DNA from: Paenisporosarcina sp. FSL H8-0542
GTDB lineage: Bacteria; Bacillota; Bacilli; Bacillales_A; Planococcaceae
Direction: 5' to 3'
NCBI RefSeq assembly: GCF_038632915.1
Contig: NZ_CP152050.1
Coordinates: forward strand, 3,069,001 to 3,133,000
Length of the DNA: 64,000 nt
In this document: positions 1-64,000 of the stretch, one piece after another
How the letters are laid out: each line of letters starts with the position of its first letter
How positions within the stretch are numbered: position 1 is the first letter of the stretch
Notes under the pieces: generated by a model
The model's database searches: none
What the model was told of the DNA's origin: nothing
Seen by the model: the letters and a program-made list of their open reading frames with translations, nothing else
Position numbers and translations under genes: made by a program

Positions 1-42
1 CGCCAAGTCTTTCGTCAGGCTCGCTGGGATATTGGTCGGCAT
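1..42 (-). CDS. 5' end of an unidentified gene (runs off the window)
   Basis: An ATG at 42 (minus strand) is preceded by a strong GGAGGTG ribosome binding site at 52-58 and opens a frame reading MPTNIPASLTKDLA before the window ends. Fourteen codons are too few to name a family. It points away from the fatty-acid genes to its right and is separated from them by the nucleotidyltransferase gene. Confidence 0.5.
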   Translation of the reverse strand, partial: MPTNIPASLTKDLA

Positions 43-242
43 AAGAGACACCTCCTCGTTGTTTTTGGAAAGTATATCATGATATGCGTTAAATCCCTTT
101 GCGATACGTTGTATGAAAGACAAGGCGATTCCATTCTTTGAAACATTCTAGAATATCGTTCAACGCGCAGTCAGAATGCTACGGATAATTCATTCGATAA
201 CAATAGTAGTAATTGAAAAAGCAACAGAAAAAGCCCTGCCGC

Positions 243-794
243 TTACTCTACTTTCACTAGGGGCCATGTTGCTGACCAGTTTTTTTGCTTAACTCTATCA
301 AAATATATTTGCGATCCTTCAAAATAAGGGGTGGGAGAGATTTTCATTGCTAATAAGTCTCTGACTCCATGTGGAGCGCATAAATGAAGTTCCCCTTTGT
401 CATCAAAAGTTATGCCAATAGCTGTGGCTGTCTCTGGAAATTTTGACATCCCATCTATTGAGGATATATAGGGTTCTACCTTGTTCAAAGTATGCATCCT
501 TGCTTGATTTTTAACGGACCAAGGAATGGTTGAGTCTAATTTAATTAGTTCTTTTTCATAGAGTTTTTCAATGTGTTCGTCCAAATTTTCCGAATCGAAA
601 TAAATGACATCCACATCTGGAAGTATGGTTTTTTCAGAAAATCCATGTAATTCATCCCATACTTTTGCTCTTATGAATCCAGCACATATCCACCAGTCGG
701 GTAACTCTAGTGTAGCTGCTTGTCTGATAACATTCATCATCCACTCGTCATTAGAAATGGCTTCTACAATTTCTTGTTCATTTGATAATTTCAT
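243..794 (-). CDS. Nucleotidyltransferase-fold family protein (NTP_transf_6 / DUF925 type)
   Basis: A 183-residue protein with the pattern of the bacterial nucleotidyltransferase family once called DUF925: an early WWICAGFIRAKVWDELHG segment (the family's G-hx-N/R-x-hWD motif), followed by LPDVDVIYFD, which supplies the acidic metal-binding residues of the nucleotidyltransferase core. The C-terminal part (DLLAMKISPTPYF) also fits the family. Its cellular substrate is unknown. It sits alone, 45 bp downstream of the acyl-CoA dehydrogenase stop, with no obvious functional link. No terminator is clear after it. Family assignment is from memory of motifs, not from a search. Confidence 0.75.
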   Translation of the reverse strand: MKLSNEQEIVEAISNDEWMMNVIRQAATLELPDWWICAGFIRAKVWDELHGFSEKTILPDVDVIYFDSENLDEHIEKLYEKELIKLDSTIPWSVKNQARMHTLNKVEPYISSIDGMSKFPETATAIGITFDDKGELHLCAPHGVRDLLAMKISPTPYFEGSQIYFDRVKQKNWSATWPLVKVE

Positions 795-838
795 TTTGAA
801 CCTCTTTTAATCATCTTCATGGATCCTTTTGCCCTCAT

Positions 839-1987
839 CTACAGCCCCATTTTCTTCGCGACAATCACTTTCATAATTTCATTGCTGCCTGCATAAATCG
901 AAGCGACTGGAATATCTCGATAACGCCTTGCAATTTTATATTCTTCCATATAGCCGTAGCCTCCGTGTAATTGCAAGCATTCACCAGAAATCTTCTTTGC
1001 AGTTTCCGTCAGCCAATACTTCGCCATGGACACTTTTGAGACAATGTCTTTCCCTGCCATATGATCTTCAATCAACGATTCAAGGAATGAATGACCAAGT
1101 TCAACTTCGGTGCTCATTTCAACTAACTTGAATTGCGTGTTCTGGAACGCTCCGATTGGCTTGCCGAATGCTTTACGGGACTTCACATAGTCCAGTGTCA
1201 TCTCGACCATATCTTCAGAAGCGGTTTGAGCTGAAATCGCCACCATCAATCTTTCCTGTTGGAGCTTCTCCATTAAATAAATGAAACCCTTTCCTTCTTC
1301 GCCAAGCAGGTTCTTAGCAGGCACTCGACAATCTTCAAAGTACAGCTCTGCTGTATCCTGCGCGTGCATGCCGACTTTGTTTAGCTTGCGTCCACGTGTA
1401 AACCCAGCCATGCCTTCCTCGATTACTAGCAAGCTGATTCCGCGATGCTTCGGTTCAATTTGTGTATCGGTTTTCACGACAACTACAACTAGATCCGCAT
1501 TGATGCCATTCGTAATGAAGGTTTTGGAACCATTTACGATATACGTATCACCATCAAGAACAGCAGTTGTTTGAATCGCCGCCAAATCAGATCCTGCCCC
1601 TGGTTCAGTCATGGCAATAGCGGTTATATGCTCGCCTGTTACACATCCCGGCAGCCAGCGCGCTTTCTGTTCGTCGTTTCCATACGCTTCAATATAAGGA
1701 ACCACGATATCATTATGCAGTCCAACACCTGTCAAGCTCGCTCCAACACGTTCCATCTCTTCTCCGATGATGACAGCGTATCGGAAATCAACTTCCAGTC
1801 CGCCATATTTCTCTTCAACTTGTGGGCTTAAATAACCCATGTCACCAAGCTTCCGCCAAAATGATTTAGGAATCATACGGTCTTCTTCCCACTGTTCGTA
1901 ATGAGGAGCAGCTTCTTTTTCCAAATATTTGCGAAGCGACTTGCGGAACATCATGTGCTCATCAGTCTCAAAACGGTATTTCCCCAT
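839..1987 (-). CDS. Acyl-CoA dehydrogenase
   Basis: FAD enzyme for the first step of beta-oxidation, making trans-2-enoyl-CoA from acyl-CoA. The 382-residue length is normal. Family signatures are present: AMTEPGAGSDLAAIQT in the middle beta-domain, the KTFITNG FAD/substrate segment, and the C-terminal QLHGGYGYMEEYKIARRYRD block. The start is taken as the ATG at 1987, seven bases after AAGGAGGAG; a TTG directly before it is possible. It is the last gene of a thiolase-SDR-ACAD operon, 12 bp after the SDR stop. Chain-length preference cannot be read from sequence. Regulation by FadR is inferred from the operator before the first gene. Confidence 0.93.
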   Translation of the reverse strand: MGKYRFETDEHMMFRKSLRKYLEKEAAPHYEQWEEDRMIPKSFWRKLGDMGYLSPQVEEKYGGLEVDFRYAVIIGEEMERVGASLTGVGLHNDIVVPYIEAYGNDEQKARWLPGCVTGEHITAIAMTEPGAGSDLAAIQTTAVLDGDTYIVNGSKTFITNGINADLVVVVVKTDTQIEPKHRGISLLVIEEGMAGFTRGRKLNKVGMHAQDTAELYFEDCRVPAKNLLGEEGKGFIYLMEKLQQERLMVAISAQTASEDMVEMTLDYVKSRKAFGKPIGAFQNTQFKLVEMSTEVELGHSFLESLIEDHMAGKDIVSKVSMAKYWLTETAKKISGECLQLHGGYGYMEEYKIARRYRDIPVASIYAGSNEIMKVIVAKKMGL

Positions 1988-1999
1988 CAAGACTCCTCC

Positions 2000-2770
2000 T
2001 TATTTTGGTTGCATGCGAATGGCACCATCTAAACGGATCACTTCGCCGTTAAGCATTGGATTTATTAAAATGCTTTCTACTAATTGCGCATATTCACTCG
2101 GCTTTCCTAAACGATTCGGGAATGGCACGGAACTTGCCAAGGAAACTCGTGCTGGTTCAGGCAAACCTTCGAACAATGGCGTTTCGATTAGACCTGGGGC
2201 AATCGCCATTACACGAATGCCGTCTCTAGCAAATTCACGGGCAATCGGTAACGTCATGCCAACGACACCACCTTTAGAAGCACTGTATGCCACTTGGCCA
2301 ATTTGACCTTCAAAAGCTGCGACGGAAGCAGTGTTAATGATGACACCACGTTCCCCTTCTTCGTTCGGATAGTTTTGTTGCATGGCATGAGCGGCAACAC
2401 GCAATACGTTGAATGTACCGATTAGATTCACTTGAATGACTTGTTCGAAGCGTTCAAGTGCAAGCGGACCTTTCTGTGATACTACTTTACCGGGCGTCGC
2501 GATGCCTGCACAACTAATCAACGCATTGACCTTCCCATAATGTGCCACTACTTCTTCTACATGTTGTTCAACTTGCTGAGCATCCGTGACATTTGTTTGA
2601 AAGTAAACTACTTGTTCTTCACCTAATTCTTTAACCAGTGCTCGCCCACGTTTTTCATTCAAATCAAAAATGGCGACTTTCCCACCCTGTGCGACCAATC
2701 GGCGCGTAGTGGCTTCTCCAAGTCCTGATGCTCCACCCGTTACGATAGCAATGACATCTGCCGTTATCAT
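2000..2770 (-). CDS. Short-chain dehydrogenase, probably 3-hydroxyacyl-CoA dehydrogenase (HSD17B10-like)
   Basis: A 256-residue classical SDR. The NAD-binding motif TGGASGLG lies at residues 11-18 and the catalytic residues are Ser149 (INTASVAAFEG), Tyr162 and Lys166 (YSASK). Overall pattern resembles type-2 3-hydroxyacyl-CoA dehydrogenases, which fits its place between a thiolase and an acyl-CoA dehydrogenase. It would oxidise 3-hydroxyacyl-CoA with NAD. Its ATG overlaps the thiolase stop by four bases (ATGA), indicating translational coupling, and a GGAGGG site lies upstream. No enoyl-CoA hydratase is in view, so the pathway must be completed elsewhere. Confidence 0.88.
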   Translation of the reverse strand: MITADVIAIVTGGASGLGEATTRRLVAQGGKVAIFDLNEKRGRALVKELGEEQVVYFQTNVTDAQQVEQHVEEVVAHYGKVNALISCAGIATPGKVVSQKGPLALERFEQVIQVNLIGTFNVLRVAAHAMQQNYPNEEGERGVIINTASVAAFEGQIGQVAYSASKGGVVGMTLPIAREFARDGIRVMAIAPGLIETPLFEGLPEPARVSLASSVPFPNRLGKPSEYAQLVESILINPMLNGEVIRLDGAIRMQPK

Positions 2771-3936
2771 GACTGTCCCTCCGCTTCTGGCAATCTCTCA
2801 ATAATAGTGGCGTTCGCCATACCCATCCCCTCACAAATTGCAAGAAGTCCATATCGTCCATTTGTGCGTTCCAGCTCATGCAACAAAGTGACAAGCAGTT
2901 TCGTTCCTGATGCGCCTAATGGATGACCTAGTGCTATTGCACCACCATTGCGATTTAACTTAGACGGATCAGCACCTGTATCCTTTAACCAGGCAAGCGG
3001 CACTGGAGCAAAGGCTTCATTTACTTCATATACGTCCATATCTTCGATGCTGAGCTTTGCTTTCGCCAATACTTTTTGCGTTGCTGCAATTGGACCCGTC
3101 AGCATAAGCGTTGGATCTGATCCAACAACAACACGGGTATGAATGCGCGCACGAGGTGTTAGTCCCAATTCCTTTGCTTTTTCAAGCGACATCAACAATA
3201 CTGCTGAAGCGCCGTCACTCATTTGACTAGCATTGCCTGCGGTAATTCGTCCCTTTTCATCAAATACCGTTTTCAAACCACCCAGTGTTTCAAGAGTAGT
3301 TCCTGCTCTTGGACCTTCATCAACAGAAAACAGCTCAGTTGATCCATCTTCGTTTGTCACTTCTATTGGTACTATTTCACTTTCGAATCGACCCTCGGCA
3401 ATCGCCTGAAAGGCACGTTCATGACTTTGTACAGAAAATGCATCCAATTGTTCCCGGGATAAATCCCATTTTTCTGCAATTCGTTCAGCAGACAATCCTT
3501 GATTAATAATTTCGTATTGCTCCGTTAGTTTCTTGCTTGGTTTGGCGTCTCCCATATTTGAAAACATCGGTACCCGTGTCATGCTTTCAACACCACCCGC
3601 AATCACAATATCCATGTCGCCGGATGCGATTGCCTGTGCGGCAAAATGCACCGCTTGCTGGCTGGAACCACATTGACGGTCGATCGTCGTCCCAGGAACT
3701 TTGGTTGGAAAGCCAGCTATCAATCCCGCTGTTCTTGCAATGTTGCCTCCTTGTTCACCTGCTTGAGAGACACACCCTAAAATAATGTCTTCTACGTCGC
3801 CTTTTTCAATTCCGGCCCGTTCGATTAATTTTTCCAATACAATTGCGGCCAATTCGTCTGGTCGCATTTGTGCAAATTTCCCTTTTCTCCGACCGACTGC
3901 AGTACGTATTCCTTCTATAATCACGACTTCTTTCAT
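2767..3936 (-). CDS. Acetyl-CoA acyltransferase (thiolase)
   Basis: A 389-residue thiolase that cleaves 3-ketoacyl-CoA in beta-oxidation. The nucleophilic Cys89 is in TTIDRQCGSSQQ, the second active-site block is NEAFAP, the histidine is in GHPLGASG, and the second cysteine is in AICEGMGMANA. A longer frame starts at 3978, but the ATG at 3936 has an AGAGGTG site and begins with the usual MKEVVIIEGIRTAVGRRKG, so that start is preferred; the longer form would run through the FadR operator. First gene of the three-gene fatty-acid operon. Confidence 0.94.
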   Translation of the reverse strand: MKEVVIIEGIRTAVGRRKGKFAQMRPDELAAIVLEKLIERAGIEKGDVEDIILGCVSQAGEQGGNIARTAGLIAGFPTKVPGTTIDRQCGSSQQAVHFAAQAIASGDMDIVIAGGVESMTRVPMFSNMGDAKPSKKLTEQYEIINQGLSAERIAEKWDLSREQLDAFSVQSHERAFQAIAEGRFESEIVPIEVTNEDGSTELFSVDEGPRAGTTLETLGGLKTVFDEKGRITAGNASQMSDGASAVLLMSLEKAKELGLTPRARIHTRVVVGSDPTLMLTGPIAATQKVLAKAKLSIEDMDVYEVNEAFAPVPLAWLKDTGADPSKLNRNGGAIALGHPLGASGTKLLVTLLHELERTNGRYGLLAICEGMGMANATIIERLPEAEGQS

Positions 3937-3959
3937 CGTTACACCTCTTTTATCGGAAT

Positions 3960-3977
3960 TGAATGAATATTCACTCA
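3960..3977. promoter_or_regulatory. FadR-type operator
   Basis: TGAATGAATATTCACTCA is an 18-bp near-perfect palindrome that matches, at all but one position, the Bacillus FadR box as I remember it (TGAATGAnTAnTCATTCA). It lies 24 bp before the thiolase start. Repression relieved by long-chain acyl-CoA is the expected control. Confidence 0.82.
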
Positions 3978-4030
3978 CTATTATTTTACAGAACTATCGT
4001 GAAATTTTCTACTCTCTTCTTAGAATCTTC

Positions 4031-4046
4031 TAAGTCTCAGGTCTTA
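4031..4046. promoter_or_regulatory. Candidate LiaR-binding site
   Basis: TAAGTCTCAGGTCTTA is an imperfect palindrome about 60-75 bp before the likely lia transcription start. A possible promoter follows (TTGGTG at 4071, TACGAT at 4093, 16-bp spacer). Position and symmetry fit a LiaR box, but the consensus is recalled only roughly. Confidence 0.5.
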
Positions 4047-4129
4047 GTAAAAAATGCATTCCTAGCCCGTTTGGTGATTCATGGCGAGTTGGTACGATTA
4101 ACTTACAATTTGAAAGGAGAGACAAACAC

Positions 4130-4486
4130 ATGAAAAAATTTGGATTAATCGTAGTTGGGGTAATCGCAGGTATTGTGGCGCTTGTCAATTTAGGACCACT
4201 TTTAGGTCTTGCATTATCTGCGTTGCTTGTATTCGCAGGGATGCATTTTTATTTAAAAGGAGGATCTAAGCTGGCTAAAATTTCATGGATAGCGGTCGGA
4301 ATTATTGGGCTACTGACAGCCGTTGCGAATGTGCCCGGTTTCTTCGGAATTCTGGCGATTGCTGGATTATGGTATGTCATTCGTGAATGGAAACAACAAC
4401 CGATTACCTTCTCAGCTCCAATGACTGCAACATCTTCAGACCCTTTTATCAACTTTGAAAAACAATGGAACGAACTAAACAAATAG
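4130..4486 (+). CDS. liaI: LiaI-like membrane protein
   Basis: A 118-residue protein with three hydrophobic segments (about residues 5-42, 50-73 and the following stretch to 85) and a short polar cytoplasmic tail. In Bacillus subtilis LiaI is a small membrane anchor that recruits the PspA-like LiaH under envelope stress. This gene directly precedes a PspA/IM30 gene and the liaFSR genes, which is the main reason for the name; sequence alone would not be decisive. The ATG at 4130 has an AAAGGAGAG site. Expression is expected to be induced by LiaR from a promoter near 4071-4098. Confidence 0.72.
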   Translation: MKKFGLIVVGVIAGIVALVNLGPLLGLALSALLVFAGMHFYLKGGSKLAKISWIAVGIIGLLTAVANVPGFFGILAIAGLWYVIREWKQQPITFSAPMTATSSDPFINFEKQWNELNK

Positions 4487-4498
4487 GAGGAAAAACAC

Positions 4499-5146
4499 AT
4501 GACAACATTATGGAAACGATTCAAGTATGCATTCGAAGCAGATCTGCACAACGTATTTGACAAAAAGGAACAGAAAAATCCCATCACCATGTTAAATCAA
4601 TATATTCGTGAAGCAGAAAAACAAACAGAACAAACGGGTCGGTGGATTGAACGCCAAGCGCAATTAAAAGCAGAACTTGAAAAAGAACTACAAGAGACTA
4701 CAGAAATGCTGGCAAAACGCTCTTCCCAATTGGAGCTTGCCCAACAAACAAATGAAGGTGAATTAATTGATTTTGCAAAAGCAGAAGTTACAGCCTATAC
4801 GAACCGAAAAGACGTATTACAAGCAAGTATTTCTCGGACAATTGAGGAATTGTTTGGGCTTGAGCAAAAGTTTGAAGAAATGAAACACAAACTGAAAGAT
4901 ATGAAAGTTCGCCAGTTACAGTTAATGGGTAAAGAAAATGTCACTCGTGCCCATCACCAAATGGACCGCGTCCTTCAACCTGAAGCTGCAAAGAACGGTG
5001 AAAAAAGGTTATTGGCCTTTGATGAAATGGAACAGTACATCGAACGACTGGGTCAACGCATTGAAAAACAGCATGATGTATCATCCATGGAACGCAGATT
5101 GGAAATGCTAGAAAAAAAAGAACAACCTCAATCTGAAATTGTGTAA
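4499..5146 (+). CDS. liaH: PspA/IM30 family protein (LiaH)
   Basis: A 215-residue, almost wholly helical coiled-coil protein. It begins with the family's amphipathic N-terminal pattern (MTTLWKRFKYAFEADLHNVF) followed by NPITMLNQYIREAE, typical of phage-shock protein A. Such proteins form large rings that bind stressed membrane. It starts 12 bp after liaI with its own GGAGG site and is followed by a terminator-like hairpin, so liaIH is probably the abundant part of the transcript. Length is normal for the family. Confidence 0.9.
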   Translation: MTTLWKRFKYAFEADLHNVFDKKEQKNPITMLNQYIREAEKQTEQTGRWIERQAQLKAELEKELQETTEMLAKRSSQLELAQQTNEGELIDFAKAEVTAYTNRKDVLQASISRTIEELFGLEQKFEEMKHKLKDMKVRQLQLMGKENVTRAHHQMDRVLQPEAAKNGEKRLLAFDEMEQYIERLGQRIEKQHDVSSMERRLEMLEKKEQPQSEIV

Positions 5147-5162
5147 AATAAAGTAAAGAATT

Positions 5163-5189
5163 GGAGAAGGCGCCTGTCCTTCTCCTTTT
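5163..5189 (+). terminator. Intra-operon terminator between liaH and liaF
   Basis: GGAGAAGG and CCTTCTCC (5163-5170, 5178-5185) form an 8-bp stem with a 7-base loop followed by TTTT. Short T-tract suggests partial termination, giving high liaIH and low read-through into liaFSR. Confidence 0.7.
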
Positions 5190-5259
5190 AATGCATATAA
5201 TACCTCCTTCGATTTACTTGTGGGAGAGGCTAAGCTGTTACGAAAAAGGAGGAATAGCT

Positions 5260-5961
5260 TTGCAACGTTTTTCAACTGAACGCATTACATTTTGGCTATT
5301 GGCTGCCTTGCTTCTTATATTTATCGAGGCGATGTTCTTCCACAATGGAAGTGTGTTATTCGTTCTTTTTGGTATCGGGTTAATTTATATTAGTTTACGC
5401 AGAAAAAGCCGCTTATTTTTCTGGGGTGGTATCGCTTTTTTGGGAATCGCCTTGCTTTCCATGTGGAGTTTACGCTTATTAATTGCCGCAACTATGGTGT
5501 ATATTTTAGTGCGACTTTGGAAGGGTGATGAAACTCAACAAGTCATTGAGCCATTCCTCAGTGATTTAGAAACATCGAACGCAATCATTCAGAACAAACT
5601 CTTTTCAGTTCAATCTACACCTTTCCAGGCATATGAATGGCAGGATGTTCACATTCAAGGTATTTACGGGAACATCACAATTGATACGACCCAAACTGTG
5701 TTACCAAAAGGTACTTCACTAGTTTCCGTTCGACAAGGTATTGGAAAAATCAGTGTGGCCGTTCCTTATGAAATCCCTGTGCGAATCCATTACACAACAC
5801 TACTCGGAGATGCTCGACTTTTTGGTTCCAGTAAAAGACGTTTATGGAATCAATCGATTGTCCTTCAAGATGGCTATGCAGAAGCTCAAGGCAACGCAAC
5901 GTCTGAATTGGTCATCGCTGTATCGACATGGCTTGGAGATGTAGAGGTGACTCGCAAATGA
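5260..5961 (+). CDS. liaF: LiaF, negative regulator of the LiaRS system
   Basis: A 233-residue membrane protein: about four N-terminal hydrophobic segments (residues 10-95), then a soluble beta-rich domain of the LiaF-like C-terminal type (repeated GIYGNITIDTTQ and LGDARLFG turns). LiaF holds the LiaS kinase inactive without stress. The frame is open back to a TTG at 5161, but that TTG lies inside the terminator hairpin. The TTG at 5260, seven bases after AAAAAGGAGG, is the credible start. Its stop overlaps the liaS start (ATGA). Confidence 0.87.
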   Translation: MQRFSTERITFWLLAALLLIFIEAMFFHNGSVLFVLFGIGLIYISLRRKSRLFFWGGIAFLGIALLSMWSLRLLIAATMVYILVRLWKGDETQQVIEPFLSDLETSNAIIQNKLFSVQSTPFQAYEWQDVHIQGIYGNITIDTTQTVLPKGTSLVSVRQGIGKISVAVPYEIPVRIHYTTLLGDARLFGSSKRRLWNQSIVLQDGYAEAQGNATSELVIAVSTWLGDVEVTRK

Positions 5962-7007
5962 GTGGATTCATCGGACGCACTTTACTCTTATTTTTAATTC
6001 TTATCGCATTCGTTGTGGGGTTATTAACGTATATTTTAGGATGGCCTTCATACGGAACATGGTTTCCTTTGTGGTCAGTAGAAGAAGGGGATTTACCTAT
6101 TTCCATATGGATGGCAATTTTACTGTTCAGCATCAGCATAGGCACCACTTTCTCCAGCACGCAGGTGGCAAGAAAAAGAGAACGAGCGATCGACAACTAT
6201 TTACAGGTCGTCACGAATACTGATCAACAAAATGATGGATTGGCTGCTCCAAAAGTTTCCCCCAAGTTAACTAAGACTTTGAGTGATGTGACAACGCTGA
6301 TTGCTACGCAAAAAAGAAGTTTGCAACGAATGTCAGACGAACGGGCAGAAGGCGAAGACAAGCGAATTCAGGAACGCATCATTCAGGAACGCCAGCGGTT
6401 AGCACGGGAACTTCACGATTCTGTTTCCCAACAATTATTCGCTGCATCCATGCTATTATCGTCAATTACGGAACAGCAGGAAAACGACGTTCCCAAACCA
6501 CTGGCACAAGCTGAAAAAATGGTCCAGCAAGCACAGCTTGAAATGCGTGCCCTTTTGCTCCATTTGCGTCCTGCAGCGCTTCATAATAAATCATTGGCTC
6601 ATGGTCTGGAAGAATTACTGTTTGAATTGCAACAAAAGGTGCACTTCACCATCCGCTTCCGACTTGAGGATATCTCCCTTTCCAAAGGTGCGGAAGACCA
6701 CTTATTCCGCATTGCACAAGAAACGCTATCCAATACCTTGCGCCATGCAAACGCCACTGAAGTCGACATTCTCTTTGTGGAGAGAGATGGCCTTGCTATT
6801 TTCCGTGTACAGGATAACGGAATCGGATTTATGAATGATGAGGGCAAAACAGGTTCATACGGGTTGCATCATATTCAAGAACGAGCCGTTGAAATGGGTG
6901 GAACAAGCAAGGTTGTTTCAATCCCATCACAAGGAACGATAGTGGAAGTAAAAGTCCCGGTTGAGAAAGGATTGGAAACAGATGATACGAATCGTACTCG
7001 TGGATGA
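5958..7007 (+). CDS. liaS: LiaS sensor histidine kinase
   Basis: A 349-residue NarL-type kinase: two transmembrane helices (about residues 8-28 and 50-70) with a short outside loop, a linker helix, a HisKA_3 dimerisation domain with the phosphoacceptor His153 in RELHDSVSQQ, and an ATPase domain with N-box ETLSNTLRHANA and G-boxes DNGIGF and GSYGLHHI. The very short extracellular loop is typical of intramembrane-sensing kinases. The ATG at 5958 overlaps the liaF stop and has GAGGTGA upstream. It phosphorylates LiaR encoded by the next gene. Confidence 0.93.
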   Translation: MSGFIGRTLLLFLILIAFVVGLLTYILGWPSYGTWFPLWSVEEGDLPISIWMAILLFSISIGTTFSSTQVARKRERAIDNYLQVVTNTDQQNDGLAAPKVSPKLTKTLSDVTTLIATQKRSLQRMSDERAEGEDKRIQERIIQERQRLARELHDSVSQQLFAASMLLSSITEQQENDVPKPLAQAEKMVQQAQLEMRALLLHLRPAALHNKSLAHGLEELLFELQQKVHFTIRFRLEDISLSKGAEDHLFRIAQETLSNTLRHANATEVDILFVERDGLAIFRVQDNGIGFMNDEGKTGSYGLHHIQERAVEMGGTSKVVSIPSQGTIVEVKVPVEKGLETDDTNRTRG

Positions 7008-7620
7008 TCATGAAATGGTCCGAATAGGCGTGTCCGCATACTTACAGGCACAATCGGATATGGACGTAATCGGCGAAGCTGTCAATGGTAAGGAAGCTGT
7101 TGATCTGGTACTGTCCCTCCGTCCAGATATCGTGCTGATGGATATGGTCATGCCCATCATGAATGGCGCAGAAGCCACGAAAGAAATAATTGCCCAATGG
7201 CCACAAGCGAAAATCATGATTGTCACGAGTTTCCTTGATGATGATAAAGTGTACCCTGCCCTTGAAGCAGGTGCTGTCAGTTATGTAATGAAGACATCCA
7301 AAGCGAAACAAATCGCCGATGCCATTCGCGATACATTGTCTGGTCAGGCGGTTTTAGAGCCTGAAGTCACAAACAAAATGATGAAACGAATGCGTCAAGG
7401 GCAAAGTCGTCCGCTACACGATGAGTTGACTGATCGCGAACACGAAATCCTGTTATTAATGGCTAAAGGCCGCAGCAATCAAGACATTGCAGATGAATTG
7501 TTTATAGCCTTGAAAACCGTTAAAACACATGTCAGCAATATTCTTTCCAAGCTCGAGGTGCAAGATCGCACCCAAGCAGTCGTCTATGCGTTTCAGCAAG
7601 ATCTAGTTCCAAAAAATTAA
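6982..7620 (+). CDS. liaR: LiaR response regulator
   Basis: A 212-residue NarL/FixJ-type regulator. The receiver domain has the acidic pair in LVDDHE, the phosphorylated Asp54 in VLMDMVMP and Lys in VMKTSKA. The C-terminal LuxR-type helix-turn-helix reads LTDREHEILLLMAKG to KTVKTHVSNIL. A longer frame begins at a TTG at 6961, but the ATG at 6982 starts the canonical MIRIVLVDDHE and has AAAGGA upstream. It overlaps liaS by 26 bp. It probably binds the palindrome at 4031-4046. Confidence 0.93.
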   Translation: MIRIVLVDDHEMVRIGVSAYLQAQSDMDVIGEAVNGKEAVDLVLSLRPDIVLMDMVMPIMNGAEATKEIIAQWPQAKIMIVTSFLDDDKVYPALEAGAVSYVMKTSKAKQIADAIRDTLSGQAVLEPEVTNKMMKRMRQGQSRPLHDELTDREHEILLLMAKGRSNQDIADELFIALKTVKTHVSNILSKLEVQDRTQAVVYAFQQDLVPKN

Positions 7621-7650
7621 AACAACCTTCCAGTTGGAAGGTTGTTTTTT
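7621..7650 (+). terminator. Terminator of the lia operon
   Basis: AACAACCTTCC and GGAAGGTTGTT form an 11-bp stem with an AGTT loop, followed by a T-run. It begins directly after the liaR stop. Confidence 0.93.
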
Positions 7651-7664
7651 ATTTACGAGAGATG

Positions 7665-7811
7665 TTTTCACCATTTCGCGGGCTGTTATAGAGAGTTTGT
7701 AAATACTTATCTACATTTCGCGAGTCGTTATCGAGATTTCACGATGGTTTATCTACATTTCGACAAGCGATATCTACATTTCACTAAACTTTATCTAGAA
7801 TTCGTACTCTC
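7665..7811. repeat. Seven imperfect 21-bp tandem repeats (family with TTATCTACATTTCGC core)
   Basis: Units start at 7665, 7686, 7707, 7728, 7749, 7770 and 7791, each exactly 21 bp. The best conserved three (7707, 7749, 7770) share TATCTACATTTC followed by a variable 9-bp part. The array lies between two converging genes, each with its own terminator. The plus-strand translation gives seven-residue units such as RYLHFTK, but no start or ribosome site suggests a real protein. Confidence 0.85.
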
Positions 7812-7850
7812 ATTTCAAAAATTCATCTTTTCCACACAATTTGAACGCGC

Positions 7851-7887
7851 AAAAAAAATGACTTTGACATTGTTTCTGTCAAAGTCA
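7851..7887 (-). terminator. Terminator of the DinB-family gene
   Basis: TGACTTTGACA (7859-7869) pairs with TGTCAAAGTCA (7877-7887); the run of eight A at 7851-7858 is the T-tract of a minus-strand transcript. Confidence 0.9.
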
Positions 7888-7904
7888 CCTCTTCTATGCT
7901 TTAA

Positions 7905-8375
7905 TTACTCCGATACGGCCGTCACTTTATTCAATGCAAAAATGATGCCTGCGTGAACCCCTTCATGCCAGATAGCAAATTGAATAACTGCCTCAACCGT
8001 TGCCATGTCATGGAATTTTCCTAAGGACATTACATCTGGCATTTGTTGATCTAGTTTTCCAGTCAGGAATTCTTTGACTCTAGCAGGTTGTTCTGCCAAA
8101 GCACTCAGCAATTGCTCGTTCGTTGGTGGGGCATCTGTCCAATCAGATGGCTTTGTTCCAGATCCAAATAACTTAGCCCATTCAGGATGAACAACCTCAT
8201 ATTCAGGCAATCCACGATGAACTAAATTTTCCATCGATACAAAAATATGACCGACATGCCAACGGATTGTATTGTGAAACCCTTCAGGTTGGATGTCCCA
8301 TTGTTCATCCTTTACTGATTGCAAATGCCCTTGCGTATAAATTCGTGCAAAGTTTAATTGACCTAATGTCTCCAT
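7905..8375 (-). CDS. DinB-family protein (YfiT/DinB four-helix metalloprotein fold)
   Basis: A 156-residue protein with the pattern of DinB/YfiT-like four-helix-bundle proteins. The metal-binding histidines are probably those in IRWHVGHIFVSMENLVHRG and in FAIWHEGVHAGIIFALN. Many members are bacillithiol-dependent transferases or damage-inducible proteins; the substrate here is unknown. It is a single gene with its own terminator, converging on liaR. No SOS box was recognised upstream. Confidence 0.82.
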   Translation of the reverse strand: METLGQLNFARIYTQGHLQSVKDEQWDIQPEGFHNTIRWHVGHIFVSMENLVHRGLPEYEVVHPEWAKLFGSGTKPSDWTDAPPTNEQLLSALAEQPARVKEFLTGKLDQQMPDVMSLGKFHDMATVEAVIQFAIWHEGVHAGIIFALNKVTAVSE

Positions 8376-8459
8376 GTCATTACCCCTTTTAGATTCAGTA
8401 TCAATTAAGCGTAGCTGAATCTCTTACAAAAGGAAACAAAAAAAATTCAATACCATGTT

Positions 8460-8720
8460 TTATTCAAACGCCACATTATGTTGGGCGGAATCCTGATTTG
8501 CCCACGTAATGACTGTTCCAGGAGAGATGGTCATGCTTTCTTCACTAAAAGCGTAATGAGCAATATCTAGTTTCACTTCCCCGGAATTTGAAGCGCCCTC
8601 TTCCACATTCACTTTCATCTTCATCACTGGATGCGGTTCACAGTAAACAGAGAACTCTCCATCTTCATTGAAGACAAAGCTAGCCATATCTCCTTTTGAG
8701 GTCCTGGGTCCAACTTCGTT
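8460..8720 (-). pseudogene. Permuted remnant of a cupredoxin (copper-binding) gene
   Basis: The frame reads a cupredoxin domain in the wrong order. It opens with the C-terminal half (SKGDMASFVFNEDGEF then YCEPHPVMKMKVNVE, with the Cys, His and Met copper ligands), then the N-terminal half (HYAFSEESMTISPGTVITW, then HNVAFE with the first His ligand), then a stop. The two ends would join smoothly as HNVAFE-NEVGPRTSK, so exactly one domain length remains, cut at the same point. The simplest reading is what is left of a two-domain gene after both outer halves were lost. An internal ATG at 8687 would give 75 residues, but its GGAG sits only two bases away. No signal peptide remains. Confidence 0.75.
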
Positions 8721-8735
8721 TCTCTATTTATAGAA

Positions 8736-8767
8736 TAAAAAAAGCAACTCCAAATTTCAGAGTTGCT
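8736..8767 (-). terminator. Terminator of the TM-helix channel gene
   Basis: AGCAACTC (8743-8750) pairs with GAGTTGCT (8760-8767); an A-run at 8737-8743 supplies the minus-strand T-tract. Confidence 0.88.
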
Positions 8768-8779
8768 GCTTTTCACTAC

Positions 8780-10552
8780 TTAAGGTCGAAATGGATCATC
8801 TTTTGGTTTCGTGCTGTTCCAGCTATCATGAGCGTCCTTGTTGAATGAAGATCCTTCATTTGGAGGAGTTTCATCGTATGGATAAACTTCATCCGGTGAA
8901 GGCGTGTTATATCCTTCATCAACTGGGTTCACCGGGTTAGCAGGATTCACTTCATCTACATGTGGTGTAAACCCACGTAAACTTTGCTCTTTATTTTTCT
9001 CGGGTTGGAAAGATTCTTTCAATGATTCTTTAATTGTTTCTTTTTCAGCTTTATAGTTTTCTTTTGACACTTCAGCATCCTGCAAACTCTTTTCCATCTT
9101 ACTTAAATAACGAGCAGCATGTTCGCGTCCGCCTAAACCAAATGCCAGACCGAATGCTAATGCCACGCCGCCTAAGATTAGGATAAATGCAGAGTTAATA
9201 ATCGAAGCTGCAATGCCCAACTGATCTAGAGCCATAAAGAATGCGAATGCAAGAATCGCATATTTGGCAACGTAACGTAATACGTGTGGAGTCCCTGTAG
9301 AATGACTCATCACACTGCCAACTAATTGTTCTGCCATATTTGCTAACCAGAAACCAACTGCCAAAATGATGATTGCAGCGATTACTGATGGCAAGTATGC
9401 AAAAATACCAGTTGCTAATGTAACCATAAATTCTAGTTCAAGTAGTTGTAAAGCTTCTACAACAAACAATAAGATAATGATTACTTGTACGACTGTACCA
9501 AGTAGAGAAGCGAAAGATGGAGCTGAACCAGCACATGATTTAAAGCCCATTTTACCGTAAATTGAATTGACACCCAATTTTTCTAGCAATGAAACTACAA
9601 TGTCTTTCACCCATTTAGCAGCAACAATTCCCACCAATAAAAGAATGATAGCAATTGCGATTTTCGGCAACATAGCCAAAACATCGTTTAACATACCAAC
9701 TGCAGGACCAGAAATTCCATCTAAATCCAAAATCTCTAGTGCAGTGATGGATACTGGAATCATGATTAGAATAAAGGCGATTATTCCTACAACTTTGGAA
9801 ATACTTGTCCCTTCAAAGAATGAAGAAATGTTCAAGCGATCTGCCAAGCGGTCTGCACCTGCTGATTGTAAAAACTTCTCTAGTAAATTACGAACTAGTT
9901 TCGCAACAAACCAACCAATAAAGAATACAACTGCCGCAGATACTAGCTTAGGAATAAAGTTGAAGAAGCTAGCAAGCATTCCTTCAAACGGTCCACTTAA
10001 TCCATCAATTCCAAGAGCATTTAGCACCGCTGGAATGAAGAGTAAGAAAATAAGATAATAAGCAACGTTAGCTGCTGTATCAGTCCATTTAGCTTGATCG
10101 GCAGGATTTGGTTCCATACCTGTTTTCGCAACATATTTGTTCAGGTTCAGCTTGTTGCCAGCCATTTGAATGACTTTCTTAACAACTGTCGCTAACACCC
10201 AAGCAAATAATAAGATTAAACCAGCTTTCAAAATGTTAAGGAAAGCACCTGTTAAGCCTGAATACATGGAAACAAATGGCATAGCCATAGCATTCAAGTT
10301 CAATATATTAAAAAATAATACAAAAGCTAGAATTAGCACGACGAAGAAGACGACTTTACTGATAATCTTTTCGACTGTCCATTTTTCGTTTTTATTTCCT
10401 AATCGCTCATTAACACGAGCTTTGCGTAACATTTTGTAAGTAAGATTTTCTAAGAACTTTGCCACGAAAAATCCGATTAATAATACCAATAAAGCTAGCA
10501 AAAGTTCTGGTAAAAATGAGAGAGTATCTCTCCAATAGTAACGATCCATCAT
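8780..10552 (-). CDS. Multi-repeat TM-helix protein related to MscS-type mechanosensitive channels
   Basis: A 590-residue membrane protein with several repeats of the conserved TM helix found in MscS relatives. Similar segments recur as LLALLVLLIGFFVAKFLENL, LVSAAVVFFIGWFVAKLVRN, AIAIILLLVGIVAAKWVKD and IAAIIILAVGFWLANMAEQL. The last TM region ends in a glycine-rich FGLAFGLGGREHAARYL helix like the pore-lining helix of such proteins. There is no full MscS beta-domain; the C-terminal 110 residues are charged and then proline-rich and disordered. A role as channel or scaffold in osmotic response is inference. It starts about 55 bp after the potassium channel gene, so the two may be co-transcribed. 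Confidence 0.82.
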   Translation of the reverse strand: MMDRYYWRDTLSFLPELLLALLVLLIGFFVAKFLENLTYKMLRKARVNERLGNKNEKWTVEKIISKVVFFVVLILAFVLFFNILNLNAMAMPFVSMYSGLTGAFLNILKAGLILLFAWVLATVVKKVIQMAGNKLNLNKYVAKTGMEPNPADQAKWTDTAANVAYYLIFLLFIPAVLNALGIDGLSGPFEGMLASFFNFIPKLVSAAVVFFIGWFVAKLVRNLLEKFLQSAGADRLADRLNISSFFEGTSISKVVGIIAFILIMIPVSITALEILDLDGISGPAVGMLNDVLAMLPKIAIAIILLLVGIVAAKWVKDIVVSLLEKLGVNSIYGKMGFKSCAGSAPSFASLLGTVVQVIIILLFVVEALQLLELEFMVTLATGIFAYLPSVIAAIIILAVGFWLANMAEQLVGSVMSHSTGTPHVLRYVAKYAILAFAFFMALDQLGIAASIINSAFILILGGVALAFGLAFGLGGREHAARYLSKMEKSLQDAEVSKENYKAEKETIKESLKESFQPEKNKEQSLRGFTPHVDEVNPANPVNPVDEGYNTPSPDEVYPYDETPPNEGSSFNKDAHDSWNSTKPKDDPFRP

Positions 10553-10606
10553 AGCGTTTCCTCCTTTGAAATTTCAAAATTATTTGTCTTTCATGACAAT
10601 CTTCAT

Positions 10607-11629
10607 TTACCCTTTGCATTTCTTTTTAAACGCTTCACTAGCAGCTTTCTCCCCGTAAATAATCAGTACATCCTGTTTTTCCAACACGTCATCAGCCGAT
10701 GGGTTGCTTATGAGTTCTTCACATCGGCGGATGGCCAAAACCGTCACGCCCATCTCTTTTCGGATCGCAGAATCTTTCAGGGATTTTCCAATGTAAGTAC
10801 ACGCTTCCTCAAGCGCCACTTCTTCCAATGATTGTTTCTTTTCTTTTGTATGAATGAGTAAATTCACTAAATCTGTACTTTCTGGGCGCAATACAGAACT
10901 CACCAATTCCCGGCCACCAATAGTAGAAGGGTTTATTACTCGACTGGCACCAGCACGCAATAATACTTCTTCGGAGCCTGCATTTTCTGCGCGAGCAACT
11001 ACTTCAATCTTTTCATTTAAAGCTATAGCCTTGATGGTGATAAACACATTGTCTGAATCACTCGGTAACGTCGCAATCAAGCCTCGTGCTTTTGCCACAT
11101 TAGCTTCTTTCAGGATATTTTCCTGCAACGGACTTCCAACAATGCGAAGTGTTCCATCCGCCAAATAGTCCACCATTTCTTCTTCGGAGTCATGAATATA
11201 GACGACTGGGACATCCTCTTCTTTTAACTGCTCGTAAACCTGTCTTCCCACTCGACCCAACCCGCATACGACGATATGATCTTCCAAATTTTTAATAGCA
11301 TGTTCCATTCGTTTATTCCACACCTTTACTGAAAGTTGATGTTCAATGAAATAAGAAGCGACAGCCCCCATTGCGTAAGTGACAAAAGCCACACCAAGGG
11401 GAATCAGTAATAAAGCAAACTTTTGCCCTGATTCTGTCTCAGGAACAATGTCTCCATAACCCACCGTCATCAGAGAAATGATGGTCAAATAAAAAGCATC
11501 GAATAATTTGAGGTTTTCCAATGCCATGAAGCCAGCTGTTGCCACAGCGATTAATACAACCAAGCCGATTATGGCAAAAAGTATATGTCGGAAACGAATT
11601 CGTAAGTCCATCCATTTGGATGTATTCAT
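10607..11629 (-). CDS. Two-TM potassium channel with RCK domain
   Basis: A 340-residue channel subunit. Two transmembrane helices (about residues 14-35 and 70-93) flank the selectivity filter TVGYGD at residues 55-60. The cytoplasmic RCK_N domain starts with the Rossmann motif GLGRVGR at 123-129, and a TrkA_C-like domain forms the C-terminal 85 residues. This is the architecture of MthK and of Bacillus subtilis YugO. It conducts K+ and is gated by a ligand bound to the RCK ring. Only about 20 bases of overlap-free spacing separate it from the start region of the next gene, and the overlap of function (ion flux, turgor) suggests an operon. Confidence 0.92.
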   Translation of the reverse strand: MNTSKWMDLRIRFRHILFAIIGLVVLIAVATAGFMALENLKLFDAFYLTIISLMTVGYGDIVPETESGQKFALLLIPLGVAFVTYAMGAVASYFIEHQLSVKVWNKRMEHAIKNLEDHIVVCGLGRVGRQVYEQLKEEDVPVVYIHDSEEEMVDYLADGTLRIVGSPLQENILKEANVAKARGLIATLPSDSDNVFITIKAIALNEKIEVVARAENAGSEEVLLRAGASRVINPSTIGGRELVSSVLRPESTDLVNLLIHTKEKKQSLEEVALEEACTYIGKSLKDSAIRKEMGVTVLAIRRCEELISNPSADDVLEKQDVLIIYGEKAASEAFKKKCKG

Positions 11630-11725
11630 TAATTCACCTGCTCATTTTTATTGTTATTCCTATACTTTTACCCTCTCGCAAACCTTTTAACACGAATTTC
11701 GTCCATTTAGTGAGGTGGAAAATAC

Positions 11726-12376
11726 ATGAAAAAGTGGACAGTAATATTTTCCTTGATTTCTATCTTCTTTCTACTGTGGATTGAACAAGGACTTGAAGTA
11801 TCCTATGTATGGAAAACACTTGCCAAAGTAATGGTTTTCGTAGTATTCCCTGTACTTTTATTAAGAGGATATAAATTTGAATTTCTTCAAATAAGAAAAA
11901 CACAAAAAAAGAGTATTTATCTGGCATTGGGACTGGGAATAGTGGTTGCAGGTACAGTCACAAGTGCATTCATGTTGTTAAATGATTCAATCGACTTGGT
12001 AGCGTTGCAAATAGACTTAGAAACTCGGGTTGGAGTAACAGCTTCAGTATTTCCTTTTGTCGCAGTTTACATATTGTTAGGCAATTCTTTTTTGGAGGAA
12101 TTTTTCTTTCGCGGCCTACTTGTGGATTTATTAAGAGATTCCAAGTTGAAGTGGTTCCTGCCGAGCCTCTTTTTCGCTATTTACCACATTGCGATTTTCC
12201 TGCCGTGGTTCGAGTGGCCAATTTTAATCTTAGCAGTAGCCGGTCTCTTTACTGGTGGTCTGATATTCCAATGGATTAATGAAAAAAGTGGGACCATTTA
12301 TCCTTCTTGGATCATTCATATATTTGCGGATATAGGTGTATTGCTAATCGGTGTTTATATGTTTTATTTCAATTAG
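11726..12376 (+). CDS. CPBP-family intramembrane metalloprotease (CAAX/Abi type)
   Basis: A 216-residue membrane protein with six or so hydrophobic segments. The family motifs are present: Glu124-Glu125 and Arg129 in FLEEFFFRGLL, His154 in FFAIYHIAIFL, and a C-terminal WIIHIFAD. Members cleave prenylated or other membrane peptides, and in Gram-positive bacteria often act in bacteriocin self-immunity. No bacteriocin gene is nearby, so the substrate is unknown. The ATG at 11726 has a GAGGTGG site. It is divergent from the potassium channel gene. Confidence 0.9.
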   Translation: MKKWTVIFSLISIFFLLWIEQGLEVSYVWKTLAKVMVFVVFPVLLLRGYKFEFLQIRKTQKKSIYLALGLGIVVAGTVTSAFMLLNDSIDLVALQIDLETRVGVTASVFPFVAVYILLGNSFLEEFFFRGLLVDLLRDSKLKWFLPSLFFAIYHIAIFLPWFEWPILILAVAGLFTGGLIFQWINEKSGTIYPSWIIHIFADIGVLLIGVYMFYFN

Positions 12377-12431
12377 ACTCTGCCATCTTACAAAAAAAGG
12401 GAATCGACTCCCTTCCCGCGGAATTTTCAAT

Positions 12432-12462
12432 AAAAAAACGTGAGGGAATCAAATCCCTCACG
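12432..12462 (-). terminator. Terminator of the histidine kinase gene
   Basis: CGTGAGGGA and TCCCTCACG form a 9-bp stem with loop ATCAAA; seven A before it give the minus-strand T-run. A weaker AAGGGA/TCCCTT hairpin at 12397-12414 may serve the converging protease gene. Confidence 0.92.
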
Positions 12463-12467
12463 TTTCG

Positions 12468-14666
12468 TTAATCAGTTATTATAGATACAGTGACCTTGAA
12501 TAAATCCCCATCGACTTCAATTCGCATTGAGCCTCCGTGTAAATCGACAATAGACTGCGCAATAGCCAATCCAAGTCCGGATCCTTCCGTGTGACGGGAA
12601 GTATCGGCTCGTTTGAAGCGTTCAAACAATTCATCCACATTTTCACCAAGTTCATATTTAGTCACGTTTTTCACAACAAATTGTGCATAGCCATCTACTT
12701 GTTTTAATGTCACATATACGCGTGTGCCGGCCAATGTATATTTGAGGGCATTCACAATCAAATTATCCAGCACTCTCCACCATTTCTGTCCGTCAACAAA
12801 AGCGTGTAGAGGATTTTCTGGTGCAGTTACGCGGAAATCAAGGCCAGCCGCTTGAATGTCTTCTTCGTGTTCTGCAAGAGCTTGTTGCATTAGCTGGGTT
12901 AAATCCACTCGTTGCTTATGAAGCTCCATATTGCCACTAGCCATTTTGGAAACTTCGAACAAGTCCTCTATCAATGTTTTCAATCTCTGAGATTTACGAT
13001 CTAAAATCGCGACGTATGATAGACGTTCTTCAACTGTTAAATCCACTTTTTTCAGTAAATCCGTATAGGTAATAATCGATGTTAACGGTGTTCGCAAATC
13101 ATGGCTGACGTTTGTGATCAGTTCAGTTTTTAACCTTTCACTTTTCGCTTGCTCTGATTGCGACATCCTCACACCTTCACGAAGCATGTTCAAATGTTTG
13201 GCATGTTTGGCCAAAACTGATTTCCCACCAATGTGTACATCTGCAATTTGATGTCCTTTTGCCATTTGTTCAGTCGCTAATGCGAGTTTATTGTAAGCAG
13301 CGACTCGCTTCAACAATAAATACAACGAAGGCATCAAAACAAACATAAATAGTGGTACATATATAATCAGCAACTCTGGAACAACAAAGGTACCCGCAAG
13401 ACCTAATCCCGCCAAGAAGACCACCAACAGAATCAAAAGAATCTGAGTACCCAGTCGACGGTTAAGGAACAAGTCCTGGATTATCAAAACCCATTTTTTA
13501 AGGATGCTTTTTTCCCACATCGTTCTAATTCCATTTTTCCTGCTATCTTTAAACAACCACACTGCCTGAATGAGTGTCAACGTCAGGAAGACAACGAATA
13601 ACAACACCATCATGCCTGCATATGCAGCAAATCTAAGATTGGAATAATAATACTCGTAATAGCTCAATTGATCCGAAACTATCGTTGAGAAAGCAAAGGC
13701 TAAAACCAACGGAATGAAGATTAACAATAAGCGAATCTCCAATTTTCGTTCCCGAATGAAAAGAAGTGTGGGGGAAGAAAGTACTTCGGCCTTCCTTTTG
13801 CTAAATAACCATATGGCTCCTCCAAGTGCGATCAGCCCCAACATCCAAAGAGAGTAAAAGTAGGCTTTGTTTTGATTGAAGTTGGTCAGACCCTGCATAT
13901 GTTCAGATGCTAGAGTCGTTTTCGGCATCGCGACTATACCAGAAAACTGGCTAGACTGGTTTTCTACTAAATCGTTCATATTAAGGATGTATAGAGGTTT
14001 CAATTCTCCATCTTCCACATTCATATAGTCTTGTTTCACTTTTGAAAGATAAAGAAGACCGTTTTTTGAATTGTACTCTTTTTTAATTCCATCCTTGACT
14101 TCAACATCTCCAAAAGAGTAATGTTCACCTGTTTCCTCATTGGTCAATTCATAAGCCATTTGCCGTTGCAGTGCCTTCATAAGCGGGAGTGAGTTGGAGA
14201 TCTTTCGATCATATTCTTCCAATGCCTGCTTTTTCGCTTCCATGATTTTAGTTCGCACCACTTCATCATCGGCAAAGTTTTTGCGTATTTCTGCAATTTT
14301 CGCATCACGCTCAATCACCAGTTCAGCCAGAATTTCATCTTCCGACAATGATGTCGCTTCCTCAATTAAACCTTCGTATTGATAACGAACGTCACGGATT
14401 TGATCCATTTGGGAACCGTAATACGTACGGTATTCTTCAATTTCATTTTCAGTCACTTCAAGATTCTTAATTTCTTTTTTCACGTCAAACCTGTTGATTA
14501 ATGTTGGATAGACTTCATTCATTTGGGACTCAACAATCATGTGAAAATGATCGGATTCTTTAAAATCTTTACCCAAGTATTGTTGACCGTGTGAAGTAAA
14601 TGTAATAATCGCCAATATTGTTAGGCTGACAAGTCCATAAAAAAGCCATGTTGTTCTTTTCATCAC
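12468..14666 (-). CDS. Large membrane sensor histidine kinase
   Basis: A 732-residue kinase. One N-terminal TM helix (about 7-25) is followed by about 240 extracellular residues rich in charged helices, then about five more TM segments (roughly 275-455), a short linker, HisKA with phosphoacceptor His522 in NVSHDLRTPLTSI, and an ATPase domain (N-box DNLIVNALKYT, G-box GSGLGLAIAQSI). The multi-TM region plus long external domain resembles envelope-sensing kinases of Firmicutes. A GTG at 14666 lies seven bases after AAAGGAGG, with an ATG next to it. Its partner regulator lies upstream, 151 bp away. The signal is unknown. Confidence 0.92.
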   Translation of the reverse strand: MMKRTTWLFYGLVSLTILAIITFTSHGQQYLGKDFKESDHFHMIVESQMNEVYPTLINRFDVKKEIKNLEVTENEIEEYRTYYGSQMDQIRDVRYQYEGLIEEATSLSEDEILAELVIERDAKIAEIRKNFADDEVVRTKIMEAKKQALEEYDRKISNSLPLMKALQRQMAYELTNEETGEHYSFGDVEVKDGIKKEYNSKNGLLYLSKVKQDYMNVEDGELKPLYILNMNDLVENQSSQFSGIVAMPKTTLASEHMQGLTNFNQNKAYFYSLWMLGLIALGGAIWLFSKRKAEVLSSPTLLFIRERKLEIRLLLIFIPLVLAFAFSTIVSDQLSYYEYYYSNLRFAAYAGMMVLLFVVFLTLTLIQAVWLFKDSRKNGIRTMWEKSILKKWVLIIQDLFLNRRLGTQILLILLVVFLAGLGLAGTFVVPELLIIYVPLFMFVLMPSLYLLLKRVAAYNKLALATEQMAKGHQIADVHIGGKSVLAKHAKHLNMLREGVRMSQSEQAKSERLKTELITNVSHDLRTPLTSIITYTDLLKKVDLTVEERLSYVAILDRKSQRLKTLIEDLFEVSKMASGNMELHKQRVDLTQLMQQALAEHEEDIQAAGLDFRVTAPENPLHAFVDGQKWWRVLDNLIVNALKYTLAGTRVYVTLKQVDGYAQFVVKNVTKYELGENVDELFERFKRADTSRHTEGSGLGLAIAQSIVDLHGGSMRIEVDGDLFKVTVSIITD

Positions 14667-14817
14667 TTAGACGCCTCCTTTTAACATGCGGGTCAATTGC
14701 ACAAACATCCTATTCGAGGAAAAGTTGTCATCTATTAGTTGAGCAACAAAGGAATAACAATACATGAGACTGAGCATGGCTAATGCAAGTGCTACAATGG
14801 AAAACCAGTGGGATACC

Positions 14818-15510
14818 TTACTTTTCGATCTTGTAGCCAATACCCCACACCACCTTTACATATCGCGGATTTTTCGGATCCGTTTCAATCTTTTCCCGAA
14901 TTTTTCTAATGTGTACAGCGACGATATTTTCGGCATTGTACGCGGGTTCGTTCCAGACACGCTCATAAATTTCCCCGATAGAAAACACTCGACCGGCATT
15001 GGTCATCAGCAATTCGGTAATTTTGTATTCGATTGGAGTCAATTTGACGGTTTCCCCATCGAGCGTCACTAATTTAGCTTCCATATCCAGTGCAAGTCCA
15101 CCGATTGCCACTGTGGCATTCTGTTCCTTGAACGTACCGAGATGGACGTATCGACGCAACTGTGACTTCACACGAGCCATTAGTTCCATCGGATGAAATG
15201 GCTTCGTTACATAGTCGTCTGCCCCCACAGATAATCCGTGAATTTTATCTGAGTCTTCCGCTTTGGCACTCAGCATAATGATTGGAATGTTGCGCTCTGA
15301 GCGAATTTTGAATGTTGCTTGTATGCCGTCCATATTTGGCATCATAATATCGAGAATGATTAAATGAATTTCATTCGTTTCAAGCAGCGTCAATGCTTCC
15401 ACCCCATCTGCTGCTTTCAATACGCGGTACCCTTCATTTTTCAGGTAAATCTCAATTCCATCCCGAATATCCTGGTCATCATCCGTTACAAGAACCGTAA
15501 ATTGTGTCAT
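14818..15510 (-). CDS. OmpR-family response regulator
   Basis: A 230-residue regulator: receiver domain with acidic residues in VTDDDQD, phosphorylated Asp54 in LIILDIMMP and Lys in VTKPFHP, then a winged-helix DNA-binding domain (LTPIEYKITELLMTNAG to VHIRKIREKIE). The frame extends to 15558, but the ATG at 15510 with a GAGGTG site starts the expected MTQFTVLVTDDDQ. It is first in an operon with the downstream kinase. The upstream region carries the 21-bp repeat array, so its promoter must lie between about 15510 and 15629. Confidence 0.94.
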   Translation of the reverse strand: MTQFTVLVTDDDQDIRDGIEIYLKNEGYRVLKAADGVEALTLLETNEIHLIILDIMMPNMDGIQATFKIRSERNIPIIMLSAKAEDSDKIHGLSVGADDYVTKPFHPMELMARVKSQLRRYVHLGTFKEQNATVAIGGLALDMEAKLVTLDGETVKLTPIEYKITELLMTNAGRVFSIGEIYERVWNEPAYNAENIVAVHIRKIREKIETDPKNPRYVKVVWGIGYKIEK

Positions 15511-15628
15511 CCGTTGCACCTCATTTCTACTTCTTATGATACCAATTATATCTGCCAATTCTTAACAAACTATGAGGATAAAAATGAAGAATTTCTTAAG
15601 AAAACATCGTGGACTATCTTTCGTTTGA

Positions 15629-15754
15629 TTTTATTTGACTGCATATGCTATTTAATCGGCATCAACTGAGATTTAATCCGCTTCAATTGCATATTAATGG
15701 GCATTAATCTAGACTTAATCGGCATCAACAACCTTTTATTCCGATTAGCCCATA
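15629..15754. repeat. Six imperfect 21-bp tandem repeats (family with TTTAATCGGCATCAAC core)
   Basis: Units start at 15629, 15650, 15671, 15692, 15713 and 15734. Two units (15650 and 15713) share CTTAAT/TTTAATCGGCATCAAC; the others vary around it. The same core and the same 21-bp period recur at 52802-52885. No continuous reading frame spans the array on the plus strand. Confidence 0.85.
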
Positions 15755-15773
15755 TATATCCAATAAAAACACT

Positions 15774-15804
15774 AAAAAAGTGCCTCTGGTTAAAGAGACA
15801 CTTT
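15774..15804 (-). terminator. Terminator of the EamA transporter gene
   Basis: AAGTGCCTCT and AGAGACACTT form a stem with one mismatch around GGTTAA; the A-run at 15774-15779 is the minus-strand T-tract. Confidence 0.85.
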
Positions 15805-15807
15805 CAT

Positions 15808-16686
15808 TTACCTAATATACTTTGCTCGTTTTCTTCCACTGAACGTAAGAACAATAATCCCTCCGAGTAATAGTAAAACGCCTACCCATGAAACGGGGCT
15901 TAATACTTCCCCTACGATAAAGACACTCAAAACTGCTGCAGTCAACGGTTCCCCTAAAGATAACGTTACTGCTGAAGACGAAGGGACTTTTTGGAGACCC
16001 AATAAATACAGTATGTACGCAACACTGGTCGTCATAAATCCTAAGTATAAAATCGTCCAAATATTCGATGGTTCCGACACCCATGAACTGTCGAAAATGA
16101 ACAAGAAAGGCATCAACATCAATGCGCTCAATGAAAATGTCATGGCAACTGCCGGAATGGCTTCCACTTTAGAAAGTAATGCTTTACTGACGATTGTATA
16201 AATGGCAAAAACAAATCCAGCAATCAAAGACAAAGTTACACCCAGTGGATTAACAGTAAGTGCGTCTTTGTTCAGAAACAAAAGACTGCATCCAATGACT
16301 GAAAGGGTTGTGGCCAATACCCAAGCGCGAGATGGCTTCATTTTAAGAAACAACCATTCTATCAAACCAGAAAAAATAGGTGCACTGCCAATAGCGACAA
16401 CAGTCCCGATAGCAATACCTGTCACTCGTACGGAGGTAAAAAATAAAGGTTGGAACAATGCCATGCACAATGCACATATTAAAGTGATCAGCCATGGCCA
16501 GGTTTTGAAATTAATTTTTTTCATCACAATCATTATTAGTAATAATGAAAATCCACCAATTGCTAACCGTGACGCACCAATCGTCAAAGGCTGGGCATTT
16601 TGTGGCAAATAGGTTTGAGCTGTTCCAGTTGTGCCCCATAACACAGCAGCTAATAGCACAAGTAGGTAAGGGATCACTGTTTTCAT
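15808..16686 (-). CDS. EamA/DMT-family transporter
   Basis: A 292-residue membrane protein with ten predicted transmembrane helices and the internal two-fold repeat of the drug/metabolite transporter superfamily (ALLWGTTGTAQTYLP near the N-terminus, YLGFMTTSVAYILYLLGL and LSLGEPLTAAVLSVFIVGE in the second half). Such proteins export amino acids or other small metabolites; the substrate cannot be told. It stands alone, divergent from the small HTH gene, with its own terminator. Confidence 0.9.
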   Translation of the reverse strand: MKTVIPYLLVLLAAVLWGTTGTAQTYLPQNAQPLTIGASRLAIGGFSLLLIMIVMKKINFKTWPWLITLICALCMALFQPLFFTSVRVTGIAIGTVVAIGSAPIFSGLIEWLFLKMKPSRAWVLATTLSVIGCSLLFLNKDALTVNPLGVTLSLIAGFVFAIYTIVSKALLSKVEAIPAVAMTFSLSALMLMPFLFIFDSSWVSEPSNIWTILYLGFMTTSVAYILYLLGLQKVPSSSAVTLSLGEPLTAAVLSVFIVGEVLSPVSWVGVLLLLGGIIVLTFSGRKRAKYIR

Positions 16687-16787
16687 ATCGTCACCTCAAG
16701 TAGTTGTTGACTGTACCTTACCATATTTTATACATATTGAGATACAGCATATCGTCAACTATACTGTAGAAAAAGGAGTGTTGCTCT

Positions 16788-17018
16788 ATGTATTTAACAA
16801 TAGAAGAAACAGCTGAATTTTTGAGCATGCCTGAACTGCAAGTACGCCGGTACGTATTGGAAGGACGCATTAAATCTGTTCATGATGGAGAGCAGTATTT
16901 AATAAATAAAACACAATTTGATCGACACCTAGAACAAGTGGAAGACGTTAAACGGCAAATAGACGAATGGCGAAACACTCCCATTCCTGAAGATATTGAT
17001 GTTAAAGATGAAGACTAA
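16788..17018 (+). CDS. Small excisionase-type helix-turn-helix protein
   Basis: A 76-residue protein. Its first 50 residues (YLTIEETAEFLSMPELQVRRYV, then GRIKSVHDGEQYLINKTQFDRHL) match the winged-helix pattern of the excisionase/MerR-like HTH_17 family. The C-terminal third is charged. No integrase or attachment site is near, so it is probably a house regulator rather than a phage excisionase. The ATG at 16788 follows AAAGGAGTG, and a strong terminator follows. It is divergent from the EamA transporter and might regulate it. Confidence 0.78.
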   Translation: MYLTIEETAEFLSMPELQVRRYVLEGRIKSVHDGEQYLINKTQFDRHLEQVEDVKRQIDEWRNTPIPEDIDVKDED

Positions 17019-17068
17019 CCTCGTAATTTTAACAGGCGAAAAATATGAAAATCTGTAAATCATAAAGA

Positions 17069-17110
17069 AAATCCAAGCATTCTGTTTTATAGAGTGCTTG
17101 GATTTTTATT
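17069..17110 (+). terminator. Terminator of the small HTH gene
   Basis: AAATCCAAGCATTCT (17069-17083) pairs, with one G-T, with AGAGTGCTTGGATTT (17091-17105); T-rich downstream. Confidence 0.9.
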
Positions 17111-17190
17111 TCATACCGAAGGATTCATGTAGGGTCTACCTCAGTCTAGAAAGCCTCAACTTTCAGGTGCTGAAACAGAGAGATGTTAAT

Positions 17191-17230
17191 AAACAAAAAT
17201 CAGTCCTAAAGGATTGTTCCAGGACTGATT
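17191..17230 (-). terminator. Terminator at the end of the Tad locus
   Basis: AATCAGTCCT (17198-17207) pairs with AGGACTGATT (17221-17230), followed on the minus strand by TTTTTGTTT. It touches the stop codon of the last Tad gene. Confidence 0.87.
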
Positions 17231-17874
17231 CATTCGAAAGGTATATATTCCAAATATTTAAGTGACGGGCCGACTCCTTTTTGTTTAATATCCGAAGTAA
17301 ATGGCTGGAGATAGGTTCCGTCCGTTATCGTCTTATATGTAGCATCTGCTGTTACTTCCACACGCCATTTTGTATCGGACAGCAGCACTTCGAAGTCATC
17401 TGCATTCGCTTCGTTGGCCGTGATGGTTGATTGAACTGCACTAAGCAATTTCCCGCGAAGCCCAGAATCTCTAAACGTCTCTTTCATTTCTATTTCAAAT
17501 TGAGGATGTTTTCTTAATTTTTCAGGAAGTACTTCATTGTATGCTTTGATGTACGCTTGCTGTAAATCTACATCTTGAGAGACCAATTCATCCACTTTGT
17601 GATCAATCTGATCTTGAATAGATTCCCCATCTTCCTTTTTTTGTGCGGTGGATTTGGTCAGGTCACTGTCAAAATTCTCTATCCCTTTTTGGGTAACTTC
17701 CAAAAAAACGATGGTTCCCGCAAATGCTGCTTGTTGTGTGGCAGTTGAAGCTTGTTGTTTGACCACATATACTTTCGCAATATTGATGACAATGACAAAA
17801 ATGACAGCGGAAATACCTAAGAGCCAGATAATATAAAAGGCAGAGTTGCCTCTTTCATTGCTTAAATACTTCAT
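17230..17874 (-). CDS. TadF/TadG-like pseudopilin-type protein of the Tad locus
   Basis: A 214-residue protein with a short basic N-terminus (MKYLSNERGN), one long hydrophobic helix (about residues 11-35) and a soluble extracellular part. The N-terminus resembles the TadE/TadF class of minor pseudopilins, with Gly9 as a possible prepilin-peptidase site, but the usual Glu at +5 is absent. The frame runs on to 17934; the ATG at 17874 overlaps the previous stop (ATGA) and has AAGGTG upstream, so it is preferred. It is the last gene of the locus. Role in pilus assembly is inferred from context. Confidence 0.75.
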   Translation of the reverse strand: MKYLSNERGNSAFYIIWLLGISAVIFVIVINIAKVYVVKQQASTATQQAAFAGTIVFLEVTQKGIENFDSDLTKSTAQKKEDGESIQDQIDHKVDELVSQDVDLQQAYIKAYNEVLPEKLRKHPQFEIEMKETFRDSGLRGKLLSAVQSTITANEANADDFEVLLSDTKWRVEVTADATYKTITDGTYLQPFTSDIKQKGVGPSLKYLEYIPFE

Positions 17875-18263
17875 GGGACAAACACCTTGCCAGCTGCTTT
17901 CGAGTTCAATGAGACCGCGGTCTCTTTCTTCCATTCAGCTGGAATAAAGACAAGAGGGTGCTGGGCGCTGATTGTTAAAGTGAAAGCACCATTTCCTTGT
18001 GGATTAATGGATACATTGGGACTGGCCAAAAGTGCACTACCGCCAATGGATTGCATGACAGCACTTTGAGCTTCTACCGCATCTCCGGTCATAGCGTAAA
18101 CCGACGCTCCATCATTTGCGGCAGACTTCAAACTCATGACTGCATAACCGGAAGCTACCACTTGCCAAAGCAATAAGAAAAAAATGAAATAGAAAGGAAG
18201 AATTCCTAGAAATTCGATACTCAATGCACCTTTTTCATTTTTTAATGTTCGTAAGCCCATCAT
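17871..18263 (-). CDS. TadE-like minor pseudopilin
   Basis: A 130-residue protein. After a short basic leader comes NEKGALSIEFLGILPFYF: a Gly followed by ALSIEF, with Glu at +5 and Phe at +6, which is the class III prepilin-peptidase signature of TadE proteins, leading into one TM helix. The extracellular part is about 95 residues. Start at 18263 (ATGATG) after an AGAGGTG site; a longer frame from 18299 has no better site. Translationally coupled to the next gene. Confidence 0.85.
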   Translation of the reverse strand: MMGLRTLKNEKGALSIEFLGILPFYFIFFLLLWQVVASGYAVMSLKSAANDGASVYAMTGDAVEAQSAVMQSIGGSALLASPNVSINPQGNGAFTLTISAQHPLVFIPAEWKKETAVSLNSKAAGKVFVP

Positions 18264-18316
18264 GGGATCACCTCTATCTTCAAATATTGCACAATTCATT
18301 TTTTATGAGGTCAACA

Positions 18317-18346
18317 TTACTATGTCTTCATCAATTCAATGATTAT
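18317..18346. repeat. Direct repeat, copy 1 (30 bp)
   Basis: TTACTATGTCTTCATCAATT followed by CAATGATTAT is repeated exactly at 19002-19031. Each copy lies at the 3' end of a membrane-protein gene, a footprint of local duplication or recombination. Confidence 0.85.
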
Positions 18347-18950
18347 GTTGTGGTGCTTTCAATTCTTCGGCACGCTCTGGTGTGACAAGCATTGACGGAG
18401 CTACCATCAATGTGAAGAGTCCCAAGAAAAACAAGATAATGGCCACTCCATTGACTGGTGCAGCATCTGTCGCCAACATATAGCCCCATAAGCTGCTTCC
18501 CGCTACAAAAACGATGGAAAAGAATGAGAAAACCACTAATTTGAACCCAGTTTTACGTGGATTTAAAAGTCCTCCAGCGATTGCATCATACTTTGAAAAT
18601 AGGAAAACACTGTACAGAATCAATCCAGCTAAAAGAATCCAAAAATACATGGAAGGATAAATCAATCTTAATACTGGAGATGTCATGTAAAATGCCAGAC
18701 CCAGCATCATCACTAAAGAGTGAAGTGAGAAATACCTTTTGCTATCATGCTTCTGTTTCGTCCAAATAATGTGATTCACAAATGTTAATAGTATTGCTAC
18801 GAGTGAATTGATAACTACCCACTGAAGGTATGTTTCCTCAGGTATTAAACTGGCCGGTAAACCCAACATAAGAAAGAGAGTAAACGTAATGAAAATACGA
18901 TTTTTAACAAACGGAACTGCAAGTTTTTCAAGCTTTTTTTGTTTACTCAT
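18336..18950 (-). CDS. Membrane protein of unknown function, paralogue A
   Basis: A 204-residue protein with about six hydrophobic segments and a conserved tail MLVTPERAEELKAPQH. It is closely similar along its whole length to the gene at 20037-20648: shared KNRIFITFTLFL/KNRIFLTFTLFL, IPEETYLQW/IPEETYLKW, WTKQKHDSKRYFSLHS and KYDAIAGGLLNPRK. I do not recognise the family. The ATG at 18950 has AAGGGGAAG upstream, better than the longer frame from 18977. It lies inside the Tad locus on the same strand, which may mean a pilus-related role, but nothing in the protein shows this. Confidence 0.8.
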   Translation of the reverse strand: MSKQKKLEKLAVPFVKNRIFITFTLFLMLGLPASLIPEETYLQWVVINSLVAILLTFVNHIIWTKQKHDSKRYFSLHSLVMMLGLAFYMTSPVLRLIYPSMYFWILLAGLILYSVFLFSKYDAIAGGLLNPRKTGFKLVVFSFFSIVFVAGSSLWGYMLATDAAPVNGVAIILFFLGLFTLMVAPSMLVTPERAEELKAPQHNH

Positions 18951-19001
18951 GACGTACTTCCCCTTTGTATAAGACATTGACCGAAAAATGGCTATTCAAA
19001 T

Positions 19002-19031
19002 TTACTATGTCTTCATCAATTCAATGATTAT
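19002..19031. repeat. Direct repeat, copy 2 (30 bp)
   Basis: Exact second copy of the 30-bp sequence at 18317-18346, overlapping the stop of the gene at 19028. Confidence 0.85.
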
Positions 19032-19660
19032 TTATTACGTACTAACTTTCCCTTTTGTACTATTCGTTCAATTCGACCTTTCGGCAACTTCCCTTGCATT
19101 CCAATGCTCATAACGGCTGCAAGTGTTCCAAGCCAACAACCGATGATATATAGGACATATGAAAAATAATTCATGATTGGTTCCTGTCCATAACTTTCTG
19201 TCATAATTCGCGTTACCATGAAGTTTCCTCCACCTGAAATTAGAGCAAGTACAAGGAAAACTAGATAGTAGACAATCGTCCATTTTGATTTTTGTTCACC
19301 CGCCGTCGGTAAAACAATCTTGTAGAACGTCTCGACTTTGACAAAAAAGATTATATGGAGCACGAGCCAAATCACGATCAAGAGCAATTGAATGCCAATT
19401 TCGCCATCAAATATTTTAATTAAAGGCATAATAAAGAAAAATGCGAAAGCAGTAAACATGGCATATCCTGCAAATTTAGGAAAATCCATCTTTCCATTAG
19501 ATGAGGACATTGCTTTAACGATGAAGAGTAACAATGCATACCCCAAGTAAATGATGGCTGTTAATATCATATACTCGGACTTATAAATGGGAATCCCCAG
19601 TGAGATCAGTGCAGATATCAATGGCAAAGCTAAAAACACAAAAATCGATGGATTCGGCAA
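19028..19660 (-). CDS. Membrane protein of unknown function
   Basis: A 210-residue, very hydrophobic protein with about six transmembrane segments and a basic C-terminal tail (RIERIVQKGKLVRNK). The start is a TTG at 19660 after GGAGAG. It is not obviously a copy of the neighbouring paralogues A and B, though size and topology are similar. Family not recognised. It lies between paralogue A and the truncated paralogue, all co-directional. Confidence 0.75.
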   Translation of the reverse strand: MPNPSIFVFLALPLISALISLGIPIYKSEYMILTAIIYLGYALLLFIVKAMSSSNGKMDFPKFAGYAMFTAFAFFFIMPLIKIFDGEIGIQLLLIVIWLVLHIIFFVKVETFYKIVLPTAGEQKSKWTIVYYLVFLVLALISGGGNFMVTRIMTESYGQEPIMNYFSYVLYIIGCWLGTLAAVMSIGMQGKLPKGRIERIVQKGKLVRNK

Positions 19661-19743
19661 AATGCAATCTCTCCAATCACTTGTTAACTGTATTCTTCAA
19701 TCATAAGAGGTGGTCTTGAATTCTTCGTTGGAATGAATTGCCG

Positions 19744-19998
19744 TCAGGATTTAATTTCTCTATCTCTTAACTCAATCGCTCTTTCAGGTGTAATCAACAT
19801 GGCAGGAGATACCATTATAAAAAATAGACCAATGAAGAAAGTAATAATTGCCAATCCAACCCATGGTACTGCTTCTGTTGCCAACATATAGGCCAATAAT
19901 ACGCTTCCAGAGAAAAAGAAAATTGCAAAATATGTAAAAACCAACATCTTGAAACCCTTTAATCTTGGATTTAATAGACCTTCTGCAATTGCTTCCGA
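19744..19998 (-). pseudogene. 5'-truncated paralogue of the A/B membrane-protein family
   Basis: The frame from just after a stop at 19999-20001 reads EAIAEGLLNPRLKGFKMLVF and ends MLITPERAIELRDREIKS. This lines up with the last 85 or so residues of paralogues A and B (DAIAGGLLNPRKTGFK to MLVTPERAEELK) but the first 120 residues are gone. An internal ATG at 19947 would make 67 residues, without a good ribosome site. It is more diverged than A and B are from each other, so it is an older copy. Confidence 0.82.
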
Positions 19999-20036
19999 TT
20001 AGGCGCATACTAAGTTTAACAACGTTTCAATCTACC

Positions 20037-20648
20037 TCAATTATGTTGTGGTGCTTTCAATTCTTCGGCACGCTCTGGTGTGACAAGCATTGACGGAGCT
20101 ACCATCAATAGGAAGAGTCCCAAGAAAAACATGATAATCGCCACTTCATTGACCGGTGCGGCATCTGACGCTAGCATATAACCCCATATGCTACTTCCCG
20201 CTACAAAAACGATGGCAAAAAAGGAGAAAACCAATAATTTGAACCCTTTTTTTCGAGGATTTAAAAGCCCTCCAGCAATTGCGTCGTACTTTGATACTAA
20301 GAAAACAGTGTACAGAATCAATCCACCTAAAAGAATCCAAAAATACATGGAAGGAAAGATCAATCTTAATATTGGAGATGTCGCGTAAAATGCCAAACCG
20401 AGCATCATCACAAAAGAGTGAAGTGAGAAATACCTTTTGCTGTCATGCTTCTGTTTCGTCCAAATCATGTAATTCACTACTGTCAAAAGCACAGCAATGA
20501 TGAAATTGATCAATAACCATTTAAGGTATGTTTCTTCAGGAATAAAACTTGCTGGCAAGCCCAGCAGAAGAAACAGTGTAAAAGTAAGGAAAATGCGGTT
20601 TTTTGTGAATAAAACGCTCTCTTTTGTACTCGTTTTTTCGACTTTCAA
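20037..20648 (-). CDS. Membrane protein of unknown function, paralogue B
   Basis: A 203-residue protein with the same topology and most of the same residues as paralogue A (18336-18950), including the conserved WTKQKHDSKRYFSLHS loop and the PERAEELKAPQHN end. The start is taken as TTG at 20648, six bases after AGAGGTG; a GTG at 20657 is inside the ribosome site. The last bases of A and B are almost identical in DNA (20041-20100 against 18348-18407), pointing to recent duplication or gene conversion. Confidence 0.8.
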   Translation of the reverse strand: MKVEKTSTKESVLFTKNRIFLTFTLFLLLGLPASFIPEETYLKWLLINFIIAVLLTVVNYMIWTKQKHDSKRYFSLHSFVMMLGLAFYATSPILRLIFPSMYFWILLGGLILYTVFLVSKYDAIAGGLLNPRKKGFKLLVFSFFAIVFVAGSSIWGYMLASDAAPVNEVAIIMFFLGLFLLMVAPSMLVTPERAEELKAPQHN

Positions 20649-20676
20649 TATTAACACCTCTTCTTGAACACCTGGT

Positions 20677-21111
20677 TTACAGGGATGATCGATTTAGTTT
20701 GTATTGTACATAGTAGATGTGCATAAAAAACAGAGCATATTTGTTGAATTCAATTTCTGAGTTTTCTTCGATTACTTCTTTAATTCTAAAGATGGAATAA
20801 TACAAGATACCAACAAATAGAAATGAAAACATCATATTTAAAGAATCGATAGTCAGTAATCCGACTTCGCTTAAAATCATGCCACCAAATAATTGAATAA
20901 GTAACAAGACTAAAGAGAGGCCAGTGAATAATTTCCAAGTTCCAAATGACACGTGGTGATTAAGTTCTAACCTTTCTATGTCCTTGCTTCTTTTTACAAA
21001 CCAATAGCCAATATATGTTCCCATTGTGATGAAAGACAAAATCACCATTAAATACACATTTATCTTTTTGATTTTCTTTTCAGGCGCTTTTTTCCCAACT
21101 TTGCTGACCAT
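20677..21111 (-). CDS. DUF4234-like small membrane protein
   Basis: A 144-residue protein. It begins with a basic stretch, then NVYLMVILSFITMGTYIGYWFVKRSKDIE, the pattern I associate with DUF4234 (a helix ending in YxxYW followed by charged residues). Three or four hydrophobic helices follow, with a C-terminal ALFFMHIYYVQYKLN. Function unknown. It has an AAGGAG site and lies 28 bp before paralogue B, so they are probably co-transcribed. Confidence 0.7.
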   Translation of the reverse strand: MVSKVGKKAPEKKIKKINVYLMVILSFITMGTYIGYWFVKRSKDIERLELNHHVSFGTWKLFTGLSLVLLLIQLFGGMILSEVGLLTIDSLNMMFSFLFVGILYYSIFRIKEVIEENSEIEFNKYALFFMHIYYVQYKLNRSSL

Positions 21112-21135
21112 CTATGTAACTCCTTCCTCAACTAA

Positions 21136-21792
21136 CTAAATATCCAAAGCGAATTCATCGCTTCTATACCTCAAAGACAAATATATGTACAAAATAGGAA
21201 GAATCAACACATTAAGAGTGACACGTATGATTAAAAATGCCAAAACATTCGTTTCATAACTTTCCAGAAACATCATCAAACTGGTCCACAAAACAATGTT
21301 CAAACCAGCAATCACTAAGACATCACCAATAATCGATAGGTTCTCGTCTCTCATTTTTCTGAAAGTCCGTTTAATAGTCTCCCTGACACTCAGCGATTCC
21401 ACAAAAAACGGAAAAATGATCAGAAATAAAATGGCAACCACGGTTGGTATGAATAATAAATACATGCCCATCAATCCCAAAGAATAAACAATTGTTGCGA
21501 CAAGTAAAATCACACCGAATCGTTTGGCAAAGAAAAACAAACCTTCCGTAACTTTTATCGTTTCATCCATTCCATCTTTTTTGACCATTTTCAAAAAAGG
21601 AGGGATGCATAAAATGAAATTCAGCATTAGCAGCCACCCTGCGAGAAAAGACTCATTATGCAAAATGTCATTGCTATATACATAGACAATCCCCAAATAA
21701 CTGAAAACAGTAATGGGTGCTATGATGATGAAACACCACATTAGAATAGGAAACCAGTTACGACTGTAGATTTTGAACGCTTCACCAATCAT
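21136..21792 (-). CDS. Six-TM membrane protein of unknown function
   Basis: A 218-residue protein starting MIGEAFKIYSRNWFPILM, with about six hydrophobic segments. The N-terminus resembles glycerophosphoryl-diester-phosphodiesterase-type or YciC-like membrane domains (an FKIYxxNWxP motif), but I cannot assign it. A longer frame to 21900 reads through the previous gene; the ATG at 21792 overlaps the previous stop (ATGA), which decides the start. Confidence 0.75.
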   Translation of the reverse strand: MIGEAFKIYSRNWFPILMWCFIIIAPITVFSYLGIVYVYSNDILHNESFLAGWLLMLNFILCIPPFLKMVKKDGMDETIKVTEGLFFFAKRFGVILLVATIVYSLGLMGMYLLFIPTVVAILFLIIFPFFVESLSVRETIKRTFRKMRDENLSIIGDVLVIAGLNIVLWTSLMMFLESYETNVLAFLIIRVTLNVLILPILYIYLSLRYRSDEFALDI

Positions 21793-22163
21793 ACTAATGT
21801 CCCTGCCTTCCGTTGCTTCATATACACCGTAATGATTGCTACCAACAATGTCAGAAGGACTGCCCAAGTCATGCTCCGCCCAATTCCAGCTGGATCCCAC
21901 AACACCAAGACATTCAGTAAAAAATAAGAGGTGAGGATGCTGAGGATCGAAACAATTGTTGCCCCCAGGAATGCTGCGGTATAAGGGGTTTTAGGGTTCC
22001 ACTTCACTGAAAAGTATCCAAGTGAGACGTATGTCAAAATCATTTGGAAAACGATATAGCCATTAAAAGATGGAATATTAAAAAACCCGATTATGAAAGA
22101 AAATAAGACCGTGATCAGAATACTGGCTCCAATTGCCTGCATTAATTTCCTCATACTGAACAT
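21789..22163 (-). CDS. Small four-TM membrane protein
   Basis: A 124-residue protein with four hydrophobic helices and short loops, ending in a basic tail (YMKQRKAGTLV). The ATG at 22163 has a GAGGTGA site. It is translationally coupled to the next gene. Family not recognised. It follows the glycine-rich protein gene after a hairpin at 22199-22234. Confidence 0.75.
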   Translation of the reverse strand: MFSMRKLMQAIGASILITVLFSFIIGFFNIPSFNGYIVFQMILTYVSLGYFSVKWNPKTPYTAAFLGATIVSILSILTSYFLLNVLVLWDPAGIGRSMTWAVLLTLLVAIITVYMKQRKAGTLV

Positions 22164-22198
22164 GTAATCACCTCTCTCAATTAATTTTGGTTAAAGAT

Positions 22199-22234
22199 AA
22201 GAGAGGGTTGCCACCCTACATTCAACCCTCTCTT
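22199..22234 (-). terminator. Hairpin after the glycine-rich protein gene
   Basis: AAGAGAGGGTTG (22199-22210) pairs perfectly with CAACCCTCTCTT (22223-22234). The minus-strand run after it (ATCTTTAACC) is weak, so it may reduce rather than stop transcription into the membrane-protein genes. Confidence 0.7.
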
Positions 22235-22237
22235 CAG

Positions 22238-23881
22238 TTAAAAGCCAAATAGACTCTTAGCACCGTCAAACAGACCTTTCGCTCCATCTGCTATCCCTTT
22301 TCCTGCAGCTTTGACGCCACTTACTGCGCCATCATAAACAAATTTAACGCCATCCCTGACAGCTTTTTTCACTGCTTTACCAGGACCCGTCTCCAACAGT
22401 AATGTGACAGTCAAACCTACTAACAAACCGGCTGCTGCCCCAACAACGGTACCCAACCCTGGAACTACCGAGCCACCTACTGCGCCCGCTGCTATACTGG
22501 CCCCTATAGTGGATAACGCAGTGGTTCCGACTCCAATTGCTACATCCGTTGTCAGATCAGCTGCAAAGTCAGTCGACAACAGACCTATTGCCGATTTTTC
22601 GCCTCCTGAATAATCGTAGATGCTATTGAATGAACTTAGCGCCAAATTAACGGGTCCATTCAATTTCATCAAATTCGATTTGCCATAGAAGCTTTTCGAA
22701 AATACATTGAAATCGGTATTCAAGCTGTTCTTAACACTATTCCAAGCCGAGTTTATAAACGTTTTAGGTGAAGTGAGATCTGCAATTTTTTTGCCATCTA
22801 AAAAAGTATTTACTCGATGTGGTCTCGGATTTGCTCCATTGGTCGGCAAATAAGCATTTCTACCATCCATCGTATATTTCTTGAACTTATCATAAAAATG
22901 GTTAAAGAATTTGTTGTTAATACTGGATTGACCCGTAACTTTATAATTTCCAGATGCTAATTCATTAATAGTGTATCCGGCATATTGTGCAGTAGCCCCT
23001 TGAAGAACCGTATCACCAAACTCTAACACATATTTTTTCACGTTTTCTGTTGTACTTGCGATGGCACCAAATACTCCGCGGTCAGGCCCGCCATTTGAAG
23101 CTGTGCCTTCAGAGCCTCCACCAGTTCCTGAAGTGCCACCTTGGCCTCCGCCTGGCGATGTTCCGCCCGGTCCGGTTCCACCAGTGCCACCTTGGCCTCC
23201 GCCTGGCAATGTTCCGCCCGGTCCGGTTCCACCAGTGCCACCTTGGCCTCCGCCTGGCAATGTTCCACCAGGTCCGGTGCCACCTTGGCCTCCTCCTGGC
23301 AATGTTCCACCAGGTCCGGTGCCACCTTGGCCACCGCCTGGCAATGTTCCGCCTGGTCCGGTTCCACCAGTGCCACCTTGGCCTCCGCCAGGCAATGTTC
23401 CACCCGGTCCGGTTCCACCAGTGCCACCTTGGCCTCCGCCTGTAGATGAACCATCTGGGCCAGTCCCTCCACCGTTCGCATCACCACCTGAAGGACCTTG
23501 TCCTCCATTAGGTCCTTGTCCCCCAGTAATCGGAGTTCCCGTTTGCAGCCAGCCATTATATGGATTCGGTATGAAATTTGGCGTAATGAAGGAACCATTC
23601 GAACTTGGTTGACCCGAGATAATTGGTTGTCCAGATACGGATGAATTACCACCTTGAACTGCTTGTCCAGGCGCAATTGCCTCACCGGGTCCATTAACTT
23701 CACCAGGCGCAATGAACTGACCACCTGTAATTGGGCTTCCGCCTGTTATAGGAGAACCTGGAGTTATTGGTGTTCCTGGCGAAATGAACGAAGCCAACAT
23801 AATCGACGGCCCGGCAGTCCAAAACAAAATGAATGCAATCATGCTTATGGCAAAAAACCTTCTTAATCCACTTCTCTCCAC
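22238..23881 (-). CDS. Large glycine-rich repeat surface/secreted protein of the Tad locus
   Basis: A 547-residue protein. A basic N-terminus and one hydrophobic helix (about residues 8-30) form a signal peptide or anchor. Next is a low-complexity region of short PITGG-type units (to about 110), then a glycine-rich array (about 145-255) of GGGQGGTGGTGPGGTLP units of 17 residues with two shorter 14-residue units. The last 270 residues are a non-repetitive domain ending in a glycine-zipper stretch (GASIAAGAVGGSVVPGLG) and a basic helix repeating DGAKGLFDGAKSLFGF. It is not a true Gly-X-Y collagen. No LPXTG is seen. It may be a surface or secreted partner of the pilus; function unknown. Confidence 0.82.
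   Translation of the reverse strand: MERSGLRRFFAISMIAFILFWTAGPSIMLASFISPGTPITPGSPITGGSPITGGQFIAPGEVNGPGEAIAPGQAVQGGNSSVSGQPIISGQPSSNGSFITPNFIPNPYNGWLQTGTPITGGQGPNGGQGPSGGDANGGGTGPDGSSTGGGQGGTGGTGPGGTLPGGGQGGTGGTGPGGTLPGGGQGGTGPGGTLPGGGQGGTGPGGTLPGGGQGGTGGTGPGGTLPGGGQGGTGGTGPGGTSPGGGQGGTSGTGGGSEGTASNGGPDRGVFGAIASTTENVKKYVLEFGDTVLQGATAQYAGYTINELASGNYKVTGQSSINNKFFNHFYDKFKKYTMDGRNAYLPTNGANPRPHRVNTFLDGKKIADLTSPKTFINSAWNSVKNSLNTDFNVFSKSFYGKSNLMKLNGPVNLALSSFNSIYDYSGGEKSAIGLLSTDFAADLTTDVAIGVGTTALSTIGASIAAGAVGGSVVPGLGTVVGAAAGLLVGLTVTLLLETGPGKAVKKAVRDGVKFVYDGAVSGVKAAGKGIADGAKGLFDGAKSLFGF
23141..23449. repeat. In-gene tandem repeats of 51 and 42 bp
   Basis: The DNA coding the GGGQGGTGGTGPGGT(L/S)P units repeats nearly identically: 51-bp units with two central 42-bp variants lacking a GGT-like step. 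It is GC-rich against the surroundings and open in several frames. Copy number is likely to vary between strains and to be assembly-sensitive. Confidence 0.85.
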
Positions 23882-23896
23882 TCGTGCACCTCCTTG

Positions 23897-25297
23897 TTAT
23901 GGAGTACTGTTTTGCTTATACGTATCTTCTAATAGCTTCATGGCTTCTTTGTAATTCATTTCATTCAATACTTTCAATTCATCACGTAGTTTGTCATATT
24001 CCTGTTCTACCCAAGTGTGATAGTCTTTATTTTTCTGTTGTAAATAATCGTGGCTTTCCTGCGACATCATTTCATGTTCTTGAAGCAAGTAAGTTAAGGT
24101 AAATCCAACTTGCTGTCTTTCGTCCACCCATTTTTTAAATTCTTTCGAATGATAGCCAAAAATGTCTAAATCATTATTAGTACGCTCATATCCTACATTG
24201 CCTTCTGTTGAGGTTTTCCAGAATCCCCACTTTTCCGCTACCTTTTTTGCTTGATCCAATTCATTTTGCAATCCTTGTGCATCCTGAACGTCTTGATAAC
24301 TACCTTTCGTAGCCTCTGCTACCGCACGTAATTGCTTTTGTCCCTCACTATCAACATTAAAGCCAATGACATTCATAATCGGTGTAATATCTGATTCATA
24401 CAATGTTTTTGCTGCAGTGACAGGGTCGTCGTCACAAGTAGAAATGCCATCACTGACAAGATAGACGATATTTGTATTCTTATCGCCTTTGAAAGACGCC
24501 AAATCTTTTTGGGCTTCGTTCAGAGCTAATTGAATTGGCGTCCATCCTGCAGGTTTTGCTTTCGCTAAAGCTTGTTCAAACCCATTCGCTTCATAGTTGC
24601 CGATTGGGTAAATAAGCTCGCTACTTTTACAGGAAAGTTCTTTATCAGCTTTGCTGCCGCTACCTTCTTGGCCATAGATGCGTAGACCTACGTTTGCATT
24701 TTCCGGAAGTCCTTTTACAAAATTCGTAATGGCTGATTTTGCCGCTTCCATCTGGGTTTGACCATTCATGTCTTTGCCCATGCTTCCTGAAGCATCCAAA
24801 ATGACCATTACGTTCAAGTTTTCTTTAAACTGCATACGTGGATCATCGATATCGGGACTCCCAATTGATTGGAATTTAAGTTCCTGCATCAAATCTTCAG
24901 GACCTTCATAATCCTGTTGAAACACGCTGAGAATTGCATTGTAGTAATGGTCCAGTTCTTCGTTTGACGGTTTGCTCGAAATGTCAGGCAAGTCTTTCGT
25001 CAATTCATCAATTTTCTTTTGATCATTTTCCTCAATGACAGCCAAGTAGCCGGTATATCCTGGTGTTAATGCCGCCAATTCATTCAAATTTTCAGGTAAA
25101 GGTTCAACGATCATTTTATTGTTAGTTTCTGAATCCTTTTCGGGCTCAGAATCATTTGAAGGCTCAAATTTACTAGAAGTATCGTTTTTATTCGATATTT
25201 CTTCTCCTGGAACAATCCCTGTCTTCTTTGTTTCCTCATTACAGCCATACAAAGCCATTATGAGTAAACCAGTCAAGATGAGTTGTTTCTTACTCAT
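23897..25297 (-). CDS. VWA-domain lipoprotein of the Tad locus
   Basis: A 466-residue lipoprotein. The signal peptide ends in the lipobox LYGC (Cys19). A low-complexity acidic linker follows (to about 65), then a von Willebrand factor A domain with the metal-ion site DASGSMG from Asp168, plus downstream Thr and Asp positions (GWTPIQLALNEA, LVSDGISTCDDDP). The C-terminal 130 residues are helical and charged. VWA proteins of Tad loci (TadG-like) are thought to help pilus anchoring at the surface. It lies between the pilin and the glycine-rich gene on one transcript. Confidence 0.88.
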   Translation of the reverse strand: MSKKQLILTGLLIMALYGCNEETKKTGIVPGEEISNKNDTSSKFEPSNDSEPEKDSETNNKMIVEPLPENLNELAALTPGYTGYLAVIEENDQKKIDELTKDLPDISSKPSNEELDHYYNAILSVFQQDYEGPEDLMQELKFQSIGSPDIDDPRMQFKENLNVMVILDASGSMGKDMNGQTQMEAAKSAITNFVKGLPENANVGLRIYGQEGSGSKADKELSCKSSELIYPIGNYEANGFEQALAKAKPAGWTPIQLALNEAQKDLASFKGDKNTNIVYLVSDGISTCDDDPVTAAKTLYESDITPIMNVIGFNVDSEGQKQLRAVAEATKGSYQDVQDAQGLQNELDQAKKVAEKWGFWKTSTEGNVGYERTNNDLDIFGYHSKEFKKWVDERQQVGFTLTYLLQEHEMMSQESHDYLQQKNKDYHTWVEQEYDKLRDELKVLNEMNYKEAMKLLEDTYKQNSTP

Positions 25298-25339
25298 TCT
25301 GATACCGCCTCTCTAAGGTATTTGTCCATGTATAAGGAA

Positions 25340-25546
25340 TTAGCCGACCATTCCGCCGATCTTGGAAACGATTTTACCGATCAAATCTCCGATTGCCCCA
25401 GATTGTCCACTTACTGCTGTCGAGATAATCCCTAATACTAAAATCAATAATGCTGCCAGCCCTAACCATTCAAGTGATTGTGCACCTTTTTCGTTTTTCA
25501 CCGGTACTACGATATTCATCCATGCGTTCATTAATAAGTTTTTCAT
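25340..25546 (-). CDS. Flp-like pilin
   Basis: A 68-residue protein. A positively charged leader ends in NEKG, followed by AQSLEWLGLAALLILVLG: Gly then Glu at +5, the class III (Flp) prepilin-peptidase site, with Trp where Tyr is usual at +6. One hydrophobic helix and a short glycine-rich tail follow. It is the likely major pilin subunit. An AGAGGAGAG ribosome site precedes the ATG. It is the only pilin-sized Flp gene in the locus. No prepilin peptidase gene is in the window. Confidence 0.85.
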   Translation of the reverse strand: MKNLLMNAWMNIVVPVKNEKGAQSLEWLGLAALLILVLGIISTAVSGQSGAIGDLIGKIVSKIGGMVG

Positions 25547-25575
25547 TTTGTTTTCTCTCCTCTGAGCTTGTTTTT

Positions 25576-26508
25576 TTATTGGAATAAATCAAAAATGCCT
25601 TTGTTTTGGTTGAACATATTTATCATCATCAAGCCTCCGATTAATACGAGCGAAGATGGCAGAACCAAAAATGTCGTAACGAGTGTTACTTTTGGTGAAG
25701 CTTTCGCCGCCTTCTCTTTAATCATCTCTTTCTTCAACTTTCGCATTTCTTCGGCTTGTTGTTTGAAAGTATCTGCAATTGGTACACCCAATCGCTCGCC
25801 TTGAATCAAGGACTTTATCAATATTTGAAACTCTTTTGAATCATTACGGACAAGTAACGTCCGATAGGCTTCCGCTCGCGGTACACCAACGTTAATTTCC
25901 TGAATGAATCGTCCGAATTCCTCTTTCACTGGTCCTTCAAAATACGGAACAATGTCACGAATTGCTTGATCCATCGCGACCCCAGCCTGCAAAGTAACGC
26001 TCATCGTATCCAGAAAATCCGGTAACTGATACGAAATTTCCTCCTGGCGATTTTTCGCTTTGGAGCGAATCCACATAATCGCACTCATATAGCCAAAAAT
26101 CGGCAACAGGATAATCATAAATTGTGAAAAGGGCAGTAGTAGAATGAGAGATATTCCGCCTGCAAAGAATCCAACAATCATTAAAAAGATTTTCAATCCT
26201 TGAAAGCGTTCAACTGTCAGTTCATAAGGATATCCGGCCTGTATCAACCACTTTTTAACTTCCTCATTTTCACTGAAAAAATTAATGCGTTGGCCCAAAT
26301 CTGCGAAATCATCAGCAAATTTGAACATCTTGGCAACCAGTTTCTCTTTACGTGTGATTTTCCGATGGAAGGTATCGTAAATAAAAAGTGATTCTTCTAC
26401 TTGTTCTTTCAATGCTTTTCGTTCACGCCAGTACACAAATAATGAGTGAAGGGCAATTCCAACAAAAATTATTGACAACAGTACAGATAAAGCAATAATT
26501 CCATCCAT
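25576..26508 (-). CDS. tadC: TadC, type II secretion F-family protein
   Basis: A 310-residue inner-membrane protein with an N-terminal TM helix, a pair of TM helices near residues 110-150, the T2SSF cytoplasmic domain (LPDFLDTMSVTLQAGVAMDQAI, then QGERLGVPIADTFKQQAEEMR) and a C-terminal TM helix. TadB and TadC form the platform that works with the ATPase. It starts 4 bp after the TadB stop, so the two are tightly linked. Length is normal. Confidence 0.9.
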   Translation of the reverse strand: MDGIIALSVLLSIIFVGIALHSLFVYWRERKALKEQVEESLFIYDTFHRKITRKEKLVAKMFKFADDFADLGQRINFFSENEEVKKWLIQAGYPYELTVERFQGLKIFLMIVGFFAGGISLILLLPFSQFMIILLPIFGYMSAIMWIRSKAKNRQEEISYQLPDFLDTMSVTLQAGVAMDQAIRDIVPYFEGPVKEEFGRFIQEINVGVPRAEAYRTLLVRNDSKEFQILIKSLIQGERLGVPIADTFKQQAEEMRKLKKEMIKEKAAKASPKVTLVTTFLVLPSSLVLIGGLMMINMFNQNKGIFDLFQ

Positions 26509-26512
26509 TTCA

Positions 26513-27439
26513 TCACACCCTTATATTAGTGATTTTACGGACAATCACGAATGTTAGAATTGTACCGGTCAAGAAGAAAGCAAATAGGATGAATCCCAGT
26601 CCGGTAAATAAGGGATCCAAAAAACCATCGATAATGTTGTTCATCATCAGTACTAGGAATATCGGAATGACCGGAACAATGTAGGAAATATAACGTTGTT
26701 CTGCAGTCATCGTTTTGATTTCCTGTTTCAATAACTTACGTTCATCCAGTGTCTGACTCATTTCATCCAGTACAGCGTACAAATTACCGCCGGCTTTCTT
26801 CTGGATAAGCATAGTAGCTGTGAACAATTGAAATTCTTTATCATCCACTCGTTTTTCCATGCTGCGTATCGCTGCACCGAAGTCTATTCCAAGAGATAAT
26901 TCATGCGCCAATCTTTTAAACTCTGATTTTGCCGGTTCTGCTATTTCTTGCGCTACAAGTTGAATTCCTTGATTTAGCGTCATACCAGATCGTGTAGCAT
27001 TAGCTAGGATACGGCAAATTTCTGGAAGCTGTTCGACCAACAATTGCTTCTTCTTATTTTTACGCACCATGAACAATACACGGCGCCCTCCCTCTACGAG
27101 TAACAGGGCAACGAACAAACTAGCAAGCATGTTCAGATTGAAAAAGTTTTGCAGACCAACAATCAATCCCATATATGAAACTATTAACGCTCCCAAAAAT
27201 TCTGATGGCGTGAAGCCAATATTTGCATCTACCAGCTTTTGTTCCAGCGCTTTTGCCGACTCGGTTTGATCGTACTTAGCTCCAATGACAACCAACACAC
27301 TTTTACGACGTTCTCCATCTCGATAAAACTGTTGGACTTGTTTACGCCACTCTCGTTTTTCTTTTCGATAGCCAAGATAGAAATAAAAACCTACGATGAA
27401 CACGAGAATGGTCAGCATCGCCAGTAAGCCTTCGGTCAT
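26513..27439 (-). CDS. tadB: TadB, type II secretion F-family protein
   Basis: A 308-residue membrane protein of the same family as TadC: N-terminal helix, two TM helices about 80-120, T2SSF domain (LPEICRILANATRSGMTLNQ, then IQKKAGGNLYAVLDEMSQTL) and two C-terminal TM helices. The start overlaps the tadA stop by four bases. It forms the inner-membrane platform of the pilus with TadC. Confidence 0.9.
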   Translation of the reverse strand: MTEGLLAMLTILVFIVGFYFYLGYRKEKREWRKQVQQFYRDGERRKSVLVVIGAKYDQTESAKALEQKLVDANIGFTPSEFLGALIVSYMGLIVGLQNFFNLNMLASLFVALLLVEGGRRVLFMVRKNKKKQLLVEQLPEICRILANATRSGMTLNQGIQLVAQEIAEPAKSEFKRLAHELSLGIDFGAAIRSMEKRVDDKEFQLFTATMLIQKKAGGNLYAVLDEMSQTLDERKLLKQEIKTMTAEQRYISYIVPVIPIFLVLMMNNIIDGFLDPLFTGLGFILFAFFLTGTILTFVIVRKITNIRV

Positions 27440-28782
27440 ACGACTACACCTCGTTTCACTGGCTCGAATAACGATTCGTCCATGTCAATTCCAAAGACAC
27501 GGATTCGATTTAAACACTGGGGAATTTCACCAGTCGGAATAAAATGTCCTTCGACCTCTCCATCCTTCGTTAAACCGGTCCTTTGAAACTTAAAGATTTC
27601 AACAATCCGATGTTTGCCATCATTTTTTTGCACTTCAGAAATCGAAACGATTTTCCGAGTTCCATCTGTCAGTCGTGTTGCCTGAATAATGATGTCTAAA
27701 GCTCCGACAATGTATTCTCGAATAATAGTAGAAGGTAAATCCATTCCTGCCATGATGACCATCGCTTCCACTCGGCGCAATGCATCGTCCGCATTATTGG
27801 CATGGACAGTTGTGATTGACCCTTCGTGCCCGGTGTTCATCGCTTGGAGCATATCAAATGCTTCGCCACTTCGAACTTCCCCGACAATGATACGGTCTGG
27901 CCTCATACGTAGCGCGTTTCGCACCAAGTTTCGGATGCTGACTTCGCCTTTTCCTTCAACGTTCGCTGGTCTGGCTTCCATTCCAACAACGTTAGGTCGG
28001 TCGAGTCGAAGCTCTGCCGAATCTTCTATCGTAATGACCCGTTCTCCGTGAGGAATGGATGTTGCGATTACATTCAACAAGGTTGTTTTACCAGATCCTG
28101 TACCGCCACTGATAAGAGTGTTCATTTTGGCTCTGACAATCCCGTCTAGAAACGTTGCCATATCTTTGCTCATGGAATTAAACTGCAGTAAATCCTCCAC
28201 TTTAAATGGTTCTGCTCGGAATTTCCGGATGGAAACCAGTGTGCCTGATAAACTGATTGGTGAAATAACTGCATTTACACGGCTGCCATCTGGCAATCTG
28301 GCATCTACCATTGGTGAGCTTTCATCGATTCGTCTGCCGAGTGGTGCAACAATTCGGTCCACAATGTGCCGAACGTGCTCATCATTCCTGAAGGCAATTT
28401 GTACTTCCTGAAGCTTTCCTTTTCTTTCCACATAAACTTCCTGATATCCATTGATCAGAATCTCCGTAATATCGGGATCATTTATGAGAGGTTCGAGCGG
28501 TCCAAAACCTACTGATTCGTCTAGAATTCTAGTAATTAACAGTTCTTTATCATGCCTTGAAATAATCACTTTCTCTTCGGACATGAAAGTAGAAACATAT
28601 TGTTCGATGCGTAAACGCATTTCTCCTGAAGACAACTGCGTTAAGGCTTCTAAGTTTGTGTCGCGCAATAAACGTGCCTTATAATGTTCGACTAATTCAT
28701 CGACGAGGTGGTTTTCATATTCGTAAGAGGTTGGCTTTTTCTGCACAAGCTTCTCTTTTCTCTTTTCAAACAGTGAGCTCAT
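27436..28782 (-). CDS. tadA: TadA/CpaF pilus assembly ATPase
   Basis: A 448-residue secretion ATPase. The N-terminal domain has DPDITEILINGYQEVYVERKG, typical of CpaF. Then come Walker A GGTGSGKTTLLN (near residue 230), Walker B and Asp/His boxes (PDRIIVGEVRSGEAFDMLQA, GHEGSITTVHAN). It powers polymerisation and probably retraction of the Flp pilus at the inner face of the membrane. The start at 28782 follows an AGGTG-type site. All catalytic motifs look intact, so the locus is probably functional. Confidence 0.95.
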   Translation of the reverse strand: MSSLFEKRKEKLVQKKPTSYEYENHLVDELVEHYKARLLRDTNLEALTQLSSGEMRLRIEQYVSTFMSEEKVIISRHDKELLITRILDESVGFGPLEPLINDPDITEILINGYQEVYVERKGKLQEVQIAFRNDEHVRHIVDRIVAPLGRRIDESSPMVDARLPDGSRVNAVISPISLSGTLVSIRKFRAEPFKVEDLLQFNSMSKDMATFLDGIVRAKMNTLISGGTGSGKTTLLNVIATSIPHGERVITIEDSAELRLDRPNVVGMEARPANVEGKGEVSIRNLVRNALRMRPDRIIVGEVRSGEAFDMLQAMNTGHEGSITTVHANNADDALRRVEAMVIMAGMDLPSTIIREYIVGALDIIIQATRLTDGTRKIVSISEVQKNDGKHRIVEIFKFQRTGLTKDGEVEGHFIPTGEIPQCLNRIRVFGIDMDESLFEPVKRGVVV

Positions 28783-28795
28783 CCCTCTTCACCTC

Positions 28796-29953
28796 CTATT
28801 GCTTTAATACATCTCGTGCAAACTTTCGAATATCTTTGGCAAATGGGATTAATTTACGCTCTTTCTGCACTTTTCTGACGGGCATGCCTTTATTGATATA
28901 GGGTTGTAACCCCTTAATGTCCCTGCGAATGGAAGCAGCAACCGGAAAACGCAGTACATTTTTCAAATCACTTTGCTGGACTTCGTTTTCTTTGGCCAGT
29001 TCATTCAGCACGATTTCCATGCGATTTGCCAATGAAATGCCGAGCCTTGTGCTCAGTGTCTCGAACTGCTTCAACGTTTTGAGTGCTGAAGTTTCAGGAG
29101 CTAATATGTAAAATACTTTGTCTGACTCTTCTAATGCTGTAACAACCTGTGTATTCATATGACTTGGCAAATCAATTAACACGTAATCAAATGAACGTCT
29201 GCATGTACGAATCAATTTGGCAATAAACTCTTCATCGATTGATTCTGCAATTTCCGCGTCACAAGGGCTAATGAGAATTTCTAGCTTGGAATCTTCCTGC
29301 GTTTCCGATACATTCCGGATATGACTTTCATTTAATTCCTCAACTACTGGCATTAAGTCGGCCAGCGAACGGTTAGATTCAATAGAAAAGACGTTTTCGA
29401 TTCCACCGTACTGAGTGTTCAAATCGATCAAAATCACTTCCGCCGTTGACTCAAGCTTTAAAGTTTGAGCAACTGAAGAAGCAATTAATGTACGGCCACT
29501 TCCACCTTTTCCACTATAGAAAGAAAAAATCTTCCCCCGATTCCTCCCATAGGTTACAGCTGCTTCTTCCATCGAATTCTTCTTAATTTCATAGTTTTTT
29601 ACGATAGTTGGGAATCGGCTGGCAAATAAACTGGCTTCATCAGGGAATACGAAGAACTCATCCGCTCCTGAACGAATGATTGAACGGAGCAATGAAAAGT
29701 CAGATTCATTGGCAACAAACAATAGCAGACATGCCGGGTTAACCATTCGAATCGATTGAACCAATTCCACAGAAGCTTCTGTTTCAAATTGAGAAACAAT
29801 CACAATATCTCGTGTTTCCCGATTCATTTCACGAATGGCTTCTGGATAATTAACCGTAGTTACGCTTTTTGAAAAACTTTCAGCAATTATTTTTAGTTGC
29901 GCCGTGCTTTGCTCCCCTTCACTAACAATCAAAATATTTATATGTGATTCCAT
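28796..29953 (-). CDS. CpaE/TadZ-like localisation ATPase
   Basis: A 385-residue protein with an atypical receiver-like N-terminal domain (residues 1-120; no clear phospho-acceptor pattern) and a C-terminal MinD/ParA-type ATPase domain. The deviant Walker A is GKGGSGRTLIASSVAQ, with Arg where MinD has Lys. VILIDLNTQYGG is the A-prime motif. CpaE/TadZ proteins place the Tad machinery at the pole. It lies 13 bp upstream of tadA on one transcript. Confidence 0.88.
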   Translation of the reverse strand: MESHINILIVSEGEQSTAQLKIIAESFSKSVTTVNYPEAIREMNRETRDIVIVSQFETEASVELVQSIRMVNPACLLLFVANESDFSLLRSIIRSGADEFFVFPDEASLFASRFPTIVKNYEIKKNSMEEAAVTYGRNRGKIFSFYSGKGGSGRTLIASSVAQTLKLESTAEVILIDLNTQYGGIENVFSIESNRSLADLMPVVEELNESHIRNVSETQEDSKLEILISPCDAEIAESIDEEFIAKLIRTCRRSFDYVLIDLPSHMNTQVVTALEESDKVFYILAPETSALKTLKQFETLSTRLGISLANRMEIVLNELAKENEVQQSDLKNVLRFPVAASIRRDIKGLQPYINKGMPVRKVQKERKLIPFAKDIRKFARDVLKQ

Positions 29954-29976
29954 CTTGTCAGCCTCTCTTCTTTACC

Positions 29977-30771
29977 TTACTGTCCGCTGCCTGAAGTCGT
30001 TCCTGCTGCTTTCGGTGTTTCTTTTTTTGTATTATCTTTTGGTTGTGTAGGTGCAGGCTTCGTTGCTGGTGGAGTTGCTGGTTTAGCTTCCGACTTTGGC
30101 TGTGCGGCTGCATCCTCCTGCGTTGCTTGTTCTTCAGTTTCTTCTAGAGGCAGGCTATTTTGACCAACATTAGCTTTTAATATTCGAATATGATCAGCAT
30201 AATTTTGCATATGTATTAGTTTAGGTGCTTGTTCAGCCGTCACTTCGACTGCAATCCCTCTCATGCCTTCTTTATCACCTAACGCCCATCTTACTACCAC
30301 ATCTTTCATGAACATGGTCGTTTTGCGATCGCCATTATTATCAGTCGATACAACAATATCTACTCGATCTAGACTTTCGATTACTTGGTCAAATTGAATT
30401 TTTTCTGAGCTATTTAAGCTGACCAACCTATTATTTTCATTTTGTAGTGTTGTAGCTGGTTTGATCATGCTTTTGGTGATGATATCCCCTTCCTTGAGAG
30501 GCAGGACGGAAACTTGGTACTGCAGTTCTTCGAACGATGTGATATGAGAATCTTTAACTACAAACTTATTTGGAATTTCCATAACGGTTACTTGGTCTTC
30601 CTGAATTACTTCTCGAGAAAGAATCTCTCCATTAGCCACATAAATTTTTGTCATTGCTCCTAATTCGGAATTTAAGTCTTTAACTTTCTGAAGGACCATA
30701 TACCCAGTGGCGGCCGCTAAAATAAAGGCCAAAATAAAGAATACAGCCGCACGCCTTTTTGCCTCTAACAT
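29977..30771 (-). CDS. CpaB/RcpC-like Tad protein with SAF domain
   Basis: A 264-residue protein. One N-terminal TM helix (about 8-28) is followed by an SAF-type domain (VANGEILSREVIQEDQVTVM, then LPLKEGDIITKSMIKP), a further beta-rich region, and a Pro/Ala/Lys-rich disordered tail from about residue 205. CpaB/RcpC proteins stabilise the pilus path across the envelope; in Gram-positive bacteria the tail may reach into peptidoglycan. First gene of the Tad operon. The ATG has an AGAGGGA site. Confidence 0.85.
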   Translation of the reverse strand: MLEAKRRAAVFFILAFILAAATGYMVLQKVKDLNSELGAMTKIYVANGEILSREVIQEDQVTVMEIPNKFVVKDSHITSFEELQYQVSVLPLKEGDIITKSMIKPATTLQNENNRLVSLNSSEKIQFDQVIESLDRVDIVVSTDNNGDRKTTMFMKDVVVRWALGDKEGMRGIAVEVTAEQAPKLIHMQNYADHIRILKANVGQNSLPLEETEEQATQEDAAAQPKSEAKPATPPATKPAPTQPKDNTKKETPKAAGTTSGSGQ

Positions 30772-31175
30772 TCATTAATCCCTCTTTTCAAAATGGTTTC
30801 TTTTTTACTTATTTAGGTATAATCCTTCAATGAATACCTCTAAGGTCATATATTATTTACCACTTCCTTACCTCTAATGTCAAAGTTGGATAATATTCCC
30901 AACACACTTTTCGTAGTTCCCTTGTACCATGTATATAAACCTATTTCACGATATTTATTTTTACCTAATCACCAAAACGTTGATATAATGCGATTCGTTA
31001 AATTTGTTATAATTTTATATCACAACTATTTCACCTTTAATAAACCTTTTTTTTACAATTATAGGGTATAATGAATCTTTATTTTTTCCATGTAATCCCA
31101 ATAACCTCGACTTCAAGATACTTAAAATCAAGTGTTTTGAATGTATTCCTTCTATATAATAAGTGCGTTATTTTT
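30772..31175. other. AT-rich intergenic stretch before the Tad operon
   Basis: About 400 bp without a supported gene. The left part holds the Tad promoter candidate. The rest is AT-rich; a TATAAT at 31067 on the plus strand has no convincing -35 and no gene behind it. I see no conserved motif or repeat. Confidence 0.6.
30854..30883 (-). promoter_or_regulatory. Candidate sigma-A promoter of the Tad operon
   Basis: On the minus strand, TTGACA (30878-30883) and TAAATA (30854-30859) are 18 bp apart. Transcription would start near 30847, about 75 nt before cpaB. The -35 is perfect, the -10 weak. Confidence 0.55.
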
Positions 31176-31225
31176 CCCAATAGAAAAACCGCTTCATTTC
31201 TCCATTTGGAGAGAATGTAGCGGTT
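31176..31225 (-). terminator. Terminator of the metY-metX-hom operon
   Basis: AACCGCTTCATTTCTCC (31187-31203) pairs, with small mismatches, with GGAGAGAATGTAGCGGTT (31208-31225); the minus strand continues TTTTTCTATT. Confidence 0.9.
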
Positions 31226-31233
31226 CGATTTTC

Positions 31234-32220
31234 TTATATGGTAACTAAAATTTGAGTCCGTTTGCCGATAATTTCTGCATAATCTTTCACCATGGCACTT
31301 GCAGTCGGTAATTTACCTGCTCCCGGGCCCACTAAAGTTAAAGTTCCCATGTAATCCGTTTCAAGTGCAATTGCGTTATTTACTCCCTCAATTGCATACA
31401 AAGGATGCTCTGGACCTACCAATCTTGGACCAACACTTGCATGTAAGGACCCATCTACCTTTTCGACAATTTCTGCCACATGTCTGAAACGCAAACCCTC
31501 CCTTGCAGCCCCCAGTACTTGTTCAAGAGTGATATCTCCTATTCCTTCAATCGATACATCATCCCACTTTGGTTGTTTACCGAATGCTAAATTACTCAAT
31601 ATCATAAGCTTTCGAAATGCGTCTTGACCTGAAATGTCATTGAAAGGATCTGCCTCTGCGTACCCCAGTAACTTTGCTTCCTCCAAAGCATCCTGAAAAC
31701 TGCTTTCTTGCACCCTCATTTGAGTTAAGATGTAATTTGATGTTCCATTTAATATCCCTTGAATTCTTTGAACCTGATTTACTAGAAGAATATTTTTCAA
31801 AGTTGAAATTATGGGAACACCGCCAGCTGTAGTTGCTTCATATCCCACATGGACACCTTGCCTATTTGCAAGTTCCTGTAACTCCAAGCCATGCTTTGAG
31901 AACATGACTTTATTAGCCGTAATGACATGACAACCTTTTTGAATGGCCTTACATAAATAATCGTAAGCAGGGTCTTCTCCCACAATGGCTTCAAAAACAA
32001 TTTGAAGATCTGGGATAGCTTCAATTTCATCAAAGTTGTCAGTGAACAATACATCTGGAGCTGCCATGCGGCTTTTTGTCTTATCCCTTATCAGAATTGC
32101 TTTGATGTCTATATCTAATCCAAGTGATTCTTTTAATTGATCCTTTTTCTCATTAAGTATTTGGTAAATACCTTGACCAACTGTGCCAAAACCTAAGATT
32201 GCTGCTTGAATCGTCGCCAT
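31234..32220 (-). CDS. hom: Homoserine dehydrogenase without ACT domain
   Basis: Makes homoserine from aspartate semialdehyde with NAD(P)H. The Rossmann motif is GFGTVGQGIY. The catalytic block includes GGVPIISTLKNIL, NGTSNYILTQM and GYAEADPFNDISGQDAFRKL. The protein is 328 residues and stops after the catalytic domain (PTASAMVKDYAEIIG), so the C-terminal ACT domain that usually mediates threonine feedback is absent. The ATG at 32220 (GGGGGT site) is chosen over a longer frame from 32259. It overlaps metX by 28 bp and is third in an S-box controlled operon, so it likely supplies homoserine for methionine. A second, feedback-controlled enzyme elsewhere is probable. Confidence 0.92.
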   Translation of the reverse strand: MATIQAAILGFGTVGQGIYQILNEKKDQLKESLGLDIDIKAILIRDKTKSRMAAPDVLFTDNFDEIEAIPDLQIVFEAIVGEDPAYDYLCKAIQKGCHVITANKVMFSKHGLELQELANRQGVHVGYEATTAGGVPIISTLKNILLVNQVQRIQGILNGTSNYILTQMRVQESSFQDALEEAKLLGYAEADPFNDISGQDAFRKLMILSNLAFGKQPKWDDVSIEGIGDITLEQVLGAAREGLRFRHVAEIVEKVDGSLHASVGPRLVGPEHPLYAIEGVNNAIALETDYMGTLTLVGPGAGKLPTASAMVKDYAEIIGKRTQILVTI

Positions 32221-33248
32221 GACTTTACCCCCAAGTGAACAGATAATATATCTCCCCATGTCTCAAATTCAGTCAGAAAGCCATCATGACCGAATCGTGT
32301 GTTGACCATACAGAAATGATGATCAGGAACGAGATGCGCAAAAGAGCAAATGTCCTCAGGTGGATATAGTAAATCATATGTGAATGCTATGGTAATCACT
32401 TTTGCTTCAAATTGCTTTGCCGCAATTTCTATACCCCCTCTATCCCTTCCGATATCATGGGTATTCATTGCTCTTAACAAGGTAAGGTAGCTATTCGCAT
32501 CAAAACGGTTAGCCAGTTTTACCCCTTGATATTTCATATAGGATTCGATTTCGAACAATCCATCGCTTCTGGTCTTTCTGGCAAAACGGTTCTTATGTAA
32601 TTGTTCACTACGATAAGTAACCAGCCCCGCCATTCGAGCCGTTTCAAACCCCTTGATATCCGAGGAACAGGTATAGTTTCCATTGAGATAATTCGCATCC
32701 GTCTCAATTGCATGGATTCCAATGTAGTTAAAAGCAATACCTGTGTCACTTAGATAAGGGGTAACTGCTAAAGGAATAAGAATATCCATATCTTTTGGAT
32801 AAAGTAATCCCCACTCCAGAACACGCATGCCACCAAGTGACCCACCAACTACCGCATGAAGCCGATTAATACCCAAAGCCTGTAATGCCTTTTTTTCCGC
32901 ATGAACCATATCGCGAATTGTAATTGTCGGAAAGGATGATCGATATGGATTGCCTGTAGAGGGATTGATGGTCAACGGCCCCGTCGTACCCGAGCATCCT
33001 CCAAGGACATTCAGTGTAATAACTCGAAAAGAGTCGGTATCAATATTCTTTCCCGGTCCAATTAACCCGCTCCACCAGCCCGGTGATTCCTTTGATCCAA
33101 CGGCATATTGATTGCCAGTTAACGCATGACAAACCAAAACAACTGGTGCTTCTGAAGGACCAAGAGTTTCATATGAAAGTTCAACATGCTCAAGCCATTC
33201 TCCAGACTCTAGTTGAAAATTCCCGATTGTCACACTTCCTGTTGCCAT
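32193..33248 (-). CDS. metX: Homoserine O-acetyltransferase
   Basis: Transfers acetyl from acetyl-CoA to homoserine, the first committed step of methionine synthesis here. The 351-residue alpha/beta-hydrolase has HALTGNQYAVG near the N-terminus, the nucleophile Ser in VVGGSLGGMRVLEWG, LGGCSGTTGP, and the acid/His late in the chain (FTYDLLYPPED, RFGHDGFLTEF). The ATG at 33248 follows GGAGGTG by six bases, better than the frame start at 33263. It lies 16 bp after metY. MetX and MetY together give the direct sulfhydrylation route. Confidence 0.95.
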   Translation of the reverse strand: MATGSVTIGNFQLESGEWLEHVELSYETLGPSEAPVVLVCHALTGNQYAVGSKESPGWWSGLIGPGKNIDTDSFRVITLNVLGGCSGTTGPLTINPSTGNPYRSSFPTITIRDMVHAEKKALQALGINRLHAVVGGSLGGMRVLEWGLLYPKDMDILIPLAVTPYLSDTGIAFNYIGIHAIETDANYLNGNYTCSSDIKGFETARMAGLVTYRSEQLHKNRFARKTRSDGLFEIESYMKYQGVKLANRFDANSYLTLLRAMNTHDIGRDRGGIEIAAKQFEAKVITIAFTYDLLYPPEDICSFAHLVPDHHFCMVNTRFGHDGFLTEFETWGDILSVHLGVKSWRRFKQQS

Positions 33249-33264
33249 TAAATTCACCTCCACA

Positions 33265-34554
33265 TTAAACCGTTACGACGGTGGCATGTTCTATTGCTTT
33301 CCCCAAATCGGCTACCAGGTCTTTCACAGATTCCAATCCTACTGATAGACGAATCAACTCTTCCGTTACACCCGATTGCTTCAACTCTTCACTGCTTAAC
33401 TGTTGATGGGTTGTTGAAGCAGGATGGATAATGAGCGATTTTGCATCCCCTACATTAGCCACATGCGACCAGATTTGGACATGGTCGATAAGTTTTCGTC
33501 CTGCTTTCCGACCTCCTTTAATGCCAAAATTCACAATCGAGCCGTATCCATTCTTTAAGTACTTGTTTGCCAATTGATGAGATGGATGAGATTCGAAACC
33601 ATTGAAACTTACCCATTCTACTGCCGGATGATTTGCTAAGTATTGTGCGACTGCAATTGCATTTTCATTATGTTTCGGTACGCGGAGATGCAATGTTTCA
33701 AGACCTTGCAAAAAAGCGAATGCATTATCCGGGCTTAGGCATGGACCGAAGTCACGCAGTAGCTGGACCCGCAGTTTAATCGCGAAAGCCACTTGGGGGA
33801 CATCAATCCCGTAACGAAGGCCATGGTAGCTCGTATCCGGTTCCGTAAAGCCAGGAAACTTCTCGCTGTTCCAATCAAACTTACCTGCATCCACAACGAC
33901 ACCGCCGATTGACGTACCGTGTCCCCCAATCCATTTCGTAGCTGAATGAACGACTACATCCGCACCGAATTCGATAGGGTTGCTTCCGTATGGCGTTGCA
34001 AACGTATTATCGATAATCAACGGAATTCCGTTCTCGTGTGCAATGTCAGCTACAGCTTCTACGTCCAAAACATGAAGGCTTGGGTTTCCGATGATTTCCC
34101 CGAAAATGGCTTTCGTTTTATCGGTAATGGCCCCGCGGAAATTCTCAGGATCGGTGGAATCTACAAACTTCACCGTGATTCCATACCGTGGAAGTGTATT
34201 GGCAAATAGATTGTAGGTCCCACCATACAAATTGCCAGCAGCGACGATTTCATCACCGGCTCCTGCTACATTCAGAATGGAGAAGGCTATCGCAGCCATG
34301 CCACTCGATAGGGCTACCGCTGCTGTGCCACCTTCCAATAACGCGATTCGCTGTTCAAATACGTCCACAGTCGGGTTGCCGATGCGTGAATAAATGTGTC
34401 CAGTTTCCTGCAAGGCGAATAAGTTTTGGGCATGTTCCGTATCTCTGAAAACAAAAGAAGTTGTTTTGTGGATTGGCACTGCACGGGAACCCGTGATTGG
34501 GTCCGGCTGCTGACCTCCGTGTAAAAGTAGAGTTTCCGGTTGAAGATTTGTCAT
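33265..34554 (-). CDS. metY: O-acetylhomoserine sulfhydrylase
   Basis: A 429-residue PLP enzyme of the Cys/Met metabolism family that makes homocysteine from O-acetylhomoserine and sulfide. Signatures: SRIGNPTVDVFEQRIALLEG, LSSGMAAIAF, the PLP lysine in VVHSATKWIGGHGTSIGG, and SHVANVGDAKSLIIHP late in the chain. Length is typical of MetY rather than of the shorter cystathionine enzymes. First gene of the operon, directly behind the S-box riboswitch. Confidence 0.95.
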   Translation of the reverse strand: MTNLQPETLLLHGGQQPDPITGSRAVPIHKTTSFVFRDTEHAQNLFALQETGHIYSRIGNPTVDVFEQRIALLEGGTAAVALSSGMAAIAFSILNVAGAGDEIVAAGNLYGGTYNLFANTLPRYGITVKFVDSTDPENFRGAITDKTKAIFGEIIGNPSLHVLDVEAVADIAHENGIPLIIDNTFATPYGSNPIEFGADVVVHSATKWIGGHGTSIGGVVVDAGKFDWNSEKFPGFTEPDTSYHGLRYGIDVPQVAFAIKLRVQLLRDFGPCLSPDNAFAFLQGLETLHLRVPKHNENAIAVAQYLANHPAVEWVSFNGFESHPSHQLANKYLKNGYGSIVNFGIKGGRKAGRKLIDHVQIWSHVANVGDAKSLIIHPASTTHQQLSSEELKQSGVTEELIRLSVGLESVKDLVADLGKAIEHATVVTV

Positions 34555-34616
34555 TGTTTTCCCTCCTGGATTGTGTTTTAGATGGAAGTGTGGAGGCGAA
34601 AGAGGAGTTTTATGAA

Positions 34617-34653
34617 CAGAAAAAAGCCCCGTCTTCGCTTAAGAAGAGGGGCT
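34617..34653 (-). terminator. S-box expression-platform terminator
   Basis: On the minus strand AGCCCCTCTTC pairs with GAAGACGGGGCT and is followed by TTTTTT. It lies between the SAM aptamer and metY and is the OFF structure of the riboswitch. Confidence 0.93.
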
Positions 34654-34671
34654 CACAAGTGCGTGATCCTC

Positions 34672-34789
34672 CTCTTATCTTTCAGATCTCCACTAAAGAA
34701 ATCTGTAGGAATTAGCACCTTTGCAAGTTAATCACTTGCCGGTTGCCGGGCATCGCAGGGCCTAGTCCCTCCGCCACTCTAGATAAGAG
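34672..34789 (-). ncRNA. SAM-I (S-box) riboswitch aptamer
   Basis: Reading the minus strand: CTCTTATC (P1 5' strand), AGAGTGGCGGAGGGACTAGG, CCCTGCGATGCCCGGCAACC, GGTGCTAATTCCTACAG, and GATAAGAG (P1 3' strand). These are the conserved S-box segments in order. SAM binding would favour the terminator at 34617-34653 and shut off metY-metX-hom. Confidence 0.97.
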
Positions 34790-34819
34790 TATTTGATTTA
34801 GTTTTCCATCTTGAGAATC

Positions 34820-34849
34820 AGTATATGTTTAATATCCATAAATAGTCAA
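34820..34849 (-). promoter_or_regulatory. Sigma-A promoter of the S-box operon
   Basis: On the minus strand TTGACT (34844-34849) and TATACT (34820-34825) are 18 bp apart. The start would fall about 25 nt before the aptamer. Confidence 0.75.
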
Positions 34850-34928
34850 GAATTATTTATATAATTTTTTGAAACTTCTGCCAACACTCAAACGTTTAAA
34901 GAGTTAGTGAAAAAAAGGGGTTGGGAAT

Positions 34929-35579
34929 ATGAATCTTGCATTATGGGTGCTAATCACCTTACTATCAGGTTATTTAATTGGCTGTCTCCATGGTTCAAAT
35001 GTGGCGCAACGGCTTTCTGGGGTGAATGTAAAGGAACAGGGAGTAAAGAATGCGGGGGCATCCAATGCCACTATTGTATTAGGCTGGAAATACGGGGCAC
35101 TCGTTGCATTTGTTGATATTGGTAAAGGAATACTTGCAATCGTCCTTTTGCGTCTTATATTCGAATCTACTGATCTTTCCTTGGAGTATCAATGGGTCCT
35201 ATTATTTCTTGTGGGGGCATCTGTCGTAATAGGTCACAATTATCCATTTCAGATGCATTTTGATGGTGGTAAAGGAACGGCATCTGTTATTGGAGTGATG
35301 TTAGTACTGGATTGGAGAATCGGATTGGTTGGACTTATCTTGCTGATTGTCGTTTCATTGGTGACAGATTACTTATTAATCGGTGTACTGTTCTTATATA
35401 TTACATATATCATTTTAGCCTTTTTGATTACAGAAAGTACTATGCCAATTGTCATAACCACCGCACTCTTCTTACTTGCGTTATGGAAGCATCGCGAGAA
35501 TATACACCGTTTGAGATCCGGGATGGAACCACGAGTTTCTTCGGTTATCAAAAAGAAAAAAGTGACTCACTCCAATTAA
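34929..35579 (+). CDS. PlsY-type glycerol-3-phosphate acyltransferase family protein
   Basis: A 216-residue membrane enzyme. The PlsY motifs are recognisable: GCLHGSNVAQRL near the N-terminus, GVKNAGASNATIVLG (usual form GSGNxGATN), GHNYPFQMHFDGGKGTAS and KHRENIHRLRSGME. PlsY uses acyl-phosphate to acylate glycerol-3-phosphate, starting phospholipid synthesis. The motif variants (Ser for Thr in GASN, Gln-Met-His before FDGGKG) suggest a second, diverged PlsY rather than the main one. The start at 34929 follows AAAAGGGG. It stands alone. Confidence 0.85.
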   Translation: MNLALWVLITLLSGYLIGCLHGSNVAQRLSGVNVKEQGVKNAGASNATIVLGWKYGALVAFVDIGKGILAIVLLRLIFESTDLSLEYQWVLLFLVGASVVIGHNYPFQMHFDGGKGTASVIGVMLVLDWRIGLVGLILLIVVSLVTDYLLIGVLFLYITYIILAFLITESTMPIVITTALFLLALWKHRENIHRLRSGMEPRVSSVIKKKKVTHSN

Positions 35580-35767
35580 TTGGGGAATCCATTTTTTATT
35601 CCGAATTTACTAAAAAGTCGTTAAAATTTCATTCGGCCAGAACAATCATTATTCCGTGAACCGAATGAAAGTGCTAAACTGAGGTAAGGGGTAAAGACTA
35701 CTGGCCCGCATCATGTCGGTCAATATCTGCCCGACTCCGAACCAACTTTTCTAAGGGAGATGAAACC

Positions 35768-36994
35768 ATGCAAGAAACATTAATCGAACGCCTTGTACGT
35801 TATGCCAAAATTGATACACAATCAGATGCTGAAAGCACCACTTGTCCATCTACACCAGGTCAGTGGGACTTATTGCACGAACTAGAAAAAGAATTGGCTT
35901 CAATCGGAATGGAAGACATTTCACTTGATGACAATGGTTATTTATTTGCCACTTTGCCTGCAAATTCAGAACGTGAATTGCCAACAATCGGCTTTTTAGC
36001 TCACGTCGACACAGCAACTGATTATACAGGTAAGAATGTAAACCCTCAGCGTATCGATTGCTATGAAGGTGGCGACATCCGATTAAACGAAGAAACCGTT
36101 ATGTCTCCTGACGATTTCCCAGAGCTTAATAATTATATCGGGCACACTTTAATAACAACAGATGGCACGACTTTACTAGGTGCCGACAACAAAGCAGGAA
36201 TTGCTGAAATTATGACAGCTATGGAGTTTCTAATTAATAATCCAGACATTAAACACGGCAAACTTCGTGTTGCCTTTACTCCAGACGAAGAAATTGGGCG
36301 TGGGCCACATAAATTTGATGTTGAAAAATTTGATGCCAAGTATGCTTATACAATGGATGGCGGACCTCTTGGAGAACTTCAATTTGAAAGTTTCAATGCA
36401 GCTGGTGCTAAAGTTATCACACGTGGGACAAGCGTTCATCCAGGTTCAGCTAAAAACAAAATGGTCAACGCTCTGACCATCGCCATGAAGTTCCAATCTT
36501 ATATGCCTGCAGATGAAGTGCCTGAGAAGACTGAAGGACATGAAGGATTCATCCACTTGATGAATTTCAACGGGCATGTAGAAGAAGCCAAATTGTCTTA
36601 TATCGTACGTGACTTTGACCGTGAAAAATTCGAAGCGAAGAAAGCATTATTTGAAGAAGCTGCTTCAAAAATCAAAGCAGAATACGGATCAAATGCAATT
36701 TCGTATGAACTGCATGATCAATATTTCAACATGGGTGAAAAAATTGAGCCTGTAAAAGAAATTGTCGATATTGCACATGAAGCGATGACGAATCTATCAA
36801 TTAATCCATTAGTCATCCCAATTCGTGGAGGTACTGACGGTTCACAATTATCATATATGGGCATGCCAACACCTAATATCTTTACAGGTGGCGAAAACTA
36901 TCATGGAAAATATGAATACATTTCAGTCGATAACATGGAAAAAGCAACCAAAGTCATGATTGAAATGATTCAACTGTTTGAAAGACAAGCTTAA
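35768..36994 (+). CDS. pepT: Peptidase T (tripeptide aminopeptidase)
   Basis: A 408-residue M20 metallopeptidase that removes the N-terminal residue from tripeptides in the cytosol. Metal-binding residues are His79 and Asp81 in LAHVDTA, the Asp in LLGADNKAG, Glu-Glu in TPDEEIGRG, and a late His in [22 protein letters not shown] and [17 protein letters not shown] are PepT-type signatures. The ATG at 35768 has AAGGGAGA upstream. A single gene with its own terminator. Confidence 0.95.
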
Positions 36995-37003
36995 TATTGC
37001 CAT

Positions 37004-37050
37004 AACACAAGCATTGACTGTCCTCCTGACAGACTGTGCTTGTTTTTTTA
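37004..37050 (+). terminator. Terminator of pepT
   Basis: ACAAGCA (37007-37013) pairs with TGCTTGT (37037-37043) around an inner CTGTC/GACAG stem, followed by a T-run. Confidence 0.85.
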
Positions 37051-37208
37051 TGGAATTTCCTATGACATTGAATTTCCCAATAAACGTCACCTAATTTTGC
37101 ACCATCCGGCATATATTTTATGGGAATCGTAGAAAACATCATAAGCAGGTCATGATTACTTATCCTGCACCGACAACTTCACAATTTTGTAAAGACTTTT
37201 CCAGTAAT

Positions 37209-37229
37209 TAATGAAAATCATTCTCATTA
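37209..37229. promoter_or_regulatory. Fur box before the siderophore ATPase gene
   Basis: TAATGAAAATCATTCTCATTA is a 21-bp near-palindrome fitting the Bacillus 7-1-7 Fur pattern (TGATAATNATTATCA). A TATGAT at 37246 is a likely -10. It predicts induction under iron limitation. Confidence 0.88.
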
Positions 37230-37291
37230 ATTCTTTGTTTTATGGTATGATGTCTTAAGTGAGAACACCTATCAGTTAGATGGAGGTTACA

Positions 37292-38119
37292 ATGATGCAT
37301 ACTGCTGTTAAAGCTGAATCCCTTTCAATTGGATATTCTGATCATTTACTATTTGAGAATTTAAATTTACATATACCCCGTGGAGAAATTTCCGTTTTTG
37401 TTGGCAGCAATGGCTGCGGAAAGTCAACGTTGCTTCGTTCTATTGCACGTTTATTGAAACCGACAACCGGTTCTGTCCTATTGGAAGGAAAAGATGTTCA
37501 CCGCATGTCTTCCAAAGAAGTGGCTAAAAAAATGGGTATACTGCCTCAATCACCCGTTTCACCAGAAGGTCTGACGGTTCATGATTTGGTGAAGCAAGGC
37601 CGTTATCCCCACCAGTCATGGTTGAAGCGCTGGACTGAAGAAGATACAGAAAAAGTGGAAGCCGCAATGGAAGCAACGCGAATTAGCGATCTTCGTGACC
37701 GCGCCGTTGATACATTATCCGGTGGCCAACGACAACGTGCTTGGATTGCAATGACACTCGCTCAAGATACCGATCTCATCTTGCTTGATGAACCTACGAC
37801 TTATTTGGACATGACGCACCAAATTGAAATTTTGGATTTGCTGTTTGAATTAAATGAGAAAAAAGATCGTACCATCGTGATGGTATTACATGATTTGAAC
37901 TTAGCATCCCGATACGCCCACAATATCATTGCCATTAAAAATGGCGATGTCCATGCTCAAGGTAAACCGGAAGATATCATTACTTGTGATTTAGTTAGAT
38001 CAGTATTTGGTATGGAATGCCAAGTTTCAAAAGATCCAATGTTCGGCACACCTCATTGCATCCCTTATGGTCGGGGACGCTGTGTAGTACCAGAATTACG
38101 AGTTTCTACAGGTGCGTAA
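37292..38119 (+). CDS. Siderophore-type ABC transporter ATPase (FhuC/FecE/YusV type)
   Basis: A 275-residue ATPase: Walker A VGSNGCGKSTLLRS, Q-loop MGILPQSP, signature LSGGQRQRAW, Walker B ILLDEPTTYLDM, H-loop VLHDLNLA. The FhuC-type C-terminal segment (GKPEDIITCDLVRSVFGMEC) is present. No permease or binding protein is near, which recalls Bacillus subtilis YusV, an orphan ATPase shared by several siderophore importers; that parallel is inference. The start is ATGATG at 37292/37295, after GGAGG; the ATG at 37280 lies in the ribosome site region. It is 2 bp before the fhuF-like gene and under a Fur box. Confidence 0.92.
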   Translation: MMHTAVKAESLSIGYSDHLLFENLNLHIPRGEISVFVGSNGCGKSTLLRSIARLLKPTTGSVLLEGKDVHRMSSKEVAKKMGILPQSPVSPEGLTVHDLVKQGRYPHQSWLKRWTEEDTEKVEAAMEATRISDLRDRAVDTLSGGQRQRAWIAMTLAQDTDLILLDEPTTYLDMTHQIEILDLLFELNEKKDRTIVMVLHDLNLASRYAHNIIAIKNGDVHAQGKPEDIITCDLVRSVFGMECQVSKDPMFGTPHCIPYGRGRCVVPELRVSTGA

Positions 38120-38121
38120 GT

Positions 38122-38790
38122 ATGAAGAATACTCTTAAACAACTTTCTGTGTTTGTCGATGATGACCGTCAGCCCGTTATGACACTCGGTGAGGCTCATA
38201 CTGCACATGGCATAAACAGAATGCTTCAAACTGTTCGAGACATAACGGATGCACCAACGGATGCCGTTGCTGCATCTGTTTTTTTTCGCCGCATTGGTTT
38301 CTTGTTAGCAGCTCAATTCAATACGATTGCGGTACACAAGCAAGTTTTTGCCGGACCTTTAAACCACATTGGTATTATTCAGGACGACTATACAATTAAG
38401 TTCACAGTACCAAGTGAAGGCTATATCAAAGTGCAAGATGAAGAACAAGCTTTGCGATTCGTTCTGGACACCTATGGTCATCCTCTAGTTGAATTCTTTA
38501 GTCAACATGCGAAGATCCCTAAGTTGATTTTATGGGAAAATATATGGGGGTACGTCATATGGGTTTACAGTCAACTTATTCAGGATGGTGTTACGACCGC
38601 CTCATCGAATCTGGAATTTTTGTTGCTAGAAAGCACGTGGAAACCGCAAATGAGACGTTCACCTTTTAAGCAATTTTTGCAAAACCAATCAGCCCTTAAT
38701 GCAATGAAAGACTATAAACGAGTTACATGTTGTTTATTAAAAGAAATGCCTAATACCAATAGATGCTCCTATTGCCCACACGCTGACTAA
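38122..38790 (+). CDS. FhuF-like 2Fe-2S ferric-siderophore reductase
   Basis: A 222-residue protein ending in TCCLLKEMPNTNRCSYCP: Cys-Cys-x10-Cys-x2-Cys, the 2Fe-2S motif of FhuF-type reductases that release iron from imported siderophores. ILWENIWGYVIWVYSQL is also family-like. The longer frame from 38017 runs inside the ATPase gene; the ATG at 38122, two bases after its stop, is the credible start. It shares the Fur-controlled transcript. A second relative is at 43487. Confidence 0.87.
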   Translation: MKNTLKQLSVFVDDDRQPVMTLGEAHTAHGINRMLQTVRDITDAPTDAVAASVFFRRIGFLLAAQFNTIAVHKQVFAGPLNHIGIIQDDYTIKFTVPSEGYIKVQDEEQALRFVLDTYGHPLVEFFSQHAKIPKLILWENIWGYVIWVYSQLIQDGVTTASSNLEFLLLESTWKPQMRRSPFKQFLQNQSALNAMKDYKRVTCCLLKEMPNTNRCSYCPHAD

Positions 38791-38802
38791 GCGTGTTTTT
38801 TT
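38778..38802 (+). terminator. Terminator of the ATPase-fhuF operon
   Basis: ACACGC and GCGTGT flank TGACTAA and are followed by a T-run; the hairpin includes the stop codon. Confidence 0.85.
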
Positions 38803-38906
38803 AATCTTTCCGAATAAATTTATTGTCCGACCCCCTTAAGTTATTAATATATTTCGAAAAATGTATTAGCGTCTAAGGGATGCAAATTTATTAAGAGGTG
38901 AAGAAA

Positions 38907-39644
38907 ATGAAAAATTGGAAAAAAGCAAGCGCTGCTATATTAGCTGCAGGACTTATTACAACTTCTGCTGGACAAGTTTGGGCCAACGAAACTGAAAAAG
39001 TAGATTCTAGTTTAGAAGTTTCTCAAGACACTACTGTTACAGCTGAAGATTTAGAAATCGCTTCATTAGTTCCAACTGGTTATACTGCCAACAATATTTT
39101 TGCACTATCTAAAAACATTGAGAAAATTAGTAATCCAACTGCAAAAGCTGCATTGCAAAAAAACATTGATAAAGCATTAGCTAAATGGGCTGAGAAAAAT
39201 GCTGAAACACCTGAAGTTCCTGAAGTAGAACTTCCTGAAACTCCAGAAGCTCCAGAAGCGGAACTTCCAGAAACTCTAGAAGTTGAAGTTCCTGAAACTG
39301 ATGTTCCTGTAGTTGAAGCTCCTGATACTGAAGTTGATGAAGAGAAGGAATTAAATGAAAAAGCTACAGCTGCTCTAGCTAAAGCTGAAGAGAAAAAGGC
39401 TGCTGCTCAAGCTAAAGCTGAAGAGAAAAAGGCTGCCGCTCTAGCTAAAGCTGAAGAGAAAAAAGCTGCTGCTCTAGCTAAAGCTGAAGAGAAAAAGGCT
39501 GCCGCTCTAGCTAAAGCTGAAGAGAAAAAAGCTGCTGCTCTAGCTAAAGCTGAAGAGAAAAAAGCTGCTACTCAAGCTAAAGTCGAAGAGAAAAAAGCTG
39601 CTGTATCTGAAAAAGCCGCAAAAGCTAAAAATGGTAAAGAATAG
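38907..39644 (+). CDS. Secreted helical AEEKK-repeat protein
   Basis: A 245-residue protein with a clear signal peptide (KKASAAILAAGLITTSAG, then QVWANE). A helical module follows (about 45-95: IASLVPTGYTANNIFALSKN), then a Pro/Glu-rich linker (about 100-145, PEVPEVELPETPEAPEA) and an array of 11-residue units AKAEEKKAAAL from about 155 to 230. The array has alternating acidic and basic residues expected of a stiff single alpha-helix. No anchor is seen. Function unknown. The ATG at 38907 follows AAGAGGTGA; the GTG at 38898 lies in that site. DUF5667-like N-terminal module is possible but unsure. Confidence 0.82.
   Translation: MKNWKKASAAILAAGLITTSAGQVWANETEKVDSSLEVSQDTTVTAEDLEIASLVPTGYTANNIFALSKNIEKISNPTAKAALQKNIDKALAKWAEKNAETPEVPEVELPETPEAPEAELPETLEVEVPETDVPVVEAPDTEVDEEKELNEKATAALAKAEEKKAAAQAKAEEKKAAALAKAEEKKAAALAKAEEKKAAALAKAEEKKAAALAKAEEKKAATQAKVEEKKAAVSEKAAKAKNGKE
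39367..39599. repeat. In-gene 33-bp tandem repeats (AKAEEKKAAAL)
   Basis: Seven near-identical 33-bp units starting GCTAAAGCTGAAGAGAAAAA. Synonymous differences (AAGGCTGCC or AAAGCTGCT) alternate, suggesting expansion by unequal crossing-over of unit pairs. Confidence 0.85.
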
Positions 39645-39673
39645 TACAAATAACTAAATTAAGCATACAAATT

Positions 39674-39706
39674 GAGCCCAATTCGCATCCGAATTGGGCT
39701 CTTTTA
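39674..39706 (+). terminator. Terminator of the AEEKK-repeat gene
   Basis: GAGCCCAATTCG and CGAATTGGGCTC form a perfect 12-bp stem with loop CATC, followed by TTTT. Confidence 0.95.
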
Positions 39707-39774
39707 ATATGCCTTATATCAGCTTTGAATATGATTAGCACTCGCTTTAAGCCAATCTTCCCTTGAGTAAACTA

Positions 39775-41331
39775 TCAATTCTCTATATTAATTGGATTTG
39801 CAATGACTGTTCTATTTCTTCCTTGTTGTTTTGCTTGATATAATGCTTTATCTGTAGCGTGAAGTAACTGAGAAAAATGATTTGCGGTCTCTGAGGAATT
39901 TCCTATCCCCATTGAAACAGTGATCGGTTTTCCAGATGGGCTTATGGTGTTTTCAGTTTTTTTTCTAATTCGTTCTGCAATCATATTAGCCGTCCCAATA
40001 TCGGTTTCTGGAAGAACAATCAAAAATTCCTCTCCACCCATGCGGAAACACATATCGCTTTCCCTTGTCTCATTTTTTACTAACGTGGAAAGATATTTTA
40101 ATACTTCATCTCCCACTTGATGTCCGTATTGATCGTTCACGGTTTTAAAAAGGTCAATATCAAGGAGGATAATCGAATACATTTCTAACGAATTAACTTT
40201 CTCTTCTAACGAACGACGATTATAGTAACCTGTCAATGGGTCCAGGTTAGATTCACTCTCAACATTGATGATTTTTTTTTCATAAAATTCAACAGCTATT
40301 AAAATAGCACGTTCCAATTCTTTTAATTCAAAATACCAGTCTGGAATGTGAGGTTTCGGTACCGAAGAATCTACTGTAATCTGTTGGGCATAGAAGGATA
40401 AATTTCTTATCGGGTCCACAATTTTCTTCAACATGACAAGAGACATTAGAAAAACAAAAATCATAAATGGAATAGCGATTAAACACACCTGCTTCGCCAT
40501 TTCTATTGTTGGTTCTAAAATTGCTTTTTTAGGTGTTTGCGATATAATTCCCCAATTGTTTGCAGAGCTTGCATATGCTGCTAACATAGGTATCCCTTTA
40601 GTATCGAGAATCTCTTGAGCTCCATTTTCTCCTTTTAACACTTTCTGAATGATTTTGTTCTCTATTGCATTTTCTCCAATTCTAATAGGATCGGGGTGAT
40701 AGATAATATCACCATGAGAATCAACTACATATACATACGAATCATTTTGATGTTTTGGATGTTGACCAAGTACTTTTTTCAGGCTATTGTCCTCATGTAA
40801 ATATATGGTTCCAGCAAGAAACCCTAAGTATGAACCATTATCGTCAAAGACGGGCACTGAAATAAGCAATATCATTCTTCCTGTCACACTTATGTAAGGC
40901 TGTGATATTAAGGGTACTTTTTGTATTAAAGCTTCTTTTGCACCCGGCGTGTTCAATTGTATACCCTTCAAGTTTACTTCTGGTGCTGAGGCAACGACCT
41001 TTCCTTTTGAATCAACAAATAACGTAGAATTAAAAAAAGTAGTAGAATCCAAAAAATGCGTTAATTCTTTATTTATTGCGGTAGAATCTGTATGTAAATA
41101 TTCACTATCTTGAGATTCCAATGTTAGACTTTTTAACATAGTACTAAAAAGTGAATTCGTTGTATCAGCTAACTTTTCTGCATAAAATTGATTTTCTATT
41201 AAGTAATTCTTCTCAAGGTTATTTTTACTTACTACTACTCCTGAAATAACACTTCCTGCTAAAGTACCAATCATGGCAAAGCCCAACAGTGTTAAAATTA
41301 GCAATTTTACACTCAGCATTTTTGGTTTCAT
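39775..41331 (-). CDS. Diguanylate cyclase with extracellular Cache sensor
   Basis: A 518-residue membrane protein. A TM helix (about 8-30), an extracellular double-Cache-type sensor domain (about 40-270, with YVYVVDSHGDIIYHPDP), a second TM helix (about 275-300), a linker, and a C-terminal GGDEF domain. The active site is GGEEF near residue 432, with DIDLFKTVNDQYGHQVGDEVL before it, so it should make cyclic di-GMP from GTP. No RxxD inhibitory site was looked for in detail. The ATG at 41331 has a TGGAGA site; the frame start at 41367 does not. Confidence 0.93.
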   Translation of the reverse strand: MKPKMLSVKLLILTLLGFAMIGTLAGSVISGVVVSKNNLEKNYLIENQFYAEKLADTTNSLFSTMLKSLTLESQDSEYLHTDSTAINKELTHFLDSTTFFNSTLFVDSKGKVVASAPEVNLKGIQLNTPGAKEALIQKVPLISQPYISVTGRMILLISVPVFDDNGSYLGFLAGTIYLHEDNSLKKVLGQHPKHQNDSYVYVVDSHGDIIYHPDPIRIGENAIENKIIQKVLKGENGAQEILDTKGIPMLAAYASSANNWGIISQTPKKAILEPTIEMAKQVCLIAIPFMIFVFLMSLVMLKKIVDPIRNLSFYAQQITVDSSVPKPHIPDWYFELKELERAILIAVEFYEKKIINVESESNLDPLTGYYNRRSLEEKVNSLEMYSIILLDIDLFKTVNDQYGHQVGDEVLKYLSTLVKNETRESDMCFRMGGEEFLIVLPETDIGTANMIAERIRKKTENTISPSGKPITVSMGIGNSSETANHFSQLLHATDKALYQAKQQGRNRTVIANPINIEN

Positions 41332-41567
41332 ATTTTTTTCTCCAATTGATTTAGTCCAATAATCCATTCATATATTACACTATTTAGGAATTGATTGGTT
41401 ATAAACCATAAAAATGTATATTATCAGAAAACTTCGACAGGTAATTCGGAACTCTTTCGTTCCTTTTACATCTATTAAGGGTCAATGTGAATAGTCTATT
41501 AATTATCACCTCATTATTGGACATTCTGAAAGATAATAAATGAGTTACATAATGTTTTATGATTACT

Positions 41568-41603
41568 GCAAAACAAAACAGCACAGTTAATTAACTGTGC
41601 TGT
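41568..41603 (-). terminator. Terminator of the PAS kinase gene
   Basis: A perfect 26-bp palindrome at 41578-41603 (arms ACAGCACAGTTAA), followed on the minus strand by TTTGTTTTGC. Confidence 0.9.
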
Positions 41604-41641
41604 TTATTAAAGTTTCTTATGTCACAATTCGTATTAGCTAG

Positions 41642-42868
41642 TTATGCTTTCAATAACGATTGGGTAATAGTAGGTAATATTATTTCTATCGTTGTTCCCT
41701 CATTTAATTTACTTTCAATTGTTAACTTACCGTTATGACTTTCGATTATCTTATAACAGGTCATTAGTCCAAGACCAGTACCCTTTTCCTTTGTTGTATA
41801 AAATGGCTCTCCCAGTGTTGGCAATCGTTCTGTTGGAATTCCGATACCTTCATCAATAATTTGAATAGAAATTTTATCTTCTTCTTTTTTCTTAACCTTA
41901 ACCTCAATACTTCCCCCCTGAGGCATGGCTTCGATTGAATTTTTAAGAAGGTTTAGAAAAACCTGCTTTAACTGATTTTTATCGCAACTCACCATTGGCA
42001 AATCACTTTCAAACTCAACAAAAATTTGAACATTGTTCAATATTGACTGAGTATTAATTAAGGTTACTATTTCTTTTATCAATACCGTAATATCTTGTTC
42101 TAGAAAAGTTGCTACGCTTGGTTTGGCGAGAACCATGAATTCACCTACGATTGAATTTATCCGTTCAAGCTCTGATTCTACAATATCAAAATATTCATCT
42201 TTGAGCTCATTGGACTTCAATAGATATATAAATCCTTTGATGGAAGTTAGGGGATTACGGACTTCATGGGCTATACCTGCTGCCATTTGACCCAACATAG
42301 CCAGTTTTTCTGACTTTTGGAGTTGCTGTTCGTTCTGTGCTTTTCTTATAGTGATATCCTTTCCAATTGAAAGGATTGCCTCTTTTTCACCAAAAACGAT
42401 ATACAATGAAGAAACTTCAAAAAAGAACATCGATCCATCAAAACGTTTCATTCTGTGTTCTATACTGTTTAACGGAAGTTTCTGTTTCATTGCCTGTTTT
42501 ACTCGTTCATGAATACGCTCTGTGTACTCGGGCTCAAAAAAGTCATGTATGGATTTTCCGATTATGTCTCCCATATTGGAAGCTCCAAACATGCAAACAG
42601 TGGCTTTATTTACATAAACAATCCTATTATCCTGATGGATAATAACTGATTCAGGCAATGAATCAATCAACCTTTTATAGCTTTCCCCACTAGACCGTGC
42701 CTGTTTTTCATAGTAACGAGCTTTATCATATTGCCTTCCAACAAGCCAAGCAATAAATGTAAATATAAAAAAGTCTATCGTAAAAAAAACCTCATAATTC
42801 ACAATCTTTTGAAAGGTAGTAAATGTTATCGAAATTAACACCAAAATAATTTGACCCGAATTATTCAT
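41642..42868 (-). CDS. PAS-domain sensor histidine kinase (sporulation-kinase-like)
   Basis: A 408-residue kinase. Two N-terminal hydrophobic segments (about 5-50), a PAS domain (about 70-185; VIIHQDNRIVYVNKATVCMFG), HisKA with phosphoacceptor His201 in GIAHEVRNPLTSIKG, and an ATPase domain with N-box LLKNSIEAMPQGG, DEGIGIP and GTGLGLMTCYKII. The H-box and N-box follow the KinA-E/NtrB type, so phosphorelay input is possible. No response regulator is adjacent. The ATG at 42868 follows AGAGGGA. Confidence 0.92.
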   Translation of the reverse strand: MNNSGQIILVLISITFTTFQKIVNYEVFFTIDFFIFTFIAWLVGRQYDKARYYEKQARSSGESYKRLIDSLPESVIIHQDNRIVYVNKATVCMFGASNMGDIIGKSIHDFFEPEYTERIHERVKQAMKQKLPLNSIEHRMKRFDGSMFFFEVSSLYIVFGEKEAILSIGKDITIRKAQNEQQLQKSEKLAMLGQMAAGIAHEVRNPLTSIKGFIYLLKSNELKDEYFDIVESELERINSIVGEFMVLAKPSVATFLEQDITVLIKEIVTLINTQSILNNVQIFVEFESDLPMVSCDKNQLKQVFLNLLKNSIEAMPQGGSIEVKVKKKEEDKISIQIIDEGIGIPTERLPTLGEPFYTTKEKGTGLGLMTCYKIIESHNGKLTIESKLNEGTTIEIILPTITQSLLKA

Positions 42869-43259
42869 TTTATCCCTCTTAAATAAGTATATTTGCAAAC
42901 AATTATTGTAAATTATTTATTCAACGATTTGACGATATATTTCTTTATCTATATCTTTTTCCACGATATTCCACTCTTACAAAAAGCTACTACTATTTAA
43001 TTCGACATTTTAACATTAAAACTCCTCTTTTCCTTTGAAAATTGCATATACAATATGTGAAATGCGCGTATCTATTTCATTATTTATTCTGTGCTATGTA
43101 GATAAGCAACTTCAAAAAATATCCTTTTTCAACTAACACGTATTTTCATATTAATATAACTACCCCAGTAATATTAAAGAAAGACTACTATTGTCACTGG
43201 TCAGTTAGTTGAAGAACAAAAGCCTCCACTTAATAATATTATCGCTTGGATTCTACGCT
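42869..43259. other. AT-rich intergenic stretch upstream of the PAS kinase
   Basis: About 390 bp with no supported gene. Near the kinase, TTTACA and TATACT on the minus strand could form a weak promoter with a short spacer. The rest shows no repeat, motif or convincing frame. Confidence 0.55.
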
Positions 43260-43417
43260 AAAAAAAATCCATGCACAAGTGCATGGATTCATAGTCTTGA
43301 CTAACACAACTTAACGATGAGGGGGGTTAAGAATGTGTTTTTATGATCAGCATCGATTTGGAGAAAAGTCGCTGACATGGCTTCTTCCCTAATTTTCAGA
43401 AAGATTGTCTTTGGTAT
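43260..43417 (-). ncRNA. Candidate Fur-regulated small RNA (FsrA-like)
   Basis: A predicted RNA of about 158 nt starting near 43417. It ends in a strong terminator: AATCCATGCA pairs with TGCATGGATT (43266-43289), then eight U (43260-43267). Before this lies a small hairpin, TTAAC-CCCCCTCATC-GTTAA (43311-43330), that shows a C-rich loop, the feature by which FsrA pairs with ribosome sites. A 25-codon frame lies inside. Size is larger than the 84 nt of Bacillus subtilis FsrA. Function is inference. Confidence 0.6.
43301..43378 (-). CDS. Possible 25-residue peptide inside the Fur-regulated RNA
   Basis: ATG at 43378 with AGGGAAG at 43384-43390 opens a frame of 25 codons (MSATFLQIDADHKNTFLTPL and five more), ending in TAG. 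Spacing is acceptable. The frame covers the C-rich loop, so translation and pairing would compete. It may be chance. Confidence 0.3.
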   Translation of the reverse strand: MSATFLQIDADHKNTFLTPLIVKLC

Positions 43418-43419
43418 AC

Positions 43420-43438
43420 GATAATGATAATCATTATC
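43420..43438. promoter_or_regulatory. Perfect Fur box between the small RNA and the second fhuF-like gene
   Basis: GATAATGATAATCATTATC is the exact classical 19-bp Fur consensus. It overlaps the minus-strand -10 and lies 49 bp before the fhuF-like start. Confidence 0.95.
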
Positions 43439-43452
43439 ACTAAATATGTCAA
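43424..43452 (-). promoter_or_regulatory. Sigma-A promoter for the candidate small RNA
   Basis: On the minus strand TTGACA (43447-43452), a 17-bp spacer and TATCAT (43424-43429). The -10 lies inside the Fur box, so Fur-Fe would block it. Confidence 0.82.
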
Positions 43453-43486
43453 CACTTTACCGGTTAATTTTTTGTATACTACATTT

Positions 43487-44185
43487 ATGACTACTTTAAC
43501 GAACGATCAAATCCGACAATTAAATATGTATAGCACTTATATCATTCCTCCTGCTCACCCACTGTTTACACGTAAACAAATGGAAGACATTGATTTCCTG
43601 GCAGTAGTACAAACAATCACGGGTATTAGCAACAAAACGGTTGCTGCTTCTTACCTTATGCGTCGCTATGGGATGTTTATATCGACACAATTTGTCATGC
43701 TGGCTACTTACGATGAATTATGGTTGGGACAACATGAAGATTTGATGTTTGCTGCTAATGTTGAATATGGAAATAAGGGTATCAGTATGTATATCGATAA
43801 GAAAGACTTTATGGATGTAGAGAACCTTCCTCGTGAAGCTCTCATACAGAAAATATTGAAGGAACAAACTTATTCATTGATCCTAGAAATTCGAAAGCAC
43901 TCTTCTGTCTCTCCTTTGACATTGTGGGAAAACGTTTTTGGATTTTTACTATGGCACTACTCTGTTCTTCTTGGAAATCCTGCGACTGAAAAGCAAGCTC
44001 GCATTGATTTGGAGATCTTAAAATCATCAAACGTTTGGGAAGGAATCGCAAATCATTCATTATTTAAAGCCTACTTAAAAGACCTTGAGCCAGCACAGCT
44101 TTTGAATTCTCCTGTACGAACTACATGTTGTTTCTCCAAAGATGTTCCGGGATTGCAAAAATGCGGTTTCTGTCCTCTTCAATAG
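43487..44185 (+). CDS. Second FhuF-like 2Fe-2S iron reductase
   Basis: A 232-residue protein ending TTCCFSKDVPGLQKCGFCP, with Cys-Cys-x10-Cys-x2-Cys as in FhuF. It shares with the gene at 38122 the LWENVFGFLLWHYSVLL segment and overall length, so they are distant paralogues. The frame runs up to 43424 through the Fur box; the ATG at 43487 is the sensible start but has no ribosome site. TATACT lies seven bases upstream, so a leaderless mRNA is possible though no good -35 is seen. Iron-repressed expression is expected. Confidence 0.85.
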   Translation: MTTLTNDQIRQLNMYSTYIIPPAHPLFTRKQMEDIDFLAVVQTITGISNKTVAASYLMRRYGMFISTQFVMLATYDELWLGQHEDLMFAANVEYGNKGISMYIDKKDFMDVENLPREALIQKILKEQTYSLILEIRKHSSVSPLTLWENVFGFLLWHYSVLLGNPATEKQARIDLEILKSSNVWEGIANHSLFKAYLKDLEPAQLLNSPVRTTCCFSKDVPGLQKCGFCPLQ

Positions 44186-44278
44186 TTAAAAATACCCATT
44201 TGGACATTGGGATGTTTTAGCAATGACTAAATAGGATAAACCTAACATTAAGAAGATGAAAAGGAGCGTGTCAATGAC

Positions 44279-44584
44279 ATGGAAAACATTCAAGGTAAAG
44301 TTCAAGAGGAATTAAATAACGTAAGTTCAGAAAAAAAAGAAGAAATCTTAGCGAATTTTTCAACCTTTAAATCTTATTTAGGCGATAAAGTAGCAATGGG
44401 TGAAAAATTAGGTCTTGGCGAAGAGCAATTAGCAAAGACTGCTGAAAAAGTAGCAGGCTATTTAGCAAATAATGAAGAGCCTCGTAACAGCGAAGAAAAC
44501 TTGTTACAAGAATTATGGAAGTCTGGCGATAAAGATCAGCAACATGCTTTGGCTCACATGTTAGTTAATATGGTGAGAAAATAA
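44279..44584 (+). CDS. DUF3243-family protein (YmfJ-like)
   Basis: A 101-residue soluble helical protein matching the DUF3243 pattern: FSTFKSYLGDKVAMGEKLGL, then EQLAKTAEKVAGYLA and a C-terminal ELWKSGDKDQQHALAHMLVN. Function unknown in all members I know of. AAAAGGAG lies 11 bases before the ATG, slightly far. An out-of-frame ATG at 44274 lies between. It is followed 23 bp later by another small gene. Confidence 0.85.
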   Translation: MENIQGKVQEELNNVSSEKKEEILANFSTFKSYLGDKVAMGEKLGLGEEQLAKTAEKVAGYLANNEEPRNSEENLLQELWKSGDKDQQHALAHMLVNMVRK

Positions 44585-44607
44585 GCATTTGAAAGGTGTG
44601 GATTCGT

Positions 44608-44835
44608 ATGACGAACAACCCTTTTGACGATAAAGAATGTGAAAATCAAAAAGGTCGTAAATTAGACAATCCAGATGTAGTGGAAACAGACAAGGAAAGC
44701 CTTTTCGATATGCATGAAGACATGCAAACCGTGGATGCTGTTCCTGTTGAAGAATTAATTGAAAAAGTAAAAGATGAAGAAAATAAACGACATTCAAAAG
44801 ATACTTCTTCAAGTGAAAAACGTTATCCAGAATAA
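44608..44835 (+). CDS. Small charged protein of unknown function
   Basis: A 75-residue, highly charged protein (TNNPFDDKECENQKGRKLDN at the start, VEELIEKVKDEENKRHSKD near the end), without hydrophobic segments and probably disordered. The ATG at 44608 follows AAAGGTG. It sits between the DUF3243 gene and a terminator and is probably co-transcribed with it. I do not recognise it. Confidence 0.7.
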   Translation: MTNNPFDDKECENQKGRKLDNPDVVETDKESLFDMHEDMQTVDAVPVEELIEKVKDEENKRHSKDTSSSEKRYPE

Positions 44836-44838
44836 GCG

Positions 44839-44873
44839 AAAGCCGGACTCTCCTTTTGGAGATCCGGCTTTTC
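44839..44873 (+). terminator. Terminator between converging genes
   Basis: AAAGCCGGA and TCCGGCTTTT flank an inner CTCC/GGAG hairpin. T-rich on the plus side; weaker for the minus-strand transporter gene. Confidence 0.85.
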
Positions 44874-44885
44874 ACATTTCTATCA

Positions 44886-45983
44886 TCATTCTTCTTCAAC
44901 TGTTGAAGTTGCAGCTTCTTTGATTTCCGCGCGTCTTGCATAAGCATTTTTCAAAATCGTCTTAATCACTGCGTAAGTTGGAATCGCAAGAATAATCCCC
45001 CATAACCCGGCAATATTTCCTGCAGCCAAAATGACTGTAATAACGGTCAAAGGATGAATATCTAGAGCTCTTCCCATGACATTCGGTGAAATTAAATTAC
45101 TTTCAATCTGTTGTGCAACCAGCATAATAATCGCTACATAAATAGCCATTTGTGGTTCTTGAATGAAACCTATAATAAGAGCAGGAATTACAGAAATATA
45201 AGGACCTAGGAAAGGAATGACATTCATAAACATCCCAAAAATAGCGAGAATGAGTGCATAATCTAGTCCAATAATTAAGTATCCAATCAACAACATCATA
45301 CCAACTGCAAAACTTACAAATAGTTGTCCCTGAATATAGGATTTCAGTGTGATATCAATATCGACCAATGTTTTACGAATCCATGTTTTCCGTTCCCCAC
45401 TAAAGAAATTGGCAACAAATGGTGCGAACTTCTCGTGATCTTTCAATAAATAAACAAGGAAAAACGGTATCAATACCAATAAAAATAACCCTTGGAACAT
45501 GCTTTGAATAAATGTGATTAGCCCAACACCGAATCTTTGTGCAAAGTCATTCACTTTTGAAGACTGATTATCAATTGATTCTTTTATCGAATCAGGTAAA
45601 CGATTTTTTTGATCAAGTGCATAATCAACCATGGTTTGAACATCTTTAGTAATTTTTGGTGCATCTTCAACTAATGAATTCACTTGCTTTGTAACTGCCG
45701 GACCAATCATGAATGAGAACAACCAAAGGAAAAATCCAATCGCGATAAAGATAGCTAGAATGCTTGTCCATCTCGGCCAGCCTTTTGACTCTAAAAAATT
45801 AAGCAGAGGTCTCGTTAAATAGAATAAAACCCCTCCAAGCAATAAAGGTAAAAATATGGTTTGCCCTATAATGACAAGCGGCGAAAATATCCCTTTAACT
45901 TCAATAAACATTCGTATAATAAGTAAAGCCAGCAAAATCCCGACCCCAACTTGAAACCAAAGCTTTTTCGTCAATACATTCAC
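44886..45983 (-). CDS. AI-2E-family transporter (PerM/YueF type)
   Basis: A 365-residue membrane protein with eight or so helices. Family marks: an N-terminal helix pair separated by PLLLGGVLFYLTRPLLNFLE, a periplasmic helix region (about 80-150), LLVLIPFFLVYLLKDHEKF, and GMFMNVIPFLGPYISVIPALIIG followed by ESNLISPNVMGRALDIHPL. Members export autoinducer-2 or act in Na+/H+ exchange; the substrate here cannot be told. Single gene. The ATG at 45983 is close behind a short AT-rich leader. Confidence 0.9.
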   Translation of the reverse strand: MNVLTKKLWFQVGVGILLALLIIRMFIEVKGIFSPLVIIGQTIFLPLLLGGVLFYLTRPLLNFLESKGWPRWTSILAIFIAIGFFLWLFSFMIGPAVTKQVNSLVEDAPKITKDVQTMVDYALDQKNRLPDSIKESIDNQSSKVNDFAQRFGVGLITFIQSMFQGLFLLVLIPFFLVYLLKDHEKFAPFVANFFSGERKTWIRKTLVDIDITLKSYIQGQLFVSFAVGMMLLIGYLIIGLDYALILAIFGMFMNVIPFLGPYISVIPALIIGFIQEPQMAIYVAIIMLVAQQIESNLISPNVMGRALDIHPLTVITVILAAGNIAGLWGIILAIPTYAVIKTILKNAYARRAEIKEAATSTVEEE

Positions 45984-46072
45984 GTCCTATTATGTTTGTT
46001 TTTCTTATTATAAGTTATTTTTGGTAATAACGGGTATACATACTTGAAAATGGTTAAGTGAGGAAGTTTCTA

Positions 46073-46470
46073 ATGGATTATTACGAGGAACTTCGACATC
46101 ATATGGTTCACCGTCCCCTTCTCCTACCGGGATCCTTTGTTATTATTTTAAATGATAAAAATGAAATTTTATCGCAAGAACGTAAACCCGGAGTTTTTGG
46201 GTTTCCCGCTGGTTTAATGGACATAGGGGTAAGCCTCGAAGAAACAGTTAGACGGGAAGTACTGGAGGGAACAGTCTGAACGTAATGGACTTGAAATTAT
46301 GTCATGTTTTTTCTGGACCAGACTACTATTTTAAAATTGATAATGGCGATTAGTTTTAACTTCTGTTACTTTCGTTTAACAAAAAAAGAATTTTACTGGA
46401 GAACTTTCAAATATGTGAAGATGAAACACTTAGTTTAGGCTTTTATTCATTAAACATGTTTAGAGTTGTG
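46073..46470 (+). pseudogene. Frameshifted and decayed NUDIX hydrolase gene
   Basis: The first 69 codons read a NUDIX protein (HRPLLLPGSFVIILNDKNEI, then GFPAGLMDIGVSLEETVRRE). Just after the NUDIX box the frame breaks: VLEGTV then stop at 46277-46279. Dropping to the next frame gives LNVMDLKLCHVFSGPDYYFK, so a single base was lost near 46275. More damage follows: a stop at 46351, then the C-terminal pattern CEDETLSLGFYSLNMF in yet another frame. Also the NUDIX Glu-Glu is VLEG instead of VxEE. The gene is dead. Confidence 0.87.
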
Positions 46471-46584
46471 AGGTTTTGGGTAAACATAATACCGAGGATT
46501 TTCTCGCCTACTTTGTTCCTCTTATTTTCGCGCAACAAAACAAAAACTCCAGGCAAAAGATAATTTTGGGAGGAGAAAGTTTAA

Positions 46585-47157
46585 ATGAATTGGTATGAAA
46601 AGTTAAATCAATATTTTCCAGTCGAAGAAATGAAATCAAAAGAACATATGGAGACATTGCTGACTGAAAAGGGTAATGTTTATATAAAAGATGAAGGTCC
46701 AAAACACGTGCTCATGTACGTTGAGTTTGAAAACTTTGTATTTGTGGATTATCTTTTTGTGTCGAAAGAAGCCCGAGGTGAAGGATTAGGTCGCAAACTT
46801 CTGAACAAATTAAAAGAAAAGAACAAAGCAATTCTCCTTGAAGTCGAACCTGTAAATTATGAAGATACGGATACCGAAAAACGCCTTAAATTTTACGCCC
46901 GGGAAGACTTCAAACATGCATCCCGCATTGGTTATACTCGTCGATCTTTAGCCACCGGCGAAAATACCGTTCTTGAAATACTCTATTGGTCACCTACCGA
47001 TCAGGATGAAGAAGAAATTTATAACGCAATGAAGTGGACTTATGAAAATATCCATACCTTTAAAGATGAGCAGTTTTATGGTGATTCATACGACCCTTCC
47101 AGCGAGGTACTCGTCTTTAAGACAGACAAAAAACCAAATATGCTTGAATCTTATTAA
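46585..47157 (+). CDS. GNAT-family N-acetyltransferase
   Basis: A 190-residue acetyltransferase. The acetyl-CoA loop is VSKEARGEGLGRKLLNKLKE, preceded by the usual beta-strand VFVDYLFV; KRLKFYAREDFKH is the later helix. Substrate unknown. The ATG has GGGAGGAG upstream. The C-terminal 60 residues extend beyond the minimal fold and are acidic. Single gene with a terminator. Confidence 0.88.
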   Translation: MNWYEKLNQYFPVEEMKSKEHMETLLTEKGNVYIKDEGPKHVLMYVEFENFVFVDYLFVSKEARGEGLGRKLLNKLKEKNKAILLEVEPVNYEDTDTEKRLKFYAREDFKHASRIGYTRRSLATGENTVLEILYWSPTDQDEEEIYNAMKWTYENIHTFKDEQFYGDSYDPSSEVLVFKTDKKPNMLESY

Positions 47158-47167
47158 TACAGTACAG

Positions 47168-47206
47168 ACGAAAGAGCCGTTCATTCCGGTCCTTTCGTCT
47201 TTTTTG
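47168..47206 (+). terminator. Terminator of the GNAT gene
   Basis: GACGAAAG (47168-47175) pairs with CTTTCGTC (47193-47200), followed by six T. Confidence 0.87.
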
Positions 47207-47220
47207 CGGAAACGGCTGAC

Positions 47221-48063
47221 TTAGTCGTTTTCATTTTTGTATAGATAGTAATCTTGGGCATGCACTACTTTAAAACCCACGGATTCATATAAATTCAAGG
47301 CATGAGCATTTTTTGTTTCCACTTCCAGATACACGGAATGGCCTTGCATACTTTGTTCTTTGACGACTTTTTGGAGCACTTTTCGACCTGTACCTTTCCC
47401 CTGGAAATCAGGAAGAATGGAAAAACCATATATCCATGCTTGCCCATCTTCACGCTTAATACGAATCTTTCCGATTGTTTGAGTGTCCACTTCGATCATT
47501 AACATATCGGTATCTTCATCGCTTTCTATTCTGCTTTCTATTCTGCTTTCCATTGCTTTAGCATCTTCCTCTAGTACACCGAACGCCTCGACGTCCAAAC
47601 GAATTCTCATGTCCAGATCTTCATTCTTTGCCTCTCGTAAAGTCACACCCTCTACTTCATTAAGAGGTCTTTCCTGCCACTCCATTTGGTGTTCGGAAAA
47701 TGCAGGAACGGCGTCATGTTTATTCAAAAAGGCCTTCGCTTCCTGAGATTCAGCTGGTGCGTTGAGCAAAATTTTCTTGAATTTCTGTTGTTTTGCTTTT
47801 GCCATCGCCTTCATAAACAAACGTTTAAAATGACCTTTCCGGCGTTCGCTTGGCTTTACCATACCGCATACTTCCGCAGTTGAACCAAAAGCGTAAATCC
47901 CTAAAAATGCAACTAGTTCATTTTCTTCATAATAAAGAAAGTCACGTTCCTCCAAATCACGGGTCCTTAGCATTTCCCAGTTCAGTTTCAGTTGTATCCC
48001 ATCATGTGCTTCACATTCTTTTTGAAGAGTCTCAATGTCTTGCAATTGTTTTGTCGTAAACAT
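47221..48063 (-). CDS. Tandem-domain GNAT N-acetyltransferase
   Basis: A 280-residue protein with two GNAT domains. The first (about 1-140) has VKPSERRKGHFKRLFMKAMA; the second (about 145-280) has the canonical ILPDFQGKGTGRKVLQKVVK and LNLYESVGFKVV. The second domain looks catalytic; the first has a less regular acetyl-CoA loop and may be structural. Substrate unknown. It converges on the GNAT gene to its left. Confidence 0.87.
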   Translation of the reverse strand: MFTTKQLQDIETLQKECEAHDGIQLKLNWEMLRTRDLEERDFLYYEENELVAFLGIYAFGSTAEVCGMVKPSERRKGHFKRLFMKAMAKAKQQKFKKILLNAPAESQEAKAFLNKHDAVPAFSEHQMEWQERPLNEVEGVTLREAKNEDLDMRIRLDVEAFGVLEEDAKAMESRIESRIESDEDTDMLMIEVDTQTIGKIRIKREDGQAWIYGFSILPDFQGKGTGRKVLQKVVKEQSMQGHSVYLEVETKNAHALNLYESVGFKVVHAQDYYLYKNEND

Positions 48064-48096
48064 ATATTTCTCCTTCTATTCTGATTATTTCTACAT

Positions 48097-48130
48097 AAAA
48101 ATAGCTTCCCACATTTTAGAGCGGGAAGCT
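48097..48130 (-). terminator. Terminator of the S13 carboxypeptidase gene
   Basis: AGCTTCCC (48103-48110) pairs with GGGAAGCT (48123-48130); minus-strand ATTTTTATG follows. Confidence 0.85.
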
Positions 48131-48135
48131 ACTGA

Positions 48136-49626
48136 TTATTTAGATTTTGTATAACTTGCAATCGCTGTGGCAATTTGGTCTTCAATTGGCGTCACAGCTG
48201 CCAAATCATTATTAATCAGAATGGAGAATGTCAGCAACTCACCATCTTTTGTGGTGGCATATCCAGATAAGGCAGATACGGCGGTCAATGTACCTGTTTT
48301 TGCTTTCACATTTCCGACAGTAGGTTCAGTTTTCATTCGATTGCGTAAAGTTCCTCCGGTAAAACGGTCACTTATCCCTGCAACTGGCAATGAAGATAAG
48401 AATGTTTTGTACCATGGCTCATTTTGTACAGCCACAAGAAGATTTGTTACTTCATTGGAAGGAATCAAATTGACGTGAGACATGCCCGAAGCATCGCGGA
48501 TCATGATTGTTTCCATATTCAAACCCATTTCCTCTGAATTCTCTTCTATCACCTGAAGTCCCTTCTCCCAGCTTCCTTCCCCGTAAACCACTTTGCCCAT
48601 TTCCTTTGCCAATACTTCAGCGTGTCCGTTATTGCTAAGTTTCATGAAAGGAATGAATAGTTCTTTCAGTGCCATTGAGTTTTTAAAAGTCAGCAATTGA
48701 GCATCACTAGGCGTTTTGCCTAACGTGATTTTGTGCTTACCGACAAATTTAATACCTTGTTCCTCCAAAGATGTCTTGAACAAGTCCAACGCATAATAGG
48801 AAGGCTCCCAAATCGCAATCCATTCACGGGTGACAGTGCCGCCCGCTGGGACTGTTCCCTCAATAATGATATTGTTCGATCCATGTTGCCGTTCAATTGT
48901 TATGTCTTTCACTTCTCCGGCAGCAACCGTTTTAGAACGATTGATGATGTTTACCACATCAGTTTCAGGCAATACTTTAATCTTTGCCGGTTCACCGACA
49001 ATTGAATTTGGATGTGCTTCCACAATTACTGTACCTGCATCATAATCTGCATTCGGAGATGCCGTTAGTGCTGATACTTGTGCAGCGTAATAATAGGATT
49101 CATCCGTCCAAGTAATATCCTGCGACAAACGGACATCGTCATACCAGGTATCGTCACCGATTAAGTTTCCATTTATCTTCTTAATACCACGAGCTGCAAG
49201 ATCCTTGGCAAATACGTCGAAGTCCTGCTTTAACAACGTAGGATCCCCTTTACCTTTCAAGTACAAATCTCCCGACAACATTCCCGCTTTTACAGTGCCA
49301 TCACTCAACACTTCCGTAGAGAACTTATAATTTTCTCCGAGTGTTTCGAGAGCAGCTGCTCCTGTGAGAAGTTTCATATTCGATGCCGGATGCAACCTCG
49401 TTTCACCAAAATGGTCATAAATAAGTTCTCCTGAGTTGGCTTTCCTAATACTCACACCTGTGGTGGCACCGTCGAGACGTTCGTCCTGAAGAATTTTATT
49501 AATGCTGATTCCTAATTGGGCATATTCATCTGTTGCAATAGCCGTTTGTTGTTTGGTTCCATCCGTAAATGGATAAAAAGCGAGCATCACTATAAAAAGA
49601 GTTAGAATATACTTTTTCACTTTCAA
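48136..49626 (-). CDS. D-alanyl-D-alanine carboxypeptidase/endopeptidase (peptidase S13, PBP4 type)
   Basis: A 496-residue penicillin-binding protein that trims peptidoglycan peptides. A signal peptide is followed by the S13 catalytic motifs: SxxK in HPASNMKLLTGAA, SxN in LSNNGHAEVLAKEMG and KTG in VKAKTGTLTAVSALSG. The long insertion between the first two motifs is typical of S13. The TTG at 49626, six bases after AGGAGG, is preferred; the frame extends to 49662 without a site. It acts outside the membrane. Single gene. Confidence 0.93.
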   Translation of the reverse strand: MKVKKYILTLFIVMLAFYPFTDGTKQQTAIATDEYAQLGISINKILQDERLDGATTGVSIRKANSGELIYDHFGETRLHPASNMKLLTGAAALETLGENYKFSTEVLSDGTVKAGMLSGDLYLKGKGDPTLLKQDFDVFAKDLAARGIKKINGNLIGDDTWYDDVRLSQDITWTDESYYYAAQVSALTASPNADYDAGTVIVEAHPNSIVGEPAKIKVLPETDVVNIINRSKTVAAGEVKDITIERQHGSNNIIIEGTVPAGGTVTREWIAIWEPSYYALDLFKTSLEEQGIKFVGKHKITLGKTPSDAQLLTFKNSMALKELFIPFMKLSNNGHAEVLAKEMGKVVYGEGSWEKGLQVIEENSEEMGLNMETIMIRDASGMSHVNLIPSNEVTNLLVAVQNEPWYKTFLSSLPVAGISDRFTGGTLRNRMKTEPTVGNVKAKTGTLTAVSALSGYATTKDGELLTFSILINNDLAAVTPIEDQIATAIASYTKSK

Positions 49627-49816
49627 CTTCGTTCCTCCTAAAAATAGTATTGGAGAGAGCATATCATAAAATAATTTGAATATTATGTAATTTTTAGAGT
49701 GATTGTAAAAAACGTTCTTTTCTCACATGCGCTCTGTCGAATGTCTATTTCTATATATGTGGACTGAATGAAGGTTATGTAAACAAACGGGAGATTTTCA
49801 CTTCTTTCGTCACACT

Positions 49817-49845
49817 AAAAAAACTCACTTCAGAAAAGTGAGTTT
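49817..49845 (-). terminator. Terminator at the end of the EamA remnant
   Basis: AAACTCACTT (49821-49830) pairs with AAGTGAGTTT (49836-49845), with minus-strand T-run. It contains the old stop codon. Confidence 0.87.
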
Positions 49846-49987
49846 TGGACGTGTGGTTAAGTACACTCCACACAGTATGACAACCAATCCAACTATCATA
49901 TGAACAGAAATCGCTAAGAATTGAAATGAATACGAATGATATACCCCAAAACAGACTTAAGGCAATTAAAGCTATGTATTCACGCAT
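49825..49987 (-). pseudogene. EamA/DMT transporter remnant (internal deletion)
   Basis: From ATG 49987 the frame reads MREYIALIALSLFWGISFVF, the first helix of an EamA transporter. After about 25 codons the typical C-terminal end appears in another frame: HMIVGLVVILCGVYLTTRPK and then LTFLK-stop at 49825-49827, just before a terminator. About 240 codons between the two ends are missing. The deletion point is near CTTAGCGATTTCTGTTC (about 49910). Two ends of one gene with its terminator are all that is left. Confidence 0.87.
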
Positions 49988-50001
49988 AAGAAGTACTTCC
50001 T

Positions 50002-50547
50002 TTACTGAACCTCCGTTCGATAATGTGTTGGGGACTGATTGGTGTATTTATGGAAAGCTGTTGAGAAATGGGCGGCATTCAGATAACCGACAGATTGAGC
50101 AATATCGCTTACTTGCAAATCAGTCGTTAGGAGTTGCTGTTTTGCTAGATCCATTCTTGCTTTCATTAAATAACGTGTTGGTGATACGTTCATTTCTTTC
50201 GAAAATACTTTCTGTAAATAGGTTGGAGAAACAAATAGTTGCTCAGCCAATTTTTTCAATGTAAGAGGTTCTGCTAATTGTGTTTCAATTATTTCGATGG
50301 TTTGATTGACAATTTGTGAACGCGGCTGAACAAATGCCACATCATCTGGACAACATCGTTTACATGGACGATACCCAGCCTCCAAGGCTGCACCCTGTGA
50401 TAAAAAAATGGAGACGTGCTGACGAAGTGGCAACTTGGAAGGGCATGATGGCCGACAAAAAATAAGTGTTGTCGAAACCCCATAAAAGAACCGACCATCA
50501 AAGCGATTATCATTGTTTCTGATGGCTATCCATTCAAATTCTTTCAT
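50002..50547 (-). CDS. adaA: AdaA, methylphosphotriester-DNA repair protein and transcription activator
   Basis: A 181-residue protein. The N-terminal Ada zinc domain has Cys31 and Cys35 in IFCRPSCPS and the second pair in RPCKRCCPDD; one of these Cys takes the methyl from phosphotriesters and switches the protein on. The C-terminal part is an AraC-type double HTH (LTLKKLAEQLFVSPTYLQKV, then VSDIAQSVGYLNAAHFSTAF). The ATG at 50547 follows GGGGGG. It is divergent from the methyltransferase gene at 50749, which it probably activates. In Bacillus subtilis adaA and adaB form one operon, so the layout differs. Confidence 0.93.
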   Translation of the reverse strand: MKEFEWIAIRNNDNRFDGRFFYGVSTTLIFCRPSCPSKLPLRQHVSIFLSQGAALEAGYRPCKRCCPDDVAFVQPRSQIVNQTIEIIETQLAEPLTLKKLAEQLFVSPTYLQKVFSKEMNVSPTRYLMKARMDLAKQQLLTTDLQVSDIAQSVGYLNAAHFSTAFHKYTNQSPTHYRTEVQ

Positions 50548-50748
50548 GGGCAATGCCCCCCTTTTATGTGGCTTTCATACTTGTCGGCTCATGCTAAACA
50601 TGCACCAAACTGTACGATAAAAAACAGAATCGTTTATCAAAACTTTTTTCTTTATAGTAACACATTACTTCTGTCTGAAAATTAAATGCCAACAATTGAA
50701 AAGCATACAGAACTGAAGTTATTTATAATAGGACTAGGGGGTGTTCAT

Positions 50749-51204
50749 ATGTATAGAGGCTATTTGAATTCACCAATTGGACTCATTGAAGTAATAGCAA
50801 CTCAGGAAAACCTTATATCTGTATTGTTCGTAGAAGAACAAAAGCATTCCCATGAAAATGAAATCGTCAAACTTTTCCTTCATGAGATTGACTCTTATTT
50901 CAAAGGTCAACTTATACACTTTACGATTCCATCGTTGAACGGCACCATTTTTCAAAGTGAAGTATGGAATGAGCTCATCCACATCCCATATGGTAAACGA
51001 AGCAGCTACTCCGAGATTGCTCACCAAATTAATAGACAAAAAGCAGTTCGGGCAGTTGGATCGGCTATCGGGAAAAATAAATTAGCCCTCATTGTGCCTT
51101 GTCATCGAGTGGTCGGAAAAAATGGATCTCTGTCCGGATTTGCGTGGGAAACATGGCGAAAAGAATGGTTACTTGAACATGAAAAGAACCATTCACAAAA
51201 GTGA
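50749..51204 (+). CDS. adaB: Methylated-DNA-protein-cysteine methyltransferase
   Basis: A 151-residue suicide repair protein for O6-methylguanine. The acceptor is Cys118 in LIVPCHRVVGKNG; the helix-turn-helix contains RSSYSEIAHQINRQKAVRAV with the arginine finger. The frame runs to 50686, but the ATG at 50749 has GGGGGT and starts the typical MYRGYLNSPIGLIEV. The name adaB is given because of the divergent adaA; ogt is the alternative. Confidence 0.9.
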   Translation: MYRGYLNSPIGLIEVIATQENLISVLFVEEQKHSHENEIVKLFLHEIDSYFKGQLIHFTIPSLNGTIFQSEVWNELIHIPYGKRSSYSEIAHQINRQKAVRAVGSAIGKNKLALIVPCHRVVGKNGSLSGFAWETWRKEWLLEHEKNHSQK

Positions 51205-51214
51205 ACGGTTCTTT
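51183..51214. terminator. Bidirectional terminator between adaB and the DUF1206 gene
   Basis: AAAGAACC-A-TTCAC pairs with GTGAA-C-GGTTCTTT around AAAA; T-rich on the plus side. Confidence 0.87.
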
Positions 51215-51218
51215 TCTC

Positions 51219-52061
51219 TTATTTACCGTGATAGCCAAAATTCATATGCTGATAGCGTCCACGTATGATTTGATAAATACCGTATAAAATCAGACCTAGA
51301 GCAACCATAGCAAGAATCAACTGGCCAAATGGTTGTCTGGCAAGTTCCGCTAATGCCCCACCCAAACCTTTGGATTCTTCTGGGTTATTCGTATAGGCAG
51401 TACGGATAAAGAAGAAACCTACCATACTCAGTACCACTCCACGTGCGTTCAATCCGATTTTTCCTGAAAGTCGTGCTATTTTACGTTCTTTTTCATTCAT
51501 TTCATATGTTTTGAATTTATCCATAAACTTTTCTTTGACTCCACTATAGAGCTCATAAAGTCCATAACCAATGATGATAACTCCCACTAAACCGACTATC
51601 CATTCCCCAAAGGGCTGCTCCATCAATTTGGCTGAAATCGTCTTTTCGCCTCCACCTTCAGCGTTTCCAGTGTGACTTGCCAGTTTAATTGCCCCAAAAG
51701 CTAAATTCGCATAAATAATCCCACTAATAAAATAGCCGGTCCGCTTAATCAGCCCTTTTGCATCATTTCCTTCGTTTTCAGGATCTTTAAAAGCTTTTAT
51801 GAAATCCCACATGATATAACCAATTAAGCCGATGCCAATGACCCATAAAACAAAATCTCCAAATTGCATTTCTGCAATGGATTGCAATGCACCCGAAGTT
51901 CCGGTTGTATCTCCTCCGGGTCCGAAAGCAGCAAGTGCCGCCAGGATTCCAATCATCCCGTAAACAACACCTTTTGTCATATAGCCGAATCGCCCGAATC
52001 TCCGTACCCAAGGTTTCGCTTCTCTCATTTTATCTTTCGCATGTGCTGTTGATGTGTTCAT
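51219..52061 (-). CDS. DUF1206 membrane protein
   Basis: A 280-residue protein with six TM helices arranged as three repeats, each opening with a basic Gly-rich turn: RFGRFGYMTKGVVYGMIGIL, IKRTGYFISGIIYANLAFG and LSGKIGLNARGVVLSMVGFF. This threefold pattern defines DUF1206. Function is unknown. The start is taken as the ATG at 52061, eight bases after GAGGAAG; a GTG at 52070 is too close to the site. Single gene. Confidence 0.88.
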   Translation of the reverse strand: MNTSTAHAKDKMREAKPWVRRFGRFGYMTKGVVYGMIGILAALAAFGPGGDTTGTSGALQSIAEMQFGDFVLWVIGIGLIGYIMWDFIKAFKDPENEGNDAKGLIKRTGYFISGIIYANLAFGAIKLASHTGNAEGGGEKTISAKLMEQPFGEWIVGLVGVIIIGYGLYELYSGVKEKFMDKFKTYEMNEKERKIARLSGKIGLNARGVVLSMVGFFFIRTAYTNNPEESKGLGGALAELARQPFGQLILAMVALGLILYGIYQIIRGRYQHMNFGYHGK

Positions 52062-52264
52062 CACGGCCACTTCCTCTACATTTACTCTTACAACTGAAGT
52101 TCCCTTTTGAGTGAGATTGGAAACCTTACAACAGAGGCGGTTTTAATTAAATTAGAAGCGATTACTGGGCATAAAGGGAAACTATAAGAATTTTAGAAGT
52201 ATATACTAATATTTGGTGCAATCTATTATACTTTTCTGGAATCGATTAGAAGGAGACGTAACAT

Positions 52265-52792
52265 TTGAAGAAATTATTAACTGTTGTATGTATGTTAACT
52301 TTTTTGATATCTGGTTGTTCAGATGATGTGAATAAAAAAGAATCAACTCATCCAAGGAGTGAATTGGAAAAAAGCATCGCAAATTCTCTCATAGAAAATT
52401 TCGGTCATCGCCATGAATTTCCTGAAGACGCTGTAGAAGTTCTGGAGTTCGATGAGACGACTGGCAAAATGAAAGTCATCGCATTGACCTATATTTATGA
52501 AGATGACATCTATGCAGACTTTAAAGCCGAAATCCTCTCAAGTTGTGCTAGTGTACTACAGGATATAAAGAGACAATCGGAAGTGACAGAAGTTGACTTT
52601 ATCGTTGCTGTCCCGGCTTTAGATGAAGATGGAAATCAGATGAAGAATTTAGAAGGTAATCCGATTGATAACATGACTATTTTCAATATGGTGTTTGAGA
52701 GAAAGAACTTAAAGAATATTAATTTCAACGAATTGGATCCTTTAAAACTCTCCAAAAAAGCAAATTTCTATTTTGAAGCTCTGATTGAATAA
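52265..52792 (+). CDS. Lipoprotein of unknown function
   Basis: A 175-residue lipoprotein with signal peptide KKLLTVVCMLTFLISGC (Cys18; lipobox ISGC). The rest is a soluble, acidic domain with alternating strands and helices (VEVLEFDETTGKMKVIALTY, then VTEVDFIVAVPALDEDGNQM), without recognised motif. The start is TTG at 52265 after AAGGAGACG. It converges on a methyltransferase gene across a 21-bp repeat array. Confidence 0.82.
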   Translation: MKKLLTVVCMLTFLISGCSDDVNKKESTHPRSELEKSIANSLIENFGHRHEFPEDAVEVLEFDETTGKMKVIALTYIYEDDIYADFKAEILSSCASVLQDIKRQSEVTEVDFIVAVPALDEDGNQMKNLEGNPIDNMTIFNMVFERKNLKNINFNELDPLKLSKKANFYFEALIE

Positions 52793-52801
52793 TTGCGTTA
52801 C

Positions 52802-52885
52802 GGTTTATTTGGCATGGATAAAGATTTATTCGGCATCAACTTCAGTTTAATCGGCATGAGCAAAGTTTTATTCGGTTTCGCCCAT
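52802..52885. repeat. Four imperfect 21-bp tandem repeats (TTTAATCGGCATCAAC family)
   Basis: Units start at 52802, 52823, 52844 and 52865. ATTTATTCGGCATCAACTTC and GTTTAATCGGCATGAGC match the core found at 15650-15733. It lies between two converging genes, before a strong bidirectional terminator. Confidence 0.85.
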
Positions 52886-52930
52886 TAATTTCCTCCTGAT
52901 AGAATTGAATTACATGATTGAATAGCAAAA

Positions 52931-52958
52931 GACAGGGCCTCTGCCCTGTCTTTTATTT
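52931..52958. terminator. Bidirectional terminator
   Basis: GACAGGGC and GCCCTGTC form a perfect 8-bp stem with loop CTCT, TTTTATTT on the plus side and TTTTGCT on the minus side. Confidence 0.9.
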
Positions 52959-53648
52959 TGTTGCATGCGCAATCCAGCCACCAAATAGAGTGGTCGAAAA
53001 GAATTGTGTTACCCGCTCGAAACCAGCTTGTTGTAAGAGTTCTTCAATCTGAGTTGCAGGTATGAATGACAGTTCACGAACCGACTCTTCCATCGCCTCC
53101 ACATCTTCTTGTGTTAAATCAGTTAAATCCAGCCAAATCGATTTCCATAAATTCATCCGCTCATCGAATTCTGGATTCGATTGATCACCAAACATCGATA
53201 CGAGTACAAATGGAGCTCCCGGTTGCAATCTTTCTCTTACTGTTTTCAATAAACTCAGTTTTTCTTCAACTGTTTCAACGAAATGGAGGACAAGCAAACA
53301 TGTGGCAGCATCAAAAGTTTCATTAAATTCGATTTGTTCAACTATCCCTGTATGTATGGACACTCGATCTTCGATTCCTGCGTTTTTCGCTTTTTGCATA
53401 GCGACTTCAAGCATAGCTTCTGAAGGGTCTACTCCGGCGAAAGTCCACGTAGGATTTGCTGTTCCAAAGGTCACGATTTCATTTCCTCCGCCAGCTCCAA
53501 TGACCAACACTTTTGCGGAGTCGTTTACATTCGCACGAAGGAATGACTGAACCATCCGGAACAATGCATCGTAAGTTGGTAGAGCACGGCGAATGCCTTT
53601 ATCGTATTCTCTTGCCATTTCCAGATCAAATTCCAAATCATCTTTCAT
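52953..53648 (-). CDS. SAM-dependent methyltransferase (class I)
   Basis: A 231-residue enzyme. The SAM-binding motif VLVIGAGGGNEIV lies at residues 48-60; motif II is FAGVDPSEAMLEVA; post-motifs DAATCLLVLHFV and FVLVSMFGD follow. The order fits methyltransferase type 11/12 folds. Substrate unknown; there is no linked biosynthetic gene. Single gene. Confidence 0.88.
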   Translation of the reverse strand: MKDDLEFDLEMAREYDKGIRRALPTYDALFRMVQSFLRANVNDSAKVLVIGAGGGNEIVTFGTANPTWTFAGVDPSEAMLEVAMQKAKNAGIEDRVSIHTGIVEQIEFNETFDAATCLLVLHFVETVEEKLSLLKTVRERLQPGAPFVLVSMFGDQSNPEFDERMNLWKSIWLDLTDLTQEDVEAMEESVRELSFIPATQIEELLQQAGFERVTQFFSTTLFGGWIAHATK

Positions 53649-53849
53649 TGTGTTTCCCCCATTAATTAATCATTTATTACCTTCTATTATGGGACAGTTC
53701 ATTGAAACTTTCAAACCGCTACATATTCGCTATCTTAAGAGACTAAATGGTACACTTTTACAATAAAAGCGAAAAGCTTCTTTCTAGCCAGACACTGGTG
53801 CTTGGAGCTGGAACTAATAAATCATATGCCCTTTTGGAGGCTGATATAT

Positions 53850-54833
53850 ATGGAAAATACTATGATAAAGCGGACTCTGGGCCAAACAGATTTACACCTG
53901 TCCCCCCTTGGACTAGGGACTTGGCAATTCAGTAAAGGATCAGGTGTCGTTGGCAGATTTTGGGGAGCACTGGATGATGAACTTACGGAAAACATCATTA
54001 AAACGTCATTGGATGGCGGCATCAATTGGTTTGACACTGCTGAAGTATATGGTGGCGGTGAGTCCGAAAGAATTTTAGCGAAAGCGCTTGAAAATATAGG
54101 TGCAAGCCCTGAAGAAGCTCGAATTGCGACTAAATGGTGGCCTATGCTTCGAACAGCAGGTTCCATTCCGAAAACGATTAATAATCGTAAAGAGGCTCTT
54201 CAAAATCGCAGGATCGACTTGTACCAAATTCATCAACCCTATTCACTCTCATCTGTTGAAAAGCAAATGCTGGCCATGATTGAGCTAGTAAAAGCTGGTC
54301 ATATTAACCATATCGGCGTTAGTAATTTCAACGCTTCTGCAATGGTCAATTCCCACCGGATTCTTAGTGAAAACGGACTGACACTGGCTTCGAATCAAGT
54401 GAAATACAGTTTACTGGACCGACGTATGGAGGAAAACGGAGTTCTGGATCGCGCGAAGGAATTAGGCATTTCCATCATTGCTTACTCGCCACTTGAGCAA
54501 GGAATACTAACTGGGAAATTTCATGATAATCCTGCATTGATTCACGATGCCAAAGGACCTCGTAGATTTCAACGCAAATTCAAGGAAATAGGATTGGCAG
54601 AATCTAAACCACTCATAACTTTACTGGATGCCATTGGCGAAAAATACAATGTCAGTGCCAGCCAAGTAGCTTTGAACTGGACTATCCATTATCATGGAGA
54701 AACGGTTTTTGCGATTCCCGGTGCCACTAAAGTTCATCACGCACAAGATAATGTCGGTGCATTAACGTTTAAACTCGATGCGGGAGAACTCGAAGAAATT
54801 TCACGCGCTTCCTGGAAAGTTCTTCAAAAATAA
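53850..54833 (+). CDS. Aldo/keto reductase
   Basis: A 327-residue NADPH-dependent reductase. The catalytic tetrad is visible: Asp and Tyr in WFDTAEVYGGGESE, Lys in RIATKWWP and His in IYQIHQPYS (LYQIHQPYS). The NADP-binding C-terminal block is IPGATKVHHAQDNVGAL. The ATG at 53850 has TTGGAGG upstream; the frame is open to 53802 without a better site. Substrate unknown. The phosphotransferase gene follows 31 bp later and is probably co-transcribed. Confidence 0.93.
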   Translation: MENTMIKRTLGQTDLHLSPLGLGTWQFSKGSGVVGRFWGALDDELTENIIKTSLDGGINWFDTAEVYGGGESERILAKALENIGASPEEARIATKWWPMLRTAGSIPKTINNRKEALQNRRIDLYQIHQPYSLSSVEKQMLAMIELVKAGHINHIGVSNFNASAMVNSHRILSENGLTLASNQVKYSLLDRRMEENGVLDRAKELGISIIAYSPLEQGILTGKFHDNPALIHDAKGPRRFQRKFKEIGLAESKPLITLLDAIGEKYNVSASQVALNWTIHYHGETVFAIPGATKVHHAQDNVGALTFKLDAGELEEISRASWKVLQK

Positions 54834-54864
54834 CAGGAGTAGTTATATTTCGAGGAGTGAGTTC

Positions 54865-55737
54865 ATGTTAGAAAAATGGATTGAAGAAGCGACCGGACAT
54901 CGTGTTAGGAGAAGTGCCACATTAAAAGGTGGCGTTTCATCCGAGATGACTAAGCATGAGCTTTTAACAGGACAATCTGTCGTCTCGAGGCTTATCACGA
55001 ATCGTGAATGGCTTTCTGACGAGCCAGATTTAATTGAACATGAAAAGCAAAGTTTATTGCTCATGGAGTGTATGTCCGTACCAACTCCACACTTCATTTC
55101 GGAAGCAACTCCTAGATTTGAAGCTTTGTTGATGACTGAAATACCCGGAAAAGTTCGATTGGATATATGCAATCTACCAACCAGCTTAAATCAATTAGCT
55201 GGTACACTGCATGCTATCCATCAAACTACAATTCCCGATACCTTTAAATGGACTTACTCTTCCTATGTGGATATTACAAATGTGTCGATACCTACATGGA
55301 CTGCTCAACAACAGGCGTGGTTATTTGCCATTGAGTTTGTTAGTTCAAATTCTCCCGAGTTTCAACCTGTTTTAATTCACCGTGATTACCATCCGACCAA
55401 CATATTGTGGGAAGGAAATGAATTGAATGGTGTCGTTGATTGGATCAATGCTTGCAAAGGTCCGTCTTTGGTAGATGTTGCACATTGCCGAATAAACTTA
55501 GTGATGCTATATGGTATTAAAATTGCCGATTATTTTCTGGAAGCGTACATGCAATTATCCAATGAAAACTATACTCCCTATTGGGATATTCTCGCTTTCC
55601 TGGATTTTGTGGATGAGCATTTAGATGTCTATGAAGGTTGGACCGATTCCGGTATCAATGACCTGAACCAAAAAGTCTTGAAGCATCGTTCCGACGAATA
55701 TATTCAAAATTTAATAGCCAAATTGGACGCCTTTTGA
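54865..55737 (+). CDS. Aminoglycoside-phosphotransferase-fold kinase
   Basis: A 290-residue small-molecule kinase of the APH family. The catalytic loop is LIHRDYHPTNILWEG (Asp174 as base) and the metal-binding motif is GVVDWINACKGPSLVDVAH. The N-terminal lobe (TLKGGVSSEM as glycine-rich loop) is shorter than in true aminoglycoside kinases. Substrate may be an amino sugar, thioribose or similar; there is no evidence for resistance. The ATG at 54865 has GAGGAGTGA. The terminator overlaps the stop. Confidence 0.88.
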   Translation: MLEKWIEEATGHRVRRSATLKGGVSSEMTKHELLTGQSVVSRLITNREWLSDEPDLIEHEKQSLLLMECMSVPTPHFISEATPRFEALLMTEIPGKVRLDICNLPTSLNQLAGTLHAIHQTTIPDTFKWTYSSYVDITNVSIPTWTAQQQAWLFAIEFVSSNSPEFQPVLIHRDYHPTNILWEGNELNGVVDWINACKGPSLVDVAHCRINLVMLYGIKIADYFLEAYMQLSNENYTPYWDILAFLDFVDEHLDVYEGWTDSGINDLNQKVLKHRSDEYIQNLIAKLDAF

Positions 55738-55750
55738 AAGGCGTTTTTTT
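55727..55750 (+). terminator. Terminator of the aldo/keto reductase-kinase pair
   Basis: ACGCCTTTT and AAAGGCGT form a tight hairpin over the stop codon, followed by seven T. Confidence 0.88.
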
Positions 55751-55793
55751 GTTGACTTTTATTTCAAAACAAATAAATTTTTAGAATATTTTA

Positions 55794-55809
55794 AATTACA
55801 CTTGTAATT
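55794..55809. promoter_or_regulatory. Short palindrome upstream of the regulator gene
   Basis: AATTACA-CT-TGTAATT is a perfect inverted repeat next to the larger one at 55813, possibly a second operator. Confidence 0.45.
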
Positions 55810-55812
55810 AGA

Positions 55813-55850
55813 TTATTCAGTATTGTATAGTCTTATACAATACTGAATAA
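55813..55850. promoter_or_regulatory. 38-bp perfect inverted repeat at the regulator promoter
   Basis: Arms TTATTCAGTATTGTATA and TATACAATACTGAATAA (17 bp each, perfect) flank GTCT. A possible promoter (TTGTAA at 55802, TATAGT at 55826) is overlapped. The right arm ends at the ribosome site, so it could be an operator or an mRNA hairpin that hides the start. Confidence 0.7.
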
Positions 55851-55861
55851 AGGAGTTAGGA

Positions 55862-57211
55862 ATGAATACAATGTTATTACTGCCAAATACCGATGAAGAA
55901 ATAATGGACACACACGACGAAGACATTATCATCACAACTCGGGAAGGAAAAATCATTAAAGTCACGCAAATCAGCGGCGAACATTATGGCCTGACCCCTG
56001 TGGAACTTTTAGGAAAGTCTGTTTTTGACTTGGAAGCGAAAGGAATTTTTTCTCCAGCAATTACTCCTGAAGTTGTGGAAAAAAAGAAGAAAATCGTGAC
56101 CGTTCAAACTACACCCTCTGGACGAAAAGTATTAATTACCGGCATTCCCCTTTTCAATGAACAACGTGAAGTCGAGTTCGTCATCAGTTATTCTTACGAA
56201 CTGTCAGAGCTCATTGTTATGAAAGAATACTTGCAAGATTTAGAGACTGAAATGTCTAAGGTCAAAGAAGAACTTGCCCATCTAAGAGATCAGCATATTC
56301 AAATTGATGGATCCATTATGGAGAGTCAATCTTCTGCGCGTGCAGTTAATACAGCCCTGAAAATCGCACGCATCGATGCTCCGATTGTCATTCATGGTGA
56401 ACGTGGTGTCGGCAAGACTACCTTGGCAAAATTTATTCACAGTCAAAGTAATCGAAGTGATGGTCCATTTATTGAAGTTAACTGCAGTACAATTCCTGAA
56501 GCTGTATTTGAAATCGCTTTCATTGGTAATCAAGAGTCCCAATCACAAGGCTATTTATCCATAGCTTCTGGCGGTTCACTTGTATTAAAAGAACTGGATC
56601 AACTATCGCTAGCTTCACAAGCAAAATTATTCTACCTTTTGAACAAAAACACTACAGCCAGAATTATAGCGTTGAGTGAAACTCCATTCGATGAATTAGC
56701 CAAAGAAGGAAAACTGCGGGAAGACTTATTCTATCTTCTTCATATCGCCCCCATTCATTTGAAACCTCTAAGAGAAAGACCCGAGGATCTTGAAAAAGCG
56801 ATTTCCTTATATGTAAAGGGCTTTATCGATCAGTATAACGATGAAAAGAAAATAGCAGATGATCTATATATTCACCTTCTCCAACTTGAATGGAAAGGAA
56901 ACTTCCGTGAACTGAGAAATGTTTTGGAACGGATTTTCATCACAAGTGATTCGAATAAAATAACGCTTAAAGATTTACCATTACACTATCAACCTTCTGA
57001 AGGAGAACAAATAGGGATTGACTTTGATGGACAAACCTTGCCACATATTTTGGAGTTTGTAGAGAAGAAAGTACTGCTGAATACACAAAAAAGGTATAAA
57101 ACGACAACAGAAATGGCCCACGTCCTTGGAATCAGCCAACCTTCAGTCGTTAGAAAGTTAAAAAAATATACCAGCTCCCCTATGGAAGATGAAATGGATA
57201 AAATCACTTAA
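55862..57211 (+). CDS. Sigma-54-activator-like regulator (PAS-AAA-HTH), degenerate AAA domain
   Basis: A 449-residue protein with the layout of RocR-type enhancer-binding proteins: PAS domain (about 15-120), AAA+ domain (about 150-380) and a Fis-type HTH at the end (EMAHVLGISQPSVVRKLKKY). Walker A is GERGVGKT near 179-186 and the arginine-finger segment REDLFYLLHI is present. Two hallmarks are missing: no GAFTGA loop (FEIAFIGNQESQSQGYLSIA instead) and Walker B reads SLVLKELDQL, Lys replacing Asp. It probably cannot remodel sigma-54 polymerase in the usual way. It precedes an ABC transporter-aminotransferase cluster that it likely controls. Confidence 0.85.
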   Translation: MNTMLLLPNTDEEIMDTHDEDIIITTREGKIIKVTQISGEHYGLTPVELLGKSVFDLEAKGIFSPAITPEVVEKKKKIVTVQTTPSGRKVLITGIPLFNEQREVEFVISYSYELSELIVMKEYLQDLETEMSKVKEELAHLRDQHIQIDGSIMESQSSARAVNTALKIARIDAPIVIHGERGVGKTTLAKFIHSQSNRSDGPFIEVNCSTIPEAVFEIAFIGNQESQSQGYLSIASGGSLVLKELDQLSLASQAKLFYLLNKNTTARIIALSETPFDELAKEGKLREDLFYLLHIAPIHLKPLRERPEDLEKAISLYVKGFIDQYNDEKKIADDLYIHLLQLEWKGNFRELRNVLERIFITSDSNKITLKDLPLHYQPSEGEQIGIDFDGQTLPHILEFVEKKVLLNTQKRYKTTTEMAHVLGISQPSVVRKLKKYTSSPMEDEMDKIT

Positions 57212-57327
57212 ACATTAAAAGAGCAATACTTGTTGGTTAACCTTTAAGAGTATACTTTCCTAACTCACCTACCCATTATTAATTTTCAGAATCTCGAAAT
57301 CATCCGGTAACACGATTAAGCCCCTAC

Positions 57328-57343
57328 TGGCCAGGGACTTGAT
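57328..57343 (+). promoter_or_regulatory. Possible -24/-12 (sigma-54) promoter of the transporter cluster
   Basis: TGGCCAGGGACTTGAT has the GG and TTG at correct spacing against TGGCACGNNNNTTGCW, but -12 is GA instead of GC. The TTGATA could instead serve as a sigma-A -35. Confidence 0.42.
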
Positions 57344-57382
57344 ATTTTAGATAGTCACATACTTTAGTAATAGGGGGAAATT

Positions 57383-58375
57383 ATGTTGAAAAAATGGTTG
57401 TTAGTTTTATGTTCGCTTATGTTGCTAGTCACGTTGGGCGCATGTGGTAAAGAAGGTGAATCCACTGCTTCTGGTAAATCAGGAGAACCGTTAAAAGTAA
57501 CTCTTCCTACATGGACAGGTTATGGACCACTGTTCTTAGCGAAGGAAAAAGGCTTTTTCGAGAAAAATGGTCTGGATGTGGAGCTTTCAATTATTGAAGG
57601 TTTGGGAGAACGTAAAGCTGCATTAGCAGGTGGCAAAATTGACGGAATGGCGACTGCTTTAGATGTACAAGTCACATTAGCAGGAGCTGATATTCCTGTC
57701 CAAGTTGTATGGTTATTGGATGATTCATACGGCGGTGATGGAATTCTCGTGAAAAGTGATATTAATGATGTGAAAGACTTGAAAGGCAAACAAGTTGCTT
57801 TTGAAGTTGGTTCAACTAGCCAAATGCTTGCCTTAACAGCATTAGAGCAAGGTGGATTAACGGAAGATGATATTACTGTTGTTCAAATGTCAGCTGGTGA
57901 CGCTGGTGCAGCCTTTGCAGCTGGTAAAGTAGATGCCGCTGTTACATGGGAACCTTGGTTGACTAAAGGTGCGGAGGCTAACGGAAAAGTTTTATTAACA
58001 ACAAAGGATTTACCAGGCATCATCCTAGATACAGTTGCTTTTAAAGAAGACGTGATAAAAGACCGCCCAGAGGATATAAAAGCCTTTGTAAAAGCAATGG
58101 GTGAAGCAATGGATTATTGGAAAGAAAATGAAAAAGAAGCAAATGAAATTATGGCAAAAGGTCTTAATATCGACGTAAAAGAATTTGAAGCAACAGTCAC
58201 TGGATTGAAATTCTTTACAAAAGAAGATAACGCGAAATTATTTGGTACTGAAAGCGAAAAAGGTTCGATTTATCAATCAGCAGAAAATGCTATTCAGTTT
58301 TATAAAGATCAAGACATGCTTGAGAAAGACTTAAAAGCAGATGATGTTGTGAATGGAAGTTTTCTTCAAGAGTAA
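57383..58375 (+). CDS. ABC transporter substrate-binding lipoprotein (SsuA/TauA/NMT1-like)
   Basis: A 330-residue lipoprotein with lipobox LGAC (Cys21). The mature protein starts in the way of SsuA/TauA/NrtA-type periplasmic proteins (KVTLPTWTGYGPLFLAKEKG FFEKNGLDVELS; GERKAALAGGKIDGMATALD) and continues with KGKQVAFEVGSTSQMLAL. The family binds sulfonates, taurine, nitrate or thiamine precursors. The neighbouring aminotransferase favours an amino compound. The ATG at 57383 has a GGGGG site. Expression may depend on the upstream regulator. Confidence 0.9.
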   Translation: MLKKWLLVLCSLMLLVTLGACGKEGESTASGKSGEPLKVTLPTWTGYGPLFLAKEKGFFEKNGLDVELSIIEGLGERKAALAGGKIDGMATALDVQVTLAGADIPVQVVWLLDDSYGGDGILVKSDINDVKDLKGKQVAFEVGSTSQMLALTALEQGGLTEDDITVVQMSAGDAGAAFAAGKVDAAVTWEPWLTKGAEANGKVLLTTKDLPGIILDTVAFKEDVIKDRPEDIKAFVKAMGEAMDYWKENEKEANEIMAKGLNIDVKEFEATVTGLKFFTKEDNAKLFGTESEKGSIYQSAENAIQFYKDQDMLEKDLKADDVVNGSFLQE

Positions 58376-58462
58376 CTAATTACTAATTCAAATGAGCTAA
58401 ACGGCTTTCAATAGGATGTATGAATTGTCACGTACCATCTTGGTGATTGATATTCAGGGTTT

Positions 58463-58497
58463 AACTTGATAGGCGTTGGTTTTTGCCTATTCAAGTT
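58463..58497 (+). other. Hairpin between binding-protein and permease genes
   Basis: AACTTGATAGGC and GCCTATTCAAGTT pair with one bulge; no T-run follows. It may stabilise the upstream mRNA and set the higher level of binding protein. Confidence 0.6.
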
Positions 58498-58538
58498 AGG
58501 CTCAAATCCAAAATACATACATAGATGGAGGGTACTAA

Positions 58539-59336
58539 ATGGGAACCAAATGGTTTACACCAAATAAAGAGATACCTAAAAAGATTTATACTTCTGCTGG
58601 TCTTATTACATTTATTTTTGTTCTAGGGATCTGGTCGCTACTAAGTTATAGCGGGTTCGTAAATCCCTTGTTCTTACCCACTCCAACCGCAGTCTTAGCT
58701 ACAGCAACAGAAATGTTTATGAGCGGAGAGATTTTCTCTGATATCGGCATCAGTTTTTCGAGGGTATTTACAGGATTTCTTATCGCCGCATTAATTGGCA
58801 TTCCTCTAGGAATACTCATGGGATCCTTAAGAATTATGGAAGGTGCTTTTGAACCTATTATTGGGTTTATTCGATACATGCCTGCATCCGCATTTATTCC
58901 TTTATTAATTTTATGGATTGGTCTTGGCGAATCCGAAAAAATGGCCGTTATTTTCTTAGGAACGTTCTTCCAACTTACACTCATGGTTATGGATGTTACC
59001 AAAAACGTGCAAAACGATTTAATCGATGTTTCTTATACACTTGGTGCCAAGAATGCTCAAATTTTCACTAAAGTAATTTTACCCGCTTCATTACCGGGAA
59101 TCGTAGATACGCTTCGTATTACGTTTGGTTGGGCTTGGACGTATTTAGTGGTAGCAGAAATTGTTGGAGCATCCAGTGGCTTAGGCTACATGATTATGCA
59201 AGCCTCCCGCTTCCTCCAACCAGAAAAAATTATCGTCGGTATTTTAATTATCGGTTTGTTAGGACTCATTACAGATATCATGTTCAAATCCATTTACCGC
59301 GCTTCGTTTTCCTGGATGAGAAAGGACGGTTATTAA
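58539..59336 (+). CDS. ABC transporter permease (SsuC/TauC type)
   Basis: A 265-residue permease with six TM helices. The binding-protein-dependent transport motif is present as DVSYTLGAKNAQIFTKVILP (EAA loop). FIRYMPASAFIPLLILWIGL and WAWTYLVVAEIVGAS are typical of SsuC/TauC. The ATG at 58539 has GGAGGG upstream. One base separates its stop from the ATPase ATG, so the genes form one operon. Confidence 0.92.
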   Translation: MGTKWFTPNKEIPKKIYTSAGLITFIFVLGIWSLLSYSGFVNPLFLPTPTAVLATATEMFMSGEIFSDIGISFSRVFTGFLIAALIGIPLGILMGSLRIMEGAFEPIIGFIRYMPASAFIPLLILWIGLGESEKMAVIFLGTFFQLTLMVMDVTKNVQNDLIDVSYTLGAKNAQIFTKVILPASLPGIVDTLRITFGWAWTYLVVAEIVGASSGLGYMIMQASRFLQPEKIIVGILIIGLLGLITDIMFKSIYRASFSWMRKDGY

Positions 59337-59337
59337 G

Positions 59338-60192
59338 ATGGTCGCACCAAAACTAGAAGTGAACGCAATAGGAACACCCAATATATTAAGTGAAGGGAAA
59401 ACAGCTCCACGAATTATCACACCAAAATTGGAAATCAAAGATGTAGGTAAAATATTTAAAACGAAATCTGGAGAAACCACAGCGCTTGAAAAGACATCTT
59501 TTACTGTGGAAGACGGTGAATTCGTCACCATATTAGGACCTTCAGGATGCGGGAAATCAACCATACTACGTATCGTAGCAGGCTTGGAAGTGTCTACTTC
59601 GGGTCAGGTCCTGCTTGATGGACAAGAAATTAACGGTCCTGGTCCGGATCGTGGCATGGTCTTCCAATCATACACTCTCTATCCGTGGTTAAATGTCAAA
59701 GATAACATCACATTCGGTTTAAAGTTAAAAGGCGTTTCCCAAAGAGAGCGGGATGATCTTGCTGGACATTACCTTCAGTTAATTGGGCTGGAAGGTTTTG
59801 AAAAGCATTACCCTATTCAATTATCTGGAGGTATGAAACAACGCGTAGCCATTGCACGAGCTTTGGCTAATGATCCAAAAATATTATTGATGGACGAACC
59901 ATTTGGAGCACTGGATGCACAAACAAGAACCATCATGCAAGAAGTTTTGCTAAAAGCATGGGATGAGTCCAAAAAGACGATTTTATTTATTACACATGAT
60001 GTCGATGAATCTATCTTTTTAGCTGACTCTGTATATGTGATGACCGCAAGGCCAGGACGTTTAAAAAAGAAAATTCCAATCACGCTGGATAGACCACGGG
60101 AATTCAGTATGAAAAACACGGCAGAATTCGGACATTACAAAGAAGAACTATTGTCTCTCATTCGGGAAGAAAGCCTGAAATCAATTAAGTAA
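59338..60192 (+). CDS. ABC transporter ATPase (SsuB/TauB type)
   Basis: A 284-residue ATPase. Walker A GPSGCGKST, Q-loop GMVFQSYTLYPWL, signature LSGGMKQRVAIARAL, Walker B ILLMDEPFGALDAQT, H-loop FITHDVDES. It has about 30 extra N-terminal residues before the ATPase domain (EVNAIGTPNILSEGKTAPRI), with unknown role. It energises uptake by the preceding permease. Confidence 0.93.
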   Translation: MVAPKLEVNAIGTPNILSEGKTAPRIITPKLEIKDVGKIFKTKSGETTALEKTSFTVEDGEFVTILGPSGCGKSTILRIVAGLEVSTSGQVLLDGQEINGPGPDRGMVFQSYTLYPWLNVKDNITFGLKLKGVSQRERDDLAGHYLQLIGLEGFEKHYPIQLSGGMKQRVAIARALANDPKILLMDEPFGALDAQTRTIMQEVLLKAWDESKKTILFITHDVDESIFLADSVYVMTARPGRLKKKIPITLDRPREFSMKNTAEFGHYKEELLSLIREESLKSIK

Positions 60193-60246
60193 GAACCGTT
60201 TTCTTAAATCGAAATAATGCTCACTATGATCTTGGAGGTCAATTGT

Positions 60247-61572
60247 ATGGAAAATAAATGGGACCATCTGGTCAAAAACATGCCAAATCGGTTAGCTCCG
60301 AGCATGGCCAAAGATCATCCGAATCTTCCTGTCATCAAAGAAGAAGGTTGTTATTACTTCGGAGTAGACGGAAAGCAATATCTTGATTTCACGTCCGGTA
60401 TTGCTGTAACAAATGTCGGTCACAGACATCCTAAAGTGGTTCAATCTATCAAAGACGCAGCAGATGGTTTAATGCATGGCCCATCAGGTGTAATTATGTA
60501 TGAATCTATTTTAAGACTGGCAGATGAACTTGCCGACATTATGCCTGGTAACCTAGATTGCTTTTTCTTCGCCAATAGCGGTACCGAAGCGGTAGAAGGC
60601 GCACTTAAACTTGCAAAATATGTGACTAAACGACCGTATGTTGTTTCATTCACAGGTGGTTTCCACGGGCGTTCATTAGGTGCGTTAGGTGTTACTACCT
60701 CGAAAAGCAAATACCGTAAGTTTATGCAGCCATCAGGACTTACATATCAAGTACCTTACGCAAACGTGAAAGAATGTCCGGCCGGTTTAGATCCAGAAGC
60801 TTATGTCATGGAGAAATTGGAAAGAGATTTTGCTACTTTGTTTAGTCATCAAGTAACACCAGAGGAAGTAGCTTGCGTTATTTTAGAGCCAGTCCTCGGC
60901 GAAGGTGGTTATGTTGTCCCTCCAAAAGGCTGGTTGAAAAAAGTTCGTGAAATTTGCGATCGTCATCAGATATTGCTTATTTTTGATGAAGTACAAACTG
61001 GATTTGGTCGAACAGGCGAATGGTTTGCGGCACAAACTTTCGATGTCACCCCAGATATCATGGCGATTGCTAAAGGAATTGCATCTGGCTTACCTCTTAG
61101 TGCCACCGTTGCGTCCAATGAATTAATGAAGCAATGGCCACTCGGCAGTCATGGGACGACATTTGGAGGAAATCCAATCGCTTGTTCAGTCGCTTTGACG
61201 ACATTGAGCATAATAAAAGAAGAAAATCTCCTTGAAAACACAAAACAGATGGGTTCATATGCCGTTCAACAGCTTGAAGAAATGAAGAAAAGACATCGTG
61301 TCATCGGTAGTATCCGTGCTGTAGGATTAATGATAGGAATTGAAATCATTAATCCACAAACGGGTCAACCCAATGGTTCGGGCTTATTAAAAATTCTGGA
61401 TGCGGCTCTTAAAAAAGGCGTGTTATTCTATCTATGCGGAAATCACGGTGAAGTAATCCGAATGATCCCACCGTTAATCGTCACAAAAGAACAAATTGAT
61501 GTAGGACTTCAATTACTCGATGAAGCTATAATGGAATACGAAGAAACATTAATGAGTTTAGAGGGTATATAG
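60247..61572 (+). CDS. Class III aminotransferase (GabT-like)
   Basis: A 441-residue PLP aminotransferase. PLP sites: [14 protein letters not shown] near 115, [33 protein letters not shown] (Asp holding the PLP ring), and the Schiff-base Lys in [16 protein letters not shown]. Sequence is close to 4-aminobutyrate or omega-amino acid aminotransferases. As the last gene of the transporter cluster it probably deaminates the imported compound. The ATG at 60247 has TTGGAGG; the frame start at 60217 does not. Confidence 0.92.
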
Positions 61573-61586
61573 AGAATGAAATGACT

Positions 61587-61622
61587 AGAGGCTGACTCAC
61601 TATTGAGTCAGCCTCTTTCTCT
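61587..61622 (+). terminator. Terminator of the transporter-aminotransferase cluster
   Basis: AGAGGCTGACTCA and TGAGTCAGCCTCT form a perfect 13-bp stem with loop CTAT, then TTCTCT. Confidence 0.93.
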
Positions 61623-61694
61623 ATTATTTTGAATAACGCCTTCATAGATTGATATATCAAACATATAATGGATTAAAGAAAGGAGAGCTTCGTA

Positions 61695-61994
61695 ATGACC
61701 GATCCCATTCAAACAATGATTCAATTATTACAAACGCTGATCCCCCTTATACTGGGTACCATTCTCTTTTCCAGCACCCTGATGTCTCCAAAAAGATGGC
61801 TTGTCGCCATCACTTTATTTATAGGAATTAGCGGGCCATTCATTTATTCCCTGTTTAATGAACAATCTCATCCCGCAATCGATGCAAATATCGGTTTGGG
61901 TCTCTCCATGCTTTTTGTATGGATTTGCTCAGGACTGTTGGTACTCTTCGCCCTCATTCGAATATATCTCAACATAAAACAACAAAAAAACTAG
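61695..61994 (+). CDS. Small three-TM membrane protein
   Basis: A 99-residue protein with three hydrophobic segments (about 10-30, 35-55, 68-92) and a basic tail. AAAGGAGAGC precedes the ATG. No family recognised. An overlapping frame from 61649 lacks a ribosome site. Confidence 0.75.
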   Translation: MTDPIQTMIQLLQTLIPLILGTILFSSTLMSPKRWLVAITLFIGISGPFIYSLFNEQSHPAIDANIGLGLSMLFVWICSGLLVLFALIRIYLNIKQQKN

Positions 61995-62110
61995 AACACG
62001 CGACTTATTGTCGTATGATTCTAGTTTTCTTTTGTTCTGCATACATTTCGCTCAAATGTGACCAATAACAAGAAAATTTACCAAAGATCGCATAGCCGAG
62101 GTTTAATTTT

Positions 62111-62521
62111 TCAACTTGTCTCTTCATTCGCCAAATCTAAAATATTTTCACCAATAGGTTCCCACAATTCGATTTTGTTTCCTTCCAAATCTAAAATGTG
62201 TGCAAATTTCCCGTAACTTTCTTCCAAAATAGGTGCTAGGATTTCGACACCTTTCGTTTGAAGTTCTTCAGCCAATTCAACCAAATCATCTACGCGGAAA
62301 TTAATCATGAACTGCTTCTGTGATGGTTCAAAATAAGTCGTCTCTTCTTTAAACGGCGCCCATATCGTCCTCCCTATACCTGGTTGCTTTACAGAATTCC
62401 AAAGAAACACTTTGCCGTATTCATCCGAATCTATTCCTAATTTTTCTTTATACCAGTTTCGCAAGGCTATTGGGTCCTCGCTTTTAAAGAACACTCCACC
62501 AATTCCTGTTACACCTGCCAT
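62111..62521 (-). CDS. VOC-superfamily protein (glyoxalase/bleomycin-resistance fold)
   Basis: A 136-residue protein with two beta-alpha-beta-beta-beta modules. VFFKSEDPIALRNWYKEKLG is the first module and KFAHILDLEGNKIELWEP the second; the Glu in KIELWEP is the usual metal ligand. Reaction unknown. The ATG at 62521 has GGAGTGA; the frame goes on three codons further without a better site. Single gene. Confidence 0.9.
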   Translation of the reverse strand: MAGVTGIGGVFFKSEDPIALRNWYKEKLGIDSDEYGKVFLWNSVKQPGIGRTIWAPFKEETTYFEPSQKQFMINFRVDDLVELAEELQTKGVEILAPILEESYGKFAHILDLEGNKIELWEPIGENILDLANEETS

Positions 62522-62791
62522 TAATATCACTCCAATTTTTTATAGGTATTGTTAATCGCACACTTGCGCTAGTCACATGAGCCAAAAAGTATGAAAACCA
62601 CATACTTGTTGGCATCAAACTTCACGTTCTTGCGGCAAGCAAGGTCAAATGCACTCCTTCGGTTTTTATTCAATTTTAACAGCTTTCTATAGCATAGCCC
62701 CTTTTAAAAAAATATTTTCTATAGATTAAAACTTTTTTGCCAAAATAAAGTCAAATGTAGTATTAAAAATATGAAAGGAAGAATGAGCAAA

Positions 62792-63400
62792 GTGAAAAAG
62801 AGGAATAAGGCAATTCCACTGTTCATCACTTTTACTGTCGCATTGTTGATTGCACTCAGTTTGCAAACGGATAAAGGAACGGCGTTTATGAAAGAAATTA
62901 AAGATATGTTTCTCCCTGAGAAAGAAGTAATTCAAAGCATTGAAGGAGAGGATGAAGAAACTGAAGTCCAGTTAAATAAAGGGAAACATTCGGAATATGT
63001 GATTTATGTAGATGAAACACGCTACAAGCTGACCCACGGTGAGGAATCAGATATCATTACTCCTGTTTACCCAGTGCCTGAAAATTATCCGGAAGTGACG
63101 ATGGACATCATGCAAGTTCCCGATGAGAAACCAGAAGAACTTGTTGTTAAATTTGGAGCCGTGCTAAAAAAAGACTTTCCCGAGCTACGGGATGTTGTAG
63201 AAGTAACGGAACCTGTAAAAGGATATGAGTTACATGGTGCAGCAGGCAATGAAGCAAACAGCAAAATCGTTCATGCTTACGTCATCAGTAACGGGAAAGA
63301 TGGAAGTTTTGTCATCACGCAGTACTATTTCCTCGAAGCTGCTGAAGGACATGGAGCAAGATTTCATCATATGCTAAAAACCTTTGAAATCGTTGAATAA
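62792..63400 (+). CDS. Membrane-anchored protein of unknown function
   Basis: A 202-residue protein: basic N-terminus, one TM helix or signal peptide (about 5-24), then an extracellular domain of about 170 residues (SEYVIYVDETRYKLTHGEES; then YPVPENYPEVTMDIMQVPDE). The GTG at 62792 has AAAGGAAG nine bases upstream and is preferred over the ATG at 62771, where the site would lie inside the gene. No family recognised. Confidence 0.8.
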   Translation: MKKRNKAIPLFITFTVALLIALSLQTDKGTAFMKEIKDMFLPEKEVIQSIEGEDEETEVQLNKGKHSEYVIYVDETRYKLTHGEESDIITPVYPVPENYPEVTMDIMQVPDEKPEELVVKFGAVLKKDFPELRDVVEVTEPVKGYELHGAAGNEANSKIVHAYVISNGKDGSFVITQYYFLEAAEGHGARFHHMLKTFEIVE

Positions 63401-63446
63401 CCTTTAAGAGGAGCCGGCCAATCCCGTTCCTCTTAAAGGTTTTTGT
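63399..63446 (+). terminator. Terminator of the anchored protein gene
   Basis: AACCTTTAAGAGGA (63399-63412) pairs perfectly with TCCTCTTAAAGGTT (63428-63441), followed by TTT. Confidence 0.9.
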
Positions 63447-63478
63447 TTTCCACAAATAAATACTGGTTTACGTGATGG

Positions 63479-63928
63479 TTAACCGAGTTTCATCACGTGT
63501 GTCGTATCAGGCGTATCATGAGTTTCTTCAAATCCGTTCGCCCGGTAAAAAGCATCTGCTTTTGCAGATTCAGTACGACATGTGATTTTTGAAAAATTGC
63601 CTTTGGCATGGTTCACAAGTTCGGTGAGTAATTGAGAGCCTACCCCTTGTCGTCTGGCAACTCCGAGTGTATAAAATCTCCTTAAGCGAGCTTCATCTTT
63701 GTTTTCCGTATACGGATTTTGATTGATGCCGCCGATTGCCACCAATTTATCGGGACCTTCCCACACTCCGAAAAGCGCTTCCCCGTCTTTGTTGAACGTA
63801 TTTGATCCATCTTCATAATCATGTACTAAACGAGTCAAGAAACGGTAACCTTCTTCTTCACTTTCTGTTACCAGCTGCGATACGTCTACTTTCTTCAAAT
63901 CTTCTATTCGTTGAACTTTGAACGTCAT
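63479..63928 (-). CDS. GNAT-family N-acetyltransferase
   Basis: A 149-residue acetyltransferase. The acetyl-CoA loop is TLGVARRQGVGSQLLTELV, and AFYRANGFEETHDTPDT is the C-terminal signature with the usual Tyr and Gly-Phe. Substrate unknown. Start at 63928 has GGGGAGAAAC upstream. It converges on the anchored-protein gene. Confidence 0.9.
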   Translation of the reverse strand: MTFKVQRIEDLKKVDVSQLVTESEEEGYRFLTRLVHDYEDGSNTFNKDGEALFGVWEGPDKLVAIGGINQNPYTENKDEARLRRFYTLGVARRQGVGSQLLTELVNHAKGNFSKITCRTESAKADAFYRANGFEETHDTPDTTHVMKLG

Positions 63929-64000
63929 CTGAGTTTCTCCCCTTTAGTTAATAGTTTAATTATTCTAACTATATACTATTTCGCTAAACACGGACTCATT

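Follow-up and report, generated by a model that had tools for sequence, protein, structure and literature searches.

A candidate Fur-repressed iron-sparing small RNA encoded next to a fhuF-like gene in Planococcaceae/Caryophanaceae

FsrA of Bacillus subtilis (RF02273) is a Fur-controlled small RNA with a C-rich anti-Shine-Dalgarno segment and acts together with the chaperones FbpA, FbpB and FbpC. In the sections of the literature drawn on here, its length is given as 84 nt (PMC12871923) and its targets include sdhCAB and citB (PMC11257911). The same sections describe IsrR of Staphylococcus as a Fur-controlled RNA of 174 nt with three hairpins, a terminator and C-rich single-stranded regions, the targets of which include aconitase and succinate dehydrogenase (PMC9410917, PMC11257911); RyhB and PrrF of Gram-negative bacteria are likewise Fur-repressed and directed at iron enzymes (PMC9410917). 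Aconitase and succinate dehydrogenase are presented there as common targets of Fur-regulated RNAs (PMC11257911, PMC9410917), and a separate origin in several bacterial groups, with convergence on the same enzymes, is proposed for the iron-sparing RNAs (PMC9410917). No paper on such an RNA in Planococcaceae/Caryophanaceae was found among the open-access matches listed. Judged from its sequence and that of its relatives, the Paenisporosarcina locus described here very probably encodes a non-coding small RNA that is repressed by Fur, acts in trans in the iron-sparing response and has acnA/citB and sdhC as its targets.

The features of the locus are as follows, numbered in the window, i.e. the whole 64-kb stretch of DNA that was analysed.

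43424..43452, minus strand: sigma-A-type promoter TTGACA-17-TATCAT (11/12; TTGAC-type -35 visible in relatives)
43420..43438, no strand assigned: Fur box covering the RNA promoter -10 (0.03 matches within three mismatches expected in the window; at most three mismatches at 75/77 loci)
43260..43417, minus strand: predicted small RNA, ~158 nt (promoter, U run, fold, homologues)
43383..43404, minus strand: hairpin H1 near the RNA 5' end (fold; 5' hairpin in 30/32 relatives)
43347..43375, minus strand: hairpin H2, loop CUUUUCUCCAAA (43368-43357), complementary to the probable acnA/citB mRNA 5' end
43303..43339, minus strand: hairpin H3, loop CCCCCUCAUC (43325-43316), complementary to the sdhC Shine-Dalgarno region
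43260..43290, minus strand: intrinsic terminator with eight U (terminator hairpin in the folds of 32/32 relatives)
43487..44185, plus strand: divergent fhuF-like siderophore-iron reductase gene, 232 aa (TIGR03951; C-terminal CC-X10-C-X2-C)

The promoter (minus strand, 43452-43424) agrees with the consensus at 11 of 12 positions and scores highest among 11 promoter-like sites between 42000 and 45000; since shuffled versions of this region, scored with an equal threshold, average 11.5 sites, the promoter match alone is no evidence. The Fur box GATAATGATAATCATTATC is a perfect 19 bp element that overlaps the -10, and it is the single place in the window within three mismatches of such a box. With the RNA start inferred from the -10 and its end from the U run, the predicted transcript covers 43417-43260 (158 nt); the terminator stem lies at 43290-43265 on the minus strand and is followed by eight U at 43267-43260. 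A preliminary description made from this DNA had proposed the promoter, the Fur box that overlaps the -10, an eight-U terminator about 158 nt downstream, a hairpin exposing CCCCCUCAUC and a divergent fhuF-like gene, all of which were borne out, the hairpin by the predicted fold; the second loop, CUUUUCUCCAAA in H2, was absent from it. It had also placed a gene-free gap of 390 bp beyond the terminator. The next minus-strand gene encodes a PAS histidine kinase, and the gap has this length if the kinase starts at the in-frame ATG at 42868 but not if it starts at 42898. No reading frame conserved across the RNA homologues was found. A small peptide encoded in the RNA was rejected: a 25-residue frame in the window shrinks to 11-16 residues in three congeners, and the longest frames in other relatives vary in length and sequence.

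The fhuF-like product matches NCBIfam TIGR03951 with 51.7 bits (E 1.1e-13), which is below the curated cut-off of 63.85, and has no match in Pfam at E up to 0.01. Its C-terminal CC-X10-C-X2-C arrangement is one that we take to be typical of FhuF. The motif TATACT (window 43475-43489) ends six bases 5' of the fhuF-like ATG, which makes a leaderless mRNA probable for this gene; its -10 is preceded, and not overlapped, by the Fur box. Elsewhere in the window, a SAM riboswitch (RF00162, 85.8 bits) is found at 34672-34789 on the minus strand.

Like FsrA, the locus has a short RNA that ends in a terminator and a Fur box at its promoter; a C-rich stretch of the RNA is complementary to the ribosome site of sdhC in 15/15 genomes and, as in the iron-sparing class generally, pairing sites are predicted in mRNAs of iron enzymes, here acnA and sdhC. 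It differs from FsrA in its length of ~158 nt, its two loop motifs and its divergent fhuF-like neighbour. None of the Rfam 15 families matched the small RNA. The FsrA model RF02273 (threshold 80 bits) gave no match in the window at its gathering score, in 43000-43600 at E up to 10, in the whole genome at E up to 1 or at 19 RNA loci at E up to 0.5, whereas the positive control, a real FsrA (L164), scored 115.7 bits; PrrF reached 19.2 bits (E 0.91), far below its gathering score of 90, and RyhB had no match at E up to 10. Since RF02273 misses the locus and 18 homologues, we call the RNA FsrA-like in its predicted working and do not equate it with FsrA. It is most likely an unannotated counterpart of FsrA in another bacterial family and not the same RNA, i.e. 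a predicted addition to the functional class of iron-sparing small RNAs that the Rfam model does not place in the FsrA family. The term 'FsrA-like' used in the preliminary description thus stands for the predicted function (sdh and citB sites) and falls for the family. IsrR, compared by description only, resembles the RNA in Fur control, predicted here, in hairpins with a terminator, in a C-rich loop, and in aconitase and succinate dehydrogenase as targets, likewise predicted here; IsrR is described, in the part of PMC9410917 cited, with two Fur boxes and three C-rich regions, against a single Fur box here and one loop each with the C-run and with CUUUUCUCC. With RyhB and PrrF the RNA would share Fur repression directed at iron enzymes.

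All relatives of the RNA that were found belong to Planococcaceae/Caryophanaceae. Across 61 genomes, a DNA search returned copies 83-88% identical in three congeners; most of its other matches span the Fur box and promoter only, and a few extend into the RNA. An exact pattern of the two loops occurs in 32 of 261 family genomes and its reversed control in 0. In the named collection this pattern matched 103 stretches, 24 of them from Planococcaceae/Caryophanaceae, and 23 of these 24 carry a Fur box (at most three mismatches) that starts 58-79 bp before the H2 loop; the remaining one (L161) is truncated at the end of its stretch. The best box in the other 79 stretches has at least six mismatches, and these look like chance matches. 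Covariance model R1, built from ten sequences, matches 56/261 family genomes, and R2, built from 42, matches 103/261 in 13/19 genera, at least one of these (G274, locus L238) by chance and the weaker ones having been inspected in part. In its own genus, five of nine genomes have an R2 match and four have none. In a class-wide sample of 299 genomes R2 gave nine matches, namely eight family members and G445 (E=0.01), which was judged to be a chance match as it is antisense to a reading frame of more than 600 codons and is without a Fur box.

Two sets of matches were read individually. Among 20 weak or extra ones, 18 have a Fur box with at most two mismatches, the exceptions being L206 (chance) and L213, an extra RNA copy without a Fur box; among a further 23, 18 have such a box, four have boxes with 5-7 mismatches and L238 is a chance match. 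The four weak Fur-like boxes belong to tandem copies in genus g16 and stand at the same distance from the RNA as normal boxes. Over the 77 inspected loci, which leave out L206 and L238 (both judged chance), a Fur box within three mismatches is present at 75 and a divergent fhuF-like gene at 64 or more, a lower bound because the set includes short loci and loci truncated by the end of a contig. The preliminary description had proposed a covariance search in related genomes and had tied its reading to whether close relatives keep the C-rich loop and the terminator; the search did return homologues, and loops, terminator, promoter and Fur box are all kept.

The region 43257-43417 folds with a predicted energy of -38.6 kcal/mol, compared with a mean of -26.7 kcal/mol for shuffled sequences (z -3.1), and one of 200 shuffles was equally good. 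Single-sequence folds of 32 distinct RNAs contain the 5' hairpin in 30 cases, H2 in 30, H3 in 29, H2 and H3 together in 28 and the terminator in all 32. At least three of the five nucleotides of UCUCC in H2 are unpaired in 27/32 folds, and the H3 loop is open except for its first C in 28/32. A strict count of loop exposure on the same 32 gave 5 for H2, 3 for H3 and 0 for both, low because in H3 the outer C is paired with G and in H2 some U are paired with A. Under a softer criterion, devised after the stricter one, the counts were 30, 29 and 28. The motifs kept among relatives are CUUUUCUCC in H2 and C5-7UC in H3, and H3 carries CCCCCCAUAAU in two g11 loci. In the 32 RNAs the loop sequences are constant partly by construction, because the search pattern required them; loci found by the covariance models likewise keep CUUUUCUCC and the C-run, and the models too favour both motifs.

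The stems show compensatory changes. RNAalifold on a plain MAFFT alignment returned zero pairs and, as hairpin loop lengths vary among genera, the structure was tested by single folds, by arm swapping and on an alignment fitted to the model. For 29 distinct arm pairs, own arms paired better than shuffled ones (equalled in 0/2000 trials for H3 and 15/2000 for H2), although between some neighbouring genera foreign arms pair equally well. In the model-fitted alignment, which leans towards the structure and includes one chance row, double changes occur in 10/12 pairs, with 60 cells against 21 in shuffles and 0/500 shuffles matching. Kinship among the sequences inflates both the arm-swap and the covariation tests.

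Leaders of acnA and sdhC were examined in 15 RNA-bearing genomes from ten genera. All 15 acnA/citB leaders contain TGGAGA(A/G)AAG, also written TGGAGAAAAG, which is complementary to H2 and is expected by chance about 0.0004 times in a leader of 150 nt (a single occurrence in 368,864 control bases). In the Paenisporosarcina genome, the H2 loop and stem arm are complementary to the acnA leader over 15/16 nt (one mismatch), and, the RNA gene itself apart, no site in the 3.63-Mb genome is closer to the H2-complement 16-mer than this leader. The box starts 54-66 nt upstream of the start codon and, read by eye, directly follows a TATNAT -10 in 15/15 genomes, with TTTACT further upstream, so that it should form the 5' end of the mRNA. 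The predicted H2-acnA duplex (-28.6 kcal/mol) was compared with those of 60 window genes, where only the gene over the antisense strand of the RNA is stronger; the next genes follow at -27.6 and -27.5 kcal/mol, a margin of ~1 kcal/mol.

Read by eye, most of the 15 folds contain a predicted leader hairpin in which the acnA box is paired with CUUUUC. This 5'-terminal hairpin GAAAAG..CUUUUC after the -10 (L324-L338, most of the 15 genomes) is possibly a 5' stabiliser, and the place of the box in the hairpin could itself account for its conservation. The Shine-Dalgarno sequence of acnA is AGGGGG in 9/15 genomes and AGGAGG in 6/15 (genera g1 and g5). When the H2 site was blocked in silico, in a run without a shuffle control, Shine-Dalgarno accessibility fell by at least 0.1 in 8/15 leaders (7/9 of those with AGGGGG and 1/6 of the others) and stayed within 0.07 in the remaining leaders; in the Paenisporosarcina leader it rose from 0.17 to 0.24. 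This modelling fits a strand switch in some genera and gives no support for one in Paenisporosarcina.

In 15/15 genomes, H3 is complementary to the Shine-Dalgarno sequence in the sdhC leader, which reads GAGGGGG or AAGGGGG. In Paenisporosarcina, UGAGGGGGGU of sdhC pairs with ACCCCCCUCA of the RNA over 10 nt, and a core common to nine genomes is AGGGGGGU. The H3-sdhC duplex, at -22.0 kcal/mol, is stronger than those of all 60 window genes (next -18.5 kcal/mol). The RNA pairs slightly better with acnA of its own genome than with that of other genera (355/5000 permutations equally good) and no better with its own sdhC (1463/5000); since own-genome pairing is barely better or not better, co-evolution of RNA and target is not demonstrated. 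Totals of partial matches in the genome were 88, 31, 31 and 5, against 78, 29, 34 and 19 for reversed patterns, so that there is no clear genome-wide enrichment of sites. The sdhC site is one of the 88, recognized there only once its position was known, and with three mismatches to the 14-mer it is outside the five matches of the 14-mer search. Many genes with GAGGGGG sites, and most of those returned by the short-pattern target searches, appear by eye not to be iron-related. Of the targets suggested in the preliminary description, sdh and citB carry complementary sites in all 15 RNA-bearing genomes examined, and no support was obtained for the leu genes: the Paenisporosarcina genome gave one aconitase-family match only, and five secondary aconitase-family loci of other genomes gave one pattern match near a frame start and none at a leuC-type gene. 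Its idea of targeting through a C-rich loop covers half of the prediction, as the H3 C-run fits sdhC while H2 is the aconitase-directed loop.

A mechanism can be proposed on this basis. With iron present, Fur would occupy the box over the -10 and block transcription; when iron is short, the RNA would accumulate. The C-run loop of H3, complementary to the sdhC Shine-Dalgarno sequence GAGGGGGGU, would pair there and block ribosome binding, and the H2 loop with its 5' stem arm, complementary over ~15 nt to the acnA/citB mRNA at its probable 5' end, would open the leader hairpin and free the CUUUUC arm, which in several genera may cover the acnA Shine-Dalgarno sequence. H3 could also bind the acnA Shine-Dalgarno sequence where this is AGGGGG (9/15 genomes). 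The expected outcome is a reduction in aconitase and succinate dehydrogenase that spares iron. A stricter division of labour, in which H2 would serve the extreme 5' end of the aconitase mRNA by a strand switch and H3 the Shine-Dalgarno G-runs (sdhC alone, and as a second clamp on AGGGGG acnA), is a tentative model that we consider doubtful.

The RNA might be a true orthologue of Bacillus FsrA that has diverged past recognition. The two resemble each other in the promoter Fur box, in C-rich anti-Shine-Dalgarno segments (L164 likewise has CCCC segments) and in their main targets, predicted here, and homologues of FsrA are stated for Bacilli, Staphylococci and Listeria in the cited part of PMC12871923; the failures of RF02273 in this genome and at 19 loci, next to its strong control, the lack of a match of R1 to L164 at E up to 0.1 and the architecture (two loop motifs in ~158 nt, where FsrA measures 84 nt and L164 shows no CUUUUCUCC loop) make orthology quite improbable. 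It is also unlikely that this is a Fur-controlled RNA with other real targets, the acnA and sdhC matches being by-products of generic anti-Shine-Dalgarno loops. GAGGGGG Shine-Dalgarno sites are indeed many, the totals are not clearly above the reversed controls, the pairing is not clearly genome-specific and the H2-acnA margin is small, but the acnA site of H2 is not a Shine-Dalgarno sequence, beginning 54-66 nt upstream of the start codon and matching better than any other site in the genome except the RNA gene itself, and both genes carry sites in 15/15 genomes of ten genera. Divergence from the fhuF-like gene at 64/77 loci would suit a transcript that is a mere by-product of the fhuF promoter region, without function in trans; we give this hardly any credence, as the RNA has its own terminator with the next same-strand gene more than 300 bp further, its stems carry compensatory changes, and extra copies with Fur box and loops occur where no fhuF is seen. 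If the preferred reading of a Fur-repressed RNA acting on acnA and sdhC is true, an iron-sparing RNA with a conserved gene neighbourhood and a structure model is added for Planococcaceae/Caryophanaceae, and its two targets, predicted at the level of single base pairs, make convergent targeting of aconitase and succinate dehydrogenase testable in a new group.

Several genomes hold more than one copy. In genus g16 (L229, L230 and L231), two tandem copies of the RNA lie ~240 bp apart, an arrangement reminiscent of PrrF1/PrrF2; at least one copy of each pair, and both in L229, has a weak Fur-like box (5-7 mismatches). In genus g14 (L207, L213, L242 and L244-L247), second or third copies are present in several genomes with no fhuF-like gene seen, and all except L213 have a Fur box with at most two mismatches. 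In genus g13, a Bacillaceae-1 RNA (RF01690, 52.7 bits; L060, 1768-1834, plus strand) is located near the small RNA.
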